DNA of 64,000 nt from the NCBI RefSeq assembly GCF_008806975.1, contig NZ_CP031728.1, forward strand, positions 3,555,501 to 3,619,500, written 5' to 3'. This document shows positions 1 through 64,000 of the stretch, piece by piece. The translations under genes were made by a program, and so were the position numbers. The DNA comes from Cellvibrio sp. KY-GH-1 (lineage in GTDB: Bacteria > Pseudomonadota > Gammaproteobacteria > Pseudomonadales > Cellvibrionaceae). Position 1 is the first letter of the stretch. Each line of letters opens with the position of its first letter. The notes beneath the pieces were generated by a model. The model ran no database searches, was not told the DNA's origin, and worked only from the letters and a program-made list of their open reading frames with translations.

Positions 1-1098
1 CACATCCGCCGGGCGCACGTCGCAGTTGGCAGTATCAAATTCCACCCCCAGCGCAGAGCTGCTGCCAGAACCTTTCACTACGCCTTTATACACCTGGCAA
101 ATTTTGGTTTTGGATGTACCGCTGTTATTCAGGGTTAGGTTGCGGATAATTGCCGTATCACCAAAGTTGGTGTTGATGCCGACAATAGTACTGACATCGC
201 GCGTGATCACATCGTTGATCACAATTTTGCGCGGGCCGCCGTTGTTGGTGCAGTCACCACAGGTACGCGCCAATTTACCTGCGCTCTGCACGTAGAATTT
301 ACTAATGTGCAATTCACCGCGACCATTAAACTGGAAGGTTTTATCCGAGCCATTAAATGCCGCACCGCAAGTGATGTTCATGATGGTACCGGCTGGGCCC
401 ATCGCCGTCGCCGCATCTTCACCGATATCTTCCCACCACACACGCTCAATGGTGCAATTGCCTTTACAGTGAATCCCATCCGCCGCGAGCGAACCGATAA
501 TCACGTTGCGCACTACTCCGCCCTCTTGCACTTCAAACAATGGCGGCTGTCCCTCACTTTGGCTACCGCCCGACAAGTTGTAGCGCTTATTCAAACCATC
601 AAATATTTCCCCCGCCGCCACTACGCGCGTCGCCGGCAATTGCACAGTTTCGGTGGGTTCAGGTTTTTCACAACCGGGATAATAACTGCCGACCGAAGGT
701 GCACTTGAAGCTGCACTGCTCGCCACTGAACTTTTAGAGCTGGCGATTGAACTGGGTGCGCTCGAATTTACTTTACTGGATGTTACTGCACTGGACGATG
801 ACTGCGCCGGCGCAGAACTGCTGACAGCTGAAGTTGCACGACCAACCGAACATTCATTAGTGCCGCCCGCTACTTTGGTGCCCGCTCCAAAGGTCACTTC
901 GCCGCACACAAAACTGCCGCTCAGGGTTTTATAAGTAAATTTATCGGCGCGACCATATGCCACCAGCGTCGATGCAGGAACAGAACAGGTTTTGCCTTCG
1001 TTGCAAATGGTAGTAAAACCGGTAGGACGATTGGCAGCAAAGGCGCTGGTCGCACAAGCAGCCAGCACCACACCGGACAATAACAGGGAGATACGCAT
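1..1098 (-). CDS. Pectate lyase, family PL3-like, with N-terminal accessory module (3' end beyond window)
   Basis: Secreted enzyme predicted to cleave polygalacturonate by beta-elimination. I translated 366 codons from the ATG at 1098, which has a GAGGAA ribosome binding site just upstream, to base 1 without a stop; the C-terminus lies outside the window. Residues 1-21 form an export signal. It contains LAAC at 12-15, a good lipobox, so the protein could be an outer-membrane lipoprotein rather than free. Residues 23-84 are a small four-cysteine module with AYGRADKFTYKTLSG, resembling accessory modules in other plant-wall enzymes. Residues 89-138 are a serine-rich linker. From about 150 the beta-helix lyase domain begins, with the family-like stretches ADGIHCKGNCTIERVWWEDI (207-226) and GEDAAT. 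The PL3 assignment rests on these motifs and is a family inference. Confidence 0.85.
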   Translation of the reverse strand, partial: MRISLLLSGVVLAACATSAFAANRPTGFTTICNEGKTCSVPASTLVAYGRADKFTYKTLSGSFVCGEVTFGAGTKVAGGTNECSVGRATSAVSSSAPAQSSSSAVTSSKVNSSAPSSIASSKSSVASSAASSAPSVGSYYPGCEKPEPTETVQLPATRVVAAGEIFDGLNKRYNLSGGSQSEGQPPLFEVQEGGVVRNVIIGSLAADGIHCKGNCTIERVWWEDIGEDAATAMGPAGTIMNITCGAAFNGSDKTFQFNGRGELHISKFYVQSAGKLARTCGDCTNNGGPRKIVINDVITRDVSTIVGINTNFGDTAIIRNLTLNNSGTSKTKICQVYKGVVKGSGSSSALGVEFDTANCDVRPADV

Positions 1099-1488
1099 AA
1101 TAATTTCCTCAAGAAGATTAGCTGTGTTGCATTTAGGAACACGCACCGCTGAAAACTTATGAGGTATTGCACGAGAGAACCGAATAACCCAGAGGGAAAC
1201 CACAACGGTTCAGGAATCGCCACGCCGAAAATTATTCTTATGTTTTGATGAATTATTGCGGCGGCAGTCTACTCCGCAAAAATAAAAGCACAATTCCGTC
1301 ACAGACCGAATTTTCAAACTCAGCACTCTCCCACACATGAACTGTGTTGGGGTATACACAAAAAAAGGGACGCAGGTTGTATGAATTTACCTGTAAAAAA
1401 TTCACAGTTTAATTTGCGGAAATAAAATTCCAGCACATAAAAAAGGCGATCCGAAGATCGCCTTTTATCAACACCAGAGGTTAGCAAA
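1099..1488. other. Intergenic region, pectate lyase leader and pgk terminator
   Basis: This gap holds the upstream region of the pectate lyase (reading leftward) and, at its right end, the pgk terminator described separately. It is A/T-rich around 1340-1440. I see no convincing gene or known riboswitch. A 100-codon open frame at 921-1223 on the minus strand overlaps the lyase gene in another frame and looks spurious. Confidence 0.6.
1439..1466 (-). terminator. Rho-independent terminator of pgk
   Basis: An inverted repeat, AAAAGGCGATC then CGAA then GATCGCCTTTT, gives a GC-rich stem with a tetraloop, flanked by A and T runs. It lies 23 bases beyond the pgk stop codon, in the correct orientation. 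Confidence 0.85.
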
Positions 1489-2661
1489 TCAACCCTTGGC
1501 GCGCTCTTCCAGAATCGCTACTGCTGGCAATACTTTGCCTTCCACGAACTCAAGGAATGCACCGCCACCGGTAGACACGTAAGAAATTTTATCCGCCAGG
1601 TTCCACTTGTCGATTGCCGCCAGAGTGTCACCACCGCCCGCTACGGAAAATGCAGCGCTTTCAGCAATTGCGCGGGAAATAGTTTCAGTACCCTGTGCGA
1701 AAGCATCAAATTCAAATACGCCGCAGGGGCCGTTCCACAATACGGTTTTAGCGTTTTTGATAATGTCGGCAACGCGCGCTGCAGTTTCAGGGCCGTAGTC
1801 GATGATTTCTTCGTCAGCTTGAATTTCGTTCGCTTTTTTCGCAACGGCAACAGAGTTGTGATTCCATTGTTTGAAGCCTTCTTTAGTCACACGCACGTCA
1901 GTCGCGTAAACCACTTCGGTGGTTTTGCACAGACGCTGAGCTTCGGGGATCAAATCTTTTTCGTGCAGTGAATTACCTACTTGATTGCCGGCGGCCGCAA
2001 CGAAAGTATTGGAAATGCCACCACCTACTACAAGGATGTCAGCAATTTTTGACAGGGCATCCAACACGCTCAGCTTGGTAGACACTTTCGAACCACCAAC
2101 GATTGCTACCAATGGGCGCGCAGGATTGTCGAGCACTTTTGCCAGGGCTTCCAATTCTGCAGCCAGCAATGGGCCAGCGCAGGCGATAGGTGCAAACTTC
2201 GCAACGCCGTGTGTTGATGCTTGCGCGCGGTGCGCAGTACCAAATGCATCCATTACAAACACATCGCACAGCGCCGCCATTTTTTTAGAAAGCTCATCAG
2301 AATTCTTGCCCTCGCCCACATTGAAGCGCACGTTTTCCAGCAGAACCAAATCGCCTTGGTCAGCAAAGCCATCAACCCAGTCTTTTACCAGCGGGACAGC
2401 GCGGCCCAATTTTTCGCTCAGGTATTTTGCAACAGGCGCCAGAGAAGATGCTTCGTCGTAAACGCCTTCATCCGGACGCCCCAGATGCGACATCACCATC
2501 ACTTTAGCACCCTTGCTCAAGGCTTCCTTGATCGTTGGGATAGAAGCATCAATACGCACTGCGCTAGTGATACGTCCATCTTCCAAGGGAACGTTCAGAT
2601 CCTGACGAATCAATACACGCTTGCCGGCGAGATCCTGGTCTTTCATTAAATTTACAGTCAT
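1489..2661 (-). CDS. pgk: Phosphoglycerate kinase
   Basis: Glycolytic and gluconeogenic enzyme that transfers a phosphate between 1,3-bisphosphoglycerate and ADP in the cytoplasm. The protein is 390 residues, the usual bacterial length. It shows the N-terminal substrate site ([14 protein letters not shown]), the MSHLGRP stretch, [24 protein letters not shown], and the C-terminal nucleotide site ending in [12 protein letters not shown] start it at the ATG at 2661 because AGGAG lies 6 bases upstream; an in-frame earlier start (2685) adds eight residues without a site. It follows the YhcG-like gene by 40 bases with no terminator between them, so the two may be cotranscribed. Confidence 0.97.
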
Positions 2662-2701
2662 AGAATTCTCCTGATCAAAAAACAAAATATAAATAGAGCA
2701 A

Positions 2702-3784
2702 TTAGTTAATGGTGTTTTGAGATTTTTCGGTTAATAGGTCCTGCGCCAATTCAGCTTCTATGTCTGCAATGCTGGGTAATTTGCCCTGCAAATTTTCCGG
2801 CAGGTGACGCAGCAACTGATATTCAGCAACACCAATAGGTTTTTCGATACCGGACAAGGCATATTCCGCCACTAGCCGATTTTGTTGTCTGCACAGGAGC
2901 AAACCAATAGTTGGTTTATCATCCTCTGCTTTAATTTGTGCATCCACTGCAGCAAGGTAAAAATTTAATTTTCCTGCGTGCTCTGGTTTAAAAGCGCCTG
3001 CCTTTAATTCCACAACCACATAACACTTCAATCGAATGTGATAGAACAACAAATCAATAAAAAATTCGTCACCCGCCACTTCCAAACGAAATTGACGTCC
3101 GACAAACGCAAAACCCGCGCCCAATTCCAAGAGAAAACGAGTGATATGCTGAATCAATGCATTTTCAATATCGCGTTCGTGAGCATCTTCACCCAGCCCG
3201 AGAAAATCGAATAGATAAGGATCTTTCAGTGTTTCTTGAGCCAACGCCGATACTGCGGCAGGCAAGCGTACTGCAAAATTACTGACTGCGTTTCCCTGGC
3301 GCGACTTCAGCTGGTTTTTAATATTCAATTCGAGCGTAGTGCGCGACCAACCATATTCAACTGCTCGAACAGCGTACCACTCACGATCAGAAGCATCAGA
3401 AACTTTGGTTAATAAGGTAACAATATGGAACCAAGGCAATTGGTCAGCGGGCTGCTGACCAAATTGACCACTTGGGCAATGCTCAGCGAAATAGCGCATG
3501 TACTTGAGATTACTGGTAGACCAGCCTTTCATGTCCGGAAACGCTTCTTTTAAATCACCAGCCAAATGATCAATGACCTTTGCACCCCAGCCCCGGGTTT
3601 GCTGACGCTGCAAAATATCTCGGCCGATACGCCCATAAAGCCGAACCAACTCAACATTAACCGCAAGTCCTGCCCGATACTGAGCACTGGCGATATCAGC
3701 TTTAAGCTGCTTTAACCAGTCACTGTAATCTGCGGGAAGCAGTTTATCCGCCATAAGTTCATTCAATCCGTTTTGATCAATCAT
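2702..3784 (-). CDS. YhcG-like PDDEXK nuclease domain protein (DUF1016 type)
   Basis: Predicted cytoplasmic nuclease of the DUF1016/YhcG group, about 360 residues. The N-terminal half (to about 170) is helical and carries the [15 protein letters not shown] and [10 protein letters not shown] stretches typical of the DUF1016 N-domain. The C-terminal half has a PD-(D/E)XK core: D244 in FFIDLLFYH and E259-x-K261 in VVELKAG, followed by the conserved [12 protein letters not shown] prefer the ATG at 3784; a TTG at 3799 is possible but sits inside the tkt terminator. It lies between tkt and pgk, which are normally neighbours of other glycolytic genes, so it looks inserted. Such proteins are often found near defence or mobile genes, but the biological substrate is not established. 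Confidence 0.85.
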
Positions 3785-3793
3785 ATGAGGGTA

Positions 3794-3826
3794 AAACAAA
3801 ACACCCGACTCGCGCCGGGTGTTTTT
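3794..3826 (-). terminator. Terminator of tkt
   Basis: ACACCCG and CGGGTGT pair around an 8-base loop (3801-3822), with T runs on both sides when read on either strand. It lies just downstream of the tkt stop at 3834. The YhcG-like gene begins immediately after it, so that gene has almost no leader of its own. Confidence 0.85.
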
Positions 3827-3833
3827 TTGTTGC

Positions 3834-5837
3834 TTAATCTTCCAACAATTCTTCTACAGTGGCGACAATGTTGTCGACAGTGAAGCCGAAGTGTTCGAGC
3901 AGTTTGTTGCCGGGCGCTGATTCACCGAAGGTGGTCATGCCAACGATGCGGCCGTCGAAGCCGACGTATTTGTACCAGTAGTCAGCGTGTGCAGTTTCAA
4001 CCGCAACGCGTGCGCCTACGCTGATTGGCAATACGGATTCTTTGTAGGCAACATCTTGTTGATCAAACACAGAAGTCGAAGGCATAGACACAACGCGTAC
4101 ATTTTTACCTTTTGCTTTCAATGCTTCCGCCGCTTTCACAGTTACGCCGACTTCTGAACCGGTGGCGATCAGAATGGCTTCTGGCTCACCCACAGAATCA
4201 ACCAACACGTAACCGCCTTTGGCGATGTTGGCAACCTGCGTCTCGGTACGTGCGAAGAAATCCAGATTTTGACGGCTGAATACCAAAGCAGCTGGACCAT
4301 CTTTACGTTCAACAGCAGATTTCCAAGCCACCACTGACTCAGTGCTGTCCGCCGGACGCCAGGTTTCCAGGTTTGGAGTCAAACGCAAAGTGCCGAGCAC
4401 TTCGATTGGCTGGTGAGTCGGGCCGTCTTCGCCTTGTCCGATTGAGTCGTGGGTGTAAACAAATACGTTGCGCAATTTCATCAGCGCCGACATACGCACG
4501 GCGTTAGCCGCGTATTGTTGGAACATCAGGAAGGTTGCGCCGTAAGGAATAAAACCACCGTGCGCAGACACACCATTCATAATGGCGCTCATACCAAATT
4601 CGCGCACACCGTAATACACGTAGTTACCGCTGGCATCGCCCGCTTCTACGCCTTTGGATTTTTTCACCAGCGTCAGGTTAGAACCGGCAAGGTCAGCAGA
4701 ACCGCCGAGAATTTCCGGCAACCACTCAACAAAGGCAGCAATAGTATTTTGCGATGCTTTACGGCTCGCAATTTTTTCGCCTTTGGCTTGGGTCTCAGTG
4801 ATAAAGGCTTCGGCTTTTGCAGCGAAATCAGCAGGCAACTCGCCTTTAATGACACGGCGATCAAATTCAGCGGCCAATTCCGGATGCGCTGCTTTATAGG
4901 CCGCAAATTTCTCGCTCCAGGCTTTTTCTTTGGCAGCACCTTTTTCTTTTGCATCCCAACCGGCGTAAACATCAGCAGGAACTACAAAGGGTTCGTAATC
5001 CCAATTCAGGGTTTTACGTACTAATGCCACTTCTTCCAAGCCCAGTGGCGAGCCGTGGCAATCGTGTGAACCCTGCTTGTTCGGTGAACCGAAACCGATG
5101 ATAGTTTTGGTAATGATCAAGGTTGGTTTCTGGGTTTCTGCGCGCGCCGTTTCGATCGCCGTTTTAATTTCTTGTGCGTCGTGACCATCTACGGCGCGGA
5201 TAACTTGCCAGCCGTAAGCTTCAAAGCGCTTGGCGGTGTCATCGGTAAACCAGCCTTCAACGTGGCCGTCAATCGAAATACCGTTGTCGTCGTAGAAAGC
5301 GATCAGTTTGCCTAAGCCCAGAGTACCGGCCAATGAACAGGCTTCGTGAGAAACGCCTTCCATCATGCAACCGTCACCCAGGAAACAGTAGGTGAAGTGA
5401 TTAACAACTTGATGGCCATCGCGGTTGAATTGTGCAGCCAATACTTTTTCTGCCAATGCCATACCTACGGCGTTGGCAATTCCCTGACCCAATGGACCAG
5501 TAGTGGTTTCCACACCCGGGGTGTAACCCAGTTCAGGGTGTCCAGGAGTGTTGGAGTGCAATTGACGGAATTGTTGCAGGTCTTCGATAGAAACTGCGTA
5601 GCCGCTCAAGTGCAGCAAGGAGTAAATCAGCATGGAGCCGTGGCCATTCGACAGTACGAAACGGTCGCGGTCAGCCCACTGCGGGTTTTGCGGGTTGTGT
5701 TGTAAGAAATCGTTCCACAGAACTTCGGCGATATCCGCCATGCCCATTGGGGCGCCCGGGTGGCCTGAGTTGGCTTTCTGAACCGCGTCCATAGAGAGGA
5801 CACGAATCGCATTGGCAAGGTGTTGACGAGTTGGCAT
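3834..5837 (-). CDS. tkt: Transketolase
   Basis: Thiamine-diphosphate enzyme of the pentose phosphate pathway that moves two-carbon ketol units between sugar phosphates. The protein is 667 residues, normal for the family. It contains the N-terminal [15 protein letters not shown], the thiamine-diphosphate and metal motif [13 protein letters not shown] through [10 protein letters not shown], and the pyrimidine-domain stretch [21 protein letters not shown] choose the ATG at 5837, which has AAGGAG upstream at suitable spacing; a TTG at 5846 is too close to that site. It is followed by its own terminator and diverges from the SAM-cycle cluster. Confidence 0.97.
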
Positions 5838-6235
5838 GAAACTCAAGGCTCCTTAAATAAAGTTGATTGCTGTTGTAGTTGGGCGCGTCACTGCCGTCTG
5901 CGCGGTCAGGGCACCCTGGGGTTGCAAAGCACTATTGGGCAAACGCCACTTATTTACAGGCCTCTGATGGGCTTTTATGTCGTTGGGTTCCAGCCGCCGT
6001 CGCTGGGTGTGGCTGTCACCAGAACCTGAAAGCCACAGACAAAATGGGCAGGCATTTTCACCCAGCGGGCGCCGCCCGTAAAGAAAAATGGTCTCTTATC
6101 AACAGAATTAATCGTAAAAACTGAGCAGAAACTGATCTTTCAGTCCAAAACAGCCTAAAACCTATATCAAAATATTTTGATATAGGTTTTTTCGACTGCT
6201 AGACTGCTCACCAATTCCAGCGAATCGACGAAAGA
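5838..6235. other. Divergent intergenic region, tkt leader and SAM-cycle operator region
   Basis: About 400 bases without a credible gene. The left two thirds are GC-rich with potential stems, for example TGTGGCT (6008-6014) pairing with AGCCACA (6031-6037), and CCAGC/GCTGG near 5990-6006. They could fold in the long tkt leader, but I recognise no known riboswitch. The right end holds the 34-bp palindrome listed separately. Confidence 0.5.
6157..6190. promoter_or_regulatory. 34-bp perfect palindrome, predicted SahR-type operator
   Basis: Bases 6157-6173 are the exact reverse complement of 6174-6190; the core is ATATCAAAATATTTTGATAT. It ends 45 bases before the start of the ArsR-family regulator. 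Dimeric ArsR proteins bind such inverted repeats, and an ATCAAA/TTTGAT-type core fits what I recall of SahR-controlled SAM-cycle genes. It could also fold as a hairpin followed by T residues, so a terminator-like role is not excluded, but no plus-strand gene ends before it. Confidence 0.7.
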
Positions 6236-7261
6236 ATGAACCAATCCCTGCCCTCCAATCCTGATGAGCTTCCACTATTGACCGATGCGGTCGAACTGGA
6301 AACGCCACTCAGCCCCCTCGCGAATCTGCTCAAGGCGGCGGGTGACCCCTTACGGCTGGAGATCTTGCGCGTGCTCAGCCAGGATTCTTACGGTGTACTG
6401 GAGCTGTGCCGGATATTCTCGATCAAACAATCGGGCATGAGCCACCACTTGAAGGTGCTTGCCAATGCCGGCCTGCTGAGTTCACGCCGCGAAGCCAATT
6501 CGATTTTTTATCGCCGCGCTTATTTGTCGCCGGATCATCCCTTTGCCTCACTGCAGCAACAATTGTTTGCGAGTTTGGATCTTCTTCCCATCGCCGAACA
6601 CCTGCGTGCGCCAATTATCGAATTGCAGCAAGAGCGCAGCCAGGCAGCACAACAATTTTTTAGCGAGAACGCCGATAAGTTTCGCGCGCAGCAAGATCTG
6701 ATTGCGAGTTATCCGGTCTACGCTGAGCAGATGACGCAACTGCTCAATAACACCGCGTTACGCGATAAAAAACTGGCGCTGGAAGTAGGCCCGGGTGAAG
6801 GCGAATTTCTAGCAGTGCTGGCGCAACAATTTAATCAGGTTGTTGCATTGGATAACGCCGCCAACATGTTGGAAAAAGCCAAAAAATTTGCGCAGGACAA
6901 TCATTTGCGCAATATCGAATTTATTCACGGCGATACCCAAAGTTTACCGGGCCACAAAGTATTGGCCGATTGCATTCTGGTAAACATGGTGCTGCACCAC
7001 ACGCCCTCGCCCGCCGATATTTTTCAGGATTTAAGCAGAGCCCTGGCACCTGCTGGTGCTTTGCTGATTTGTGATCTGTGCCGCCATGAACAGGATTGGG
7101 CGCGCGACGCCTGTGGTGATTTATGGCAGGGATTTGATCCTCAGGATTTTTCGCGCTGGGCCAAGGCTGCCGGGCTGGAAGAAGGTCAAAGCGTTTATTT
7201 TGCACTGCGCAACGGTTTTCAAATTCAGTTGCGTCAATTTTTTAAACCGACGAATTTTTAA
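6236..7261 (+). CDS. sahR: ArsR-family regulator fused to a SAM-dependent methyltransferase-like domain (SahR-like)
   Basis: Predicted DNA-binding repressor of the methionine/SAM cycle. Residues 30-100 are an ArsR winged helix (LLKAAGDPLRLEILRVLS, then the recognition-helix region IKQSGMSHHLKVLANAGLL). Residues 150-340 form a class I methyltransferase fold with the cofactor loop EVGPGEGEF (183-191) and a DCILVNMVLHH stretch. There is no cysteine-rich metal site as in metal-sensing ArsR proteins, so the fused domain probably acts as a sensor of S-adenosylhomocysteine or SAM, as known for SahR. Its position directly before metK-ahcY-metF strongly supports this. Whether the fused domain has methyltransferase activity cannot be told from sequence. 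Confidence 0.85.
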   Translation: MNQSLPSNPDELPLLTDAVELETPLSPLANLLKAAGDPLRLEILRVLSQDSYGVLELCRIFSIKQSGMSHHLKVLANAGLLSSRREANSIFYRRAYLSPDHPFASLQQQLFASLDLLPIAEHLRAPIIELQQERSQAAQQFFSENADKFRAQQDLIASYPVYAEQMTQLLNNTALRDKKLALEVGPGEGEFLAVLAQQFNQVVALDNAANMLEKAKKFAQDNHLRNIEFIHGDTQSLPGHKVLADCILVNMVLHHTPSPADIFQDLSRALAPAGALLICDLCRHEQDWARDACGDLWQGFDPQDFSRWAKAAGLEEGQSVYFALRNGFQIQLRQFFKPTNF

Positions 7262-7288
7262 ACCAACAGGTTTTTAACATTGAATTAC

Positions 7289-7375
7289 GTAGCCCGTATG
7301 GAGTGTAACGAAATACGGGAACTATGATGACCGTGAATAACAACCCCGTATTGCGTTTCACTCCATACGGGCTAC
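7289..7375. repeat. Dispersed palindromic element, copy 1
   Basis: GTAGCCCGTATGGAGTG (7289-7305) is the exact reverse complement of 7359-7375. The inner arms (about 7306-7319 and 7345-7358) also pair with two mismatches, so the whole element folds into one long hairpin. A related element lies at 30214-30295. This matches a REP/MITE-like intergenic repeat. It fills the gap between the regulator and metK. Confidence 0.8.
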
Positions 7376-7414
7376 CAGATTTTTTATTTTCAAAATTATG
7401 TGAAGGAAAAAACC

Positions 7415-8620
7415 ATGTCTGAATATTCAGTCTTTACCTCCGAGTCAGTATCCGAAGGCCATCCCGATAAAATGGCAGATCAGATTTCCGATGCCGTACT
7501 CGATGCGATTTTAGCGCGCGATCCACACGCCCGCGTTGCGGTAGAAACCCTGGTAAAAACCGGTATGGCAGTTATCGCCGGCGAACTGACCACCTCCTGT
7601 TACGTCGACCTTGAAGACATAGTGCGCGATGTAATTACCGGTATTGGCTACAACAGCTCTGATGTAGGTTTTGATGGCGCCACCTGTGCAGTATTAAATG
7701 CGATTGGTAAACAGTCGGTGGATATTAACCAGGGTGTTGATCGCGCAAAACCTGAAGATCAAGGCGCAGGCGACCAAGGCTTAATGTTTGGCTATGCCAC
7801 CAATGAAACCCCCAACCTGATGCCAGCACCGGTGTACTACGCGCATTTGTTGTGTAAGCGCCAATCGGAGTTGCGCCGCAACGGCACCTTACCTTGGTTG
7901 CGCCCCGATGCAAAATCACAAGTGACCATCAACTGGGAAGGTGCAACGCCAAAAATTGATGCTGTGGTTTTATCAACTCAACACAGCCCAAGCATCAGCC
8001 TGGCAGATCTGCGCGAAGCAGTACTGGAAAACATTATCAAGCCAGTATTGCCAAAGGAATGGCTGCATGAAGGTACCTTGTATCACATTAACCCGACCGG
8101 CAACTTTGTGATTGGTGGCCCAGTAGGTGACTGTGGCTTAACCGGCCGCAAAATTATCGTAGATACCTACGGCGGTATGGCACGTCATGGTGGTGGTGCT
8201 TTCTCTGGTAAAGACCCATCAAAAGTTGACCGCTCTGCGGCTTACATGGGCCGTTATGTAGCGAAAAACATTGTGGCGGCCGGCCTCGCTGATCGCTGTG
8301 AAATTCAAGTAAGTTACGCTATTGGTGTAGCCGAACCCACCTCTATTTCTGTGAATAGTTTTGGCACCGGAAAATTAACCGACAAAGAGTTGGCTAACGT
8401 AGTGCGCAAAGAATTTGATTTGCGCCCTTACGCGATTCAAAAGCAACTCGACTTGCTGCACCCGATGTATCAATTAACTGCCTCTTACGGCCACTTTGGT
8501 CGTGAACCGTTTGAACACACTTACCACTACACAGAAAATGGCGAGAAGAAATCAAAAACCTTCACTGCCTTTACGTGGGAGCGTACCGATAAAGTCGAGA
8601 CGCTGAAAAAATACCTGTAA
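7415..8620 (+). CDS. metK: S-adenosylmethionine synthetase
   Basis: Makes S-adenosylmethionine from methionine and ATP in the cytoplasm. The protein is 401 residues. It starts with the family hallmark [24 protein letters not shown], carries the [12 protein letters not shown] motif, and the loop [19 protein letters not shown] that closes over the active site. I use the ATG at 7415 with GAAGGA just upstream; a GTG at 7400 would overlap that site. It is followed closely by ahcY and metF. Confidence 0.98.
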
Positions 8621-8669
8621 GAAATTGTTTTTAAATTCACACCCGTGGAAAGCCACACAGGAATTAATT

Positions 8670-10058
8670 ATGAGCTTCACCGACTATAAAGTTGCCGCCA
8701 AAACCCCCGAAGAGTTTGCTAAAGATGCGTACTGGGGCCGCAAGGAAATTGAAATCGCCGAAGGTGAAATGCCGGCACTGATGGCGCTGCGCCGCAAATA
8801 CAAAGATTCAAAACCCCTGGCCGATGCGCGCATTATTGGCTGTATCCACATGACCATTCAAACCGCCGTGTTAATTGAAACTCTGGTGGATCTGGGCGCG
8901 GAAGTGCGCTGGTCATCGTGCAACATTTTTTCCACCCAGGATCACGCGGCAGCGGCAATCGCAGCAGCAGGTATTCCGGTATTTGCCTGGAAAGGCGAAA
9001 CCGAAGAAGAGTTCTGGTGGTGCATCGAGCAGACCATCAACAAAGATGGCAAAGTCTGGAACGCCAACATGATTCTCGATGACGGCGGCGATGTAACCCA
9101 AATCGTGCACGAAAAATACCCGCAGATGCTCGACAGCATTCACGGCATCTCCGAAGAGACCACCACCGGTGTACACCGTTTGGTTGAGATGCTGAAAAAA
9201 GGCACTTTAAAAGTTCCCGCGATTAACGTGAACGATGCGGTGACCAAAAGCAAAAACGACAACAAATACGGTTGCCGTCACAGCTTGAATGACGCCATCA
9301 AACGCGGCACCGACCATTTGCTCGCCGGTAAAAAAGCCCTGGTCATTGGCTACGGCGATGTGGGTAAAGGTTCTGCTGCATCCCTGCGTCAGGAAGGCAT
9401 GATCGTTAAAGTCACCGAGATTGATCCAATCTGTGCAATGCAAGCCTGCATGGATGGTTTTGAAGTGGTGTCGCCTTATAACGACGGCATCAACACTGGC
9501 AAATTTGAAGACATCAATCACATAGTACTCGGCACTACCGATTTAGTAGTGACTACCACGGGTAATGTGAACGTATGTGATTCGGCCATGCTGCGCGCCT
9601 TAAAGAACGGCGCCGTGGTGTGTAACATCGGTCACTTCGATAGCGAAATCGATACCGCGTTCATGCGCAAAAATTGGGAGTGGGAAGAAGTTAAACCGCA
9701 AGTACACAAGGTGTATCGCGATAAAGCCACTAACAATCATTTGATTATTTTGTCCGAAGGCCGCTTGGTAAACCTGGGCAACGCGACTGGTCACCCATCG
9801 CGCATTATGGATGGCTCCTTTGCCAATCAGGTACTCGCGCAAATTTATTTGTACGAGCGCCAATTTGCCAAGCTGCCCGCCGAGCAAAAAGCCGAGCACA
9901 TTTACGTGCGCGTGCTGCCGAAGAAACTCGACGAAGAAGTGGCAAAAGACATGGTGGAAGGTTTCGGTGGCGTGATTACCAAACTTACCACTCACCAAGC
10001 CGAATACATCGGTGTGGAAGTGGAAGGTCCGTTTAAGCCGGATTCTTATAAGTATTAA
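8670..10058 (+). CDS. ahcY: Adenosylhomocysteinase
   Basis: Hydrolyses S-adenosylhomocysteine to homocysteine and adenosine, removing the product inhibitor of methyltransferases. The protein is 462 residues. It shows [17 protein letters not shown], the catalytic DDGGD region, and the NAD-binding [14 protein letters not shown]. The ATG at 8670 is preceded by AGGA with good spacing; upstream in-frame starts would run into the metK-ahcY gap. It is 49 bases from metK and probably cotranscribed with it. Confidence 0.98.
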
Positions 10059-10074
10059 TGAAATAACTGCGATC

Positions 10075-10160
10075 AAATCCCTCCCCACCCCCCCCTTTTT
10101 TCAAAGGGAGGGAGTTAATACCCACTTTGAAAAAGGGGGTCGCCGCAGGCGGGGGGATTT
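10075..10160. repeat. G/C-run inverted repeat between ahcY and metF
   Basis: The left arm (AAATCC followed by C and T runs and TCAAAG, 10075-10106) pairs with the right arm (CTTTGAAAAAGGGGG through GGGGGGATTT, 10125-10160). The arms differ by a short insertion around 10141-10150. Repeats of this poly-C/poly-G hairpin type are scattered between genes in many bacteria. It may attenuate or stabilise the ahcY-metF transcript. Confidence 0.7.
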
Positions 10161-10182
10161 GCTCTTTTTTTGAGAAATAAAA

Positions 10183-11031
10183 ATGAGCGACTCACAACTA
10201 CGCCTGAGCTTTGAATTTTTCCCCGCCAAAACGGCGGAAGGAAAAGAAAAACTGATTAAAGTGCGCGACGAATTAAATTTTTTTAATCCGGATTTTTTCT
10301 CAGTCACTTACGGTGCCGGTGGCTCCACGCGCGATAACACCAAGGGGCTGGTCACCAAATTCAAAGCTGACGGCATTAGCACTGCACCACACTTGTCATT
10401 TGGCGGTGATGATGACGACAGCATTAAGCAATTAATTCAGGAATACAAAGACGCCGGTGTAGATCGCATAGTCGCACTGCGCGGCGATATGCCTTCGGGT
10501 GTGGGCGGTGGAATGCAATTGGTTTACGCCAATGAGCTGGTGGCTTTTATTCGCAAACATTTTGGTGAACACTTTCACCTCGAAGTAGCGGCCTATCCGG
10601 AAATTCATCCGCAAGCCAAAAGCTACAGCGATGATGTGCGCTATTTGAAAGGCAAATTCGATGCGGGCGCCAACAGCGCGATCACGCAGTACTTCTTTAA
10701 TCCCGATGCCTATTTTTTCTTTATCGACCAATGCCATAAAGCCGGCATTACGCAGCCGATTTTTCCCGGCATCATGCCCATCATCAACTACAAAAATTTA
10801 ATCCGTTTCTCTGACGCTTGCGGCGCAGAAATTCCGCGTTGGTTGCGCAAAGCGCTGGAAAATTACGGTGACGATGAAGCTAGCCTGAAAGCTTTCGGCG
10901 TAGAGCTTATCAGCGAGCTCTGCGAAACCCTGTTGGAAAACGACGCACCCGGTTTGCACTTCTACACTATGAACCAAACCGAACCTACCGCGCAAATCGT
11001 GCGCAATTTGGGTTTGATTCCGGTGGAGTAA
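10183..11031 (+). CDS. metF: Methylenetetrahydrofolate reductase
   Basis: Flavoprotein that reduces 5,10-methylene- to 5-methyltetrahydrofolate, supplying methyl groups for methionine synthesis. The protein is 282 residues, the short bacterial form. It begins with LSFEFFPAKT, followed by VTYGAGGSTRDNT, GDMPSGVGGG and GANSAITQYFFNPDAYF, then PGIMPI. The start at 10183 follows GAG and an A-rich stretch. It is the last gene of the SAM-cycle cluster and is followed by a strong terminator. Confidence 0.96.
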   Translation: MSDSQLRLSFEFFPAKTAEGKEKLIKVRDELNFFNPDFFSVTYGAGGSTRDNTKGLVTKFKADGISTAPHLSFGGDDDDSIKQLIQEYKDAGVDRIVALRGDMPSGVGGGMQLVYANELVAFIRKHFGEHFHLEVAAYPEIHPQAKSYSDDVRYLKGKFDAGANSAITQYFFNPDAYFFFIDQCHKAGITQPIFPGIMPIINYKNLIRFSDACGAEIPRWLRKALENYGDDEASLKAFGVELISELCETLLENDAPGLHFYTMNQTEPTAQIVRNLGLIPVE

Positions 11032-11045
11032 TTGCAGTTCTCGCA

Positions 11046-11082
11046 CAACAAAAAAGGCGCAATTTCTGCGCCTTTTTTGTTG
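11046..11082. terminator. Bidirectional terminator between metF and rph
   Basis: A near-perfect inverted repeat, CAACAAAAAAGGCGCA and TGCGCCTTTTTTGTTG around a short loop, has T runs in both readings. It serves the converging metF and rph genes. Confidence 0.9.
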
Positions 11083-11110
11083 CTGCTAAAGTGATACCAA
11101 GAATACTTTA

Positions 11111-11830
11111 TTACTGACTCAGCGCCTGCTTCTGCAACTCATGCAATTGCGCGATGCCTTTTTTAGCCAGGCTTAACATGGCCGCAAATTCGGCTTCAGT
11201 AAAAGGCTCGGCTTCGGCGGTGCCCTGGATTTCAATAATACCGCCATCATCCCCCATCACGACATTCATATCCGTATCCGCAGCTGAATCTTCAGGATAA
11301 TCCAGGTCTAGCACCGGAACGCCCTGATAAATTCCTACAGAGATAGAAGCAATGGCGCGCTTGAGGGGTTCGCCGGTAACCTTGCCTTGGGCTTTCAAAA
11401 AGTTGATCGCATCAGCCAATGCCACCCAGGCACCGGTGATTGACGCAGTGCGGGTGCCGCCATCTGCCTGAATAACGTCACAGTCGATATGTATAGTGTT
11501 CTCACCCAAAGCGCCAAGGTCCACTGCGGCGCGCAGTGAGCGGCCAATAAGACGCTGGATCTCTACGGTGCGCCCCTGCTGTTTGCCGCGCGCCGCTTCG
11601 CGATCCATACGGGTGCCGGTAGAACGCGGCAACATGCCGTATTCAGCGGTGAGCCAGCCCTGCCCCTGTCCGCGCAAAAACGGTGGCACATTGTTGACCA
11701 CGCTGGCGGTACAGATCACTTTGGTATCACCAAACTCCACCAACACTGAGCCTTCGGCGTGTTTGGTGTAGTGACGGGTAATGCGGACGGGGCGTAATTG
11801 ATCGGGGTTACGGCTGCTGGGGCGATGCAT
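11111..11830 (-). CDS. rph: Ribonuclease PH
   Basis: Phosphorolytic 3'-5' exoribonuclease that trims tRNA 3' ends. The protein is 239 residues, full length for the family, unlike the truncated form in some E. coli strains. It contains [36 protein letters not shown], and the conserved [13 protein letters not shown] and [20 protein letters not shown] use the ATG at 11830 with AAGGA upstream; a TTG at 11836 is less likely. It is divergent from yicC, a common pairing. Confidence 0.97.
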
Positions 11831-12012
11831 AATCAAATCCTTACTGCGGGAAAAATCAGAAATTCAAAGGGATGATAAAAAAGCTGTGGTACCATCCCAA
11901 ATCTGTAAACGAATGTTAATGTACCGGGGAACTCTACCAGTTATAGTCGCCTGACGTAACCGCCCCGCTTGAATTTACCTTTGCCAAGAACGACTTAGTT
12001 CCAGGAGCCACT

Positions 12013-12882
12013 ATGCCACGCAGTATGACGGGATTCGCCCGCCGTGAAGCAAAACTCCCCTGGGGAACCCTTGTATGGGAAATCCGCAGCGTCAACCACC
12101 GCTACCTTGAGCCCAGCTTCCGCCTTCCGGAAGATTTCCGCGAAATAGAACCCCATCTGCGCGACGCCATGCGCAAAGCCCTGCAACGCGGGAAAGTAGA
12201 AGCCAGCCTGAGTGTGCAATGGGAACAGGAAGGCGAATCGGAATTGGGCATCAACCTCGTTAAGGTTTCCCAGCTAACCAAATCCGCTCAACAAATTAAC
12301 AATCTGCTTGGCGCCGCAGCAGCACCGGTGAATGCGCTGGATATACTGCGCTGGCCAGGCGTAATCCAAAAGCAGGAGCTGGACCGCGAAGCCCTGCACG
12401 CCGCGGCGCTGGAATTATTTGAATCCGCATTAGATGGGCTCATCGAACACCGCTCGCGCGAAGGTGCGGAATTAGAGCAGCTGATTCTTACCCGCCTTGA
12501 TAACGTCTCAGTTCAGGTCGCTAACGTGCGTGCACGTATGCCGGAAATTCTCGCCGCGCAACGCGACAAATTGCAAACCAAACTCGCTGCCTTGCAAATC
12601 GATTTGGACCCAGAGCGTTTAGAGCAGGAGGTCGTACTGCTTGCGCAAAAGGCCGATGTGGATGAAGAGCTGGATCGTCTGGACACTCACGTGATCGAAG
12701 TCAAACGCAGCCTCAAGCAAACCGACTCCCTCGGCCGTCGGTTGGATTTTTTAATGCAGGAACTAAATCGCGAAGCCAATACCCTTTCATCAAAATCGGT
12801 AGTCAGCGAAACCACCCAAGCGGCGGTAGAGTTGAAAGTGTTGATCGAGCAGATGCGCGAGCAAGTCCAAAATATTGAATAA
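12013..12882 (+). CDS. yicC: YicC family endoribonuclease-like protein
   Basis: Member of the YicC/YloC family, for which endoribonuclease activity on RNA has been reported. The protein is 289 residues, close to the usual length. It opens with SMTGFARRE and IRSVNHRYLEPSFRLPE, and ends with the conserved RLDFLMQELNREANTLSSK and the C-terminal VELKVLIEQMREQVQNIE. AGGAG lies just before the ATG. In many gammaproteobacteria gmk follows yicC; here the next genes are the defence block on the other strand. Confidence 0.93.
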   Translation: MPRSMTGFARREAKLPWGTLVWEIRSVNHRYLEPSFRLPEDFREIEPHLRDAMRKALQRGKVEASLSVQWEQEGESELGINLVKVSQLTKSAQQINNLLGAAAAPVNALDILRWPGVIQKQELDREALHAAALELFESALDGLIEHRSREGAELEQLILTRLDNVSVQVANVRARMPEILAAQRDKLQTKLAALQIDLDPERLEQEVVLLAQKADVDEELDRLDTHVIEVKRSLKQTDSLGRRLDFLMQELNREANTLSSKSVVSETTQAAVELKVLIEQMREQVQNIE

Positions 12883-12930
12883 ATGGTGATTATTAAGCTG
12901 CCGATCCTTGGCTTGGCTCATTTGACTGTA

Positions 12931-15900
12931 CTAGACATTTACGTCAACTGAGTCTTCAGTCAAGAGATCGTCAGCCTGCTTAAAAATAAACTGCTTTAAA
13001 AACTTATCAATTCGCATATTTAACTTAAATAGCGGTAAGCTCACACCATCTAACTTTTCAAAATAAGCTTTGGCTTTTTCCTTATCCACCGTTGCTTTTA
13101 GTGCATCAAACCGACCAAAGTTATTAAGATTATTTTCTTTGACGTTGTCGCTCAGTAAATCCATTAATAAATTTCTATCCAGCCCCAAAATATTGACGAG
13201 TGTATTTAACTGCGTAGTTTCCGCGTTATTTTTGTAGTCGTTGATATAGTCTCTGAAACAGTGGCCTGCAATTAATTTGGCATCGCCTCGCTGTAAGTCA
13301 TGCAAAAACAAACGCGCGTATTTTTGTTCTGCTTGTGTGAGCGATGAAAACGATTTATGCAATTCGTTGAGAGTCACTTCAATAGTGGTTTGATCTTGAT
13401 GTTGATTCAGCTCTTTAAGGTATTTGTCAAAGCGGCTGTTCATGTAATCGGCGTCGATTTTTCCCGTATCAATTTCGGTGAGATAACCGCTAATATCAAA
13501 AGGCACATCGCCGCCACTTGTGCCACCACCGCCCCCCTTACCCGCTAATTCTTTATAGCGTAGAGCAAGCGCCAAATAAGTTTGCTCGTCTACCTCCAGC
13601 GTTATTTTGTGTTCTTTATTTTCGCCGTATGCGTGAGTCAGGTTATCCCAATGCAAACCTTGTACTTTGGCGGCTTCCAGATGTTGATTAAAGGTTTTAA
13701 ATAGTTTGGCGAATTTTGCGCAGGTATCTATGTCGTCTGGTAGCTTTTCCAAATTTTTCACGCCCGCACTCACAAATAGCTCGGTGATTTCCACCACTAG
13801 ATCGTTCATGGCTTTCAGGTTGCTTTCAAGGCGGTCTACAAATAAGCCGATAGGCCGATCACCGGAATAAAGTTTTACCGCATCCTTAATATGCTGCTCC
13901 ATAGTGTGCGGATAGCGATAGTAACGAATGGTGCCGTGGGGTTTGTCGGGGCCAAATAAACGATTAGTGCGCGAAAACGCTTGAATAATGTTTTGGTATT
14001 TAATCACCTTGTCTAAATACAAGGTATTCAGCCATTTAGAGTCAAACCCCGTCAGCATTTGGTCTACTACGATTAGCAAATCCAACTGTTTGGCGGGTTC
14101 CGTGTGTATGCGCTCGTAAGGTTTTTTATGGGCGAGGCGGGCGGCTACATCTTTTTTGAATTGCGCGTGTTTGGCGAAATCAAAATCTTGCCCGTAGCGC
14201 GCGTTGTAGTCGGCCATAATTTCTTCTAAGCCATCGCTTTTAAACGTAGGACCACGGTCGCCGCCGCCATCGTTGTCGATGTTCGGGTCAAACAGCGCGG
14301 AAATTTTAAGTTCGGGCTTAGCTAGTTTTAAACGGCGATAATAATCGATTGCTTCCGCAATACTGTTGGTGGCGAGAATCGCATGAAATTTATTGGCTTG
14401 GCTGAGTACATCCCAACTTTGCAGAATATCCTCCACCACTTTTTCTTGATGCGTATCCGTTAAATATTGCTCTTTCGGTACGTAATCTTCTATTCCTTTG
14501 ATGTATTTACCGGTTGCATCCTTTTCACCGTACATTTTTACTTCATTCATAAAGTACAAAAATTTTTTCTTTTTAGCGGGGTCGACCATAGCATCTTCAA
14601 CTGAGTCCGCCTTAGCTTCGGCGAGAGCAACGGCTTGGCGTACATCCTTGTCTTTAAACGTACAGACTTTATAAGGATCGAATCCTAAAACGTTTTTATC
14701 GCGTATGCCGTCGGCAATGCTGTAGCGGTGCAGTTCGGCACCAAATACATCAGCGGTTGTATTGTTGTTAACGTGGTTTTCGTCGTGGATGGGTGTGCCA
14801 GTAAAACCAAAGAACAATGCCGCCGGGAAGGTTTTCTTTACCGTCACCAACATGCCGTCTTTATTATCTTTGCCGCCGCTCATGGTCGAGCGATGGGCTT
14901 CATCAACAATAAATACCAGCCGTTTGGCACGAATTTTTTCAATGTCCGCGGCATTAGTCGCAGCGCCTTCATCATTTACCGCTTCAAAAATATTACTCAT
15001 TTTTTGGATGGAGGTAACGATGAGGACATCGGCAGGTTTATTGCTTTTTAGCTTGGTGACTAAGACATCGGTGTTTTCGGTCGCTTGTACGTCTTCACCA
15101 TCGTTGGCAAAGTTGCGGTATTCCGCCAGCGATTGCGTGCCCAGCTCGATGCGATCCATTAAAAAAATCACTTTATCGGCATCTTTGGATTGAGCAATTA
15201 ATTGCGCCGATTTAAAACTGGTCATGGTTTTGCCGGAGCCAGTGGTGTGCCAAACATAACCACCCAAGCGGTCTGCATTATTCGCATTATTGCTCAGTTG
15301 TTGCCAATGGGTTTTGGCCACTTTGTCGGAGATGGCGTTAGCGGCGTAATACTGGTAACTGCGCATGACTTTAAGCACGCCATCGGTATCGTCGGCGACT
15401 GTGTAAAAGCCTATAAGCTCATGCGCCATAAGCGCGTTGAGCAGCATGGTGGTGACATCTTTCCAGTGGTTGATGGGCTCGTTATTAACGTCGGCCCAGT
15501 TGAACTGATAATCGCGATTAAACTTGCCATCCATGCCGGGGTTGGCAAAGTATTTGGTTTCTTCTGGCTGCATGGCCACAAAAATTTGGACTAGCGAAAA
15601 TAGCCCGCTAAAAATGCCCTCGGCGCTGTATTTTTCAATTTGGTTTACAGCTTGGCTTACGGGAATACCGCTGCGCTTCAATTCCACATGAATTACAGGC
15701 ATGCCGTTAATCAATAACAGCACATCCCCGCGCCGGTCGTTGCGCAGTGGGCTACCGCGTGCAAATTGCGGCTGTTGCGCAATTTGATAACGGCTTTGGC
15801 CAGCGGCGGCTTCTTGGCGATCAAAAATTTTCAGGCTGATTTCTTTACCCAGGTGTAATTTATCCATCGGGTTATCGCGCTTAATGGCGATGGTTTTACC

Positions 15901-16158
15901 GTTAATAAAACCGTTCAGCTTGAGCGGGGTTTTAAGCTCTTTAATTTGTTCAATAATTTGCTGCATTTCACCACTGGTGAGTGGCACACCGTTTAGGCGA
16001 TCTTGCTGCTTGTTATTTTCCAGTAAAATATCTGCCCAATTTTCCAGTAATTCAGCTTCTGTTTTATTTTTTAGTACCGGAAACTTACCCCAACCATTGA
16101 GGGTTAACACTTTAATAAATGCCTGCTCAAATTCCGCTTCGGTTTTAAACGTGGTCAT
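12931..16158 (-). CDS. hsdR: Type I restriction enzyme R subunit
   Basis: Motor and nuclease subunit of the type I restriction-modification complex. The protein is 1075 residues. The N-terminal PD-(D/E)XK nuclease shows D145 and E159-x-K161 in VIHVELKRSG. The helicase motor has Walker A TTGSGKT (305-311), DEAH (419-422) and FGFTGTP, with helicase C-terminal motifs such as DQMLTGFDSKWLNTLYLDK and IIQAFSRTNRL. A glycine-rich stretch GKGGGGGTSGG lies near the C-terminal third. AGGGAG precedes the ATG at 16158, 12 bases after the hsdS stop. All catalytic motifs are intact, so the nuclease is expected to work if the M and S subunits do. Confidence 0.96.
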   Translation of the reverse strand: MTTFKTEAEFEQAFIKVLTLNGWGKFPVLKNKTEAELLENWADILLENNKQQDRLNGVPLTSGEMQQIIEQIKELKTPLKLNGFINGKTIAIKRDNPMDKLHLGKEISLKIFDRQEAAAGQSRYQIAQQPQFARGSPLRNDRRGDVLLLINGMPVIHVELKRSGIPVSQAVNQIEKYSAEGIFSGLFSLVQIFVAMQPEETKYFANPGMDGKFNRDYQFNWADVNNEPINHWKDVTTMLLNALMAHELIGFYTVADDTDGVLKVMRSYQYYAANAISDKVAKTHWQQLSNNANNADRLGGYVWHTTGSGKTMTSFKSAQLIAQSKDADKVIFLMDRIELGTQSLAEYRNFANDGEDVQATENTDVLVTKLKSNKPADVLIVTSIQKMSNIFEAVNDEGAATNAADIEKIRAKRLVFIVDEAHRSTMSGGKDNKDGMLVTVKKTFPAALFFGFTGTPIHDENHVNNNTTADVFGAELHRYSIADGIRDKNVLGFDPYKVCTFKDKDVRQAVALAEAKADSVEDAMVDPAKKKKFLYFMNEVKMYGEKDATGKYIKGIEDYVPKEQYLTDTHQEKVVEDILQSWDVLSQANKFHAILATNSIAEAIDYYRRLKLAKPELKISALFDPNIDNDGGGDRGPTFKSDGLEEIMADYNARYGQDFDFAKHAQFKKDVAARLAHKKPYERIHTEPAKQLDLLIVVDQMLTGFDSKWLNTLYLDKVIKYQNIIQAFSRTNRLFGPDKPHGTIRYYRYPHTMEQHIKDAVKLYSGDRPIGLFVDRLESNLKAMNDLVVEITELFVSAGVKNLEKLPDDIDTCAKFAKLFKTFNQHLEAAKVQGLHWDNLTHAYGENKEHKITLEVDEQTYLALALRYKELAGKGGGGGTSGGDVPFDISGYLTEIDTGKIDADYMNSRFDKYLKELNQHQDQTTIEVTLNELHKSFSSLTQAEQKYARLFLHDLQRGDAKLIAGHCFRDYINDYKNNAETTQLNTLVNILGLDRNLLMDLLSDNVKENNLNNFGRFDALKATVDKEKAKAYFEKLDGVSLPLFKLNMRIDKFLKQFIFKQADDLLTEDSVDVNV

Positions 16159-16170
16159 TATGGCTCCCTG

Positions 16171-17361
16171 CTACACAAACATTTTGCTCAAGCAAGCTTG
16201 CTTGATGTTATTGAGCTTGGTGATTTGTTGGTGGTGTTGGTTGATAAGGGTGTCGAGTTTTTGGAAATAGTTACCGATATTCTTGCCCTCTGAAATATCA
16301 TTTGGAACATAAAAGCACGAAGAAGAGACAAGCCCCCAATCAGAACGAGGCATTTTCGAGCCAGCCGATAGGTTTGAAATGAATTCAAATTTATTGGTTT
16401 GAATTAAATAAAATAGAAACGTACTTGTTACATTATCGGCGCGTAAAACCCAAAAATCGCCAACTGCAATTCCTTCAAAGTCAGCTAAAAACCAGTTTTT
16501 TAGATATGGTCGTAATTTACCAAATAAGACATCATCAACTTCAAACTTTAAGCCAGCTTTAACGATTTTCTTCTGAAGTATATCCTTATTAAATCGTCCT
16601 TTACCTGCAACTATATCTTCGTATTCAACACAAGGTAGATATGTACTTTGATGTTGTGTTGATACTCTGGTAGCTATATCGGAGAACTCTTTCTCTACCC
16701 ACTCCCCACCAAACCCCTTAAATCGAATTTCTGGAATAGTTTCGCCTTGTTTGGGGAACATTTTTTCCAGCATGGCTTTTTTGATGTTGCTGAGCTTGTC
16801 ATGCTTTTGTTGGTGTTGGTTGATTAGGTTGTCGAGCTTTTGGAAGTAGTCAGTTATATTTTTCTGCTCGGTTACCTGTGGAATAACAATTGTTCTGTTT
16901 TTCCAATCAACAACGTCGAATACCAACTTTTCAATATCAACCCCATAGGAGCTAATAAAAAACAACTTGTGCATTTCAGGTCTTATTGAGGCAACAGTCC
17001 AGAACCTAGCTGTTAAGTCATAACTATCGGTGACAACAAGATATTCATTGGATACGACTGCACCATCAAGACTGTTTGGCACAATTCCATTAGCACCATG
17101 AACAACCTGCCGCTTTGAAATCAGGTAATCACCGGCCTTAACTGAAAAATAATTTTTAACTAATATATTTTTCCCTTTAAGAATAGCTCTGGGAACAACG
17201 CCTTCGTTGCGGCGCTTAACTGTTACCAACTGATAGTTTTCGTTATCCATAAGTTCGACGGGCCGCTTTATTTCAGCTAAAACGCTTCCAATCTTTACGT
17301 CATTCCACTCCCTAGTAAACTCCGCAAAGCGAATCTGCGGCACATTTTTAACCATACTCAT
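16171..17361 (-). CDS. hsdS: Type I restriction enzyme specificity subunit
   Basis: Sets the DNA target of the type I enzyme. The 396-residue protein has two target-recognition domains (about 1-165 and 215-355), each followed by a helical spacer. The spacers are clear internal repeats: DYFQKLDNLINQHQQKHDKL (around 175-200) and YFQKLDTLINQHHQQITKL (around 367-386), both continuing into similar NIKKA/NIKQA helices. Two half-sites and the fixed spacer indicate a bipartite target. It starts one base after the stop of the hsdM C-terminal frame, with AAGGG upstream, so it is coupled to it. The sequence recognised cannot be predicted here. Confidence 0.94.
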   Translation of the reverse strand: MSMVKNVPQIRFAEFTREWNDVKIGSVLAEIKRPVELMDNENYQLVTVKRRNEGVVPRAILKGKNILVKNYFSVKAGDYLISKRQVVHGANGIVPNSLDGAVVSNEYLVVTDSYDLTARFWTVASIRPEMHKLFFISSYGVDIEKLVFDVVDWKNRTIVIPQVTEQKNITDYFQKLDNLINQHQQKHDKLSNIKKAMLEKMFPKQGETIPEIRFKGFGGEWVEKEFSDIATRVSTQHQSTYLPCVEYEDIVAGKGRFNKDILQKKIVKAGLKFEVDDVLFGKLRPYLKNWFLADFEGIAVGDFWVLRADNVTSTFLFYLIQTNKFEFISNLSAGSKMPRSDWGLVSSSCFYVPNDISEGKNIGNYFQKLDTLINQHHQQITKLNNIKQACLSKMFV

Positions 17362-17362
17362 C

Positions 17363-18331
17363 TTATTCGCCCTTCAACAAGCTGGTGAGTTCGGCCAAAC
17401 CCTGCATATCAAACTCATTACCGGTGAGTTCACCTAACATGTCTGCCAATTCTTGCTCGGTGGTTTTAATGTCATTCGCCACTTGCGAATAAGTCAACGC
17501 GTATTTATCCGCAAGCTTTTGTACTTGGGTGGTGAGCTGGGTGATGACGCTCGTTGGTATAGCCGCTAACTCATTGCACAGTGGAACAATCCATTTTAGG
17601 TGTAAAAGGTTTTTCACCTGCTCGTCTGCCAAACCTTCTATGGTGGTTTTGGTTTTCAGGTGCAGCGCCGTGGCCGCTTCTTTTACGGCTTTTTTCAGGT
17701 CTTTCTCTTCTTCTATTAATTTGCTAGCGCGAATCAGTTTGGCTTCATAGCTTTCTTGTGCATATTTAATCTTGCTGTCTTTTTGTTCTTTCAAAAAGGC
17801 CTTGGCGGCTTTGTTTACTTCGGCATTGGCAAAGCCGTCTTTGCTTTCTTTTACGGCCTCACCTTCTTTTTCTTCTTCGCTGAGTGATTCCAGAATTTCT
17901 TCCAGATTACTGGCAATTTCTGCTAAGCGGTTTTCCTGTTTTTCTAAGGCGAGCAAGTCATCAGCCAATAGTGTTTTTTGTACCAATTCAAACGGCAGTA
18001 TGTGGCCTTTCCAGCCGTCTTGCACTTCTGTGTCTTTGCCGTCTTTCTTTTTGATCACCATATTGGGGTCAACTTGTTTAGTCGCCGCAAAGCCTTCCGT
18101 TTGCATCATTTCCAAATCGGCACTGATGATTTGCCATTGGTTGTTGAGCAGTTGGTAGGCTTGGTATTTATCAATCAGTGCAATAGGTTCCAAGCGCTTA
18201 AATAGCTCAACACTTAACTCGGCTTCTTGTTGGTTGCGGTTTAGGGTTTGCCAACCGTGAATTAATTGCGTGTTCAGGTGTTCATCAAACCCCTTAAAGG
18301 CTTGGTCGTAAGCCTTAATAAAACTCACCAC
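17363..18331 (-). CDS. hsdM: C-terminal region of type I methyltransferase subunit, separate overlapping frame
   Basis: 322 codons beginning at a GTG that overlaps the hsdM stop (the frames share bases 18325-18331). The sequence has no methyltransferase motif. It is helical and charged, with a LALEKQENRLAEIASNLEEI coiled-coil stretch near the middle, and has RLEPIALIDKYQAYQLLNNQW near residue 45-65. This matches the long C-terminal extension of large HsdM proteins as I remember them, and the upstream HsdM ends (ITQHPQW) where that extension would continue (VVSFIKAYDQAF). No ribosome binding site precedes the GTG. Either a one-base deletion split a single gene, or the halves are made as two coupled polypeptides. 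Confidence 0.75.
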   Translation of the reverse strand: MVSFIKAYDQAFKGFDEHLNTQLIHGWQTLNRNQQEAELSVELFKRLEPIALIDKYQAYQLLNNQWQIISADLEMMQTEGFAATKQVDPNMVIKKKDGKDTEVQDGWKGHILPFELVQKTLLADDLLALEKQENRLAEIASNLEEILESLSEEEKEGEAVKESKDGFANAEVNKAAKAFLKEQKDSKIKYAQESYEAKLIRASKLIEEEKDLKKAVKEAATALHLKTKTTIEGLADEQVKNLLHLKWIVPLCNELAAIPTSVITQLTTQVQKLADKYALTYSQVANDIKTTEQELADMLGELTGNEFDMQGLAELTSLLKGE

Positions 18332-19965
18332 TGCGGGTGCTGGGTAATAGCGGCATTCACTGCACTTTTTTCGGTGGCAAGTGCGCTGGCCAGCTCACTG
18401 TAAGCCGATGATTTAGCGGTAAACAGTGTGCTGTGCAGTTTCGGCAAGGCTTGCCAATAATCTTGCAGCTCGGCAATTTCGCTATTGGGTATGCCGCCAA
18501 GCATGGTGGCGTGCAAGTCCCAACTTTCAGCAGCGGGGGATGAATCTACATAGCGCGGAATATTTAAGTTATAGCCATTGTCGCGAATGGTTTGCTTGCT
18601 CACCACTTGCGAAAATTTTGGACGGCTTTCGCGATTGATTACCACATCCACAATGCGCTTGATGTCGGAGGCTTGCAGCTTGTTGTTTTTGCCTTCTTTT
18701 ATAAAGTGCTTGGAGGCATCCACAACTAATACATCGCTATTTTTTCTTTTTTGTTTTAATACCAAAATAACGGTGGGAATGCCAGTGCCAAAAAAGATAT
18801 TGGCGGGCAAACCGATAATCGCATCTATATGGTCGCTTTCAATTAAATGCTTGCGAATTTCACCTTCTTCACCGCCGCGAAACAGCACACCGTGGGGCAA
18901 TACAATGGTCATAACACCATCGGGTTTCAGGTGGTAAAGATCGTGCAATAAAAACGCGAAATCCGCTTTGGTTTTGGGTGCTAAACCAAAGCGTGAATAG
19001 CGTGGGTCGCTCTCTTTATGGCTTGGGTCCCACTGTTGCGAGTAAGGCGGGTTAGAGACAACCGCGTCTACATACAGGGCTTGGTAGGTGCCGAGCGGAT
19101 CGTTTTCATCAAAATAGGGCCAGTCTTCTTCCAGCGTATCGCCATTGCGGGTTTTGATATTGTCGGGGTTAAGGCCGCGCATGATTAAATTCATGCGCGT
19201 TAGGTTGTAGGTGTTGGCTTTTAATTCTTGCGCGTAATACTCAATGCTGTCTTTGGTTTTAGCGTATTGCGCTACGGCATTACCAATGTTGATCAGCAAA
19301 GAGCCTGAGCCACTGGTTGGGTCGTAGATGCGAATCTTGTCTTTATTTTTGAGTTCATGGGCGATGATGAGCGACATGAGCACCGAGACTTCGTGCGGGG
19401 TGTAAAACTCACCGGCTTTTTTACCGGCATTGGCGGCAAATTTTTCAATGAGATATTCATAAATATAACCCAGCACGTCGTAACCCAGGTTGCCATTCAT
19501 GGGGATGCTTTTAATCAGGTGCAGCAAGTCGCTAATGGCTTTGGTGCGTTTACCGGAACTTTCACCAAGTTTACTTAAGCCAGTTTCAAGCGTGGTGAAA
19601 ATACCTTCAAATAATTTTTTGTGCTTGGTATGAATAAGCCGACTAAATGCAGAAAGTGCATCCCGCACATTAGATTCATCAAAGTCGAATTTAGGGTCAA
19701 CCCAGGTCGAAAATAAATTGCCGTAGGCAATAAAGTAACCAAGGCCACCTTGGATAAACTCAACGGTTTCAGTATCGCTTTCATTTAAGGCTTTAATATC
19801 ATCAGCCGTCATACCTTGGTCGCGCACAAACTGCACGAGTTGATCGCTGAGGTATTTGTAAAAAATAAAACCGAGTATGTAGTCTTTATATTCATTCGCT
19901 TCAATTTTGGAGCGCATCTGGTTGGCGGATTCCCAGATTTTGGCGGCGAGCTGTTGTTTGTTCAT
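18325..19965 (-). CDS. hsdM: Type I restriction-modification methyltransferase subunit (main part)
   Basis: N6-adenine methyltransferase subunit that modifies and protects host DNA together with HsdS. The 546-residue protein has the helical N-domain (DYILGFIFYKYLSDQL), KAGEFYTPHEVS, the SAM-binding motif DPTSGSGSLLIN (215-226) and catalytic NPPY (305-308), followed by DFAFLLHDLYHLKPDG. The catalytic core is complete. It ends at a TGA inside what seems to be a conserved C-terminal region that continues in the next frame. The start at 19965 has only a distant GGGA. It follows the toxin gene by 54 bases in the same direction. Confidence 0.94.
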   Translation of the reverse strand: MNKQQLAAKIWESANQMRSKIEANEYKDYILGFIFYKYLSDQLVQFVRDQGMTADDIKALNESDTETVEFIQGGLGYFIAYGNLFSTWVDPKFDFDESNVRDALSAFSRLIHTKHKKLFEGIFTTLETGLSKLGESSGKRTKAISDLLHLIKSIPMNGNLGYDVLGYIYEYLIEKFAANAGKKAGEFYTPHEVSVLMSLIIAHELKNKDKIRIYDPTSGSGSLLINIGNAVAQYAKTKDSIEYYAQELKANTYNLTRMNLIMRGLNPDNIKTRNGDTLEEDWPYFDENDPLGTYQALYVDAVVSNPPYSQQWDPSHKESDPRYSRFGLAPKTKADFAFLLHDLYHLKPDGVMTIVLPHGVLFRGGEEGEIRKHLIESDHIDAIIGLPANIFFGTGIPTVILVLKQKRKNSDVLVVDASKHFIKEGKNNKLQASDIKRIVDVVINRESRPKFSQVVSKQTIRDNGYNLNIPRYVDSSPAAESWDLHATMLGGIPNSEIAELQDYWQALPKLHSTLFTAKSSAYSELASALATEKSAVNAAITQHPQW

Positions 19966-20019
19966 AATTCAAAAAATTCCCTAACGCCTATGCAGAGCAT
20001 AAGCATTAACACTCAAGGT

Positions 20020-20868
20020 TCAATTCAAGAAACCGGCAGCAAAAGCACTTATAAGCGCATTATGGCGGGCGTATTGGAGAGTGGTATTTTCACTCATTTC
20101 ATTTATTAAGCGCTCCAGTTTTAATCTTGGGCTCTGATTGTTCAGTAAGTTTGCAATAACAACATAGGTTTGTTGCAAGGTAATTTGTTTTACATTGATG
20201 CCTAGCTGATGGGCGCTGGCTAGGGTTAGATCCCAACCGTAGAGCTCCATAAGCGTTATTTCGCCATATAACTGATCTGAAATGACTGGAATGTTTTCGT
20301 AGGTCGTAAGCAAGTATGCAAGATCTTTCGCATCCTTATTCCGCTGCTCTATCTCACGATCAGTCCATGCAATCAACTTGAGTATTGTCATTCCCTCGGG
20401 CGAAGCAACAGGCACATCAAGTATGGGAGCATCTCTAAGACGAACTGTATTTGCGTTATTTAATGCCTCTTGAAAGCCGAGCACGTTCATAATTATGTCG
20501 CCAGATGGCGGCCATTGAACCTTAGCGTCTTGATCGGCTAGATCACCAAACGGAATTATGTCGATGGGCAAATTGTTTGGCGCGATTAAGCAATGTACTT
20601 TTCTTGTTTCGGAAAAATTATTTGCTATTAACTCCATTCTTAAGGCGGTAAAGGCATCCCATGTGGGAACCTGCAACGCAAAATCAATATCGGCGGTGGC
20701 TCGTTGTATTTTAGCGCCGAAGCCATAGTGCAAAACCATATCGCGCGCAGTCGCACCTACTATTAAGTAAGGTATTTGTAATTGCACGGCACACTCTGCA
20801 ACGATCTCGCAGAGACTCGCCAATGCGGGATCAATCTTCGCCGATATATTCAGCAATGGTGCTTTCAT
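20020..20868 (-). CDS. Nucleotidyltransferase toxin of AbiEii type
   Basis: Predicted toxin of a type IV toxin-antitoxin (AbiE) pair; family members are nucleotidyltransferases that block growth or phage propagation by modifying RNA. The 282-residue protein has the nucleotidyltransferase signature VGATARDMV (37-45) followed by ATADIDFAL with D60 and D62, then LPIDIIPFGDL and NVLGFQEAL. LKLIAWTDREIEQRNKDAKD lies in the C-terminal half. The ATG at 20868 is inside the antitoxin gene with AGGA upstream, giving a 38-base overlap that ties expression of the two genes. The specific RNA target is unknown. Confidence 0.85.
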   Translation of the reverse strand: MKAPLLNISAKIDPALASLCEIVAECAVQLQIPYLIVGATARDMVLHYGFGAKIQRATADIDFALQVPTWDAFTALRMELIANNFSETRKVHCLIAPNNLPIDIIPFGDLADQDAKVQWPPSGDIIMNVLGFQEALNNANTVRLRDAPILDVPVASPEGMTILKLIAWTDREIEQRNKDAKDLAYLLTTYENIPVISDQLYGEITLMELYGWDLTLASAHQLGINVKQITLQQTYVVIANLLNNQSPRLKLERLINEMSENTTLQYARHNALISAFAAGFLN

Positions 20869-21934
20869 ATAACATCCTTGCGACTTCTAAGTTGCGGCTA
20901 TCTGCCGAAGCGATTAAATCGGCGTAAATGAGTATGGGATGAACGGTGTCTTTTCTTAGGTAATTTGGATACTCATTGTTGTGGTTATTATTTTCTGGCC
21001 AAAAAGGTCTGAAAACTTTGATCAAGCCACTCGTGTTTTCTATAGAGTTATTCGCTTTACGTAATCGCGCCGTTGCAAAAAGTTTGCCCACTGATTTTTC
21101 AGGCACATAGACTGTAATAACCTGTGGTTGCAGGTAGTCGGTATATTTAGCCGCAGCAACTTCTCCACTCCAATAAGCGTCGTATTTTTCAATTTCTACG
21201 TTTTTCCACCAATTGGCGTTATCGCTGATAAATTCACCAACAAATAGTTTTGGTTTTAATTTTTCAGGATAGGCTTCTACCCAGCGATCTAATAACTTGC
21301 GGCGATTTATTAGGCTATGCCACTTGAGGTCATTTCGGTTTATTAGGTAACCCGCCTCTTTCAAATCAGTTAATAGTTTCCCTATAGCCCCTAAAGCGAC
21401 TCCGGTTTTTCCAGATATTTCGCGATAGCTTGCGTTTATTAATGTCTCGTCACACAGAAAACCATAGACAAGCTTGAGCCCGCTGGTATCGAAAGCTCTA
21501 CTTTTTGTTTGTTTGGTTTCCATTGCTGGCTTTTGGCCAGAGATGTTCACGTAGATTGGAGGTAAATTTAGGTAACTATTACCGCAGGCATCCATGTATT
21601 GCACATCATTATCTTTCAGTGCTTTGGCAATGTTGGGGTTCAGGTAATCAGCAACCAGCACCCCAAGAGGCTGTAGCTTTTTGATGTGTTGAATAATCGC
21701 ACCCAGGTGTGCAGGCCTAATATTTCGCTTAACCTCAACTGCCAGGGTTTGTGAGGGCGTCTTTATTAAATAGTCAGTCTCACTGTCAGTGGGCAACTGT
21801 TTACTTAGCGCAAAATCCAACCCAGTCTCCCCCTTTAGGGCGAACAGGGCTTGCGTCACTATGTGAGATTCTGAGGAGTTGGGCACGTAAGAACACTCTG
21901 GCGGCCATTTGTTCAGCAAAAATATCATGTTCAT
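20831..21934 (-). CDS. AbiEi-type antitoxin and transcriptional regulator
   Basis: Predicted antitoxin and autorepressor of the AbiE pair. The 367-residue protein has an N-terminal alpha/beta part with D54 and E67-x-K69 (LAVEVKRN), then LVADYLNPNIAKAL and MDACGNSYLNLPP, which are family features and resemble a nuclease-fold core. A winged helix follows (NASYREISGKTGVALGAIGK, 167-186), then RRKLLDRWVEAYPEKLKPKL and a C-terminal region that ends over the toxin start. Two ATGs (21934, 21928) could start it. Neither has a ribosome binding site, and both lie in or at a palindrome, so the start is uncertain; a GTG at 21886 is another option. Confidence 0.82.
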   Translation of the reverse strand: MNMIFLLNKWPPECSYVPNSSESHIVTQALFALKGETGLDFALSKQLPTDSETDYLIKTPSQTLAVEVKRNIRPAHLGAIIQHIKKLQPLGVLVADYLNPNIAKALKDNDVQYMDACGNSYLNLPPIYVNISGQKPAMETKQTKSRAFDTSGLKLVYGFLCDETLINASYREISGKTGVALGAIGKLLTDLKEAGYLINRNDLKWHSLINRRKLLDRWVEAYPEKLKPKLFVGEFISDNANWWKNVEIEKYDAYWSGEVAAAKYTDYLQPQVITVYVPEKSVGKLFATARLRKANNSIENTSGLIKVFRPFWPENNNHNNEYPNYLRKDTVHPILIYADLIASADSRNLEVARMLYESTIAEYIGED

Positions 21935-21946
21935 GAATCATGAACA
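21928..21946. promoter_or_regulatory. Palindrome over the antitoxin start, predicted autoregulatory operator
   Basis: TGTTCATGAATCATGAACA is a 19-base inverted repeat around one central base, overlapping the predicted start codons of the AbiEi gene. AbiEi proteins are known to repress their own promoter by binding inverted repeats, so this is the natural operator candidate. Confidence 0.65.
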
Positions 21947-22229
21947 ATATAAAAATTTGAACAAAAAGAGGTTCAGCTAGGAACCGGTGAGCTCAGCAAC
22001 CAAAACGGGTCTGGGCTTATCTCTAAGCTTAAAGTGCACTGCTGGAATAGAAGAAGAAAATCAAAATGGCGGTAAAAGCGGTGAAAGGAAGGCTAATAGA
22101 AACCAGAAAATACACATGATCTATTGATGTTTAAGCACACTCAAAAGAGAACAATAAGCAAGTACAAAACATCGAATAAACTCGTATTGCCCGCAATGCG
22201 AGCCTTAGCGCTCGCATTTGGGGCTCGCA

Positions 22230-23123
22230 TCAAAACTCTAATCCCGCGATTCCCGTTTTGAATTGTTCTACCAGGAAATCAACTAACAGACGCACCTTGG
22301 GCGCGAGGTGCCGCTGTTGCGGGTAAACCACCCACACGCCCATTTCCGCTGATTGAAATTCATTGAGTACCGCCACCAACTTACCACTAGCGAGATGTTC
22401 ATCTACGTAATAATCCGGCAGTTGCGCCAACCCCAGGCCTTTGAGCGCCGCATCGAGTAGTGCCGGGCCAGAATTCGCCTGCCAATTACCATGAACATTG
22501 ATGTCTTTGCGCTGACCATTTTGCTGCATTAGCCAATAACCGCGCGTTCCAATTAAGCAGTTATGGCGTTCGAGATCCGTGAGAGTCTGGGGCGGGGCGA
22601 TACGGGCGAGGTAATCAGGTGAGCCGACTATATATTCACGCCTATCACACAGGCGGCGTGCAACCAAGGTGGATTCGCGCAGCACACCCATACGGATACC
22701 CAAGTCGAAGCCCTCTTCAATCATCTCTACCTGGCGATTGCTGAAGTACATATTGATCTTCAATTGTGGATAGCGAAGTTGAAAGTCATTCACCAGCGGG
22801 GCGATATATTTATCGCCAAAGGTGGCGGGCGCCGTGATCTTAAGCACTCCCGAGGGCAAGCCCTGATGCTGTTGCAACAATAATTCTGCGTCGCGCACAC
22901 CATCAAACAACTGCCGGCAAGCTTCGTAGTAAACGTTACCCGCCTCGGTCAGCCGAATCTGGCGCGTGCTGCGGTAAAGCAATTGCGTTCCCAGCTGCTG
23001 CTCCAAGTGGCTAACCAATCGACTCACGTGCGAGCTGGACACCTGCAGGTAGCGCGCGGCCGCGACAAAACTGCCGTGGCGCACCACCTGAACAAAACCT
23101 TCTACCCTTTCCCAATGCTGCAT
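22230..23123 (-). CDS. LysR-family transcriptional regulator
   Basis: Predicted regulator of the divergent formaldehyde detoxification genes. The 297-residue protein has the N-terminal LysR helix-turn-helix (GSFVAAARYLQVSSSHVSRL, 17-36) and QLGTQLLYRSTRQIRLTEAG, then a periplasmic-binding-like effector domain from about 90. GGAG precedes the ATG. The 133-base gap to frmA holds both promoters, and a LysR gene divergent from frmA/adhC is common in proteobacteria. The effector is not known. It reads away from the toxin-antitoxin genes and so marks the right edge of the defence block. Confidence 0.93.
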   Translation of the reverse strand: MQHWERVEGFVQVVRHGSFVAAARYLQVSSSHVSRLVSHLEQQLGTQLLYRSTRQIRLTEAGNVYYEACRQLFDGVRDAELLLQQHQGLPSGVLKITAPATFGDKYIAPLVNDFQLRYPQLKINMYFSNRQVEMIEEGFDLGIRMGVLRESTLVARRLCDRREYIVGSPDYLARIAPPQTLTDLERHNCLIGTRGYWLMQQNGQRKDINVHGNWQANSGPALLDAALKGLGLAQLPDYYVDEHLASGKLVAVLNEFQSAEMGVWVVYPQQRHLAPKVRLLVDFLVEQFKTGIAGLEF

Positions 23124-23226
23124 TATTGCTCCATAGCAACAATTAAGTGATTTTTAAACGGCTTATTGCAATTCAATTCGCAGTCTACACTGAGCGCACT
23201 ATTTTCGGGTTTATTGATTGCGATGA

Positions 23227-24467
<1,241 letters not shown>

Positions 24468-24518
24468 TTAATACATTATTCACCCGCGTGTTAATCAACT
24501 ATTACATTCATACACCAA

Positions 24519-24545
24519 CACCCTGCTTGCGCACGCAACAGGGTG
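24519..24545 (+). promoter_or_regulatory. Stem-loop in the frmB leader
   Basis: CACCCTG plus TTGCG pairs with CGCAA plus CAGGGTG, with one bulged C and a CA loop. It ends 27 bases before the frmB start and has no T run, so it is more likely a processing or stability element than a terminator. Confidence 0.5.
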
Positions 24546-24572
24546 ATAACACAGGGATATAAGAGAGCAAGC

Positions 24573-25421
24573 ATGTCGATTCAACTCACTGAAATTGCCG
24601 CCAATAAAAGTTTTGGTGGCTGGCACAAACGCTTTAAACATTTCTCGCCGACCTTAAACTGCGAGATGATTTTCGCCATTTATTTGCCGCCCCAAGCAGA
24701 CAGCAAAAAAGTTCCACTGCTCTGGTGGCTATCTGGCCTTACCTGTACCGATGAAAATTTCATGCAGAAAGCCGGCGCGCTAAAAATGGCAGCCGAATTA
24801 GGGATAGCGATTATTTGCCCGGACACCAGCCCACGCGGTTTGAATTTGCCGGGCGAGGAAGATAGTTACGACTTTGGCACCGGCGCCGGATTTTATTTGA
24901 ACGCGACTCAAGAGCCCTGGCAAAATAATTACCGCATGTTTGATTACATCACGACCGAATTACCCGCGTTAGTGCACGAGAACTTTCCACTCAATGGTAA
25001 AGAATCTATTAGCGGTCATTCCATGGGCGGTCACGGCGCTTTGGTAATTGCGCTAAGCTCACCTGGTCGCTATCAATCCATCTCTGCCTTTGCACCTATT
25101 AGCAATCCAGTCAATTGTCCGTGGGGGAAAAAGGCATTTAGTGGGTATCTAGGCGATGATGAGGATAGTTGGAATGCGTATGATGCCTGCCACCTGATTG
25201 CCAGTGGAAAATCCAAACAGCCTTTGTTTATTGATCAAGGTAACGCTGACCAGTTTTTGTCGTCACAATTAAAGCCGGATGCACTGCAAAAAGCCTGCGC
25301 CGATTATCATCACCCTCTCACCATGCGCATGCATGCGGGCTATGACCATAGCTATTATTTTATTGCCAGTTTTATTGATGATCACTTGCGTTACCACGCA
25401 CAGCATTTACAAGCCAATTAG
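24573..25421 (+). CDS. frmB: S-formylglutathione hydrolase
   Basis: Hydrolyses S-formylglutathione to formate and glutathione, the second step of formaldehyde detoxification. The 282-residue alpha/beta hydrolase has SGLTCTDENFMQKAGA, the nucleophile S150 in GHSMGGHGAL, an acid in FIDQGNADQFL and the histidine in AGYDHSYYF. I start it at the ATG at 24573, which follows AGAGAG and matches family starts (MSIQLTEIAANKSFGGW); an earlier ATG at 24543 adds ten unrelated residues. It is likely cotranscribed with frmA. Confidence 0.96.
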   Translation: MSIQLTEIAANKSFGGWHKRFKHFSPTLNCEMIFAIYLPPQADSKKVPLLWWLSGLTCTDENFMQKAGALKMAAELGIAIICPDTSPRGLNLPGEEDSYDFGTGAGFYLNATQEPWQNNYRMFDYITTELPALVHENFPLNGKESISGHSMGGHGALVIALSSPGRYQSISAFAPISNPVNCPWGKKAFSGYLGDDEDSWNAYDACHLIASGKSKQPLFIDQGNADQFLSSQLKPDALQKACADYHHPLTMRMHAGYDHSYYFIASFIDDHLRYHAQHLQAN

Positions 25422-25435
25422 GATTTTCCCACCAG

Positions 25436-25473
25436 CAACAAAAAAGGACACCGCATTGTGTCCTTTTTTGTTG
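25436..25473. terminator. Bidirectional terminator
   Basis: CAACAAAAAAGGACAC and GTGTCCTTTTTTGTTG form an almost perfect inverted repeat between the converging frmB gene and the membrane protein gene at 25512. Confidence 0.9.
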
Positions 25474-25511
25474 GCATTTATTTATTGTGCGCCGTCATGT
25501 TTAATTAGACA

Positions 25512-26021
25512 TTAATTGGCTGGCAACAACTCATTACCCGTACGCGATGCCCGCACCAAACAGAGCGCACGCGCCACGAAGTAACCGCTAAACCCGCCAT
25601 ACACAACACAAAGCACAGGCATAAATGCGGTGTGCACAGTAATGGGATTACCCAGCGCATAAAGTACTGCAACCACATACTTGGTAAAGAATATCGCCAG
25701 AATTACCAACAGCGGAATCCAACTACCAGGAATATAAAATCGATTTGACTCAGCGAAGTAACGAAGATTTTTTACCGGCAACAAATGATTACCCAGCAAC
25801 GCCACTGCACATAGCCCTGCCATCCACAGCGAAATAGTTACCAACTGCACACCGAAATTAGACGTAACACCTATCAGTGATAAAATCACCATACCCGAGG
25901 GCAACAAATAAGCCAACCAAAGTTTAACCTGCCGATTACGCGCCTGCTGCAACCCGAGCACTATCAACCCCAGCAATAAACCAAACACCCAGGCCGGGGT
26001 GTGCGCTAATATTTGCTGCAT
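25512..26021 (-). CDS. Conserved small membrane protein (DUF6622-like)
   Basis: A 169-residue hydrophobic protein with about five membrane segments (around 12-30, 37-53, 60-80, 99-117, 128-150). It resembles the group databases call DUF6622 by its opening MQQILAHTPAWVFGLLL; this is a recollection, not a search. AAGGAG precedes the ATG. No function can be assigned. It ends at a bidirectional terminator shared with frmB. Confidence 0.8.
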   Translation of the reverse strand: MQQILAHTPAWVFGLLLGLIVLGLQQARNRQVKLWLAYLLPSGMVILSLIGVTSNFGVQLVTISLWMAGLCAVALLGNHLLPVKNLRYFAESNRFYIPGSWIPLLVILAIFFTKYVVAVLYALGNPITVHTAFMPVLCVVYGGFSGYFVARALCLVRASRTGNELLPAN

Positions 26022-26106
26022 GAATTGCTCCTTATTTGGTGGACCCTGTTAGTACATAGACTAAAGCGCAAAACCTGAAACCAAAAGTTACAAATATCAT
26101 AATAAC

Positions 26107-26131
26107 TACCGCTTGGTATTCCCAAGCGGTA
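26107..26131 (-). terminator. Hairpin after the PEP-CTERM gene
   Basis: TACCGCTTGG and CCAAGCGGTA pair around a short loop, 18 bases beyond the stop of the gene at 26149. The T run after the stem is weak, so termination is likely but not certain. Confidence 0.55.
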
Positions 26132-26148
26132 AGCAAAAGGTTTTACAC

Positions 26149-26886
26149 TTAACGTAAAACCTGCAATTTACGTCGCAATACAACGCCTAAAAATGCAGTG
26201 CCCAAGAGCACCCAAGGTGATGGCTCAGGCACAGACGATGTGCGTAGGGAAGCGGTTACTTCTTCCAAATCCATAGTTACAAATGAAAATCTGGAAACGC
26301 CATCAATATTGTAATTGTAATAAAAAGACCCAAAACCTCCCGATGCGTCATTGCCACCGCTAACCCAATGAAACGCTTGCTCAACATCCAGGGTTTTTAC
26401 GGTATCCAAACCGGCTTCCCACAAGTAAAAGTACAGTGTTGATTCAAGATACTCAGCACCGAAATCACCCAGCATCAGGGCGTCCAATACCATGAAATAA
26501 TCTGAATCTTCTGCGACCGAAGGAAAGGCATCTTTAACTATAACGAAATCAGATGCGCGCTCAATGCCCAGCCTATCCGTGTAATCATGAGATATATCGA
26601 AGGTGTTTCCCGCAATATTGATCGTCATATTGACGAATGCATTGGCATCATTACGGATGTATCTGACCTCATTCGAACCGGATGACAGTGCGAACTTCAA
26701 ATCAGAGTCATAGGAAAATGTGCCAGTAACCGTTTCACCCAAAATATCACCCCACAAACCTGGCTGAGGATCACCGCTCGTCACCTTTGCCTTAAAGGTG
26801 CCGTCAATAATCGCAGCCTGGGAAGCAAAAGGCAGACTAAACATTAAACTGGACAGCGCCAGCAAACACAGTTTTTTTGCGTTCAT
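26149..26886 (-). CDS. Exported protein with PEP-CTERM sorting signal
   Basis: A 245-residue protein with an N-terminal signal peptide (MNAKKLCLLALSSLMFSLPF, cleavage likely after SQA) and a C-terminal PEP-CTERM tripartite signal: VPEPSPW, a hydrophobic helix VLLGTAFLGVVL, and basic residues RRK. Such proteins are processed by an exosortase and released or anchored at the surface, often in strains that make exopolysaccharide. The middle (DGTFKAKVTSGDPQPG, then VTGTFSYDSDL) is beta-rich and has no enzyme motif I recognise. No exosortase gene is in this window. GGAAA lies before the ATG. It stands alone between membrane protein genes. Confidence 0.88.
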   Translation of the reverse strand: MNAKKLCLLALSSLMFSLPFASQAAIIDGTFKAKVTSGDPQPGLWGDILGETVTGTFSYDSDLKFALSSGSNEVRYIRNDANAFVNMTINIAGNTFDISHDYTDRLGIERASDFVIVKDAFPSVAEDSDYFMVLDALMLGDFGAEYLESTLYFYLWEAGLDTVKTLDVEQAFHWVSGGNDASGGFGSFYYNYNIDGVSRFSFVTMDLEEVTASLRTSSVPEPSPWVLLGTAFLGVVLRRKLQVLR

Positions 26887-27106
26887 AGAAAAGTTTCCGT
26901 TTATAAATTATTAGAAAAAACCAGTCGATTCATACAGCTATCGACACATGTAATATACGGAAATATTCTGTTTCCTCGCGGCACCTAAAATAACAACACT
27001 ATCCTAAGCGCAAATATAGCTCGCAATAAATTGATAAATTTCGCACCGAACAACACCAATAAAAAGTCACATTTATTAATGATATTGGAGCTTGATAAAA
27101 GAACAC

Positions 27107-27925
27107 CTAACCAACCGCAGGCAACGGATAGGTTAAAAAGGAAAAATGGATTTGATTAACAAAGAAATGAATCATAATCGGGTAGCAGATATTTTTACTC
27201 AGTGTATAACTCAAGCCATATAAAAACCCGGCCAACGCGTAAACCCAGATTGCCGCACCACCGATACCGGAATGAATCGCCACAAATATCGCAGTTACCA
27301 ATAGCAGGGGTATTAATTCCTGCACCCCGCGGTTAGCGGTCATACCAGCAATTGCATTGCGCAGTGGCTGCTGCAACAGAAAGCGAAAAAAAGCCTCCTC
27401 TGCCACACAAACAATCAACAAATTACCCAAACCAAACAACACCATCTGCTCAATAGTTTTGGGTTGCAAATACAAACCCAACACCGGAATTGCCACCGCA
27501 ATAATCAATACTGGCGCTAGCAATGCCACTAAAAATGAATAACGCGACCGCGCGACAAATTCTCCTTCGCGCAATTTTTGCCATAACAAATACAACAATG
27601 TAAAACCCACCAATGCTTTAGCAAAATTAACAAACAGTTCGTAGCGTGTCAGCTGACCTTCAGCACCAGGCAAGCTTAACAATAGCGGATAATTAAATCC
27701 TTCCGAGCGAAAAGTCGCCACCCAAAACACCAAAGGCACCATCAACAAAAACAGTATCGCTTTTAATTTTCGATTCGCACTATCCTTGCGAACAAAACCC
27801 GCCAATCCGGCAACACCTAACAAACCAATTCCATTGACCAGCGGTAGCCATTGCAATAAAACCAAAGCGGCAACAGTTGCAACCAAAAATCCTGCCGTTA
27901 TTTTTTCTGAAAAAATATTTAACAT
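27107..27925 (-). CDS. CPBP family intramembrane protease
   Basis: Predicted membrane metalloprotease of the CAAX/bacteriocin-processing group, 272 residues with about eight membrane segments. The expected motifs are present: E176-E177-xxx-R181 in EEAFFRFLLQ, FVAIH with H218, and HFFVN with H253 and N257. Substrates of bacterial members are mostly unknown. It follows the SMR pump gene in the same direction; the gap is about 90 bases. It may process a small peptide, but no candidate precursor was seen nearby. Confidence 0.88.
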   Translation of the reverse strand: MLNIFSEKITAGFLVATVAALVLLQWLPLVNGIGLLGVAGLAGFVRKDSANRKLKAILFLLMVPLVFWVATFRSEGFNYPLLLSLPGAEGQLTRYELFVNFAKALVGFTLLYLLWQKLREGEFVARSRYSFLVALLAPVLIIAVAIPVLGLYLQPKTIEQMVLFGLGNLLIVCVAEEAFFRFLLQQPLRNAIAGMTANRGVQELIPLLLVTAIFVAIHSGIGGAAIWVYALAGFLYGLSYTLSKNICYPIMIHFFVNQIHFSFLTYPLPAVG

Positions 27926-28014
27926 CTACATACCCTAGGCTGTGCCGGGCCGCGAAGACTAAGCGCAGCGACACCCAACACACTGAAAATATATCCCGCA
28001 CATTTGGAACTCAC

Positions 28015-28347
28015 CTAATGCGCAACCGATTTTGAAAACACATTCATAATCAAAACACCAGTCAGGATAAATCCCATTCCCAATAGCGCCGGAAAATCCA
28101 GTTTCTGTTTGAACACCAGAAAACCAATAATGCTAACCCCTACAATTCCCACACCCGACCAAACAGCGTAGGCAACTCCGACCGGAATTGTTTTTAAGGT
28201 AAGCGATAAAAAATAAAACGCTAATCCATAGCCAACCAACACCACTATAGAAGGCGTAGTTTTAGAAAAACCTTCACTCGCTTTCAACGCGGAGGTCGCG
28301 ATCACTTCAGAAAAAATTGCAACTCCTAAAAACAACCAACTCTTCAT
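28015..28347 (-). CDS. Small multidrug resistance (SMR) family transporter
   Basis: A 110-residue proton-coupled efflux protein of the EmrE/Qac group, working as a dimer in the inner membrane. It has four membrane helices, the essential glutamate in [11 protein letters not shown] (around residue 13), [21 protein letters not shown] and the C-terminal [15 protein letters not shown] start at the ATG at 28347, preceded by GAGGTG, which gives the standard SMR length; a GTG at 28356 is less likely. Whether it exports biocides, guanidinium or polyamines cannot be read from sequence. Confidence 0.92.
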
Positions 28348-28442
28348 GGCCAGCACCTCAGTTATTAATCCTTAAAAGATTGTCGCATCTGAAACAGGGA
28401 AGAAACAGTCTTGTGATATTTATAAAATTCTGCACACAAATG

Positions 28443-28471
28443 AAAAAGACCGATCTTTTGATCGGCCTTTT
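28443..28471 (-). terminator. Terminator, apparent copy of the dnaJ terminator
   Basis: AAAAGACCGATC and GATCGGCCTTTT pair around TTTT. Together with the adjoining bases it aligns to the dnaJ terminator at 29006-29038 (both GCCGA/TCGGC-type stems followed by TTAA and the start of a dnaJ 3' end). It now ends the transcript of the 131-residue gene. Confidence 0.8.
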
Positions 28472-28477
28472 AAGTGA

Positions 28478-28577
28478 CTCGTTAGATATTTGCTTCACCC
28501 CAGTGAACCAGCCCGATTGTTTGGAATGAATACGTTCCGCCCTTCATGGTTGCCTGGTGCTTTTCAGCAGATTTTTA
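28478..28577 (-). pseudogene. dnaJ: Decayed copy of the dnaJ 3' end
   Basis: Read leftward from 28577, this stretch aligns with the last codons of the dnaJ gene at 29047. Both have K-x-LLK, then ATGAARGGCGGA, then GGCTGG or AGCTGG, then GTGAAG. With one base removed near 28527 the copy reads SSKQSGWFTGVKQISNE beside dna[18 protein letters not shown]. It starts right at the stop codon of the neighbouring gene and has no start, so it is a remnant. It is followed by a related terminator. Confidence 0.8.
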
Positions 28578-28973
28578 TCAATGCTTAATGACCGCGCTTT
28601 CCCATGGCTTGTACTTTGGGTTATTTAACGCCAAACGATCTGACCATTGCCCACCGTGCTGAAGCTCACAGGCTTGCTCACTATCAAAACGTACACATTG
28701 CTTAATATTTTTTACGACTATGCCCACCTTAAGTAGTTGTTTTTGTATGGTTGCACGCAAGATTTCATCTTGCTTAAGCGCCAACATAGTCTCAATATCT
28801 TCATCGGTATTAAAAACACAAGTGACTACTAAACTTCCGGGAAAGTTGGTGTAATTCACGCGATGGGTCAACCAGGAAAATCCAACGATATCACCTAAAA
28901 AGGATTCGCAAGCAACGGTTAACGACTTGCATATATTGTTATCGAGTTTTTGATTGGTTTTGCTTAGCTTCAT
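28578..28973 (-). CDS. Conserved hypothetical protein between the two dnaJ 3' ends
   Basis: A 131-residue soluble protein. I do not recognise a catalytic motif. WLTHRVNYTNFPGSLVVTCVF and VRFDSEQACELQHGGQWSDRL resemble a conserved gammaproteobacterial family that some databases label Fis family regulator, although no helix-turn-helix is visible; this link is from memory. It lies between the real dnaJ terminator and the decayed dnaJ end, as the only gene in that 540-base stretch. No strong ribosome binding site precedes the ATG. Function unknown. Confidence 0.75.
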   Translation of the reverse strand: MKLSKTNQKLDNNICKSLTVACESFLGDIVGFSWLTHRVNYTNFPGSLVVTCVFNTDEDIETMLALKQDEILRATIQKQLLKVGIVVKNIKQCVRFDSEQACELQHGGQWSDRLALNNPKYKPWESAVIKH

Positions 28974-29005
28974 CGTATTCTTGTATTTAAACTTTTTACC
29001 TTAAT

Positions 29006-29038
29006 AAAAAAAGCCGACCTTATCGGGTCGGCTTTTTT
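29006..29038 (-). terminator. Terminator of dnaJ
   Basis: AAGCCGACC and GGGTCGGCTT pair around a short loop with A and T runs at each side. It lies 8 bases beyond the dnaJ stop codon. Confidence 0.9.
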
Positions 29039-29046
29039 AAGCTCAA

Positions 29047-30165
29047 TTACTCATTAAAAAACTTCTTCACACCGTCAAACCAGCTGGACTGTTTGGGGGA
29101 GTATTTTCCGCCTTTCATGGTGGTCTGGAATTCTTTGAGCAAATCTTTTTGTTTGCTGGTGAGATTTACCGGGGTTTCTACTACCACGCGGCAAAGTAAA
29201 TCGCCGACACCACCACCGCGCACTGGCGTTACGCCTTTACCGCGCAGTTTGAATAATTTTCCAGTTTGGGTTTCGGCCGGGACTTTTAATTTTACGCGGC
29301 CATCGAGCGTGGGAACTTCAAGCTCACCGCCGAGTGCAGCATCGACAAAATCAATCGGAACTTCGCAATACAAGTCAGCGCCGTCACGTTTGAAAATGTG
29401 ATGCTCGCGCACATGCACTTGAACATACAAATCGCCGCTCGGACCACCGTCTGCACCCGCTTCACCTTCGCCGGACAAGCGAATGCGATCGCCGGTATCC
29501 ACACCCGCTGGCACTTTCACTTGCAGGGTTTTGGTTTCTTCTACGCGACCCTGGCCACTACAGGATTTGCAGGGGTCAGAAATAATAGTGCCGCGTCCAC
29601 GACAGCTGGGGCAAGTTTGTTGAACCGAGAAAAAGCCCTGCTGCATACGCACCTGGCCGTGACCACCACAGGTAGTACAGGTGACCGGTTTACTGCCCGC
29701 TTTTGCACCGGAACCATCACAGGTTTTACAGGAAACCAGTGTAGGCACTTTAATTTGAACACTGGTACCTTTTACGGCATCTTCCAAACTTAATTCGAGG
29801 TTGTAGCGTAAATCGGAACCGCGCGCCGGACCACCGCGACCACCGCGCCCGCCACCAAAAATATCACCGAATACATCGCCAAAAATATCACTGAAGTTAC
29901 CACCGCCAAAACCACCAGCGCCGCCCATACCAGATTGGCCATCTACGCCCGCGTGACCATAGCGATCATAGGCCGCGCGCTTGTTTTCGTCGGACAGAAC
30001 TTCGTAAGCCTCGTTAGCTTCTTTGAATTTTTCTTCGGCGTTAGGATCATCCGGGTTGCGATCCGGATGGAATTTCATGGCTACACGACGGTAGGCTTTT
30101 TTCAATTCAGCGGCATCAACATCTTTTTTGACACCGAGGATTTCGTAGTAATCGCGTTTGGACAT
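29047..30165 (-). CDS. dnaJ: Chaperone DnaJ
   Basis: Hsp40 co-chaperone that delivers unfolded proteins to DnaK and stimulates its ATPase. The 372-residue protein has the J-domain with HPDRNPD (residues 33-39), a G/F-rich region (75-115) rich in GGFGGG repeats, and four zinc-binding CxxCxGxG-type repeats ([36 protein letters not shown]). The C-terminal peptide-binding part ends in [12 protein letters not shown]. It is the last gene of grpE-dnaK-dnaJ, with its own terminator. A related 3' end lies about 500 bases downstream. Confidence 0.98.
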
Positions 30166-30213
30166 GGTTACACCGCTAAAAGAAATGCGCAGTACATTTC
30201 AAAAATTTTCATC

Positions 30214-30295
30214 GTAGCCCGTACGGAGCCTGGCGTAATACGGGATTGAACATTCAAAAAGTATCCCGTATTCCGTTAGGCTCCATAGGGGCTAC
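30214..30295. repeat. Dispersed palindromic element, copy 2
   Basis: GTAGCCCGTACGGAGCCT at the left pairs with AGGCTCCATAGGGGCTAC at the right, with inner arms around AATACGGGAT and ATCCCGTATT. The ends match the element at 7289-7375. It lies in the 230-base dnaK-dnaJ gap, where it may form a large hairpin in the transcript and separate dnaK from dnaJ expression. Confidence 0.8.
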
Positions 30296-30397
30296 ATTTG
30301 CCTGATTCTTACATGACAAATGCGGGCAAGCCCGCATTTGTTGTTTTACTTCCAAATTCATTGAAGGGTATCGCTTGCGCCCCACCCATCCTACGAA

Positions 30398-32326
30398 TTA
30401 TTTGTCTTCTTTCACTTCTTCAAACTCGGCATCTACCACACCGTCGTCCGCTGGCTTGCTGCCGCCGGCTTGCTGTGCACCCGCAGCACCCGCTTGACCC
30501 GCTGCTTGTTGCTCAGCGTAAAGTTTTTGCGCGAGTGAACCTGATGCTTCGGTCAATTTGGTAGTTGCCGCTTCGATCTTCGCTAAATCTTCACTCTTGG
30601 CTACATCGCGCGCTTCAGTCAGCGCCGCTTCGATGGCTGATTTTTCTTCCGCAGTGGCTTTATCACCCGCTTCTTTCAAAGTTTTTTCAGTCGCATGGAT
30701 CAAACCTTCCAGAGTATTGCGCGCGCCCACTACTTCGGCGAACTTGCGATCTGCCTCGGCGTTAGCTTCAGCATCTTTTACCATTTTCTGGATTTCTTCA
30801 TCGCTCAAACCGGAAGAGGCTTTGATCACGATAGATTGTTCCTTACCCGTCGCCTTGTCTTTTGCACTTACATTCAAAATACCGTTAGCGTCGATATCAA
30901 AAGTTACTTCGATTTGCGGCATTCCGCGCTGTGCAGGCGGAATGTCACTCAGGTCAAAACGACCAAGTGATTTGTTTTGCGACGCTTGCTTGCGCTCACC
31001 TTGCACCACGTGAATAGTTACTGCAGTTTGGTTGTCATCGGCAGTTGAGAAAATTTGCGATTTCTTGGTTGGAATCGTGGTGTTTTTCTCAATCAATGGA
31101 GTCGCTACACCGCCCATGGTTTCAATACCAAGAGTCAGCGGAGTTACGTCCAACAACAATACATTGGTAGTATCACCAGACAATACCGAACCTTGAATTG
31201 CTGCACCAATCGCTACCGCTTCATCAGGGTTAACGTCTTTGCGCGCTTCTTTGCCAAAGAAATCCGCCACTGCCTTTTGCACCAACGGCATACGGGTTTG
31301 ACCACCCACCAGAATTACATCATCGATGTCACTGATAGATTTGCCGGAATCTTTAATCGCTTGTTTTACTGGCTCCATGGATTTGGTCACCAAGTCTTCA
31401 ACCAATGATTCCAATTTCGCGCGGGTCAGTTTTACCACCAGGTGTTTTGGACCTGTTGCATCCGCGGTAATGTACGGCAGATTCACTTCGGTTTGCTGGC
31501 TGGATGACAATTCGATCTTGGCTTTTTCGGCCGCTTCTTTCAAACGTTGTAACGCCAGTGGATCATTGTGCAAATCAATACCGGTATCTTTCTTGAAGGT
31601 ATCCGCCAGGAATTCAATCAAGCGCATATCGAAATCTTCACCACCGAGGAAAGTATCGCCGTTGGTAGAAAGCACTTCGAATTGATGCTCGCCATCAACG
31701 TCAGCAATTTCGATAATAGAAATATCGAAAGTACCACCACCCAGGTCGTAGACCGCGATAGTGCGATCACCTACACCTTTATCCAAACCGTAAGCCAATG
31801 CAGCAGCAGTCGGCTCGTTGATGATGCGCTTTACATCCAGACCGGCGATGCGGCCTGCATCTTTAGTCGCTTGACGTTGTGAGTCATTAAAGTACGCTGG
31901 AACAGTGATTACTGCTTCAGTGACTTTTTCGCCGAGATAATCTTCAGCGGTTTTCTTCATTTTCTTCAGCACTTCAGCAGAAATTTGTGGCGGCGCTTTT
32001 TTATCGCCCTTCACTTCTACCCAAGCATCGCCATTGTCAGCCGCAACGATTTTGTAGGGCACCATGGAAATATCTTTTTGCACTACATCATCTTTGAATT
32101 TACGGCCAATCAAGCGCTTAACCGCATGCAAGGTGTTGTGCGGATTGGTAACTGCCTGACGTTTGGCAGATTGACCAACAAGAATCTCGTCATCGTTAGT
32201 GAACGCGATAATTGAAGGCGTTGTACGATCACCCTCAGCGTTTTCAATAACTTTGGGCGTGCCGCCTTCCAGAATGGAAACGCAAGAGTTAGTGGTACCC
32301 AAGTCGATGCCGATAATTTTACCCAT
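30398..32326 (-). CDS. dnaK: Chaperone DnaK (Hsp70)
   Basis: ATP-driven chaperone. The 642-residue protein starts with [15 protein letters not shown], contains the ATPase motifs [28 protein letters not shown] and [10 protein letters not shown], the linker [12 protein letters not shown], and ends in the acidic tail with EEVKEDK. I start at the ATG at 32326, preceded by AGGAG; a longer frame to 32413 would add a leader peptide without support. It follows grpE by about 190 bases, which contain a perfect stem-loop and a weak second heat-shock promoter candidate. Confidence 0.98.
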
Positions 32327-32403
32327 GGTGCTGCTCCTGAAAATCTGTTTGTTGCTGAGTGCCCGAACAGGCGAGCACTGAATGTTAATGACTTGCTCTA
32401 GTC

Positions 32404-32426
32404 GCGCAAACACTGGGTGTTTGCGC
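32404..32426 (-). promoter_or_regulatory. Perfect stem-loop in the dnaK leader
   Basis: GCGCAAACAC and GTGTTTGCGC form a 10-base perfect stem with a 3-base loop, 78 bases before the dnaK start codon. There is no T run, so it is not an ordinary terminator. It could stabilise or process the grpE-dnaK transcript. Confidence 0.6.
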
Positions 32427-32519
32427 TTTCGTTTGCAGTTGTTTTCTATATTGGCGCACCGGATTTGAATTCAAGTGGCGCCGTAAAAAAATCCTTACCA
32501 ACGCTGTGGGTTTTAGCTG

Positions 32520-33083
32520 CTAAGGAGCCTTGGACACCACTACCATCGCCGGACGAACCAGACGGCCATGCAGGGTGTAACCCTTCTGGAAACAATTGAT
32601 CACCGTGTTTGGTTCGACATCCGGATTGGGCACCGCAGAAACCGCCTGATGCAAATTCGGATCGAAAGGTTCGCCCTGCGGATTCACTACCAGGACCTGA
32701 TGACGCGCCAGTGCATCAACAAAAGTTTTGTGGGTGAGCTGAATGCCTTCCGCGATTGCTGCAAAAACCTCATTGCTGGCATCGATTGATGAGAGCGCTC
32801 GCTCCAGGTTATCGACAACTGGCAGCAGGTCGTTGACCATTTTCTCCAGGCCAAACTTGTGGGCTTTCTCTACATCTTGCTCGGCACGGCGACGGGCATT
32901 CTGCGCCTCAGCCTGGGCGCGCAGGCTCTGCTCTTTGGCTGCCTCATAGGCAGTTGCCAGGGTTGCCAATTGAGCCTGCAGGGTTTCAATACCTGCGTCA
33001 GCTGCTTCTGCTTGCACCTGCTCCTCGGCCGCTGGCTGGGGTTCGGTTGCATTTTGAATGTCGGTGTAATCTTGGGTTGACAC
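32520..33083 (-). CDS. grpE: Nucleotide exchange factor GrpE
   Basis: Releases ADP from DnaK to restart the chaperone cycle. The protein is about 187 residues, with an acidic, alanine-rich N-terminus, a long coiled coil (LQAQLATLATAYEAAKEQSL onward) and the beta domain ending NTVINCFQKGYTLHGRLVRPAMVVV. I choose the GTG at 33083 because GGAGA stands 6 bases before it; the TTG at 33095 sits on top of that site. First gene of the heat-shock cluster. Confidence 0.95.
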   Translation of the reverse strand: MSTQDYTDIQNATEPQPAAEEQVQAEAADAGIETLQAQLATLATAYEAAKEQSLRAQAEAQNARRRAEQDVEKAHKFGLEKMVNDLLPVVDNLERALSSIDASNEVFAAIAEGIQLTHKTFVDALARHQVLVVNPQGEPFDPNLHQAVSAVPNPDVEPNTVINCFQKGYTLHGRLVRPAMVVVSKAP

Positions 33084-33171
33084 TGTGTTCTCCAATCACT
33101 GGTTGGGCGGCGCAGCCGCCGGTATAACTTGCTAAAACCAAATCAGGGTGCCTATTCAGACAGTGTGGGCT

Positions 33172-33199
33172 ATATGGGGCTAAGACAGAGGGATTCAAG
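33172..33199 (-). promoter_or_regulatory. Sigma-32 heat-shock promoter of grpE
   Basis: Read on the minus strand, CTTGAA (33199-33194) and CCCCATAT (33179-33172) are separated by 14 bases. This matches the heat-shock sigma factor consensus closely and lies about 90 bases before the grpE start. Confidence 0.85.
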
Positions 33200-33446
33200 C
33201 GCTGGCGCTAAAGTTTTTATGGAAAAGCCTGATCACTAACTAACGCAAATGATCACCGGATAGGCGAAAAATTAGACCTATACTCAAGTTTGCCTTTATC
33301 GTCAGGAACCATCGGAGCAGCGCAAAAAACTGCGCCAAGTTCGCACACACAGTGTTGAATAATGCGCCAAAAAAGGGATTCGCTTCAGCGGAAAACAACG
33401 GCAACCCAAGCCATAAAAATACTTGGCTTATTGGCGTAAATACCAT

Positions 33447-33475
33447 TTGACAACGTTGTCCATTCAACCTATCGT
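33447..33475 (+). promoter_or_regulatory. Sigma-70-like promoter of the chemoreceptor, with internal palindrome
   Basis: TTGACA (33447-33452) and TATCGT (33470-33475) are 17 bases apart, about 46 bases before the gene start. The 12-base perfect palindrome GACAACGTTGTC (33449-33460) overlaps the -35 box and could be a regulator site. Confidence 0.55.
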
Positions 33476-33521
33476 CGAGAAACACCTGTTCATAAGTTCG
33501 CCACCCAGAGGGTTAATTACC

Positions 33522-35141
33522 ATGTCATTGCGCGTTAAGATCTGGATTGTCTCCGCCCAAATCCTGCTCGGCCTTCTGGGAATGATGCTGATAGGATTGT
33601 TTACGGTTCGCTACTCATCCAACCAGGATAACGCCGCGCGGGTAGAGCAGCTGCTCAACAGCACCTACGCCACAGTAATCCAAATGGAGCAGATGGCAGC
33701 CCGCGGTGAAATGAATGATGAAACCGCCAAGAAAATCGCCACCCAAATTCTGCGCAACAACACCTATCACAAGTCCGAATACGTTTATGTCGCCGACGAA
33801 CAGATGAATTTCGTCGCCGCGCCACTCGACCCGCAGCTACACGGGACCAGCTTTCATGAATTTAAGGACGGAAACGGCCGCAGCGTAGGCGAGATACTAT
33901 TAAAAGCCGTAGGCAAGGCTCAGGGGCAAACTGCCAAATACAACTGGACGCAAAAACAAGCCGATGGCTCGATTGAAGAAAAGCTGTCCATCGCCAAGCT
34001 GTCGCCTCGCTGGAAATGGGTAGTAGGTACGGGCATTGGCTTTAACGAGGTCAACGCCCGCTTTTGGGAGACCGCCAAATGGCAGTTAGGTGTTTGTATT
34101 CTGGTGATGTTGGTGATCGTGGTACCCGTGGTCATGTTTGCTCGCAAGCTGGATACTGGCCTGGGCGCTGAGCTGAAAGAGGTGTTAACGCTCGTACGAG
34201 CCGTTGCCAGCGGTGACCTGACCGAACGCAACGCTCACGCCGCTCCCGAGGACAGTATTTACGGCTCAGTGGTGCGCATGCGCCACGCACTGCGCGATAT
34301 GCTCGGCAGTATTTCAGCAATGGTGTCACGCCTCCATGAAATCAGTGATGACATAGTCCATAAGGCGGAAACCAGTACCGCCATGGCCGAAGACCAAAGT
34401 GCCAACACCATAAAAATTGCCTCCTCGGCAGAAGAATTCAATATGCAAACTAAAGACGCCATGGAGCAGGCCAAGGTTGCGACCAATCAAACGGACCACG
34501 CCTCCAAGACCGCCAACCAGGGCCAGAAGCTGATCTCCAGCGCCGTAAAAAGTTTTGTGGAGATAGACAACAGCGTTATCCAAACCCAAAGCAGTATCGA
34601 CGATCTCGCCCAACGTATTAGCAGTATTTCGGCGGTGATTTCCGTGATCAGCGAAGTCGCTAACCAAACCAACTTGCTCGCACTAAACGCCGCGATTGAA
34701 GCGGCGCGCGCCGGGGAACAGGGGCGCGGTTTTGCGGTGGTGGCCGATGAAGTCCGCCAGCTCGCACAGCGCACCACCCAGGCAACGACAGAAATTAGCG
34801 ATACCATCACTGCCGTCCAAAACTCCAGCCGCGTCGCCAAGCAAAATATGGATGATATGGTCACCCAACTGAAGGACGGCATTGCCCAAACTCGCCAGGG
34901 GGGCGAAATTGTAGAGAGTGTACGCATGGAAACTGATGAGGTGGCCAAGATGGTGGCCCACATAGGCAGCTCGCTGATCGAACACGTGCAGGCCAGTAGC
35001 CTGATTCTGGAATACGTCAGTCATGTGGAACAATCATCCCTCGGCACCAAGGATGCTGCACGCGGTACATTGCTCGCTTCCCAGCAAATCCGCGATGCCT
35101 CGGATGAACTGAGCCGTAAATTGGAGGGCTTCCGCTTTTAA
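33522..35141 (+). CDS. Methyl-accepting chemotaxis protein with single Cache sensor
   Basis: Membrane chemoreceptor that signals to CheA. The 539-residue protein has a first membrane helix (about 9-28), a periplasmic Cache-type domain ([20 protein letters not shown], then [13 protein letters not shown]), a second helix (about 193-212), a HAMP region and a long cytoplasmic coiled coil. The tip carries [20 protein letters not shown] followed by [17 protein letters not shown] start at the ATG at 33522, with AGAGGG upstream and immediately followed by a membrane helix. The ligand is unknown. No flagellar or che genes are nearby. Confidence 0.94.
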
Positions 35142-35188
35142 GGATCGTTGGGCAAGCTTGCCTCTTTAATGCCAAATACTGTATAAAC

Positions 35189-35225
35189 AGCCAGATAGCG
35201 ATTAGCCAATCGCGTCTGGCTTTTT
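35189..35225 (+). terminator. Terminator after the chemoreceptor gene
   Basis: AGCCAGA and TCTGGCT, with an inner CGATT/AATCG stem, are followed by a T run. It lies between the chemoreceptor and recN. Confidence 0.85.
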
Positions 35226-35263
35226 AATTGGTGCCTCCCTTTTAGCGATCCGACGGACGACCT

Positions 35264-36931
35264 ATGCTCACTCACCTGAATATCCAAAATTTCACCCTGG
35301 TTGATCATCTCGACCTGGATTTAAAACCCGGTATGACTGTGATAACCGGAGAGACAGGTGCGGGGAAATCCATTTTGCTAGATGCCCTCGGACAGACGCT
35401 CGGGGACCGCGCTGATGGCGAGCGGGTGCGTACCGGTGCCAGCCGCGCCGACATCTGTGCCACCTTTGACACACGTAAGATACCGGCCGCTGCCGAATGG
35501 TTGCTCGGTAACGACCTGCAGCAGGCAGATCACCCGCACGAATGCCTGCTGCGCAGAGTGGTAGCCAGCGACGGCAAATCCAAAGCTTATGTCAACGGCC
35601 AATCAGTCACCCTTCAACAGCTGCGAACCCTGGGCGAAATGTTGATAGATATTCACAGCCAACATGAGCACCAATCCCTGCTGGTCAAAGATACTCATCG
35701 CCGCCTGGTAGATGAATTTGCCGGTCAAACTGAATTGGCTAAACAGGTGCGCCAGGCATGGCGCGAGTGGCAGAGCCGGTTGGAACATTTTCTCCACCTG
35801 CGCGATAACGCGGCCGAGGTCAATGCCCGTTTCCAGTTGTTGAGCTATCAGGTAGAAGAATTAGAGCAGCTTGGTTTACAACAGGGCGAGCAGGCCAAAT
35901 TGGAAGCCGAGCAACGCAGCTTGGCCAATGCGGAGGAAATATTGCGTGGCAGCCAACAACTGGCAGCCTTTTGTGGTGATGAAGAGCAAGGTTTGGGGGT
36001 CAATCTGCACCGTGCGCTGCATATCTTGCGCGGCCTGCCGGAGAAATCGGCCGCGTTGAAAACCGCTGAAGAGCTGCTCACTAGCGCGCAGATCCAGGTA
36101 GAAGAGGCCCAACATGAAATCGAACAGCACATCGATAGCTTTACCCTCGACCCGCAGCGCTTGCAACATGTAGAAGAACGCCTGTCGGCCATTTACGACC
36201 TCGCGCGCAAACACCGTATTCAGGCGGAGGAATTACCGGACTTGGTCAATAAACTCAGTGGTGAGCTGGAGCAGTTGCAAGGCGGGGATGCCAAACTCGA
36301 CCAACTCGCGCAGCAAGTCACCCAGACGGAGAAAACCTATCGCCAACTCGCCGACCAACTTTCCGCCAAGCGCACCAAGGCGGGCAACGGCCTGGCAAAG
36401 CAAGTGAACGAACAGCTCAAGTTACTGGCCATGGAAAACGCCAAGTTCAGCGTCAGCCTTATCCCACTGGGTGACAAGCCCGGCGCCAACGGTCTGGAAG
36501 AAGTGGAGTTTCTCATCAGCACCAACCCCGGCCAAGCCCCTCGCCCTCTGGGGAAAATCGCTTCGGGCGGCGAGTTGTCACGCATCAGCCTTGCCATCCA
36601 GGTAGTTACAGCACAAACCTCGGCCATTCCCACGCTGGTCTTTGACGAAGTCGATGTGGGAATAGGCGGTGCCACTGGCGATGTGGTTGGTCAGTTGTTA
36701 AGACAGTTAGGCGAGCGCGGTCAGGTAATTTGCGTGACCCATCTGGCGCAAGTGGCGAGCAAGGGGCATCAACACTTGCAGGTGGTTAAAACTGCCAATA
36801 AGAAATCGGCTGAGTCAACACTGGTTGAGCTGGATGGCGCATCCAAAGTGGAAGAAGTCGCACGTATGCTGGGCGGGCTAAAGGTAACCGAACAATCACT
36901 GGCTCATGCCCGGGAAATGTTGGCGCTTTAA
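35264..36931 (+). CDS. recN: DNA repair protein RecN
   Basis: SMC-like ATPase acting in double-strand break repair. The 555-residue protein has Walker A TGETGAGKSILLDALG near the N-terminus, a long coiled coil in the middle, and the C-terminal ABC signature SGGELSRISLAIQ with Walker B TLVFDEVDVGIGG. The start (MLTHLNIQNFTLVDHLDLDL) is typical. No full LexA box was found upstream, although recN is SOS-induced in E. coli. RecN genes often lie near grpE, as here. Confidence 0.97.
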   Translation: MLTHLNIQNFTLVDHLDLDLKPGMTVITGETGAGKSILLDALGQTLGDRADGERVRTGASRADICATFDTRKIPAAAEWLLGNDLQQADHPHECLLRRVVASDGKSKAYVNGQSVTLQQLRTLGEMLIDIHSQHEHQSLLVKDTHRRLVDEFAGQTELAKQVRQAWREWQSRLEHFLHLRDNAAEVNARFQLLSYQVEELEQLGLQQGEQAKLEAEQRSLANAEEILRGSQQLAAFCGDEEQGLGVNLHRALHILRGLPEKSAALKTAEELLTSAQIQVEEAQHEIEQHIDSFTLDPQRLQHVEERLSAIYDLARKHRIQAEELPDLVNKLSGELEQLQGGDAKLDQLAQQVTQTEKTYRQLADQLSAKRTKAGNGLAKQVNEQLKLLAMENAKFSVSLIPLGDKPGANGLEEVEFLISTNPGQAPRPLGKIASGGELSRISLAIQVVTAQTSAIPTLVFDEVDVGIGGATGDVVGQLLRQLGERGQVICVTHLAQVASKGHQHLQVVKTANKKSAESTLVELDGASKVEEVARMLGGLKVTEQSLAHAREMLAL

Positions 36932-36967
36932 TTTGTGCACTATTTTTTGCCTGGACTATCAACAAAT

Positions 36968-36988
36968 AGGGCGCGATAAACGCGCCCT
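36968..36988 (+). terminator. Hairpin after recN
   Basis: AGGGCGCG and CGCGCCCT pair around ATAAA, 37 bases beyond the recN stop. The following T content is low, so this is a likely but weak terminator. The rest of the gap to fur shows nothing clear. Confidence 0.5.
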
Positions 36989-37165
36989 CAAGCAGTAATA
37001 CAAATCAACGTTTCCTACATCAAAACACTAACGTTTCTTTCAAAAACAGCAAACTTTTCAAAAAAATCGGTATAAAAGTCGAACCAGTTAACAATACTCG
37101 TTTTTGCGGCCAAGTTCTAACGTTTTTCACCTCAAAACACTTCTTTCTCGCAATCTTCATATAAC

Positions 37166-37573
37166 TTAGCGCTTTTTGCGCACGTAAAGCACTAGACTGT
37201 GATCCGTTAATTCGTAGCCGTATTCAGCGGCAATACGTTTTTGCAGTGCTTCAATCTCATCATTATGGAACTCAATGATAGTGCCAGCATCTATATCGAC
37301 CATGTGATCGTGATGCTCGCCACGCGCTACTTCAAACACTGAATGACCGCCGTCGAAGTTGTGACGAACCACCAAACCAGCTGTTTCAAACTGGGTTAAC
37401 ACCCGGTACACAGTTGCCAGACCAACGTCATCACCCTGCTCCATCAGCGCTTTGTATACATCTTCCGCGCTCATGTGATGCTGTTCAGAGGACTCCAACA
37501 TTTGCAAAATCTTAACTCGCGGCAAAGTGACTTTAAGGCCAGCCTTGCGCAGCTCGTGGTTACCGTCAGCCAT
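37166..37573 (-). CDS. fur: Ferric uptake regulator Fur
   Basis: Iron-responsive repressor. The 135-residue protein has the winged-helix N-domain (LPRVKILQMLESSEQHHMSAE) and the metal-binding GEHHDHMVDID. It lacks the two CxxC pairs of E. coli Fur and ends in LVLYVRKKR, the pattern I associate with Pseudomonas Fur. I start at the ATG at 37573 with a GGGGG stretch upstream; the longer frame to 37585 adds four residues without support. It diverges from bamE over 78 bases, a conserved arrangement. Confidence 0.96.
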   Translation of the reverse strand: MADGNHELRKAGLKVTLPRVKILQMLESSEQHHMSAEDVYKALMEQGDDVGLATVYRVLTQFETAGLVVRHNFDGGHSVFEVARGEHHDHMVDIDAGTIIEFHNDEIEALQKRIAAEYGYELTDHSLVLYVRKKR

Positions 37574-37651
37574 TATTTCCCCCAAACCCTTCTCAGTATT
37601 CCTGTGGTTCGGGTATTATCCGCGTTCATTTTTGTTAGTGGAAGCCCTCGT

Positions 37652-38113
37652 ATGAAATTAGCCAGCCGCATTTTTCTGGCCCTGATTGTCACAACCAGTC
37701 TAAGCGCTTGCTCCAGCTTCCGCTTTCCCGGTGTTTATAAAGTAGGTATCCAACAGGGGCATATCATTACTGAAGAGATGGCTTCCCAGTTAAAACTGGG
37801 TATGTCAAAACGTCAGGTGCGCTTTGTGCTCGGCAACAGCCTGGTACCAGATACCTTTAATGATGACCGCTGGGACTACCCCTACAGCGTACGCCGCGGC
37901 TCTCAGGGCGAGATTACCCAATATCTCTACACCGTTTACTTTGAAAATGACAAGCTTGTGAAAACCGAAGGTGATTACCTGCCTGGCAAGGCACCACTGA
38001 GCGGGGAGAAGTCCGAAAAATACCTGGATGATATGAACCGTGATGTGCCGGTTCCTACCGAAGAGAGTAGCGCTCCGCCACCCACAGCACCAGAGCCGGA
38101 AAAGAAATATTAA
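37652..38113 (+). CDS. bamE: Outer-membrane assembly lipoprotein BamE
   Basis: Lipoprotein of the BAM complex that inserts outer-membrane proteins. The 153-residue precursor has a signal peptide with lipobox LSAC (cysteine about residue 20), then KVGIQQGHIITEEMASQLK and GMSKRQVRFVLGNSLVPDTF, RWDYPY, all BamE hallmarks. The C-terminal tail is proline- and glutamate-rich and longer than in E. coli. I start at the ATG at 37652; the longer frame from 37475 overlaps fur and is spurious. Confidence 0.95.
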   Translation: MKLASRIFLALIVTTSLSACSSFRFPGVYKVGIQQGHIITEEMASQLKLGMSKRQVRFVLGNSLVPDTFNDDRWDYPYSVRRGSQGEITQYLYTVYFENDKLVKTEGDYLPGKAPLSGEKSEKYLDDMNRDVPVPTEESSAPPPTAPEPEKKY

Positions 38114-38120
38114 TACCAAT

Positions 38121-38149
38121 AAAAACGCCCGCTTAGCCGGGCGTTTTTA
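38121..38149 (+). terminator. Terminator of bamE
   Basis: AAAAACGCCCG and CGGGCGTTTTT form a strong stem with an A/T tail on both sides, 7 bases after the bamE stop. Confidence 0.9.
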
Positions 38150-38238
38150 TTAGGGGTAGAAACAACGGGTTCGGCTACCGTTACCCGGCGACTCTAATGA
38201 TGCCCATGGAGCGAGGCACGGGTAATAAAATGTAAAAC

Positions 38239-39873
38239 CTAGCTATTGGTGCATAGCTTATTTCGCCCTTCTGATTTGGCACGATAGAGCGCGGCATCCG
38301 CTTCCTGCAGGAGTTGATCTGCCCGCTCCATGTCCGGGCGATACGCAGCAATACCAGCGCTCAGGGTGACATTAAACGTGCGCTCTCCTGCGCTGAAGCT
38401 GATCTCACGAAATCGCCTACGCACATCTTCCATCAGCATTACCGCCTCATCCCTTCCGCAGCGAGGCAATACCGCGACAAACTCTTCACCCCCATAGCGC
38501 CCTACAGCATCCGTTTTGCGCAATCGCTGGCGCAGCAAATGCGCGATGGCTTTAATTACCTTGTCGCCCGCCGGATGGCCATAGGTATCATTAATTTGTT
38601 TGAAGTGATCCAAATCCAGCATCACCACACTCAAGTCCCCACCACCGCGCACCGTGCGACTGAGTTCAATATCTACCTGCTCTTTGATACGCGAATGTTT
38701 AAGCAAACCCGTCAAACTATCGCGATCCAACGCCTCGCTGAGCTGCCGGCTGCGTGCCGCACGGGTGGTAACGGCAGAAACCAGCTCGCGATCATTCAGA
38801 GGCTTGCTGAGGAAGTCGTCGCCCGCCCTAGCCAGCGCCAGCGCGCGCTTTTCGACATCTTGCTCGGATGAAAGGTAGGTAATAGGAACCCGCAACCAAT
38901 CCTGATTCAGGCGAATTACCTGCGCCAGTTCTATGCCGTTACAACCAGGCATATTAATATCCAGCAGTATCAGGTCCGGGTGGAAATCCTGCAGTAACTC
39001 GAAAATAACCTGGGGGTTATTACTGATTTGCACGTGAATCCCCGCCGCATTGAGCACCAGTTTGTAGTGCTCGGCGAGCGCCAGATCATCATCGATGATT
39101 AACACCCGATGAGGCGCACTGCGATTGCGATCCAGATAATGCTCAAAACAATCGACCAGGCGAATAATATCTAAGGGTTTAACAAAATACCCCACTGCTC
39201 CGGCCTTAACCGCGGCGTGATAGGCGTCAAAATCCGTGCGAGTCGAAACAAAAATAACCGGGATAGGAGCAGGTAAATGCTGCTGCAAGATCATCACCGC
39301 TTCCGGTGCCTCGCGCCCCTCTTCGATAAACATTATGTCGCAAATCATAAAATCCGGCGCACGACGCACTACTTCTGTCTCGGCCGCGGCGATAGTTGCA
39401 AAGTGCTCGACCTGATGACCAAAGTGGCGCAAGGTCATGCAGACCTCTTCGGCAATATCCAGGTCATCTTCCAGCACATAAATCAGGGTGTTAGTTTTTT
39501 GCACTGAGGTGTGACTAATCAAAGGCACAGCTTTGTTATTGCGCTCAGCTTGCAAATCACCACCCAGGGCAGAAACAGCGACTGAAAACACGCGCAAGAT
39601 CCCCATATCCAGGTGATCGTTCGCCAACCACTCCTGGGCTTGCAGCTCCAGTTTTTTTGCCTGTTTACCCAAATCGGTAAAACCAAAACTACCGGCAGAA
39701 CCCGCCAGTTTATGCAAGCGGTGGTTAAGCTGGGTGAGCGCAGGAGTGCGCAACTCGGGATCGATAAGGTCATTAACCAGAATACGCAGCTGCGCCAATT
39801 CAGTGGGCAAGCGCTGGGCATAGTCGTCGCGTAATGCCTGGAGTTTAGCTGCTATGTCAGCATTTTTGTCCAT
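38239..39873 (-). CDS. Diguanylate cyclase with Hpt and two receiver domains
   Basis: Predicted c-di-GMP synthase controlled by phosphotransfer. The 544-residue protein has an N-terminal Hpt domain with H54 in LHKLAGSAGSFGF, a first receiver (about 130-245) with IYVLEDD and ICDIMF, a second receiver (about 255-370) with LIIDDD and LLDINMP, and a GGDEF domain (about 385-544) with active-site GGEEF. An RKTD inhibitory site lies five residues before GGEEF, so product feedback is likely. It is divergent from the HD-GYP gene. Carrying both Hpt and receivers, it can pass phosphoryl groups as well as receive them. Confidence 0.93.
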   Translation of the reverse strand: MDKNADIAAKLQALRDDYAQRLPTELAQLRILVNDLIDPELRTPALTQLNHRLHKLAGSAGSFGFTDLGKQAKKLELQAQEWLANDHLDMGILRVFSVAVSALGGDLQAERNNKAVPLISHTSVQKTNTLIYVLEDDLDIAEEVCMTLRHFGHQVEHFATIAAAETEVVRRAPDFMICDIMFIEEGREAPEAVMILQQHLPAPIPVIFVSTRTDFDAYHAAVKAGAVGYFVKPLDIIRLVDCFEHYLDRNRSAPHRVLIIDDDLALAEHYKLVLNAAGIHVQISNNPQVIFELLQDFHPDLILLDINMPGCNGIELAQVIRLNQDWLRVPITYLSSEQDVEKRALALARAGDDFLSKPLNDRELVSAVTTRAARSRQLSEALDRDSLTGLLKHSRIKEQVDIELSRTVRGGGDLSVVMLDLDHFKQINDTYGHPAGDKVIKAIAHLLRQRLRKTDAVGRYGGEEFVAVLPRCGRDEAVMLMEDVRRRFREISFSAGERTFNVTLSAGIAAYRPDMERADQLLQEADAALYRAKSEGRNKLCTNS

Positions 39874-40157
39874 GAGAAAGCAGCCTGTTTAAGGGAAAGA
39901 TTTCTTATTGGCCAACACAAATACCCGCCTGTTAATTCTCGCCCGACGTCGTTCGAATCATTAGCCTGAATAATAGGTGCGAAATAACGATTTAGCCACT
40001 GGTTGGCTTACATCAAGCCACCCATGACTGCAATTCAGCATAAGAACCTTTCTTTATCGGGAAAAAAATTCTGTCATCGCGAGCCAGTTCTCAATTAAAG
40101 CCTGACTATACTCAGCCAAACGCTACCAATCTTTTACGGACCTACCGCACGGATCTC

Positions 40158-41381
40158 ATGCTAAAACGAATCGCAGTCAAAGACATAAAGCTCGGCATGT
40201 TCATATGCGAATTCTGTGGCTCGTGGATGGAACATCCCTTTTGGAAAACTCGCTTTCTTTTGGAAGATGAAAAAGACCTGCGCGCTATTCTCGCCAGCGG
40301 TATTAAAGAGCTCTGGATAGATGTCAGCCAAGGGCTTGATGCCTGTGATGAAACCGCCGGTAAAACAGAAGCGGAAGTCGCCTCGGAAGCAGAAGCTTTG
40401 CTATTGGAAGCCGAAAAGCCGGGCAATCTGGAACGCGCGTCACTGGATGAAGAGATAAAAACAGCGGCGCGCTTGTGCAATCGTGCCAAAGAAGCCGTGA
40501 TTGAAATGTTCAGTGATGTCCGCATGGGCAAAGCGATTCAAGTAGAAAAGGCGCACGAGCTGGTTGATGAAATATCCAAATCTGTGCTGCGCCAACCTCA
40601 CGCCCTGATCAGTCTGGCCCGATTAAAATCTGCCGATGAATATACCTACCTGCACTCAGTAGCCGTTTGTGCACTGATGATCGCCTTGGCACGCCAACTA
40701 AACCTCGATGAAGAAACCGTACGCAATGCCGGCATGGCCGGATTGCTCCACGATATCGGCAAGGTGGGCATCCCATTGAAAGTACTGAATAAGCCGGGCA
40801 AGTTAACGGATGAGGAATTTGCGATAGTGAAATCCCACCCGGAACTGGGTGCCAAGATTTTAATTGAAAATTACCAGGTGCCGGCAATGGCGCTGGATGT
40901 TTGCCTACACCACCATGAAAAAGTCGATGGCACCGGTTATCCATTTGGATTAAAAGGCGACACCATCAGCCTGTTTGCCAAGATGGGCGCGGTGTGCGAT
41001 GTCTATGATGCAATTACCTCCAACCGTCCATACAAAAAAGGGTGGTCTCCCGCTGACTCAATTCGCAAGATGGCGGAGTGGAGCAAGGGGCATTTTGATG
41101 AAGCAGTATTCCAGGCATTTGTGAAAACCGTGGGTATTTATCCCACAGGCTCGCTGGTTCGGTTGGAAAGCGGGCGCTTGGCGGTAGTGATCGAACAAAA
41201 TGACGCTTCGCTGCTGATGCCCAAAGTAAAAATATTTTTCTCTGCCAAAACCAAAATGCCAATCATTCAGGAAGTCCTAGATCTTGCTGTACTGCAAGGC
41301 AAGGAAAAAATCATCGGGCGCGAATCACCCGATGACTGGGGTTTTAAAAACCTTGATTTGCTCTGGTCTGGTACGGGCTGA
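40158..41381 (+). CDS. HD-GYP domain protein, predicted c-di-GMP phosphodiesterase
   Basis: The 407-residue protein has an N-terminal DUF3391-like region (KRIAVKDIKLGMFICEF) and a C-terminal HD-GYP domain with HDIGKVGIP (H198-D199) and HHEKVDGTGYP (252-262), the residues needed to bind metals and cleave c-di-GMP. It is soluble. It is divergent from a diguanylate cyclase, so the pair may set opposite outputs. GRLAVVIEQNDASLLMPKVK near the C-terminus is typical for this group. Confidence 0.93.
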   Translation: MLKRIAVKDIKLGMFICEFCGSWMEHPFWKTRFLLEDEKDLRAILASGIKELWIDVSQGLDACDETAGKTEAEVASEAEALLLEAEKPGNLERASLDEEIKTAARLCNRAKEAVIEMFSDVRMGKAIQVEKAHELVDEISKSVLRQPHALISLARLKSADEYTYLHSVAVCALMIALARQLNLDEETVRNAGMAGLLHDIGKVGIPLKVLNKPGKLTDEEFAIVKSHPELGAKILIENYQVPAMALDVCLHHHEKVDGTGYPFGLKGDTISLFAKMGAVCDVYDAITSNRPYKKGWSPADSIRKMAEWSKGHFDEAVFQAFVKTVGIYPTGSLVRLESGRLAVVIEQNDASLLMPKVKIFFSAKTKMPIIQEVLDLAVLQGKEKIIGRESPDDWGFKNLDLLWSGTG

Positions 41382-41410
41382 TAGTCACCCGCTACAGCGC
41401 TGTCTCATCG

Positions 41411-41794
41411 CTAATGCCTGTCCCAGATATCGCGCAGCTCCTGTGCCAAGGTCATAGGGTCAAAGGGTTTGGCGATTACTCCCGCCGCCCCTAAATTCAA
41501 ATACCCCTGCACTTCTTGTGGCTGAACCTTAGCGGTCATAAATACCACTGGCGTTTGCTCCAGCTCAGAAAAATTGCGCAGGCCTTTTAAAGTCTCCGGC
41601 CCATCCATCCCCGGCATCATTACATCCAGTAAAATTAAATCCGGCTTGAAGGGGACTGCTTTCTGCAATGCCTCATTACCGCCACTGCAAGGCTCCACCG
41701 TAAAACCATTGATTGTTTCCAGTACCATCAATGCAATGGCTTGGATATCGGGATCATCTTCCACATACAAAATACGATTTAGTTCGCGAGTCAT
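41411..41794 (-). CDS. Single-domain response regulator
   Basis: A 127-residue CheY-like receiver without output domain. It has ILYVEDDPDIQ with the acidic pair, the phosphorylated aspartate in LILLDVMMPGMDG, VFMTAKV and the lysine in VIAKPFDP. AGGA precedes the ATG. It follows the 785-residue kinase by 23 bases, so that kinase is its likely partner; the HD-GYP gene converges on it from the other side. Confidence 0.93.
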   Translation of the reverse strand: MTRELNRILYVEDDPDIQAIALMVLETINGFTVEPCSGGNEALQKAVPFKPDLILLDVMMPGMDGPETLKGLRNFSELEQTPVVFMTAKVQPQEVQGYLNLGAAGVIAKPFDPMTLAQELRDIWDRH

Positions 41795-41817
41795 TGTGTA
41801 TTCCTGTTAATGAAAAA

Positions 41818-44175
41818 TTAAACACTGGTACTGTGCAGCGGAAACGTTGCGTAGAAAGTGGCGCCCTTGCCTAATTCAGAATCAAACCCGATAGTGCCCT
41901 GCATACGCTCCACAAATGCTTTACTAATTGCCAGACCCAAGCCGGTACCGCCGCGTTGGCGCGAGTCGGAAGAATCCGCTTGGGAAAATTTCTGAAAAAT
42001 GCGGGCGCGAAATTCTTCGCTAACACCGGGTCCGTGATCGACCACGGCAATTTTTACCCGATTTCCAGACCGCGTAACCACCACTTCCACCTGTCCATTA
42101 GGGGGAGAAAATTTCACCGCATTGGAAATAAAATTAGCCATGACTTGCTGCAGGCGCTGAGCATCGATATCGACCTCCAAGTTTTCCGTAGCAGCGTCCG
42201 CCAACAACGTCAGACGAATGCCAAAAGTTTCAGCATAGGCCATATTCCCTTCAACCGACTGCTGCAAAATCGGCAGCAACAACTGTGTACTTAAATCAAA
42301 TTGCATTTTGCCGGCGAGCAATTTTTCCATATCGAGCAGATCGTTAATCAGCAATGTCAAACGCAAAGAATTTTTGTGGGCAATCGTCAGCATGTTGTGA
42401 ATATTGGCTGGCAAACTGCCAAGCATGCCACCAACTACCATACCCAGCGACCCGGAAATAGACGTAAGCGGTGTGCGCAATTCGTGGCTAACCGCAGAGA
42501 CAAATTCATTTTTCATTTGTTCAATGCGCTTACGCTCCGTAATGTCCTGAATAAATGACCAAATCTGCCGCTCTCCATTTGGGCTTTCAATTAATACACC
42601 ATTGAGAAGCACTGGAATTAAACGCCCATCATTGTGAATCAAATGTTTTTCGTAAGGCCCATAACGCCCGCTAATATGCAGACTTTCGAGCTGTTCTAAA
42701 TCCTCTTGCGCATATTCCGGCGGTGTTATCGAGTGATTATCCATACGCATAACATCGCTACGTGAATAGCCTAGCAGCCGGCAAAACTCTGGATTGCACT
42801 CAATGAAATTTCCGCCTAAACAGTGATTGAGGGTTATTGCGATGGGAGCTTGCGTATAAAGTGTAGATAGTTTCTGCTCACTCAAGGCAATTTCGTCATA
42901 GGCGGCTTTAGTTTCTGTAATATCCCACAAAAAGCCATCTATATATTTCAGCCCTTTTTGACGATCAAAAACACCAGCACCCACCTCCTGCACATAAATC
43001 CATTGACCATCGCTGTGTTGCATGCGATACACCAAGTTAAATGACTTTTGGAAACGTAAAGCCTGTTGCACCTGATCAAATATTCTGGTCACATCATCGG
43101 GGTGCGTGATATCAGTAAAGCTCAATGGCCGCTCACCGAAAAATTCTTTTGCCGCATGTCCGGTAAGGCGAGTCACAGCATCACTTAAATACAACATAGT
43201 CCAGCGTTCATCATTACGGCAGCGATACACCGCTCCGGGAAAGTTGTTAATCATGCTTTGCAAGCGCTCTTCGCTTTGTATCAATCGAATACGCGACTGG
43301 TGTAATTCAGTGATATCCGTGTGGGTACCCGACATCCACAAGGGTTCACCGTCAGGCAAAAAACTAATAACCCGGCCTCGAGCGTAGACGTATACCCATT
43401 CACCGCTCTTATGTCTCATCCGACAATTACATTCGTAATAATCCAACTCGCCACGAAAGTGCCGCTCAAGTAGCTCACCAGACACCTTTAAGTCTTCAGG
43501 ATGGCAAAGAGTGAACCAAGTATTGAGCGATACTGGCGCCAACTCATCCAAACTATAGCCAAGAATACCTGCCCAGCGCTCGTTAAAAATAGTCTCTCCT
43601 GTTTGCACATTCCAACGCCAAGTCCCCAGATTAGCGCCACGAATAATGTCCTCTACATGCTGGCGTTCCCGCTGTAGTGCAATACTGCTCTCATGCGCCT
43701 CAAACAATTGCACAACCTGATCCGCAAGCAAACGCAAACTACACTGTTGTTCATGAGTCAATTGACGTGGCTGGTGATCAATAACACACAGGGTTCCCAG
43801 AGCTTCACCGCCTGGGGTAACCAAAGGGGCGCCAGCATAAAATCGAATAAATGGCTCACCGGTAACGAGCGGGTTATCGGAAAAACGCCGATCAAGCAGG
43901 GCATCCTCAACCAACAACATTTCGCTCGGCGTAAATATCGCATGCGCACAAAACGCGACGTCGCGTGGCGTTTCACTCGCATCCAATCCAATACAACTTT
44001 TAAACCATTGGCGATCGCGGTCCACGAGTGAAATCACCGCAATTGGCACATCGCATATGTTTTTCGCGAGGTGCGTAATAGCGTCAAATTTTTTTTCGCG
44101 CGGGGTATCCAGCACGTCCAGGCGATAAAGCGCCTGCAAGCGTAATTCTTCATTGGCGGGCAATGCGGCTTTCAT
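41818..44175 (-). CDS. GAF-PAS sensor histidine kinase
   Basis: A 785-residue soluble sensor kinase. Residues 1-165 are a GAF domain (AKNICDVPIAVISLVDRDRQ, then GAPLVTPGGEALGTLCVID), followed by three PAS repeats with PAC-like ends (about 175-560), the dimerisation and phosphohistidine helix FVSAVSHELRTPLTSISGSL, and the ATPase domain with GTGLGLAISKAFVERMQG. It has no membrane segment and no fused receiver. AAGGAG precedes the ATG, which overlaps the stop of the larger kinase by four bases (ATGA). Its catalytic half is very like that of the neighbour, so the two arose by duplication. Confidence 0.94.
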   Translation of the reverse strand: MKAALPANEELRLQALYRLDVLDTPREKKFDAITHLAKNICDVPIAVISLVDRDRQWFKSCIGLDASETPRDVAFCAHAIFTPSEMLLVEDALLDRRFSDNPLVTGEPFIRFYAGAPLVTPGGEALGTLCVIDHQPRQLTHEQQCSLRLLADQVVQLFEAHESSIALQRERQHVEDIIRGANLGTWRWNVQTGETIFNERWAGILGYSLDELAPVSLNTWFTLCHPEDLKVSGELLERHFRGELDYYECNCRMRHKSGEWVYVYARGRVISFLPDGEPLWMSGTHTDITELHQSRIRLIQSEERLQSMINNFPGAVYRCRNDERWTMLYLSDAVTRLTGHAAKEFFGERPLSFTDITHPDDVTRIFDQVQQALRFQKSFNLVYRMQHSDGQWIYVQEVGAGVFDRQKGLKYIDGFLWDITETKAAYDEIALSEQKLSTLYTQAPIAITLNHCLGGNFIECNPEFCRLLGYSRSDVMRMDNHSITPPEYAQEDLEQLESLHISGRYGPYEKHLIHNDGRLIPVLLNGVLIESPNGERQIWSFIQDITERKRIEQMKNEFVSAVSHELRTPLTSISGSLGMVVGGMLGSLPANIHNMLTIAHKNSLRLTLLINDLLDMEKLLAGKMQFDLSTQLLLPILQQSVEGNMAYAETFGIRLTLLADAATENLEVDIDAQRLQQVMANFISNAVKFSPPNGQVEVVVTRSGNRVKIAVVDHGPGVSEEFRARIFQKFSQADSSDSRQRGGTGLGLAISKAFVERMQGTIGFDSELGKGATFYATFPLHSTSV

Positions 44176-47100
44176 GGACGCGCTCCTTGTACATCGCTGC
44201 TCAATTGCTGCAACGCCTGTTGTACCACGGCATCCAGCTCACCATTGACCAAAGGTTTTTGCAGCCAGTAAATACCGGTGCGATTACCCAGGCCAACCAA
44301 TCGCTGCTTACCTTCATCCACGGAGCCAGTAATAATAATGATGGGAATTTTTTTGTTTTGTTGATGCTGTTCCTGCTGGCGCAACTGCTCCACTATGTCC
44401 ATACCATGCATATCGGGCAGGTTGAGGTCTAACGTAATTAAATCGTAATCGCGCAATTGCAAATGCTCTAACGCCGCCTGGCCATTATTGGCGCGGTCCA
44501 CATCCATCCCACGCGCACCAAGTGCAGTTGCCAGGACTTCAGCGGTTTCCAAATCATCTTCCACAATTAATAAATGCGGTTTGGTTTTACCGGGTTCGAT
44601 ACGGGTAGCAGGTACTTTTTGAGTTGAATCTTCGCAGGGTAAATCAAAATAAAAACTGGCGCCTTCACCGGGAACTGACTCCACCCCAACCTTGCCACCC
44701 ATGCGTTCTATTATTTCTTTGCAAATTGCCAAACCCAAGCCAGTTCCTCCCTTTTGGCGCGAGTCCGATGAGTCAGCTTGGGAAAACTTTTGAAACAGGC
44801 GGGCGCGGAAATTTTCAGGAATACCCGGCCCCTTATCAATAACAATAACGCGTACACTGCCAAAACTTCGCTCGACACTGATACGTACCTGATCATTTAT
44901 CGGGGAGAACTTGGCGGCATTGGATAAATAATTCGCCAGCACCTGTAACAGCCGCTGGCTGTCCACGGTAACCTTTGCATCGTCAAGGTCGTTGTCCAAC
45001 TGATAAATGACTCCATACTGCGCTGCAAAAGCGGCGTTGGACTCGATACTTTGTTGCAGCAAAGGCAACAGCATTTGTGGCTGCAAATCAAAATGCATTT
45101 TGCCCGCAACCAGTTTTTCCATATCCAGTAAATCATTGACCAAATGGATTAACCGCTGCGAGTTATTGTGCGCAATCTGAATCATGCGCGCGGATTGTTC
45201 GCTAAGGCTGCCGGCCATGCCGCTCGCCACAATACCCAGCGCCCCACTGATGGCCGTAAGCGGTGTACGCAATTCATGGCTAACCGTGGAAATAAATTCG
45301 GCTTTCATCTGGTCGATGCGTTTGATTTCACTGATATCGCGCGCGAGGCCCAAGTAACCACTAATGTCCCCTTCAGCATCGCGCAGCGCTGATACTGTAA
45401 GAATCACCGGAAATTGTGAACCGTCCTTGCGCACATAGGTCCATTCTTTCTCGTCATCACTGCCTTCACGCGCTTTCGCCACAAAGCCATCAAAGCCGGG
45501 TTTAACTTCATAGCCCAGCTCGCAAGTCAGGCGATGGGCATGTGCTTCCACCTCCTCGGGCAAATGAATAATTGCTGGCGTTTGTTTATTAATCACTTCC
45601 TGCGCGCTGTAACCCAGCATCAGCTCAGCACCGTGGTTAAAGGTTTTAATCAAGCCATTTACATCGGTGGAAATAATCGAAATGCTCGCCGCATCCAGAA
45701 TCGCTTTGCGCAACGAATTGGTTTCCTGTATTTGCATTTCCGCTTGTTTGAGCGGGGTGATATCGGAGACGTAGCCATGCCAGAGCACGCTGCCGTCTTC
45801 GAGTTTTTCGGGAATAGATTCCACGTGGGTCCAGATCAAACCGCGCAGCGGATGGTTCACGCGCACAGTTGCCACCCAGGGCGTTAAATGCGTAGCCGAA
45901 TAGGACACGCTTTCACTCACCCAACCCACATCATCCGGGTGAATGACCGCGAATACTTTTTGCGCTGAACTGGTAACTTCATCCGGATTGGTGTTGTAGA
46001 TATTTTTCATGCCCGGGCTGGCATAGGGGAAAAAGGAACTGCCATCGGGGCGCAACTGAAATTGATAGAGAAACCCGGGTAAACGTTCGCTCAGTTTTTG
46101 AAAGCGGTTGAGAATAATTTTTTTCTCGCGCTCCTGCTGCCAACGCTCCACTACCGAGCTGATCCAACGCGCGAGTAAACGCACAAAATCCTTATCGAGT
46201 GAATCAAATTGATGATGGCGTGTTTTGCGTGAGAAAAAACACAGGGTGCCGTACAGGCGATCACCGATCCACAAGGGCACACCAATGTAGGATTCCATTT
46301 GGGTTAACAAATAGGCTGAGTGTCGCTTGTGCTCACTGGAAGGGATATCGTCTTCGGCAAATACATCGCGCAGCGCCACAGTAAGGCTACAGTAGTTTTT
46401 TCCCAAGGTATTGGAGATGGCGGCATCCTTATTACCGGTTGCGGAAAATTGCACATGGACGCGATAGTCTTCGCCGTTGATCTCGCTGATTAACCCGCCG
46501 CCCAGGCCCAAATAGCGCGCCCCCAAACTGAGCGCCAGGCGCAATTGTTCTGCGGAATCCACTGCCGGAAGCGAGGCAATTTCATTAAGCGAATGCATAG
46601 CCGCTTGCTGACGAATACTTACTAGCTCAGTGTTCTTGCGATCGGTAATGTCAGTGTAAACGCCGAGCATGAGGGCCGCTTTGCCATCCGGTTGCCACTC
46701 CACAACCTTGCCGCGGGTAAGTATCCATTTGTAACTACCGTCATGTACCTTGAGCCGGTATTCATTCTCGTACATGGGGGTTTCGCCTTTGATATGGCGA
46801 ATAATATCGCTGTAGCTCACCCGCTTATCGGCGGGGTGCACGCGGCTCATCCACTCATCCAAGTCAAGCGAGCTGGGCGATTCCGGGCCGATGCCACACA
46901 GTTGGCGCCACTCAGGGGAAAAACGCGCCTTGTCATGGGCAATATCCCATTCCCAAAAACCAGAATCACTGCTGCGTAGTGCTAATGCCAAACGCTGACG
47001 CGCCTGTTCGCTGTGGGCGTGCTCCTCCCGCAATTGCTCACTGTGCTGGCTCACCAGCTGTTTCAGGTGATAGCGATTAAAGCGGATAAACAACACTAAC

Positions 47101-48125
47101 ATTAACAGCGCCAACACCATCGCCGTGAGCCATTTGGCCATGACGCGTTGGCGAATCGAACTGTAGGACAAATAAACAGGTGTTATGTCACTCCACACCA
47201 ACATCGCCAAACCAGACTGCTCAGGAGGAAACCCGACTTGTTGCATCGGCCACCATGAGAGCAAATAGGTCTTACCTTCTTCCTGCAGCACGTGCCCTCG
47301 CTTGTTGATAGGCACCAACCCACGAGTCCACCAGACCCCCAACTGCGGATGACTCGTTTCCTCCAGACGCCAGTCATCTACCACGGTCGCGTTTTTCTGG
47401 TTTAACACCTGGCGCACTTGCTCCCACAGCATCTGCTCCACTGCGGTTTTGCGCAAAAACATCGCGACCTGCATGGGAACAGCGTCCCCCTCTCTGGCCT
47501 GTGGAATTGACGACATACCAACTTCCAATACCGCGATTACGCCTCCACTTTGATCTTCGTTTGCCATAATCGGCAATACCGCCCGGTGACCACTGCCATG
47601 ACGCGAAACATCCTCGCCCCATGCCGGCAACCCGGAAGCAAATGCATTGGTAACCAGAAGTCGCAGGCCGCTCAGGCTATCGCCGTAACGATCAGGTTTG
47701 TGCATACGCAAAAAGGTAACAGCGCCGGGCGCAAAATAGAGGCTCAGTTGCCGCACACCCAAGTCTTTCATGCTGTCCCACTGGTCAGTTAGCTGCAATT
47801 GCAGCCTTGCGCGCGCCTCGGTCAGCAGCTCTGGTGCGGCCTGATTATCGGTAGTTGCAAAGACCTGGTGGGCACGACGAATTTCACTGACGATGGCCGT
47901 ATCACGCACGATCAGCTGGGCAAGTAGCATGGCCTGCTGGGTAAGATCCCGGCTGGTGGACTCCATGTAATCTTTCTGAGCCTGCGTTCGCCACTCCAGG
48001 CGCTCCTCCCAGACTTGCTCATGTGCGAACAAATCCAAGCGCATAAACAGTAAAAAAACTAACGCCAGTACAAGGGCAGATACCCAAGGCAACCATTGGT
48101 AGAGGCGTTTCGTTGTCGACTGCAT
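44172..48125 (-). CDS. Membrane-bound hybrid sensor histidine kinase
   Basis: A 1317-residue kinase. It has a membrane helix at about 13-30, a large periplasmic sensor, a second helix (about 330-350), PAS domains (one near 380-495), a GAF-like segment (about 515-660), two more PAS domains, the phosphohistidine helix FISTVSHELRTPLTAISGAL, the ATPase domain with GTGLGLAICKEIIERMGG, and a C-terminal receiver (LLIVEDDLETAE, then ITLDLNLPDMHG). The receiver can feed an Hpt protein such as the one encoded at 38239. It is the first gene of a three-gene run with the second kinase and the CheY-like regulator. The signal is unknown. Confidence 0.93.
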   Translation of the reverse strand: MQSTTKRLYQWLPWVSALVLALVFLLFMRLDLFAHEQVWEERLEWRTQAQKDYMESTSRDLTQQAMLLAQLIVRDTAIVSEIRRAHQVFATTDNQAAPELLTEARARLQLQLTDQWDSMKDLGVRQLSLYFAPGAVTFLRMHKPDRYGDSLSGLRLLVTNAFASGLPAWGEDVSRHGSGHRAVLPIMANEDQSGGVIAVLEVGMSSIPQAREGDAVPMQVAMFLRKTAVEQMLWEQVRQVLNQKNATVVDDWRLEETSHPQLGVWWTRGLVPINKRGHVLQEEGKTYLLSWWPMQQVGFPPEQSGLAMLVWSDITPVYLSYSSIRQRVMAKWLTAMVLALLMLVLFIRFNRYHLKQLVSQHSEQLREEHAHSEQARQRLALALRSSDSGFWEWDIAHDKARFSPEWRQLCGIGPESPSSLDLDEWMSRVHPADKRVSYSDIIRHIKGETPMYENEYRLKVHDGSYKWILTRGKVVEWQPDGKAALMLGVYTDITDRKNTELVSIRQQAAMHSLNEIASLPAVDSAEQLRLALSLGARYLGLGGGLISEINGEDYRVHVQFSATGNKDAAISNTLGKNYCSLTVALRDVFAEDDIPSSEHKRHSAYLLTQMESYIGVPLWIGDRLYGTLCFFSRKTRHHQFDSLDKDFVRLLARWISSVVERWQQEREKKIILNRFQKLSERLPGFLYQFQLRPDGSSFFPYASPGMKNIYNTNPDEVTSSAQKVFAVIHPDDVGWVSESVSYSATHLTPWVATVRVNHPLRGLIWTHVESIPEKLEDGSVLWHGYVSDITPLKQAEMQIQETNSLRKAILDAASISIISTDVNGLIKTFNHGAELMLGYSAQEVINKQTPAIIHLPEEVEAHAHRLTCELGYEVKPGFDGFVAKAREGSDDEKEWTYVRKDGSQFPVILTVSALRDAEGDISGYLGLARDISEIKRIDQMKAEFISTVSHELRTPLTAISGALGIVASGMAGSLSEQSARMIQIAHNNSQRLIHLVNDLLDMEKLVAGKMHFDLQPQMLLPLLQQSIESNAAFAAQYGVIYQLDNDLDDAKVTVDSQRLLQVLANYLSNAAKFSPINDQVRISVERSFGSVRVIVIDKGPGIPENFRARLFQKFSQADSSDSRQKGGTGLGLAICKEIIERMGGKVGVESVPGEGASFYFDLPCEDSTQKVPATRIEPGKTKPHLLIVEDDLETAEVLATALGARGMDVDRANNGQAALEHLQLRDYDLITLDLNLPDMHGMDIVEQLRQQEQHQQNKKIPIIIITGSVDEGKQRLVGLGNRTGIYWLQKPLVNGELDAVVQQALQQLSSDVQGARP

Positions 48126-48157
48126 GAATCACTCTGGGATAGGTGTTGTTATTGGTG

Positions 48158-48182
48158 GCTTCGCCAAGAAAATCGGCGAAGC
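48158..48182 (-). other. Hairpin between rnfH and the kinase gene
   Basis: GCTTCGCC and GGCGAAGC pair around a 9-base loop. There is no T run in the minus direction, so it is a weak terminator at best for rnfH and its upstream genes. Confidence 0.4.
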
Positions 48183-48248
48183 ATTACCCCAGTGTAGTGC
48201 AAATTTTTTGTGAAGCAGGCCGCCACAGCGGCCAAAGTGAAAGGGCTA

Positions 48249-48587
48249 TTAAGTCTGCGGGTTATCGTTAGTGGCGTCCGCGGCTTTATCGGCCCGCTTG
48301 CGGCGCGCCTCTTTCGGGTCAGAGGCCAGCGGGCGATAAATCTCTACCCGATCACCGGCGTGCAGCACATGTTTGTCAGCGGCTTCCAGGCCCTTTGTGC
48401 CCAACGATTGACCGAAGATACCCATCTTGGCCGAGGCAATATCCAGATCGGGGAAGTGATCGGTAATTTTGGAGCGCTTGACCGCGTCCAGTGCGGTAGT
48501 GCCCGGCTCCACCAAGAGCGCAATAATTTTTTGTTTGTGCGGCAGCGCATAAGCGACTTCCACGGTAATTAAATCAAAATCAGCCAT
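48249..48587 (-). CDS. rnfH: RnfH family protein
   Basis: A 112-residue ubiquitin-fold protein of the RnfH/RatB family, function poorly defined. It shows ITVEVAYALPHKQKIIALLV, GTTALDAVKRS, KMGIFGQS and HVLHAGDRVEIYRPLASDPK, with a charged C-terminal tail. GGTGAG precedes the ATG. It follows ratA by 39 bases, the conserved ratA-rnfH order. BamE, often next to these genes, is 10 kb away here. Confidence 0.93.
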   Translation of the reverse strand: MADFDLITVEVAYALPHKQKIIALLVEPGTTALDAVKRSKITDHFPDLDIASAKMGIFGQSLGTKGLEAADKHVLHAGDRVEIYRPLASDPKEARRKRADKAADATNDNPQT

Positions 48588-48626
48588 CGCGTTTGCTCAC
48601 CCCGAATTAGCACTAAAAAAGCCGGA

Positions 48627-49061
48627 TTAACCGTAAATCTGTTTCGCGCGGGCGCAGAGGGTATCCACTTGCTTACCGCCCACGGACTCCAATAACTTGC
48701 CCGCCGTCATCCCCAACAGGCGGTTTTTCATTTCAAATTCCAGCAAAAAAACCACTTTGCAGGCGCTGTCACCCAAGGGCGTAAACTGCCAGATGCCGCG
48801 CAGGTAATTAAACGGGCCATCCACCAGGTTCATAGTCATTTTGTGGGGTGGCTGCAACTGGTTGCGTGTGGCGAAACTCTGGGTGACACCCGCCTTACTC
48901 AATTCCAGACGCGCCTCCACCCAATCATCACCGCGCGCCAGCACCCGGGCACCCACACAGCCTTCCATAAAGTGCGGATAGGCTTCGATGTCATTGATCA
49001 AGTCAAACATCTGCTGGGCAGAATAATTTACCAGTGCAGACCGCTCTATTTTACTTGCCAC
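48627..49061 (-). CDS. ratA: RatA family protein (START/COQ10-like)
   Basis: A 144-residue START-fold protein. In E. coli RatA was described as a toxin that binds 50S subunits, while relatives (COQ10) carry ubiquinone; which applies here is open. It has SALVNYSAQQMFDLINDIEA, YPHFMEGCVGARVL and FNYLRGIWQFTPLG. It starts at a GTG (49061) with AAGTGAG upstream. RnfH follows. It lies near smpB as in many gammaproteobacteria, but a transporter gene separates them. Confidence 0.93.
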   Translation of the reverse strand: MASKIERSALVNYSAQQMFDLINDIEAYPHFMEGCVGARVLARGDDWVEARLELSKAGVTQSFATRNQLQPPHKMTMNLVDGPFNYLRGIWQFTPLGDSACKVVFLLEFEMKNRLLGMTAGKLLESVGGKQVDTLCARAKQIYG

Positions 49062-49088
49062 GCTTGCTCACTTAAAAATCGTCCAGGC

Positions 49089-50468
49089 TTATTCGACAAA
49101 CACGCCGCGCAGTATTGGGAACACACCATTTATCAACACGATGAGCACCGCGACTGGCGATAAGTATTTCAGGATTGGGCGCCACCAGCGCAGTAAGGCC
49201 GCCGACTCAAACTTTAATTCGTGCAGCAAGTGCTCATCGCGCAGTTTCCACCCCACAAACAGCGCAATTAATACTCCACCTAAGGGAAGCATTATATTGG
49301 TGGCGAGGAAATCCATCGAATCAAAATAGCTTTTGCCCCATAAAAATTGCTTGTCAGACCAATCATTAAACGACAGTACCGACCCGATTCCCAATGTCCA
49401 GGCAACCGCACCGAGCAACAGGCTTGCCAGTATGCGGCTTAATCCGAAGCGCTCGTTCAGGTATGCAACACCTGGCTCCAGCAAGGATATCGTCGACGTC
49501 CAAGCCGCCAGAATCACCATCACAAAGAAGATTACGCCGATCACAATTCCCGCACTCATATTGCCAAATGCGACAGGGAGGGTCACAAACATTAAGCCCG
49601 GCCCTGCACCGGGGGAAATCCCGGGAGTGGCAAATACAAATGCAAAGATCGCCACACCGGCAACCAGGGCCACCAGGGTGTCGAGCAGCGCAACCATCAA
49701 TACCGTTTGCCCAACCGATTGATTGCTGGGCATGTAGGCACCATAAGCCATAATTGCCCCCATCCCCAGGCTGAGGGTAAAAAACGAATGCCCCATCGCG
49801 ATTAACGCCGCCTCCCAGGAAAGATCCTCTGGATTAAAACTAAACATAAACCGCAGGGAAGTCACAAACTCCCCCTCAACCGCGGCGTAACCCAACAGCA
49901 CCAATAACAGTACAAATAACGCAGGCATCATGACTCGCACGGCGGACTCAAGCCCGCGAGTTACACCCAAGGCTAATATCGCAACGGTCATCAGGGTGAA
50001 CGCCGTGTGCCACTGCAGCAGCTTGCCTTTGTCCGCAAGCAACCCGTCAAAGAGTCGTTGCGAGCTTTCCCCATCCAGCCCCGCAAATTTGCCGGTTAAC
50101 GCATTTTCCACATACTCCAGCGTCCATCCGGCAATAACCGTGTAAAACGACAAGATCACCAACCCGGCCAATGCGCCCATCCACCCGATTACCGTCCACC
50201 CCTTGCTTGCACCCGCCGTTTCGCACAGTTCGGCCGTTGCTAAAATCGGGTTGGCGCGCGCACGTCGTCCCATCAAAATTTCACCCATCATGATGGGGAT
50301 ACCAATCAGCAAAATGCAGGCGAGATACATCAGCACAAAGGCGCCGCCGCCATTCTCACCGGTGATATAGGGAAACTTCCAGATATTGCCCAACCCGACC
50401 GCCGAGCCGGTGGCCGCCAAAATAAAACTGCCGCGCTGGCCCCAAATTACATGTTGTTTGAGTCGCAT
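49089..50468 (-). CDS. Neurotransmitter:sodium symporter family transporter
   Basis: A 459-residue inner-membrane Na+-coupled amino-acid transporter of the LeuT type. It has about twelve membrane segments, the sodium and substrate site GSAVGLGNIWKFPYITGENG in helix 1, and SFFTLSLGMGAIMAYGAYMP in the region of helix 6. The substrate cannot be read from this. It ends 28 bases before ratA in the same direction, so it may be cotranscribed with ratA and rnfH. The divergent smpB starts 215 bases away. Confidence 0.93.
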   Translation of the reverse strand: MRLKQHVIWGQRGSFILAATGSAVGLGNIWKFPYITGENGGGAFVLMYLACILLIGIPIMMGEILMGRRARANPILATAELCETAGASKGWTVIGWMGALAGLVILSFYTVIAGWTLEYVENALTGKFAGLDGESSQRLFDGLLADKGKLLQWHTAFTLMTVAILALGVTRGLESAVRVMMPALFVLLLVLLGYAAVEGEFVTSLRFMFSFNPEDLSWEAALIAMGHSFFTLSLGMGAIMAYGAYMPSNQSVGQTVLMVALLDTLVALVAGVAIFAFVFATPGISPGAGPGLMFVTLPVAFGNMSAGIVIGVIFFVMVILAAWTSTISLLEPGVAYLNERFGLSRILASLLLGAVAWTLGIGSVLSFNDWSDKQFLWGKSYFDSMDFLATNIMLPLGGVLIALFVGWKLRDEHLLHELKFESAALLRWWRPILKYLSPVAVLIVLINGVFPILRGVFVE

Positions 50469-50683
50469 GGGGGAGACATCCTCAGGTGTTTACTCGTTAT
50501 TATTCACAGGCACAGAGCGCGCCAATCTCACGCCAAAACCTGGGCAGAATTGTACCGGTAATGCCGCGCGCACATAAGCCTTCCAGGGACAACCCCAATA
50601 CAGGGTTTAGCCAAGACAGCGCGCAGCGATTGCCGATATAATGCCCGCCCGATTTTTGATTTGACCCGAGAAGCTTCACCGCC

Positions 50684-51166
50684 ATGGCCTCAAAAAAGCA
50701 AAAAAATGACAGCAGCACCATCGCCCTGAACAAAAAAGCCAAGTTCGATTACGAATTGCACGAACGTTTTGAAGCGGGCCTCGCCCTTACCGGCTGGGAA
50801 GTCAAAAGCCTGCGCGCGGGCAAAGGCAATATCACCGACTGCTATGTGATTTTTAAAAATAACGAAGCCTGGTTACTCGCCAGCCAGATCCAGCCACTGC
50901 TGAGTGCGTCCACTCATTTTGTGACCGACCCTTTCCGCACCCGTAAACTGCTACTCAATCGCCGCGAGATCAATCGCCTGCAGGAAGCTGTAGAGCAAAA
51001 AGGCTACACGGTAGTGCCGATTGCGCTTTATTGGAAAGCGCATATCGTGAAATGCGAAATTGCGATCGCCAAAGGCAAACAGTTGCACGATAAACGCGAA
51101 ACCGAAAAAGAACGTGACTGGGCGCGGGAGAAACAGCGTTTGTTTCAAAAAGATCAACGCAGCTAA
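50684..51166 (+). CDS. smpB: SsrA-binding protein SmpB
   Basis: Partner of tmRNA in rescuing stalled ribosomes. The 160-residue protein has the family hallmarks [36 protein letters not shown] and the C-terminal [20 protein letters not shown] tail that enters the ribosome. The ATG at 50684 gives the usual length. I looked for a tmRNA gene downstream, a common neighbour, and did not find one in this window. Confidence 0.97.
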
Positions 51167-51197
51167 AAAAAATCCCGCACTCAGCGGGATTTTTTTA
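51165..51197. terminator. Bidirectional terminator between smpB and the cellulase gene
   Basis: AAAAAAATCCCGC and GCGGGATTTTTTT pair around ACTCA. The A and T runs allow termination in both directions for these converging genes. Confidence 0.9.
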
Positions 51198-51207
51198 CAT
51201 CATTAGC

Positions 51208-52290
51208 TTAGTTATTTTCCTTCAGCATCACTTCGCGGAAATGTTTGCCCTGCATGGTCGGTTCGTAGGTTTTGTAGTCGGTGAACATTTGCGGCGACCA
51301 ATCCGGATCAAACACCCAACCCACCCAGCTAATGCCCTTGTTACCGAAATAATCGGTAATGCGTTTGCCGTAGCTACCATCATCGATAACAGGCACATGG
51401 GCGCCTTTATCGGTCGCTAATTGATAGCCAATTTCGGTGGCGAAGACCGGGTATTTATCGGCGACAAAACCAAAATCCCTCTCCCAGTTTTTCTCATAGG
51501 GTGCGCCTACTTTCATCGGGTAAGCGTGACTCACATAGGCAACATTGTCGCGCTCAATCGGTGCTGTAGCGATTGGGGTTAAATCGTACGCCCAGTTAAA
51601 ACCTGCCACCAATGAAATCGCTTTCGGGTTGTGCGCCTGAATAATGGTAATAGCCTCTTCATTAATGGCTTTCCAGTCCGCCCAACTCACAATACCCAAG
51701 CGGCCATTGAATACAGTTGGCTCATTAAAAATTTCGTAAAAGGCTACCGCATTAACACCGGCGTAGCGCTCGGACACGGTGCGCCAGAAGTCGAAGGTTT
51801 CCGGCTTGTCGGTGTAGTAAGAATTATTCTGAAACATTTGCGAATGCAAATTGCCGATGGAATGCCAATCCAGAATCACGTAGATATTTAACTCATTAGC
51901 CCACACTACGACTTGATCGAGCATCGCCAAATAGGCTTTTTTACCGTGCTTGCGCCAGGCCGAAGGATGCACAGGCACACGAATGACGTTTGCGCCCCAG
52001 GATTTAATGACTTCAAAATGTTTTTTGGTAAAGCGTTTATCGCGCGCAATTTTATCCGGGTCAGATATATTTAAACCGCGAAATACCATCACCTTACCGG
52101 CGTCATTCACAAATTTGTTGCCCTGTACTTTTATCAGGGGCAGCTGCTGTGTAATTTTGCTTTTATCAAACGCGGGAATATCGGTTTGGTTCCACCAGCC
52201 ACTGGTGTTTTCCCAGGCGTTGTCCGCACAGCTGATCGCGGATAACAGCATCAACCCCAAGCCAATCAGATAATTGTGAAACGTTTTCAT
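51208..52290 (-). CDS. GH5 family cellulase-like glycoside hydrolase
   Basis: Secreted glycosidase predicted to cut beta-1,4-glucan or a related wall polymer. The 360-residue precursor has a signal peptide (cleavage near 20); AISC at 18-21 is an imperfect lipobox, so lipidation is possible. The catalytic domain has FRGLNISDPDK, VIRVPVHPSAWR, VILDWHSIGNL, the acid/base E190 in IFNEP, and the nucleophile E286 in FATEIGYQ. It has no binding module or serine linker, unlike the other wall enzymes here. AGAGGG precedes the ATG. The subfamily and exact substrate were not determined. Confidence 0.9.
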   Translation of the reverse strand: MKTFHNYLIGLGLMLLSAISCADNAWENTSGWWNQTDIPAFDKSKITQQLPLIKVQGNKFVNDAGKVMVFRGLNISDPDKIARDKRFTKKHFEVIKSWGANVIRVPVHPSAWRKHGKKAYLAMLDQVVVWANELNIYVILDWHSIGNLHSQMFQNNSYYTDKPETFDFWRTVSERYAGVNAVAFYEIFNEPTVFNGRLGIVSWADWKAINEEAITIIQAHNPKAISLVAGFNWAYDLTPIATAPIERDNVAYVSHAYPMKVGAPYEKNWERDFGFVADKYPVFATEIGYQLATDKGAHVPVIDDGSYGKRITDYFGNKGISWVGWVFDPDWSPQMFTDYKTYEPTMQGKHFREVMLKENN

Positions 52291-52474
52291 TATGCCCTCT
52301 TGCCCTTCGCGTGTTGGAATAGTTATGGGTTGGAATAATTTTAGGTTTGACCACCATTAGCTTAGGCTAGATGGCGCGCGGCAAGCATAAATAAATTGCG
52401 TACCTCTGTAGTGGGTATTAACCCTATTTAACCTCAGGAACACGCCGACTAAGGGCTCTAATAAAAAATCGGCA

Positions 52475-55400
52475 TTATTTCTCTACTTTATAGACCACAT
52501 CCACACTTTGGGTCTCGCCGGATACCGCCTCCAGCCGCAAACGATTGGTGAGTTGATATTCCACACCAAAACCAAAGGCCTGATCAAAAATACCTACCAC
52601 ATAACGCACCAGCAATTTGGGGGTCAGGTATTTGCCCACCCAGAGTTCACTTTGGTTGAATCCCTGGTCCGATTTGATCTCCAGCTCATCCACGCGGAAA
52701 ATGCGCGTAATTTCCGAGGTAATTGATCCATCCGAATCCATTCCCAATCCACTCATTGCGCTAATTAACAAGGATGCATCTGCCTTGGAGGCTTCATCGA
52801 GCGGCTTGCCGGTGAGCAACATCATCATTGCCTGACTTTCGGTGAGTTTGGTAGACGAGAAAACTGACGCCTTTGGTCGCTGGAGCGTGCCGCTAACATC
52901 CAAACCTACTTTAGTATTTTCGTCATCGCGAATAATGCGCGACGCACGAATATCCAGCCCCGGATTTTCATACGGCCCCTGAAAATTTAATCGCCCGCGC
53001 TCAACGGTGAGCGTTTGTCCGTAGGCTTTGTAAGTACCATCAACCACACTGACGTAACCGCTGGTGAAAAATTGACGCTGCGCTTCTTTAAATAATTTAA
53101 TTTTTCCGGTGAGCTTGCTATTCAGACCAAAGCCTTTAAAGCGAACATCATCGCCCAATAACAGCTCCAGATTGGTAAGCACTTTTAATTTTTCGTCTGC
53201 GCTGTCTTGCAGGAATTGCTCATCGACAATTACGGCATCTGCAGAAACAGCAGTAGCCGATTCCGCCAAACTTTTTATATTGGTGCGCGCCCAGGGAATC
53301 GTTGCTGTACCGGTTAATTCCAGAGTTCCGGGCGTGGCAGCAATTTTTATCGTGGGGCTTAGGGTGGCTTTTAATTGGGGCAAGGCAACCACTTGCACGT
53401 TATTGCCATTCACAAACCCTTGCAGCGACCAATCAGGTGTACCCAAACCGCGCAAGTCGCTCACAATCGATAAACGGCCTTCACCCGACTGCATCTGACT
53501 GACTAAATTAACGGCACCTGTCCGCGTGGAATTCAGTTGTATTTCTATATTGGATAAATCCACTCCCAAGCGGGGCAGTTTTGCGGAGCCATTGCGCAGA
53601 CTTATGTCGCCAATTAATTGCGGCTGCGCGAAACTACCACTGAGGGATAAATCCGTCCGCAAATCACCTTGCACATCGTTGGCGAAAGGTAGCAGCGTCT
53701 CCAGCGGAGCGAGGTTGGAAAAAAATGCCGTTAATTTTCCCTTGGTAAATTTTTGTTGCCGCAAATCCAGTTCACTATTGGCATCTATACGACCATAGCC
53801 CGTCCAGTCCATACCGGCATTAGCGGATAATTTTGCATCCGCCAAATTCGCACGCACAAAGAAATTGCGCCAGGCATACACATCGGTAGCACCGCCAACA
53901 TACTGGTAGCGCAGCTCGGCATTGCGCGTTGCAATTGTGGCACTGGCTTTGGTGTTCGCCACGCTTAGGTCATCACTGCGGATATGCACCGCGCCATCCA
54001 TAACGCCGGCAAAATACACTTCCGTTTTAAACAACGACAGAAATTGACGCAGCGGCACCGAATCCAGATTTGCATGCAACTGCGCGCCCGTAGCAGCTGC
54101 CCATTCACCTTCAACGCACAGTTGCGGTAGCGAATATTTTTCTACCGGGTTCATAGGCAATACTTGTGGCTTGACCAACCAGTCGTAATTGGTTTTTACA
54201 TAATTTTGGTTAGCAATCCATTCGCCGATGACTTGCTCTCGCTCCACCGCAGCAATTTTTTCTACTTGCCCGGTAAGGTTAGTGCGCGTTGTCAAACACT
54301 GGCGGCCCAGATTGAGTGAATCTGCAGATACACGCATCTCACTACTGGATGTAAGCCACCAGCGCGGAACCTTTTTCAGTTTTAGTGCAAGCTGCTCAAA
54401 ACGCCCCGTCCATGCGCTCCCATCATAATCGCCAGCAATTTTTACATCTGCACGGCCGTAGGTTTTGTGTTTGATCACCGCTTGTAACTGATGTTTATTA
54501 AGCGCGCCTGTGCCATTCAGCGTGATTGACGAAAAGCGATTTTCCGCAACGCGTAACTGATTGGCAGAAAACGACAACGCATAATTGTAGTCGCGCAACG
54601 CCTCGGCCAAATTTACGGACGTATTAATCGCGGGGGCGATATTATTATCGGCCGGCACAGGACCAAGGGTTGCAGTAACCTCTGCCACTGGTGCCAATGA
54701 GAATTGCAATTTTTCCACCGCGTAGCGGCCCCAGGAAAATTGCTGTACCGCCGCCTCTATATTCATTTGCGGCTGCTGGACGGTACCGCGCAAACTGCCG
54801 CGGCTAATAACGCTGCCGCGCAGGCTATTATCGATTTGCGCCAACATAGGAGCGTTGATGTTCCAATCCAGATTAAATTGCTTACCCAAGTCCCCTTTTA
54901 CACGAATTTGGTTTGCACCCAATACCAAATGTAAATCATCGCTGCGCAGTTTTTCTCCGGCGTAATCAACACTGCCGCCGCCCTGGATATTCACACCGCG
55001 CAAATCGCCATCGATCGCCAAGTTTTGTAATTGCGCTACCCAACCGTCTGCGCCCTGCGCACCACTGGTGGTAAAACTAGCGTTGATATTACTCGGCCAA
55101 TTATCAAATAAGCTCGCGATATTTAAATGCTCTGCCGTTACCCCCAACTTCCAGTCCAGGTGCGGCAACCAACGCACACTGCCTTGCAGGGTTAAGCCTG
55201 CATCGGTATCAATAATCTGTGGACCAGGGGTAGCGACTCCCGGGGCCGCAATGGTTTCTGGTAGCGCCGCTGAACTCATTGCACTGGAACTTGCAAGCGG
55301 CGCAGCGCCATCTACGCCAACACTGGAAATATAGCGCTCACGCAACCGTAAAAAATCAATGCGAATTTGTTCAAGGTCGCCTTCCGCCGCCGCGCTCACC

Positions 55401-56404
55401 CCGAGAATCGGCGCCTGCGGCAAATAAATATCACCCTGCAATTCGGCGGTGTATTTTTTCCAATTGCCCTCAGCGATTAATTTGCCATTAGTGATTGGTG
55501 CCGGCTGATCCGGAACCCACCATTCTGCTGGCAGTGTTTGCTGGTGCCACTGCGCTTGCGCTTGCAGAAATGGCGCCAGTTGCAATTCATTATTCGCATT
55601 CACCAGGCTGCCAACAATATTCGCTGTTAACACCACCGGCGCCCCCATTTGGGTTGACACTTGCCATCTTTTTAAATCGCCGCTGATATCACTCACGCCC
55701 ATATAAATTAATTCTGGCGGCGCAGGAATAATTTGCGCCGGAGGATGTTGTGGCGCTGCAGTATTTTCAGCGGCGGCTTGCCACTGCCATTGCAAACTGG
55801 CTTGGGTTTTATAGGGGAAATCTAATTCGGTCGCGCCGGTGAGATGCACAGTGTACTGATCATTCACCAACGCCAGATTGTTATAACGGAAGTGAAATGT
55901 GCCCCAACTGAGCGAGCCACTTAACCTACGCCAATGTTGGCGAGTATCGCCCTGCACTAAGTCGATATTGTTAATACGCGCTTTTTGTAAATGAATGCGC
56001 ACTGGCAAACGCAAATGCGGCCATTGACTGAATGGGCTGGCTGATTGAGCAGTTTCCTGAGCAGCAGGAAGTGTGATGCTGACCGCGTGCGCACGCAGCG
56101 ATTGAACTACCAGCGCACCATACAGCAAATCAACCGGGCGCCAGCGAAAGGATAATTTTTCTGCGCGATAAATTTGCTCCTCGTTGCGATATTCCAGCGC
56201 GTCTATATCCAGCCCACTGCGCAAGTTGCCACTCACGCCCTGTACGTTCGCATCTACCAGCGCGGCAATACGGGCAACTAACCAACGGCTGCCAGTTTCC
56301 GTTTCCACTAATGCGCTCAGGCAGGCCAACACAATCAGCGCTACAGCGAGCAAACTGAAAAAAATGTTGCGGGCTTTTTTAATCCAACGCGGCCAGTGCA
56401 TCAC
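52475..56404 (-). CDS. tamB: Translocation and assembly module protein TamB
   Basis: Inner-membrane-anchored periplasmic protein that bridges to TamA and is linked to outer-membrane protein assembly and lipid transport. The 1309-residue protein has an N-terminal membrane helix (about 13-33), a very long beta-rich groove region, and the C-terminal DUF490/TamB part with VSGTLQRPKASVFSSTKLTE and LTNRLRLEAVSGETQSVDVVY. It overlaps the tamA stop by four bases. A segment near residue 370-395 is rich in small residues (APLASSSAMSSAALPET). Confidence 0.95.
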   Translation of the reverse strand: MMHWPRWIKKARNIFFSLLAVALIVLACLSALVETETGSRWLVARIAALVDANVQGVSGNLRSGLDIDALEYRNEEQIYRAEKLSFRWRPVDLLYGALVVQSLRAHAVSITLPAAQETAQSASPFSQWPHLRLPVRIHLQKARINNIDLVQGDTRQHWRRLSGSLSWGTFHFRYNNLALVNDQYTVHLTGATELDFPYKTQASLQWQWQAAAENTAAPQHPPAQIIPAPPELIYMGVSDISGDLKRWQVSTQMGAPVVLTANIVGSLVNANNELQLAPFLQAQAQWHQQTLPAEWWVPDQPAPITNGKLIAEGNWKKYTAELQGDIYLPQAPILGVSAAAEGDLEQIRIDFLRLRERYISSVGVDGAAPLASSSAMSSAALPETIAAPGVATPGPQIIDTDAGLTLQGSVRWLPHLDWKLGVTAEHLNIASLFDNWPSNINASFTTSGAQGADGWVAQLQNLAIDGDLRGVNIQGGGSVDYAGEKLRSDDLHLVLGANQIRVKGDLGKQFNLDWNINAPMLAQIDNSLRGSVISRGSLRGTVQQPQMNIEAAVQQFSWGRYAVEKLQFSLAPVAEVTATLGPVPADNNIAPAINTSVNLAEALRDYNYALSFSANQLRVAENRFSSITLNGTGALNKHQLQAVIKHKTYGRADVKIAGDYDGSAWTGRFEQLALKLKKVPRWWLTSSSEMRVSADSLNLGRQCLTTRTNLTGQVEKIAAVEREQVIGEWIANQNYVKTNYDWLVKPQVLPMNPVEKYSLPQLCVEGEWAAATGAQLHANLDSVPLRQFLSLFKTEVYFAGVMDGAVHIRSDDLSVANTKASATIATRNAELRYQYVGGATDVYAWRNFFVRANLADAKLSANAGMDWTGYGRIDANSELDLRQQKFTKGKLTAFFSNLAPLETLLPFANDVQGDLRTDLSLSGSFAQPQLIGDISLRNGSAKLPRLGVDLSNIEIQLNSTRTGAVNLVSQMQSGEGRLSIVSDLRGLGTPDWSLQGFVNGNNVQVVALPQLKATLSPTIKIAATPGTLELTGTATIPWARTNIKSLAESATAVSADAVIVDEQFLQDSADEKLKVLTNLELLLGDDVRFKGFGLNSKLTGKIKLFKEAQRQFFTSGYVSVVDGTYKAYGQTLTVERGRLNFQGPYENPGLDIRASRIIRDDENTKVGLDVSGTLQRPKASVFSSTKLTESQAMMMLLTGKPLDEASKADASLLISAMSGLGMDSDGSITSEITRIFRVDELEIKSDQGFNQSELWVGKYLTPKLLVRYVVGIFDQAFGFGVEYQLTNRLRLEAVSGETQSVDVVYKVEK

Positions 56405-58188
56405 AAATCTGGCCCCATACTAATATGCAAACGCCAGCCATCGGTTTCGTCATCCTGTTTAATCGGGTCCAAGGCTTTTGCAACATCAATCCGAATGGGG
56501 CCTATGGGCGATACCCACCGCACACCCACGCCAACGCCGCGTTTAAATTCAAAATCGCCATCGTCAATTGCATTGCCCATATCGTAAAACGCCGCGACAA
56601 CCCAATTGGAGTCTTCAAAGCGATAATCGTATTCCATACTGGCCACTAACAGGTTATTTCCGCCAATGACCTCCTCTTTACCAGTGCGCTCGCTTTCCTT
56701 AACCGGGCCAATGGATTTGTAATCGTAACCGCGCACACTGGCATCGCCACCGGCAAAGTAGCGCACGGATGCCGGCAATAGTGCAACATCCTCAATATCG
56801 GTCACCCCCAATTCGGTACGCATCAGCAAGCGCCCAACGGGCAAACCCCATACATACTTTGCGCGCGAATAAAATTGCACAAAGCTGCGATCTGACCCCA
56901 GGCTTTCCGGTGAGCCAGATAGCTTTCCCAGAAAATTCCAACCGCGCAATGGATAGGCATTACCATCGGATTTGGTGCGCGAAAACGACACTGAGGGAAT
57001 TAATAAATCAATCGTATTGGGCAATTCATCACCCACTTGCGACTCTTCATGGGTGTATTCAAGCGCGTAGGTTTGCAGCCATTTATTATCCTGGAAGTAA
57101 GTGTAATTAGCACCATAGGTATTCTTGGTACTAACAAAGGTCTCCACTTCCTCTTTTAAATAGCCGGTGTAGATATTTAAAAATTCATGCGCCGGACGGC
57201 GAAACGGAATTTTATAATTGGCGACGGCTTCTTTTTTAATATCTGATGCAGAAAAATCGGTGGACAAAGAATGGCCACGGCGATTGAGATAGCGATCCTC
57301 AAAGCCGAGCTTAACGCGCGGTTCATCGGCCTCTACCCCCGCACCTATGGAATAGGCGTGGCGTTTGCGCGCTTCCAGTTGAATATTTATCGGGACTTGA
57401 TTGTCTTTGAGCATTTCCAGGTCCGGTGCCACATTGGCCACCGAAAAATAATTACTGGCGCTGTAGTCGCTCTTTAGTTCCAGCAGTTGATCAGTATCGT
57501 AATAATCACCGGGTTGGATGTTGTAATAGCGCTGGAGAAAATTTTCATCGAGGATTTCGTGCTGCAAATTAATCTGGCTGATTTTGTAGCGCGCACCCGT
57601 GTCATAGACCAATTCGATGACGGCGGTTTTTTCCGCAACACTCACCATGATGCGCGACAGTTTGAATTCGCCATCAAAATAACCGTGGCTAGCCGCCAGG
57701 GTGCCGAATCTGGATTTCAGGGTTTCGTAGCGGCCATGATTTAATTTATTGCCGACTTTAATGCCGGGCTTGTCGTACAGGCTGTGGAAAACACTGTCGT
57801 CGCGGCCCTCACCCAGAATCTCAATGCGCAATTCTTTTACCAGCACGGGTTCACCGGGCGTAAGAGCAATCTGCAGGCCCCAACAATTTTTATTGTTGAG
57901 CAGTTTGGTTTCGTATTCGAGCTGGTAGTAACCCAAAGCTTGGGCGGCGGCGGATATTTCCGTTTCAGCATCGGCCAACAGCGAGTTGATTCGCCAGAGT
58001 GGTGCCTTACAACTTTCATCGGCAAGGCTCAGGTGCTGGCGAATATTTTCCCGCAGGCTTTTGGTACCGCCGGTAATTTCTATGTCCGGTTCAGCAGCCA
58101 ATACCTGCCCGGCCACCAGCAGGGCCGGCAACAGGACTATCAGGGAACAAATGCGCAGTACAGCTGAAGTATGCAATTCCATCATCAT
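56401..58188 (-). CDS. tamA: Outer-membrane assembly protein TamA
   Basis: BamA-family outer-membrane protein working with TamB. The 595-residue precursor has a signal peptide (to about 31), POTRA domains (EPDIEITGGTKSLRENIRQH; PGEPVLVKELRIEILGEGRD) and a C-terminal 16-strand barrel with YFAGGDASVRGYDYKSIGP, which holds the lid-loop RGY motif. The last strand reads WRLHISMGPDL. Three ATGs in a row start the frame and none has a clear ribosome binding site. It is the first gene of tamAB. Confidence 0.95.
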   Translation of the reverse strand: MMMELHTSAVLRICSLIVLLPALLVAGQVLAAEPDIEITGGTKSLRENIRQHLSLADESCKAPLWRINSLLADAETEISAAAQALGYYQLEYETKLLNNKNCWGLQIALTPGEPVLVKELRIEILGEGRDDSVFHSLYDKPGIKVGNKLNHGRYETLKSRFGTLAASHGYFDGEFKLSRIMVSVAEKTAVIELVYDTGARYKISQINLQHEILDENFLQRYYNIQPGDYYDTDQLLELKSDYSASNYFSVANVAPDLEMLKDNQVPINIQLEARKRHAYSIGAGVEADEPRVKLGFEDRYLNRRGHSLSTDFSASDIKKEAVANYKIPFRRPAHEFLNIYTGYLKEEVETFVSTKNTYGANYTYFQDNKWLQTYALEYTHEESQVGDELPNTIDLLIPSVSFSRTKSDGNAYPLRGWNFLGKLSGSPESLGSDRSFVQFYSRAKYVWGLPVGRLLMRTELGVTDIEDVALLPASVRYFAGGDASVRGYDYKSIGPVKESERTGKEEVIGGNNLLVASMEYDYRFEDSNWVVAAFYDMGNAIDDGDFEFKRGVGVGVRWVSPIGPIRIDVAKALDPIKQDDETDGWRLHISMGPDL

Positions 58189-58390
58189 CTTTGGGCTAGA
58201 GCGGTGCCTACTTTACCCGCTAACACCGGCGGCTAAAAGGCTGAAAGTGTGACATTCTTGCGGCATTAATTGTTCCAATGTGGCTGTCCAGTTTGTGAAC
58301 AGCACCACTGCTTTAGGCAATTGCGCAGGCACCCGTTATAATCGCGCCGTTACGCGCACCTATTTCATTCGCTCAACCAGAGACCCGCCT

Positions 58391-59233
58391 ATGCTCAGTT
58401 ATCGCCACGGCTTCCACGCCGGCAATTTTGCCGATGTACTCAAACACATGGTGCTTGTGCACTGCCTCGAGTATATGAAGCAGAAAGACAAACCGCTGCG
58501 CATTATCGATACCCATGCCGGCGCGGGCGTTTACAAATTGAACGGCCCCCAGGCGCAGAAAACCCGCGAATTTGATAACGGTATAGGCCGCCTGTGGCAA
58601 CTGCCGGATTTGCCCGCTGCAGTTGAAACTTATATGGCGACCCTGCGCGAATTGAACGAGCATGGCCAATTACAGGTTTACCCTGGCTCACCATTACTTG
58701 CACAACATTTGATGCGCGAACAAGACCGTCTGTTTTTGCATGAGCTGCACCCTAGCGATTTCCAATTTCTGCGCGATTGCATGCGCAGCGATAAACGCAT
58801 CAAGGTGCACAATGAAGATGGCTTCGCGGGATTGCAGGCACTCTTGCCACCGCCCGATCGCCGCGCGCTGGTGCTGCTCGATCCCTCCTATGAAGTAAAA
58901 AATGATTACCAACATTTGGTAAAGCAAGTGATTCAAGCGCACAAGCGTTTTGCAACTGGCACCTTTGCGATTTGGTATCCCGTGGTATTGCGTCAACGCA
59001 TTGATGAAATGGAATTGGCGTTACAAAAATCCGGCATTAAAAATATTCAATTGCTAGAGTTGGGCCTGCAACCGGATAACCCGGAATTTGGTATGACGTC
59101 CAGCGGAATGATCGTGATTAATCCGCCCTGGACACTCTGGAGTGCAATGGAAGAAGCCCTGCCCTGGCTGGTCGATCAGCTCAGTGAAAATGGCGCAGGT
59201 TTTTATCGCCTTGAACAATTAGTTGCTGAATAA
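58391..59233 (+). CDS. rlmJ: 23S rRNA adenine N6-methyltransferase RlmJ
   Basis: Methylates A2030 of 23S rRNA. The 280-residue protein opens with the family hallmark MLSYRHGFHAGNFADVLKHM, then DTHAGAGVYKL, PGSPLLAQHL, the catalytic DPSYE (LVLLDPSYEVK), and ends NPPWTLW and LPWLVDQLSENGAG. I start at the ATG at 58391, which matches family starts; the frame opened at 58280 adds an unrelated leader. Confidence 0.96.
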   Translation: MLSYRHGFHAGNFADVLKHMVLVHCLEYMKQKDKPLRIIDTHAGAGVYKLNGPQAQKTREFDNGIGRLWQLPDLPAAVETYMATLRELNEHGQLQVYPGSPLLAQHLMREQDRLFLHELHPSDFQFLRDCMRSDKRIKVHNEDGFAGLQALLPPPDRRALVLLDPSYEVKNDYQHLVKQVIQAHKRFATGTFAIWYPVVLRQRIDEMELALQKSGIKNIQLLELGLQPDNPEFGMTSSGMIVINPPWTLWSAMEEALPWLVDQLSENGAGFYRLEQLVAE

Positions 59234-59243
59234 CGGAGTTGCT

Positions 59244-59636
59244 ATGCCGTCTGCCTCACCAACCCCTATGAGTTATGCGAAGCGTGCCGCCATTGCGTCT
59301 GCCTGTATTTTTCCCGGTGCGGGATTAATTATGTTACGCGAGTGGCTGCGCGGCTGCATTTTTGCGGTGCCTTCCGCGCTGATTATTGCGTTGCTATTTA
59401 AAAACCTGATCAACACCGCGCTGCAAATTAGCGCGCACTTGGATGCCGAAGCAAAGCGCGGTAATTTTGCGTTTGATGCTATTGGTATTTACCACCAACT
59501 GCACGAATCCATTTTCACCTCGTCCTACTGGCAGGACGGCAAATGGATTTTATTGGCCAGTTGGTTGTTGAGTATTCTGAGTTCTTATTTCGCAGGAAAA
59601 AAACGTGACCTGCAACAAGCGCCGGGGAATCAATAA
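59244..59636 (+). CDS. Small membrane protein of unknown function
   Basis: A 130-residue protein with about three membrane segments (around 18-28, 34-53, 97-113). I recognise no family. GGAG lies 5 bases before the ATG. It begins 10 bases after rlmJ and its stop overlaps the next start (TAATG), so the three genes are probably one operon. Confidence 0.82.
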   Translation: MPSASPTPMSYAKRAAIASACIFPGAGLIMLREWLRGCIFAVPSALIIALLFKNLINTALQISAHLDAEAKRGNFAFDAIGIYHQLHESIFTSSYWQDGKWILLASWLLSILSSYFAGKKRDLQQAPGNQ

Positions 59637-59989
59637 TGCAGGCTTCACTTCTCGCCATCGGCCTGCTCTTTTGTAGCAATATTTTTATGACCTTTGCGTG
59701 GTATGCGCATTTGAAAGAGCTGAACCAAAAGCCCTGGATTATCGCCGCGCTTATCAGTTGGGGGATTGCGCTGTTTGAATACCTATTACAAGTTCCTGCA
59801 AATCGTATCGGCTATACGGTGATGAGCGTGGGGCAATTAAAAATACTCCAGGAAGTGATTACCCTGAGCGTGTTTGTCCCCTTCGCGGTTTTTTATATGA
59901 AGGAACCACTTAAACTGGATTACCTCTGGGCTGGCTTATGCCTTTTGGGGGCAGTCTTTTTTATGTTTAGAGATAAATTAACTGGTTAA
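59636..59989 (+). CDS. DMT superfamily protein (DUF486)
   Basis: A 117-residue four-helix membrane protein of the DUF486 group, related to drug/metabolite transporters. It has FMTFAWYAHLKEL, ISWGIALFEYLLQVPANRIG and KILQEVITLSVFVPFAVFYM, all typical. The start overlaps the stop of the preceding gene by one base, indicating coupling. No substrate is known. Confidence 0.92.
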   Translation: MQASLLAIGLLFCSNIFMTFAWYAHLKELNQKPWIIAALISWGIALFEYLLQVPANRIGYTVMSVGQLKILQEVITLSVFVPFAVFYMKEPLKLDYLWAGLCLLGAVFFMFRDKLTG

Positions 59990-60091
59990 TTTGCCCTGCC
60001 CGGCCAACCTTTGCGTGAAAATCGACTATAACTAAGGGATTCTGCGGAGCAAGAATCCTAATAACCCCAGTTGATAACTCAAGGTGCCAGT

Positions 60092-62005
60092 GTGTCTGAT
60101 CCAACGCCTCACTCTCCCTTGCAAGGACCAGCCCCCCGGGATTTCCACAAGCAATCGACAAAACGTCTGATCCAAATACTGCGCACCACCCAGGTTGCGC
60201 TCTTGTTGGTGTGTATTCTCAGTACCATCGGCGGCCGCTATAGCGATGCCATCTTTATGATGGCGACCGGCGCATTCTTGTTTGTTGTGGACTGGGCCAT
60301 TTATAAAAAGCGGCCTCTGCTTGGATCAGGAATCTTTCTCGCCTCACTCACCCTTATGCTCAGCTGGCTCGCCTGGCAAGGCAGCGGCATCCGCGATACC
60401 GCCTTGCTTGGCTACTGCGGGGTACTGGTGTTTTCGGCCTCACTGGGCAATAAACGCATCCTCCTCGCACTGCTAACGATCATGGTGAGCGTACTCTTCA
60501 CGATTGCCTATGTGAATGATCGCGGTATTTATCACCACCATATTGAGCCCATTAATTTAATCACCGGGTTAATTGTGGTGATTGTGTTAATTGTGGTGGG
60601 CATGGCCGCCTGGCAATTTGCCGATGATCACCGCGCGGCGCTGGATGAACTGGCGCGCGATAACGAGCGAATGAAAGCGGCGAAAAGCCATATCGAGCAT
60701 ATGGCCCTGCACGATACCCTAACCGGCCTGCCCAATCGCATCATGGCGCACCGAAATTTTGAAACCCTGTTCCAGGACGCCCAAGTCAAGCATCAACAAC
60801 TGGGTATTATTTTTATCGACCTGGATAATTTAAAACCCATTAACGATTCACTCGGCCACCAGGCGGGCGACCAAATTTTAAAAGAAGTTGCGCTGCGCTT
60901 GCTGAGCTACACCAAATCCGTCGATCAAGTATGTCGCTATGGTGGTGACGAATTTATTTTGTTTTTACCTAACATCCAAACCGAAGAGGATGCATCCACT
61001 GCCAGCTTGGAAATACTGCAATTAGTGTCTGAAAATTATCTGTACCGGAATATCGAAATTTTTTGCACTTGTTCAATTGGTATCGCACTCGCACCGCAGG
61101 ATGGTGATGACCTGGACACCTTGATTAAAAAAGCTGACATCGCCATGTACCACTCCAAGGATTCCGGGCGCAACAGTTTCCGCTTTTTTAATGCCGCCAT
61201 CAGCCGCAACATGCTCGACCATATCAGTTTGATTTCGGGCATGCGCCGTGCATTGCAAGACAACCAATTCAGCCTTCACTACCAACCAAAAATCGACTTA
61301 CAGCAAAATACTATTTGCGGATTGGAAGCACTGCTGCGTTGGAACCACCCGGAGCAGGGTTTTATTTCCCCGGCGACTTTTATTCCTCTCGCTGAATCGT
61401 CCGGATTAATTATTCAGCTCGGCGAATGGGTGATTAACGAAGCTTGCCGTCAGGCAAAAGTCTGGCTGGATGCGGGCATTCTGGATTTCAGTATCGCGGT
61501 TAATATTTCCTCCATTCAATTCAAACGCGGCAATATCGATAGCATCGTGCTCAATGCACTGGCCAGTGCCCAACTACCTCCGCAATACCTGGAGTTGGAA
61601 TTTACCGAATCACTGTTAATTGAAGACAGCGACCGCTTGGTACATACGCTGGCCATACTGCGCAGTGAAGGCGTACATTTTTCCATTGATGATTTTGGGA
61701 CGGGTTATTCCAACCTGGGCTATTTGAAAAAATTTGAAGTGGGCACGCTGAAAATTGATCAATCGTTTGTGCGCAAAATGGATGACCAAACCGGTGATGC
61801 GGCAATCGTTCGCGCGATCATTCAAATGGCATCGAGCCTGGGTTTAAAAACCATCGCCGAAGGGGTAGAGGATGCCGGCACGGCGGCACTGCTTCGCAGC
61901 CTGGGCTGTAACGAGGCACAAGGCTATTTCTGGGCGCGGCCCATGCCGGCTGGCGAGGTGGACGCATTTTGTCGCAACTGGAATCGCGCGCCTGAATCCC
62001 CGTAA
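60092..62005 (+). CDS. Membrane GGDEF-EAL protein
   Basis: Predicted c-di-GMP turnover enzyme, 637 residues. The N-terminus has about five membrane segments (35-190). The GGDEF domain (about 200-365) has intact RYGGDEF, but the position of the inhibitory RxxD is KSVD, so feedback is probably lost. The EAL domain has EALLRW, NISS, EFTES, IDDFGTGYSN, KIDQSF, AEGVE and QGYF, all catalytic and metal residues, so phosphodiesterase activity is likely. I prefer the GTG at 60092, with AAGGTG upstream; a TTG at 60071 is the alternative. Confidence 0.92.
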   Translation: MSDPTPHSPLQGPAPRDFHKQSTKRLIQILRTTQVALLLVCILSTIGGRYSDAIFMMATGAFLFVVDWAIYKKRPLLGSGIFLASLTLMLSWLAWQGSGIRDTALLGYCGVLVFSASLGNKRILLALLTIMVSVLFTIAYVNDRGIYHHHIEPINLITGLIVVIVLIVVGMAAWQFADDHRAALDELARDNERMKAAKSHIEHMALHDTLTGLPNRIMAHRNFETLFQDAQVKHQQLGIIFIDLDNLKPINDSLGHQAGDQILKEVALRLLSYTKSVDQVCRYGGDEFILFLPNIQTEEDASTASLEILQLVSENYLYRNIEIFCTCSIGIALAPQDGDDLDTLIKKADIAMYHSKDSGRNSFRFFNAAISRNMLDHISLISGMRRALQDNQFSLHYQPKIDLQQNTICGLEALLRWNHPEQGFISPATFIPLAESSGLIIQLGEWVINEACRQAKVWLDAGILDFSIAVNISSIQFKRGNIDSIVLNALASAQLPPQYLELEFTESLLIEDSDRLVHTLAILRSEGVHFSIDDFGTGYSNLGYLKKFEVGTLKIDQSFVRKMDDQTGDAAIVRAIIQMASSLGLKTIAEGVEDAGTAALLRSLGCNEAQGYFWARPMPAGEVDAFCRNWNRAPESP

Positions 62006-62265
62006 GCGGGCGAACGCCCAGTGCGTTTTTTATCAGAAAACCGTCATTTCATTAATAAGGTTATTCGCCGTTTAAGTCAGCAAACTGACAGCTCCTTCAT
62101 CACACTATTTACCAGTCATCCTTCCAAATATTCATAATAACTGCATCACTAGTGTACTAGTCGCCCATAATACTCCCCGCAAAAACCTGCCGTACGCTGC
62201 GCCCATGCCTGAGCCACAGGGCGCGCGATAGATCCTCCATTGGCTCCCGACAGAAGGTTTTTCCC

Positions 62266-63441
62266 ATGAGCAAAATAATGAATAAATCAGCACGCCTGAC
62301 GTTGCTGGCCAGCACAATGCTGCTCGCCAGCCTGGATACTTCCGCTGCCAGCCTGCGCGAAATCACCGGCTTTGGCACCAACCCCAGCAACCTGCGCATG
62401 CACCTCTATGTGCCGGACAATCTACCGAACAACGCGCCGATTCTGGTCGCCAACCATTACTGCACCGGTACCGGCCCCGCGCTCTATTCCGGCACGCAAT
62501 TCGCGTCCCTCGCGGATCGCTACGGCTATATCGTCATCTACCCGAGCGCCACCCGCAGCGGTCAATGTTTTGATGTGTCATCGCCCCAGGCACTGCGTCG
62601 CGGTGGTGGTAGTGACCCGGTGGGCATTATGTCTATGGTGAGTTACGTGCAGCGCAGCTATAACGTGGACTCCACCCGTATATTTGTGACTGGCGTTTCC
62701 TCAGGTGCGATGATGACCCAGGTATTACTCGGCCTGTATCCGGATGTATTTAAAGCCGGTGCCGCCTTTGCCGGCGTACCCTTTGGCTGCTTTGCCACTA
62801 CTGACGGCAGCACCTGGAACAGCAACTGCGCCAACGGCACCATCAGCCGTACACCGCAACAGTGGGGCGATGCAGTGCGCAATGCTTACCCGGGTTACAC
62901 AGGCGCACGCCCCCGCGTGCAACTCTGGCACGGCACCGCCGACACTACCCTGCGCTACGCGAACTTTAATGAGTCCATCAAGCAGTGGACCAATGTCCAC
63001 GGCATCAGCCAAACCCCGCTCAGCACCGACACCCCGCAATCCGGCCAAACCCGCACCCGCTATGGCAGCACCGGCGGGCAAGCCCAAGTGGAAGCCATTA
63101 GCCTGAGCGGTGTAGGTCACAACCTGCCCGTTAACGCGGCAGAAGCGATTCGCTTTTTCGGTCTCACCACCACCGTCACTTCCAGTGTTGCTTCGTCGCG
63201 CGCCGTCAGTTCAACACCGGCCAGCTCAAGACCTGCCAGCTCCGTACCGGCGAGTTCTACGCCCGCCAGCTCGCGCGCGGCGTCCAGCACACCAACCACG
63301 GGTTCCGCCTGTAATTGGTGGGGCACTCGCTACCCGCTGTGCGTAACCACGCAAAATGGTTGGGGCTGGGAAAATAATCGCAACTGTATTAGCCGCACCA
63401 CCTGCGCTACCCAACCGGCGCCTTACGGCATAGTCAATTAA
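62266..63441 (+). CDS. Secreted CE1-like carbohydrate esterase with C-terminal CBM10
   Basis: Exported esterase predicted to remove acetyl or feruloyl groups from xylan. The 391-residue precursor has a signal peptide (to about 28), an alpha/beta-hydrolase domain of the PHB-depolymerase/CE1 group with nucleophile S145 in GVSSG, D226 in HGTAD and H285 in GVGHN, then a serine/proline linker (about 305-345, repeats of PASS), and a CBM10 module (about 348-380) with [11 protein letters not shown] and [14 protein letters not shown]10 binds cellulose in Cellvibrio enzymes. The substrate cannot be told apart from sequence alone. No strong ribosome binding site is seen before the ATG. Confidence 0.9.
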
Positions 63442-63536
63442 CATCGCGCACTACCCTGCCGAACTCAGTTTTCCAATCGGGTTTCCAAACTGAGTTACCG
63501 GATCAGGCGGCAAATAATTTTCACTTGCCCAATAAA

Positions 63537-63565
63537 AAAGCCTTAGGCGTTTTGCCTAAGGCTTT
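63537..63565 (-). terminator. Terminator of the GNAT gene
   Basis: AAAGCCTTAGGC and GCCTAAGGCTTT form a perfect 12-base stem with a 5-base loop, followed by a T run in the minus direction. It lies 23 bases after the gene's stop; the esterase from the other side may also use it. Confidence 0.9.
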
Positions 63566-63587
63566 CTATTTTGTGCAGGATAAATGG

Positions 63588-64000
63588 TTAGTTCATCACC
63601 CGCGTCATAAACGCGCTATAAGGATCTTCCGCATAATCGGCAAAGGGACCGCAATATTCAAAACCGTAACGCTCATACAATTTGCGCGCGGGCAAGAAAA
63701 AATCCTGCGTACCGGTTTCCAAACTCAAGCGCGTGTAATTACGTTTGCGTGCGACCTGCAAAATATGCTCAAGCATTTTCTTACCCACGCCGGTGCCGCG
63801 AAAGCGATTGGCCGAGCGCATGGATTTTATTTCTGCATGCCCGGGTTCCAATTCCTTTAACGCCCCACACCCCACCAAATCACTACCCACCCAAGCACTC
63901 CAAAAGGTAATCTCCGGTTTACGCAGCTTGCTCAAATCCAACGCATGCACACTCTCGGGCGGCGACGCGGCATACATATCCCGCAAATGCTCTTCCAATA
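63588..64000 (-). CDS. GNAT family N-acetyltransferase (5' end beyond window)
   Basis: Acetyl-CoA-dependent acetyltransferase, substrate unknown. The visible part has LVGCGALKELEPGHAEIKSM, the acetyl-CoA loop RFRGTGVGKKMLEHIL, and the family-typical LSLETGTQDFFLPARKLYER and GFEYCGPFADY. The frame is open to the right edge; a TTG at 63998 is in frame but family members usually have about 15-20 further residues, so the start is probably outside. Confidence 0.88.
   Translation of the reverse strand, partial: LEEHLRDMYAASPPESVHALDLSKLRKPEITFWSAWVGSDLVGCGALKELEPGHAEIKSMRSANRFRGTGVGKKMLEHILQVARKRNYTRLSLETGTQDFFLPARKLYERYGFEYCGPFADYAEDPYSAFMTRVMN

Follow-up and report, generated by a model that had tools for sequence, protein, structure and literature searches.

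A Colwellia-Type Gene Probably Captured at the 3′ End of dnaJ in a Cellvibrio Genome

Arrangement of the Locus

In the genome of Cellvibrio sp. KY-GH-1 (G000, a single contig of 5.76 Mb), the dnaJ gene is followed by a small gene and then by the remains of a second dnaJ end. Within the window, that is, the whole stretch of 64,000 nt that was analyzed, the order on the minus strand is dnaJ 3′ end, terminator, 131-aa ORF, decayed dnaJ-like stretch, second terminator, and SMR gene. The features are as follows:

29047..30165, minus strand: dnaJ, intact, 372 aa (Pfam DnaJ_C, 2.8e-53; NCBIfam PRK10767, 8e-184)
29047..29148, minus strand: last 102 nt of dnaJ, the working one of the two copies of its 3′ end, aligning with about 28477-28576
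29007..29038, minus strand: working dnaJ terminator, a hairpin of 13 pairs with a T run at its end (fold −19.2 kcal/mol, z −5.87)
28974..29006, minus strand: small-gene leader, which does not align with Colwellia leaders and has no sigma-70-like match
28578..28973, minus strand: small gene, 131 aa, of an unnamed conserved family and foreign, Colwellia type (residues 1-123 match a Colwellia demingiae locus at 76%; tree)
about 28477..28576, minus strand: decayed old dnaJ 3′ end, now without its frame and stop (alignment to the working end)
28444..28471, minus strand: old dnaJ terminator, 12-pair stem kept (fold; collinear with the single dnaJ terminator of two relatives, G014 and G024)
28348..28443, minus strand: SMR upstream region, common to the empty sites in G014 and G024
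28015..28347, minus strand: SMR-family transporter gene adjoining the empty site (Pfam Multi_Drug_Res, 2.3e-33; 93% and 92% to G014 and G024)

The small gene is the only ORF of at least 60 aa between the two dnaJ ends, and no match to a sigma-70-like promoter was found in 28300-29200.

Aligned together with their terminators, the old and working ends reach a local score of 63, whereas 2,000 dinucleotide shuffles average 17 and reach 29 at most, and the coding part alone scores 50 against a shuffle maximum of 28. The alignment contains 102 identities, 28 mismatches, and 15 gap positions. The old copy begins directly after the stop codon of the small ORF, at the equivalent of 29148, which lies 102 nt before the end of the dnaJ stop, and it has lost both its reading frame and its stop. 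The longest exact run between the two tails, counted by eye in the alignment, is 8 nt, and decay may have erased an att core. The hairpins fold at −19.2 (working) and −16.3 (old) kcal/mol, with z about −5.9, and none of 200 shuffles is as good; the old terminator probably now ends the transcript of the small gene. An earlier note, made from the letters of the window, had described this layout and its coordinates, including the decayed second dnaJ 3′ end and its related terminator, and had named chance resemblance, no better than that of shuffled sequence, as the result that would undo it. The description is essentially borne out, and the score far exceeds the shuffles.

Distribution among Relatives and the Empty Site

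Within the genus, the small gene is present only in the genome of the window (1 of 21 genomes); the count is 31 of 144 for the family and 81 of 390 for genomes sampled across the order. We found dnaJ in 18 of the 21 genus genomes, the misses (G027, G028, and G032) being assemblies of 210-670 contigs, and read the sequence behind it up to 9 kb (about 3 kb in G030 and about 7 kb in G031). None of the other 17 genus genomes in which the dnaJ locus could be read has a second dnaJ end; their best scores of 21-30 compare with shuffle maxima of 23-31 (15 shuffles per genome; four of the 17 exceed their own maximum by 1-4), whereas G000 scores 52 against a maximum of 27 in the same scan. Likewise, no second end was found at 28 parsed loci (of 29) from wider relatives, which score 14-28 against shuffle maxima of 20-29 (20 shuffles each; seven exceed their own maximum by 1-3, taken as noise); two of the loci have less than 400 bp behind dnaJ, and seven further genomes with a match gave no locus. 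The possibility raised by the earlier note, that relatives without the small gene also carry a second dnaJ end, was thus not realized in any of the 17 genus genomes read.

In G014 and G024, a single dnaJ terminator runs straight into the SMR gene with the same upstream region as in the window. Between the old terminator and the end of the SMR gene at its stop, 377 of 451 aligned bases agree with G014 (9 gap positions) and 373 of 452 with G024 (13 gap positions). Judged by this collinearity, the two loci are empty sites, and the outer dnaJ end of the window is therefore the old one by position.

G014 and G024 carry, at the corresponding place, copies of the SMR gene that share 92-93% identity with the one behind the islet, and SMR homologs at 54-71% occur in five other genus genomes on other contigs or at least 200 kb from dnaJ. 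The first gene behind dnaJ differs within the genus, being an SMR transporter, an Rce1-like protease, an HNH_5 nuclease gene, an unknown protein, or a SIR2-like frame, as seen at L087 (G033), L088 (G026), L089 (G025), L081 (G014), and window positions 28015-28347. The SIR2-like frame reads VIGAGASYEANLP, a likeness judged by eye and without Pfam support. No second dnaJ end accompanies the varying first genes at these genus loci.

The Passenger Family

The passenger belongs to an unnamed, well-conserved gammaproteobacterial family of about 110-135 residues. There are 18 invariant columns in 20 family sequences, including W34, T36, H37, P45, S47, and L48, and the window protein is a clear member, its last ten or so residues being without a clear counterpart in the family. 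It has no Pfam, NCBIfam, or PHROG match, and a search of 51 family members against PHROG, Pfam, and NCBIfam gave only scattered weak matches involving one to three members each (best 0.00025). No solved structure was found for the family by sequence at E up to 1, and a conserved GXXG loop of the KH type II kind was not seen by eye in the 20-row family alignment. One plasmid record labels a family member "Fis family transcriptional regulator." Fis is all helical. The label does not fit the window protein, which lacks a Pfam or NCBIfam match and is predicted by its structural model to have three strands.

Origin of the Passenger Gene

Genome contigs searched with the family alignment yielded 156 relatives, and the best 80 were kept. 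Among these best 80 of 156 are 20 Colwellia loci (L103-L121 and L123) at 63-76% identity to the window protein, and the best locus outside Colwellia is from an uncultured Cellvibrionales bacterium (L122), at 60%. Two further loci named Colwellia (L172 and L181) hold other members of the passenger family, at 39%. A passenger tree was built from the window and 136 loci (29 from the family, 27 from the order, and 80 from genome contigs, with some genomes counted twice); seven sequences with stops or short matches were dropped and identical rows merged, which left 110 rows. With a bootstrap that is not fully settled, the window protein falls inside a 21-row clade that is otherwise all Colwellia (100/96), and within nested sets of 11 rows (100/91) and 5 rows (100/87); L181 falls outside this clade. 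These sequence comparisons support the view that the passenger is foreign and of Colwellia type, which is the new result on this locus.

The G+C content of the small gene, 0.407, is also low beside that of dnaJ (0.513) and of 1.26 Mb of genome sequence (0.479), in keeping with capture; two ordinary neighbors are low as well (SMR 0.424 and Rce1-like 0.43), which weakens this point. DNA similarity to Colwellia runs from about the start codon to 28625-28627 in 11 of 21 loci (end range 28584-28803). The match thus ends early, and therefore the last 16 or so codons and the leader are without an identified DNA source, a point against the capture. A 39-nt stretch comprising the leader (28974-29012) shows no homology to 19 Colwellia leaders, with 481 of 500 shuffles scoring at least as high, and the last 55 nt of the ORF show none to dnaJ upstream of its tail, where 389 of 500 shuffles do so. 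Only two of nine dN/dS comparisons of the small gene were computable (one of their four estimates failed); they gave dN of 0.19-0.21 and dS of 1.7-2.2, and we read the failure of the other seven as saturation. Because dN lies far below dS, the small gene has been kept by selection, while the adjoining dnaJ relic lost its frame and stop.

The earlier note had also pointed to the occurrence of the small protein next to dnaJ in other genomes. It lies beside dnaJ in G000 and at none of the 136 other loci, where homologs of dnaJ, SMR, and the Rce1-like gene were all absent (tblastn, E up to 1e-3; flanks of 1.5-6 kb, shorter at contig ends); therefore no donor with the gene behind dnaJ is known.

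The neighbors of the passenger vary between lineages in the 18 loci viewed. At the eight Colwellia loci whose surroundings were viewed, an Hsp70-like gene is divergent from the small gene in all eight and a proA-like gene is convergent and adjoining in six; these calls are by resemblance, Pfam HSP70 and Aldedh matches having been made for L103 only. The small gene thus stands beside an Hsp70-like gene at these Colwellia loci (PF00012, 5.5e-18 in L103) and behind dnaK-dnaJ here, which is probably a coincidence. Two distant lineages have a DUF2237-type gene after the small gene (L122:6451-6828, by Pfam, and L143:6467-6844, by resemblance).

Mobile Elements and a Genome Scan

The genome has 14 matches to the tyrosine integrase family PF00589, 13 of them over the cut-off, and the nearest lies about 185 kb away (serine integrases were outside the search). 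No transposase was found in the insert, whose sole ORF of at least 60 aa, the small gene, is without a Pfam match. The inverted score of the 900-bp flanks is 21, compared with a maximum of 29 in 20 shuffles scored directly, and short terminal inverted repeats could escape this comparison. Among 57 passenger loci, including the one in the window, that were searched for flanking direct repeats, the window pair scores 63 against 29; repeats at L002, L065, and L074 exceed the maximum of 20 shuffles by 2-5 and were set aside as noise. IMG/VR gave no confirmed relative of the passenger, and phage relatives were likewise not found; 12 plasmid records hold relatives at 32-40%, and the DNA of the islet itself has no match among plasmid or phage records.

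A scan of 1.264 Mb (22% of the genome) for repeat pairs of 60 bp or more, 250-4,000 bp apart, found 181 nearby pairs, of which seven touch the stop of an ATG ORF of at least 60 aa. No second islet is among these seven, and only in the dnaJ pair is a gene end repeated beyond a different gene. The other six are paralogous ORFs, their flanks, or repeats within a single ORF, as judged by coordinates and, for one pair, by reading the sequences. One such case, G000:C1:3496812-3498570, consists of two adjoining ORFs (226 and 279 aa) with homologous C-terminal parts, which are paralogs and not an islet.

Which dnaJ End Is New

The body of dnaJ groups with G023, G029, and G016 (91/91, not starred). At four aligned tail sites, with one gap column excluded, these three relatives share a fixed letter from which most of the other subgroup departs; the old end carries that letter at all four and the working end at one. 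At looser sites, where two of the three relatives agree, the old end takes the state of the other subgroup at both usable sites (columns 71 and 191). The old end is 70.1% identical to G029, 69.3% to G016, and 67.9% to the working end, and the working end is genus-like, at 79-83% to the ten nearest relatives. The rows nearest by path are G019, G018, and G021 for the working end and G029, G016, and G019 for the old end. Additionally, the outer pair of the working terminator, A-T, is found in G018-G021 and is missing from the three nearest relatives. Both ends have in common three letters of the terminator, the innermost C-G pair among them, that are absent in 10 of 10 near relatives, in a part where the alignment is uncertain; as far as these letters go, they point to a common local origin of both ends. 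In the tail tree (G022, too diverged, was left out), 10 of 15 inner branches are open, and the AU tests reject none of the six groupings tried (p-AU 0.06-0.40), including the two dnaJ ends as one clade (p-AU 0.18), because the tails are too short and too diverged. Along dnaJ, we saw no clear identity step in 120-nt windows, read by eye, that would mark a recombination break.

Discussion

We propose the capture, at the dnaJ 3′ end, of one ORF of the Colwellia lineage, an event that left two dnaJ ends, and we put its probability as a whole, irrespective of its route, at about three in four. There is good support for a capture in which the dnaJ 3′ end was duplicated or replaced. One lineage of the genus would have taken up the foreign ORF at this place. 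The inner end completes DnaJ, and its hairpin can stop the dnaJ transcript; the outer end is the positional descendant of the original, its coding part decayed and its hairpin kept, and this hairpin probably ends transcription of the small gene. Neither neighbor therefore seems to have lost its end through the insertion, and the newcomer would have gained a ready-made terminator. The islet is probably a one-off gene acquisition, and a single illegitimate event, perhaps aided by dnaJ homology, is the simplest account, needing no dedicated mobile element.

As to the route, the likeliest taken by itself, though it falls somewhat short of an even chance, would be illegitimate repair or recombination with one join behind the dnaJ terminator and the other within the dnaJ tail, by which about 140 bp of host DNA became duplicated. 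A close alternative, possible and somewhat less probable, is that the incoming molecule already carried the dnaJ end of a related species. DNA from another species of the genus, with the small gene behind its own dnaJ, would then have recombined by homology on one side and joined illegitimately within the old tail on the other, so that the working end was imported, and homology-facilitated illegitimate recombination is itself established (PMC3240628). The four-site comparison weakly supports such an import, and the A-T pair of the working terminator, the difference between tail and body neighbors, and the slightly greater closeness of the old end to G029 and G016 than to the working end fit it as well. 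Four sites are few, however, and the looser sites show the old end with the other subgroup's state; the terminator letters common to both ends, the lack of an identity step along dnaJ, and the absence of dnaJ near the 136 relatives of the small gene also weigh against it. We slightly prefer local duplication during capture, since no donor arrangement is known. The earlier note had read the layout as incoming DNA that supplied a new 3′ end and displaced the old one. Incoming DNA and a displaced old end agree with the foreign passenger, its presence in 1 of 21 genomes, and an outer end that is old by position (377/451 in G014), and the four-site comparison lends weak support to a working end that arrived with the gene. 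The working end is itself genus-like, the tail tree favors neither reading (p-AU 0.18 for the two ends as one clade), and the common terminator letters, in an uncertain part of the alignment, point to a local origin.

The same final layout would result if the dnaJ end and terminator had first been duplicated in tandem and the foreign gene inserted between the copies later, and two ends of the same lineage would fit the common terminator letters. This order of events is unlikely, in that it takes two separate steps, with the insertion falling precisely where the copies meet, and the duplication alone is seen in none of 17 relatives. We consider it yet more doubtful that an integrase-carried island once attached at the dnaJ 3′ end and that the islet is what remains of it after the loss of all but one gene. 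Such an island would leave the layout seen here, a new functional 3′ end, cargo, and the displaced old 3′ end, but the distance to the nearest tyrosine integrase match (serine integrases being outside that search), the single ORF between the two ends, the lack of a second-tail island behind dnaJ in the 17 genus genomes, the lack of an exact run longer than 8 nt between the tails (by eye, and decay may have erased a core), and the lack of a plasmid or phage record matching the islet DNA all argue against it. Very improbable, finally, is a minimal element without a recombinase, consisting of an ORF with a copied host 3′ end and terminator, which as a small circle would recombine into the matching gene tail; if real, it would always leave the host gene whole and bring a terminator.

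With its decaying relic and its empty sites, the islet would be a clean trace of a single-gene transfer between distant gammaproteobacteria into the dnaK-dnaJ region. Such cases show a lone gene settling beside an important gene without damage and acquiring a terminator. Furthermore, the islet points to a well-conserved small protein family without a Pfam or NCBIfam model.

Comparison with Known Systems

In relation to the family that carries the Fis label, the window copy has the conserved positions and sits behind dnaJ. Islands that integrate at 3′ ends leave the old 3′ end on the far side with the cargo between, and e14 and phage 21 integrate at icd. The dnaJ islet resembles these islands and prophages in its order of a host gene with a working 3′ end, cargo, and the old 3′ end beyond. 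SGI1, one such island, integrates at the trmE 3′ end (PMC8409611). The dnaJ islet differs from them in its single passenger and in that no integrase was found with it, and among the matches listed in the open literature we found no report of dnaJ as an integration site. Homology-facilitated illegitimate recombination has been described in three species with natural competence, and conjugation gives rise to it at low frequency (PMC3240628). The islet differs from that process in that no donor with the small gene behind dnaJ is known and local duplication fits equally well; the likeness is that the process would explain a small insertion joined by homology on one side and illegitimately on the other, without a mobile element.
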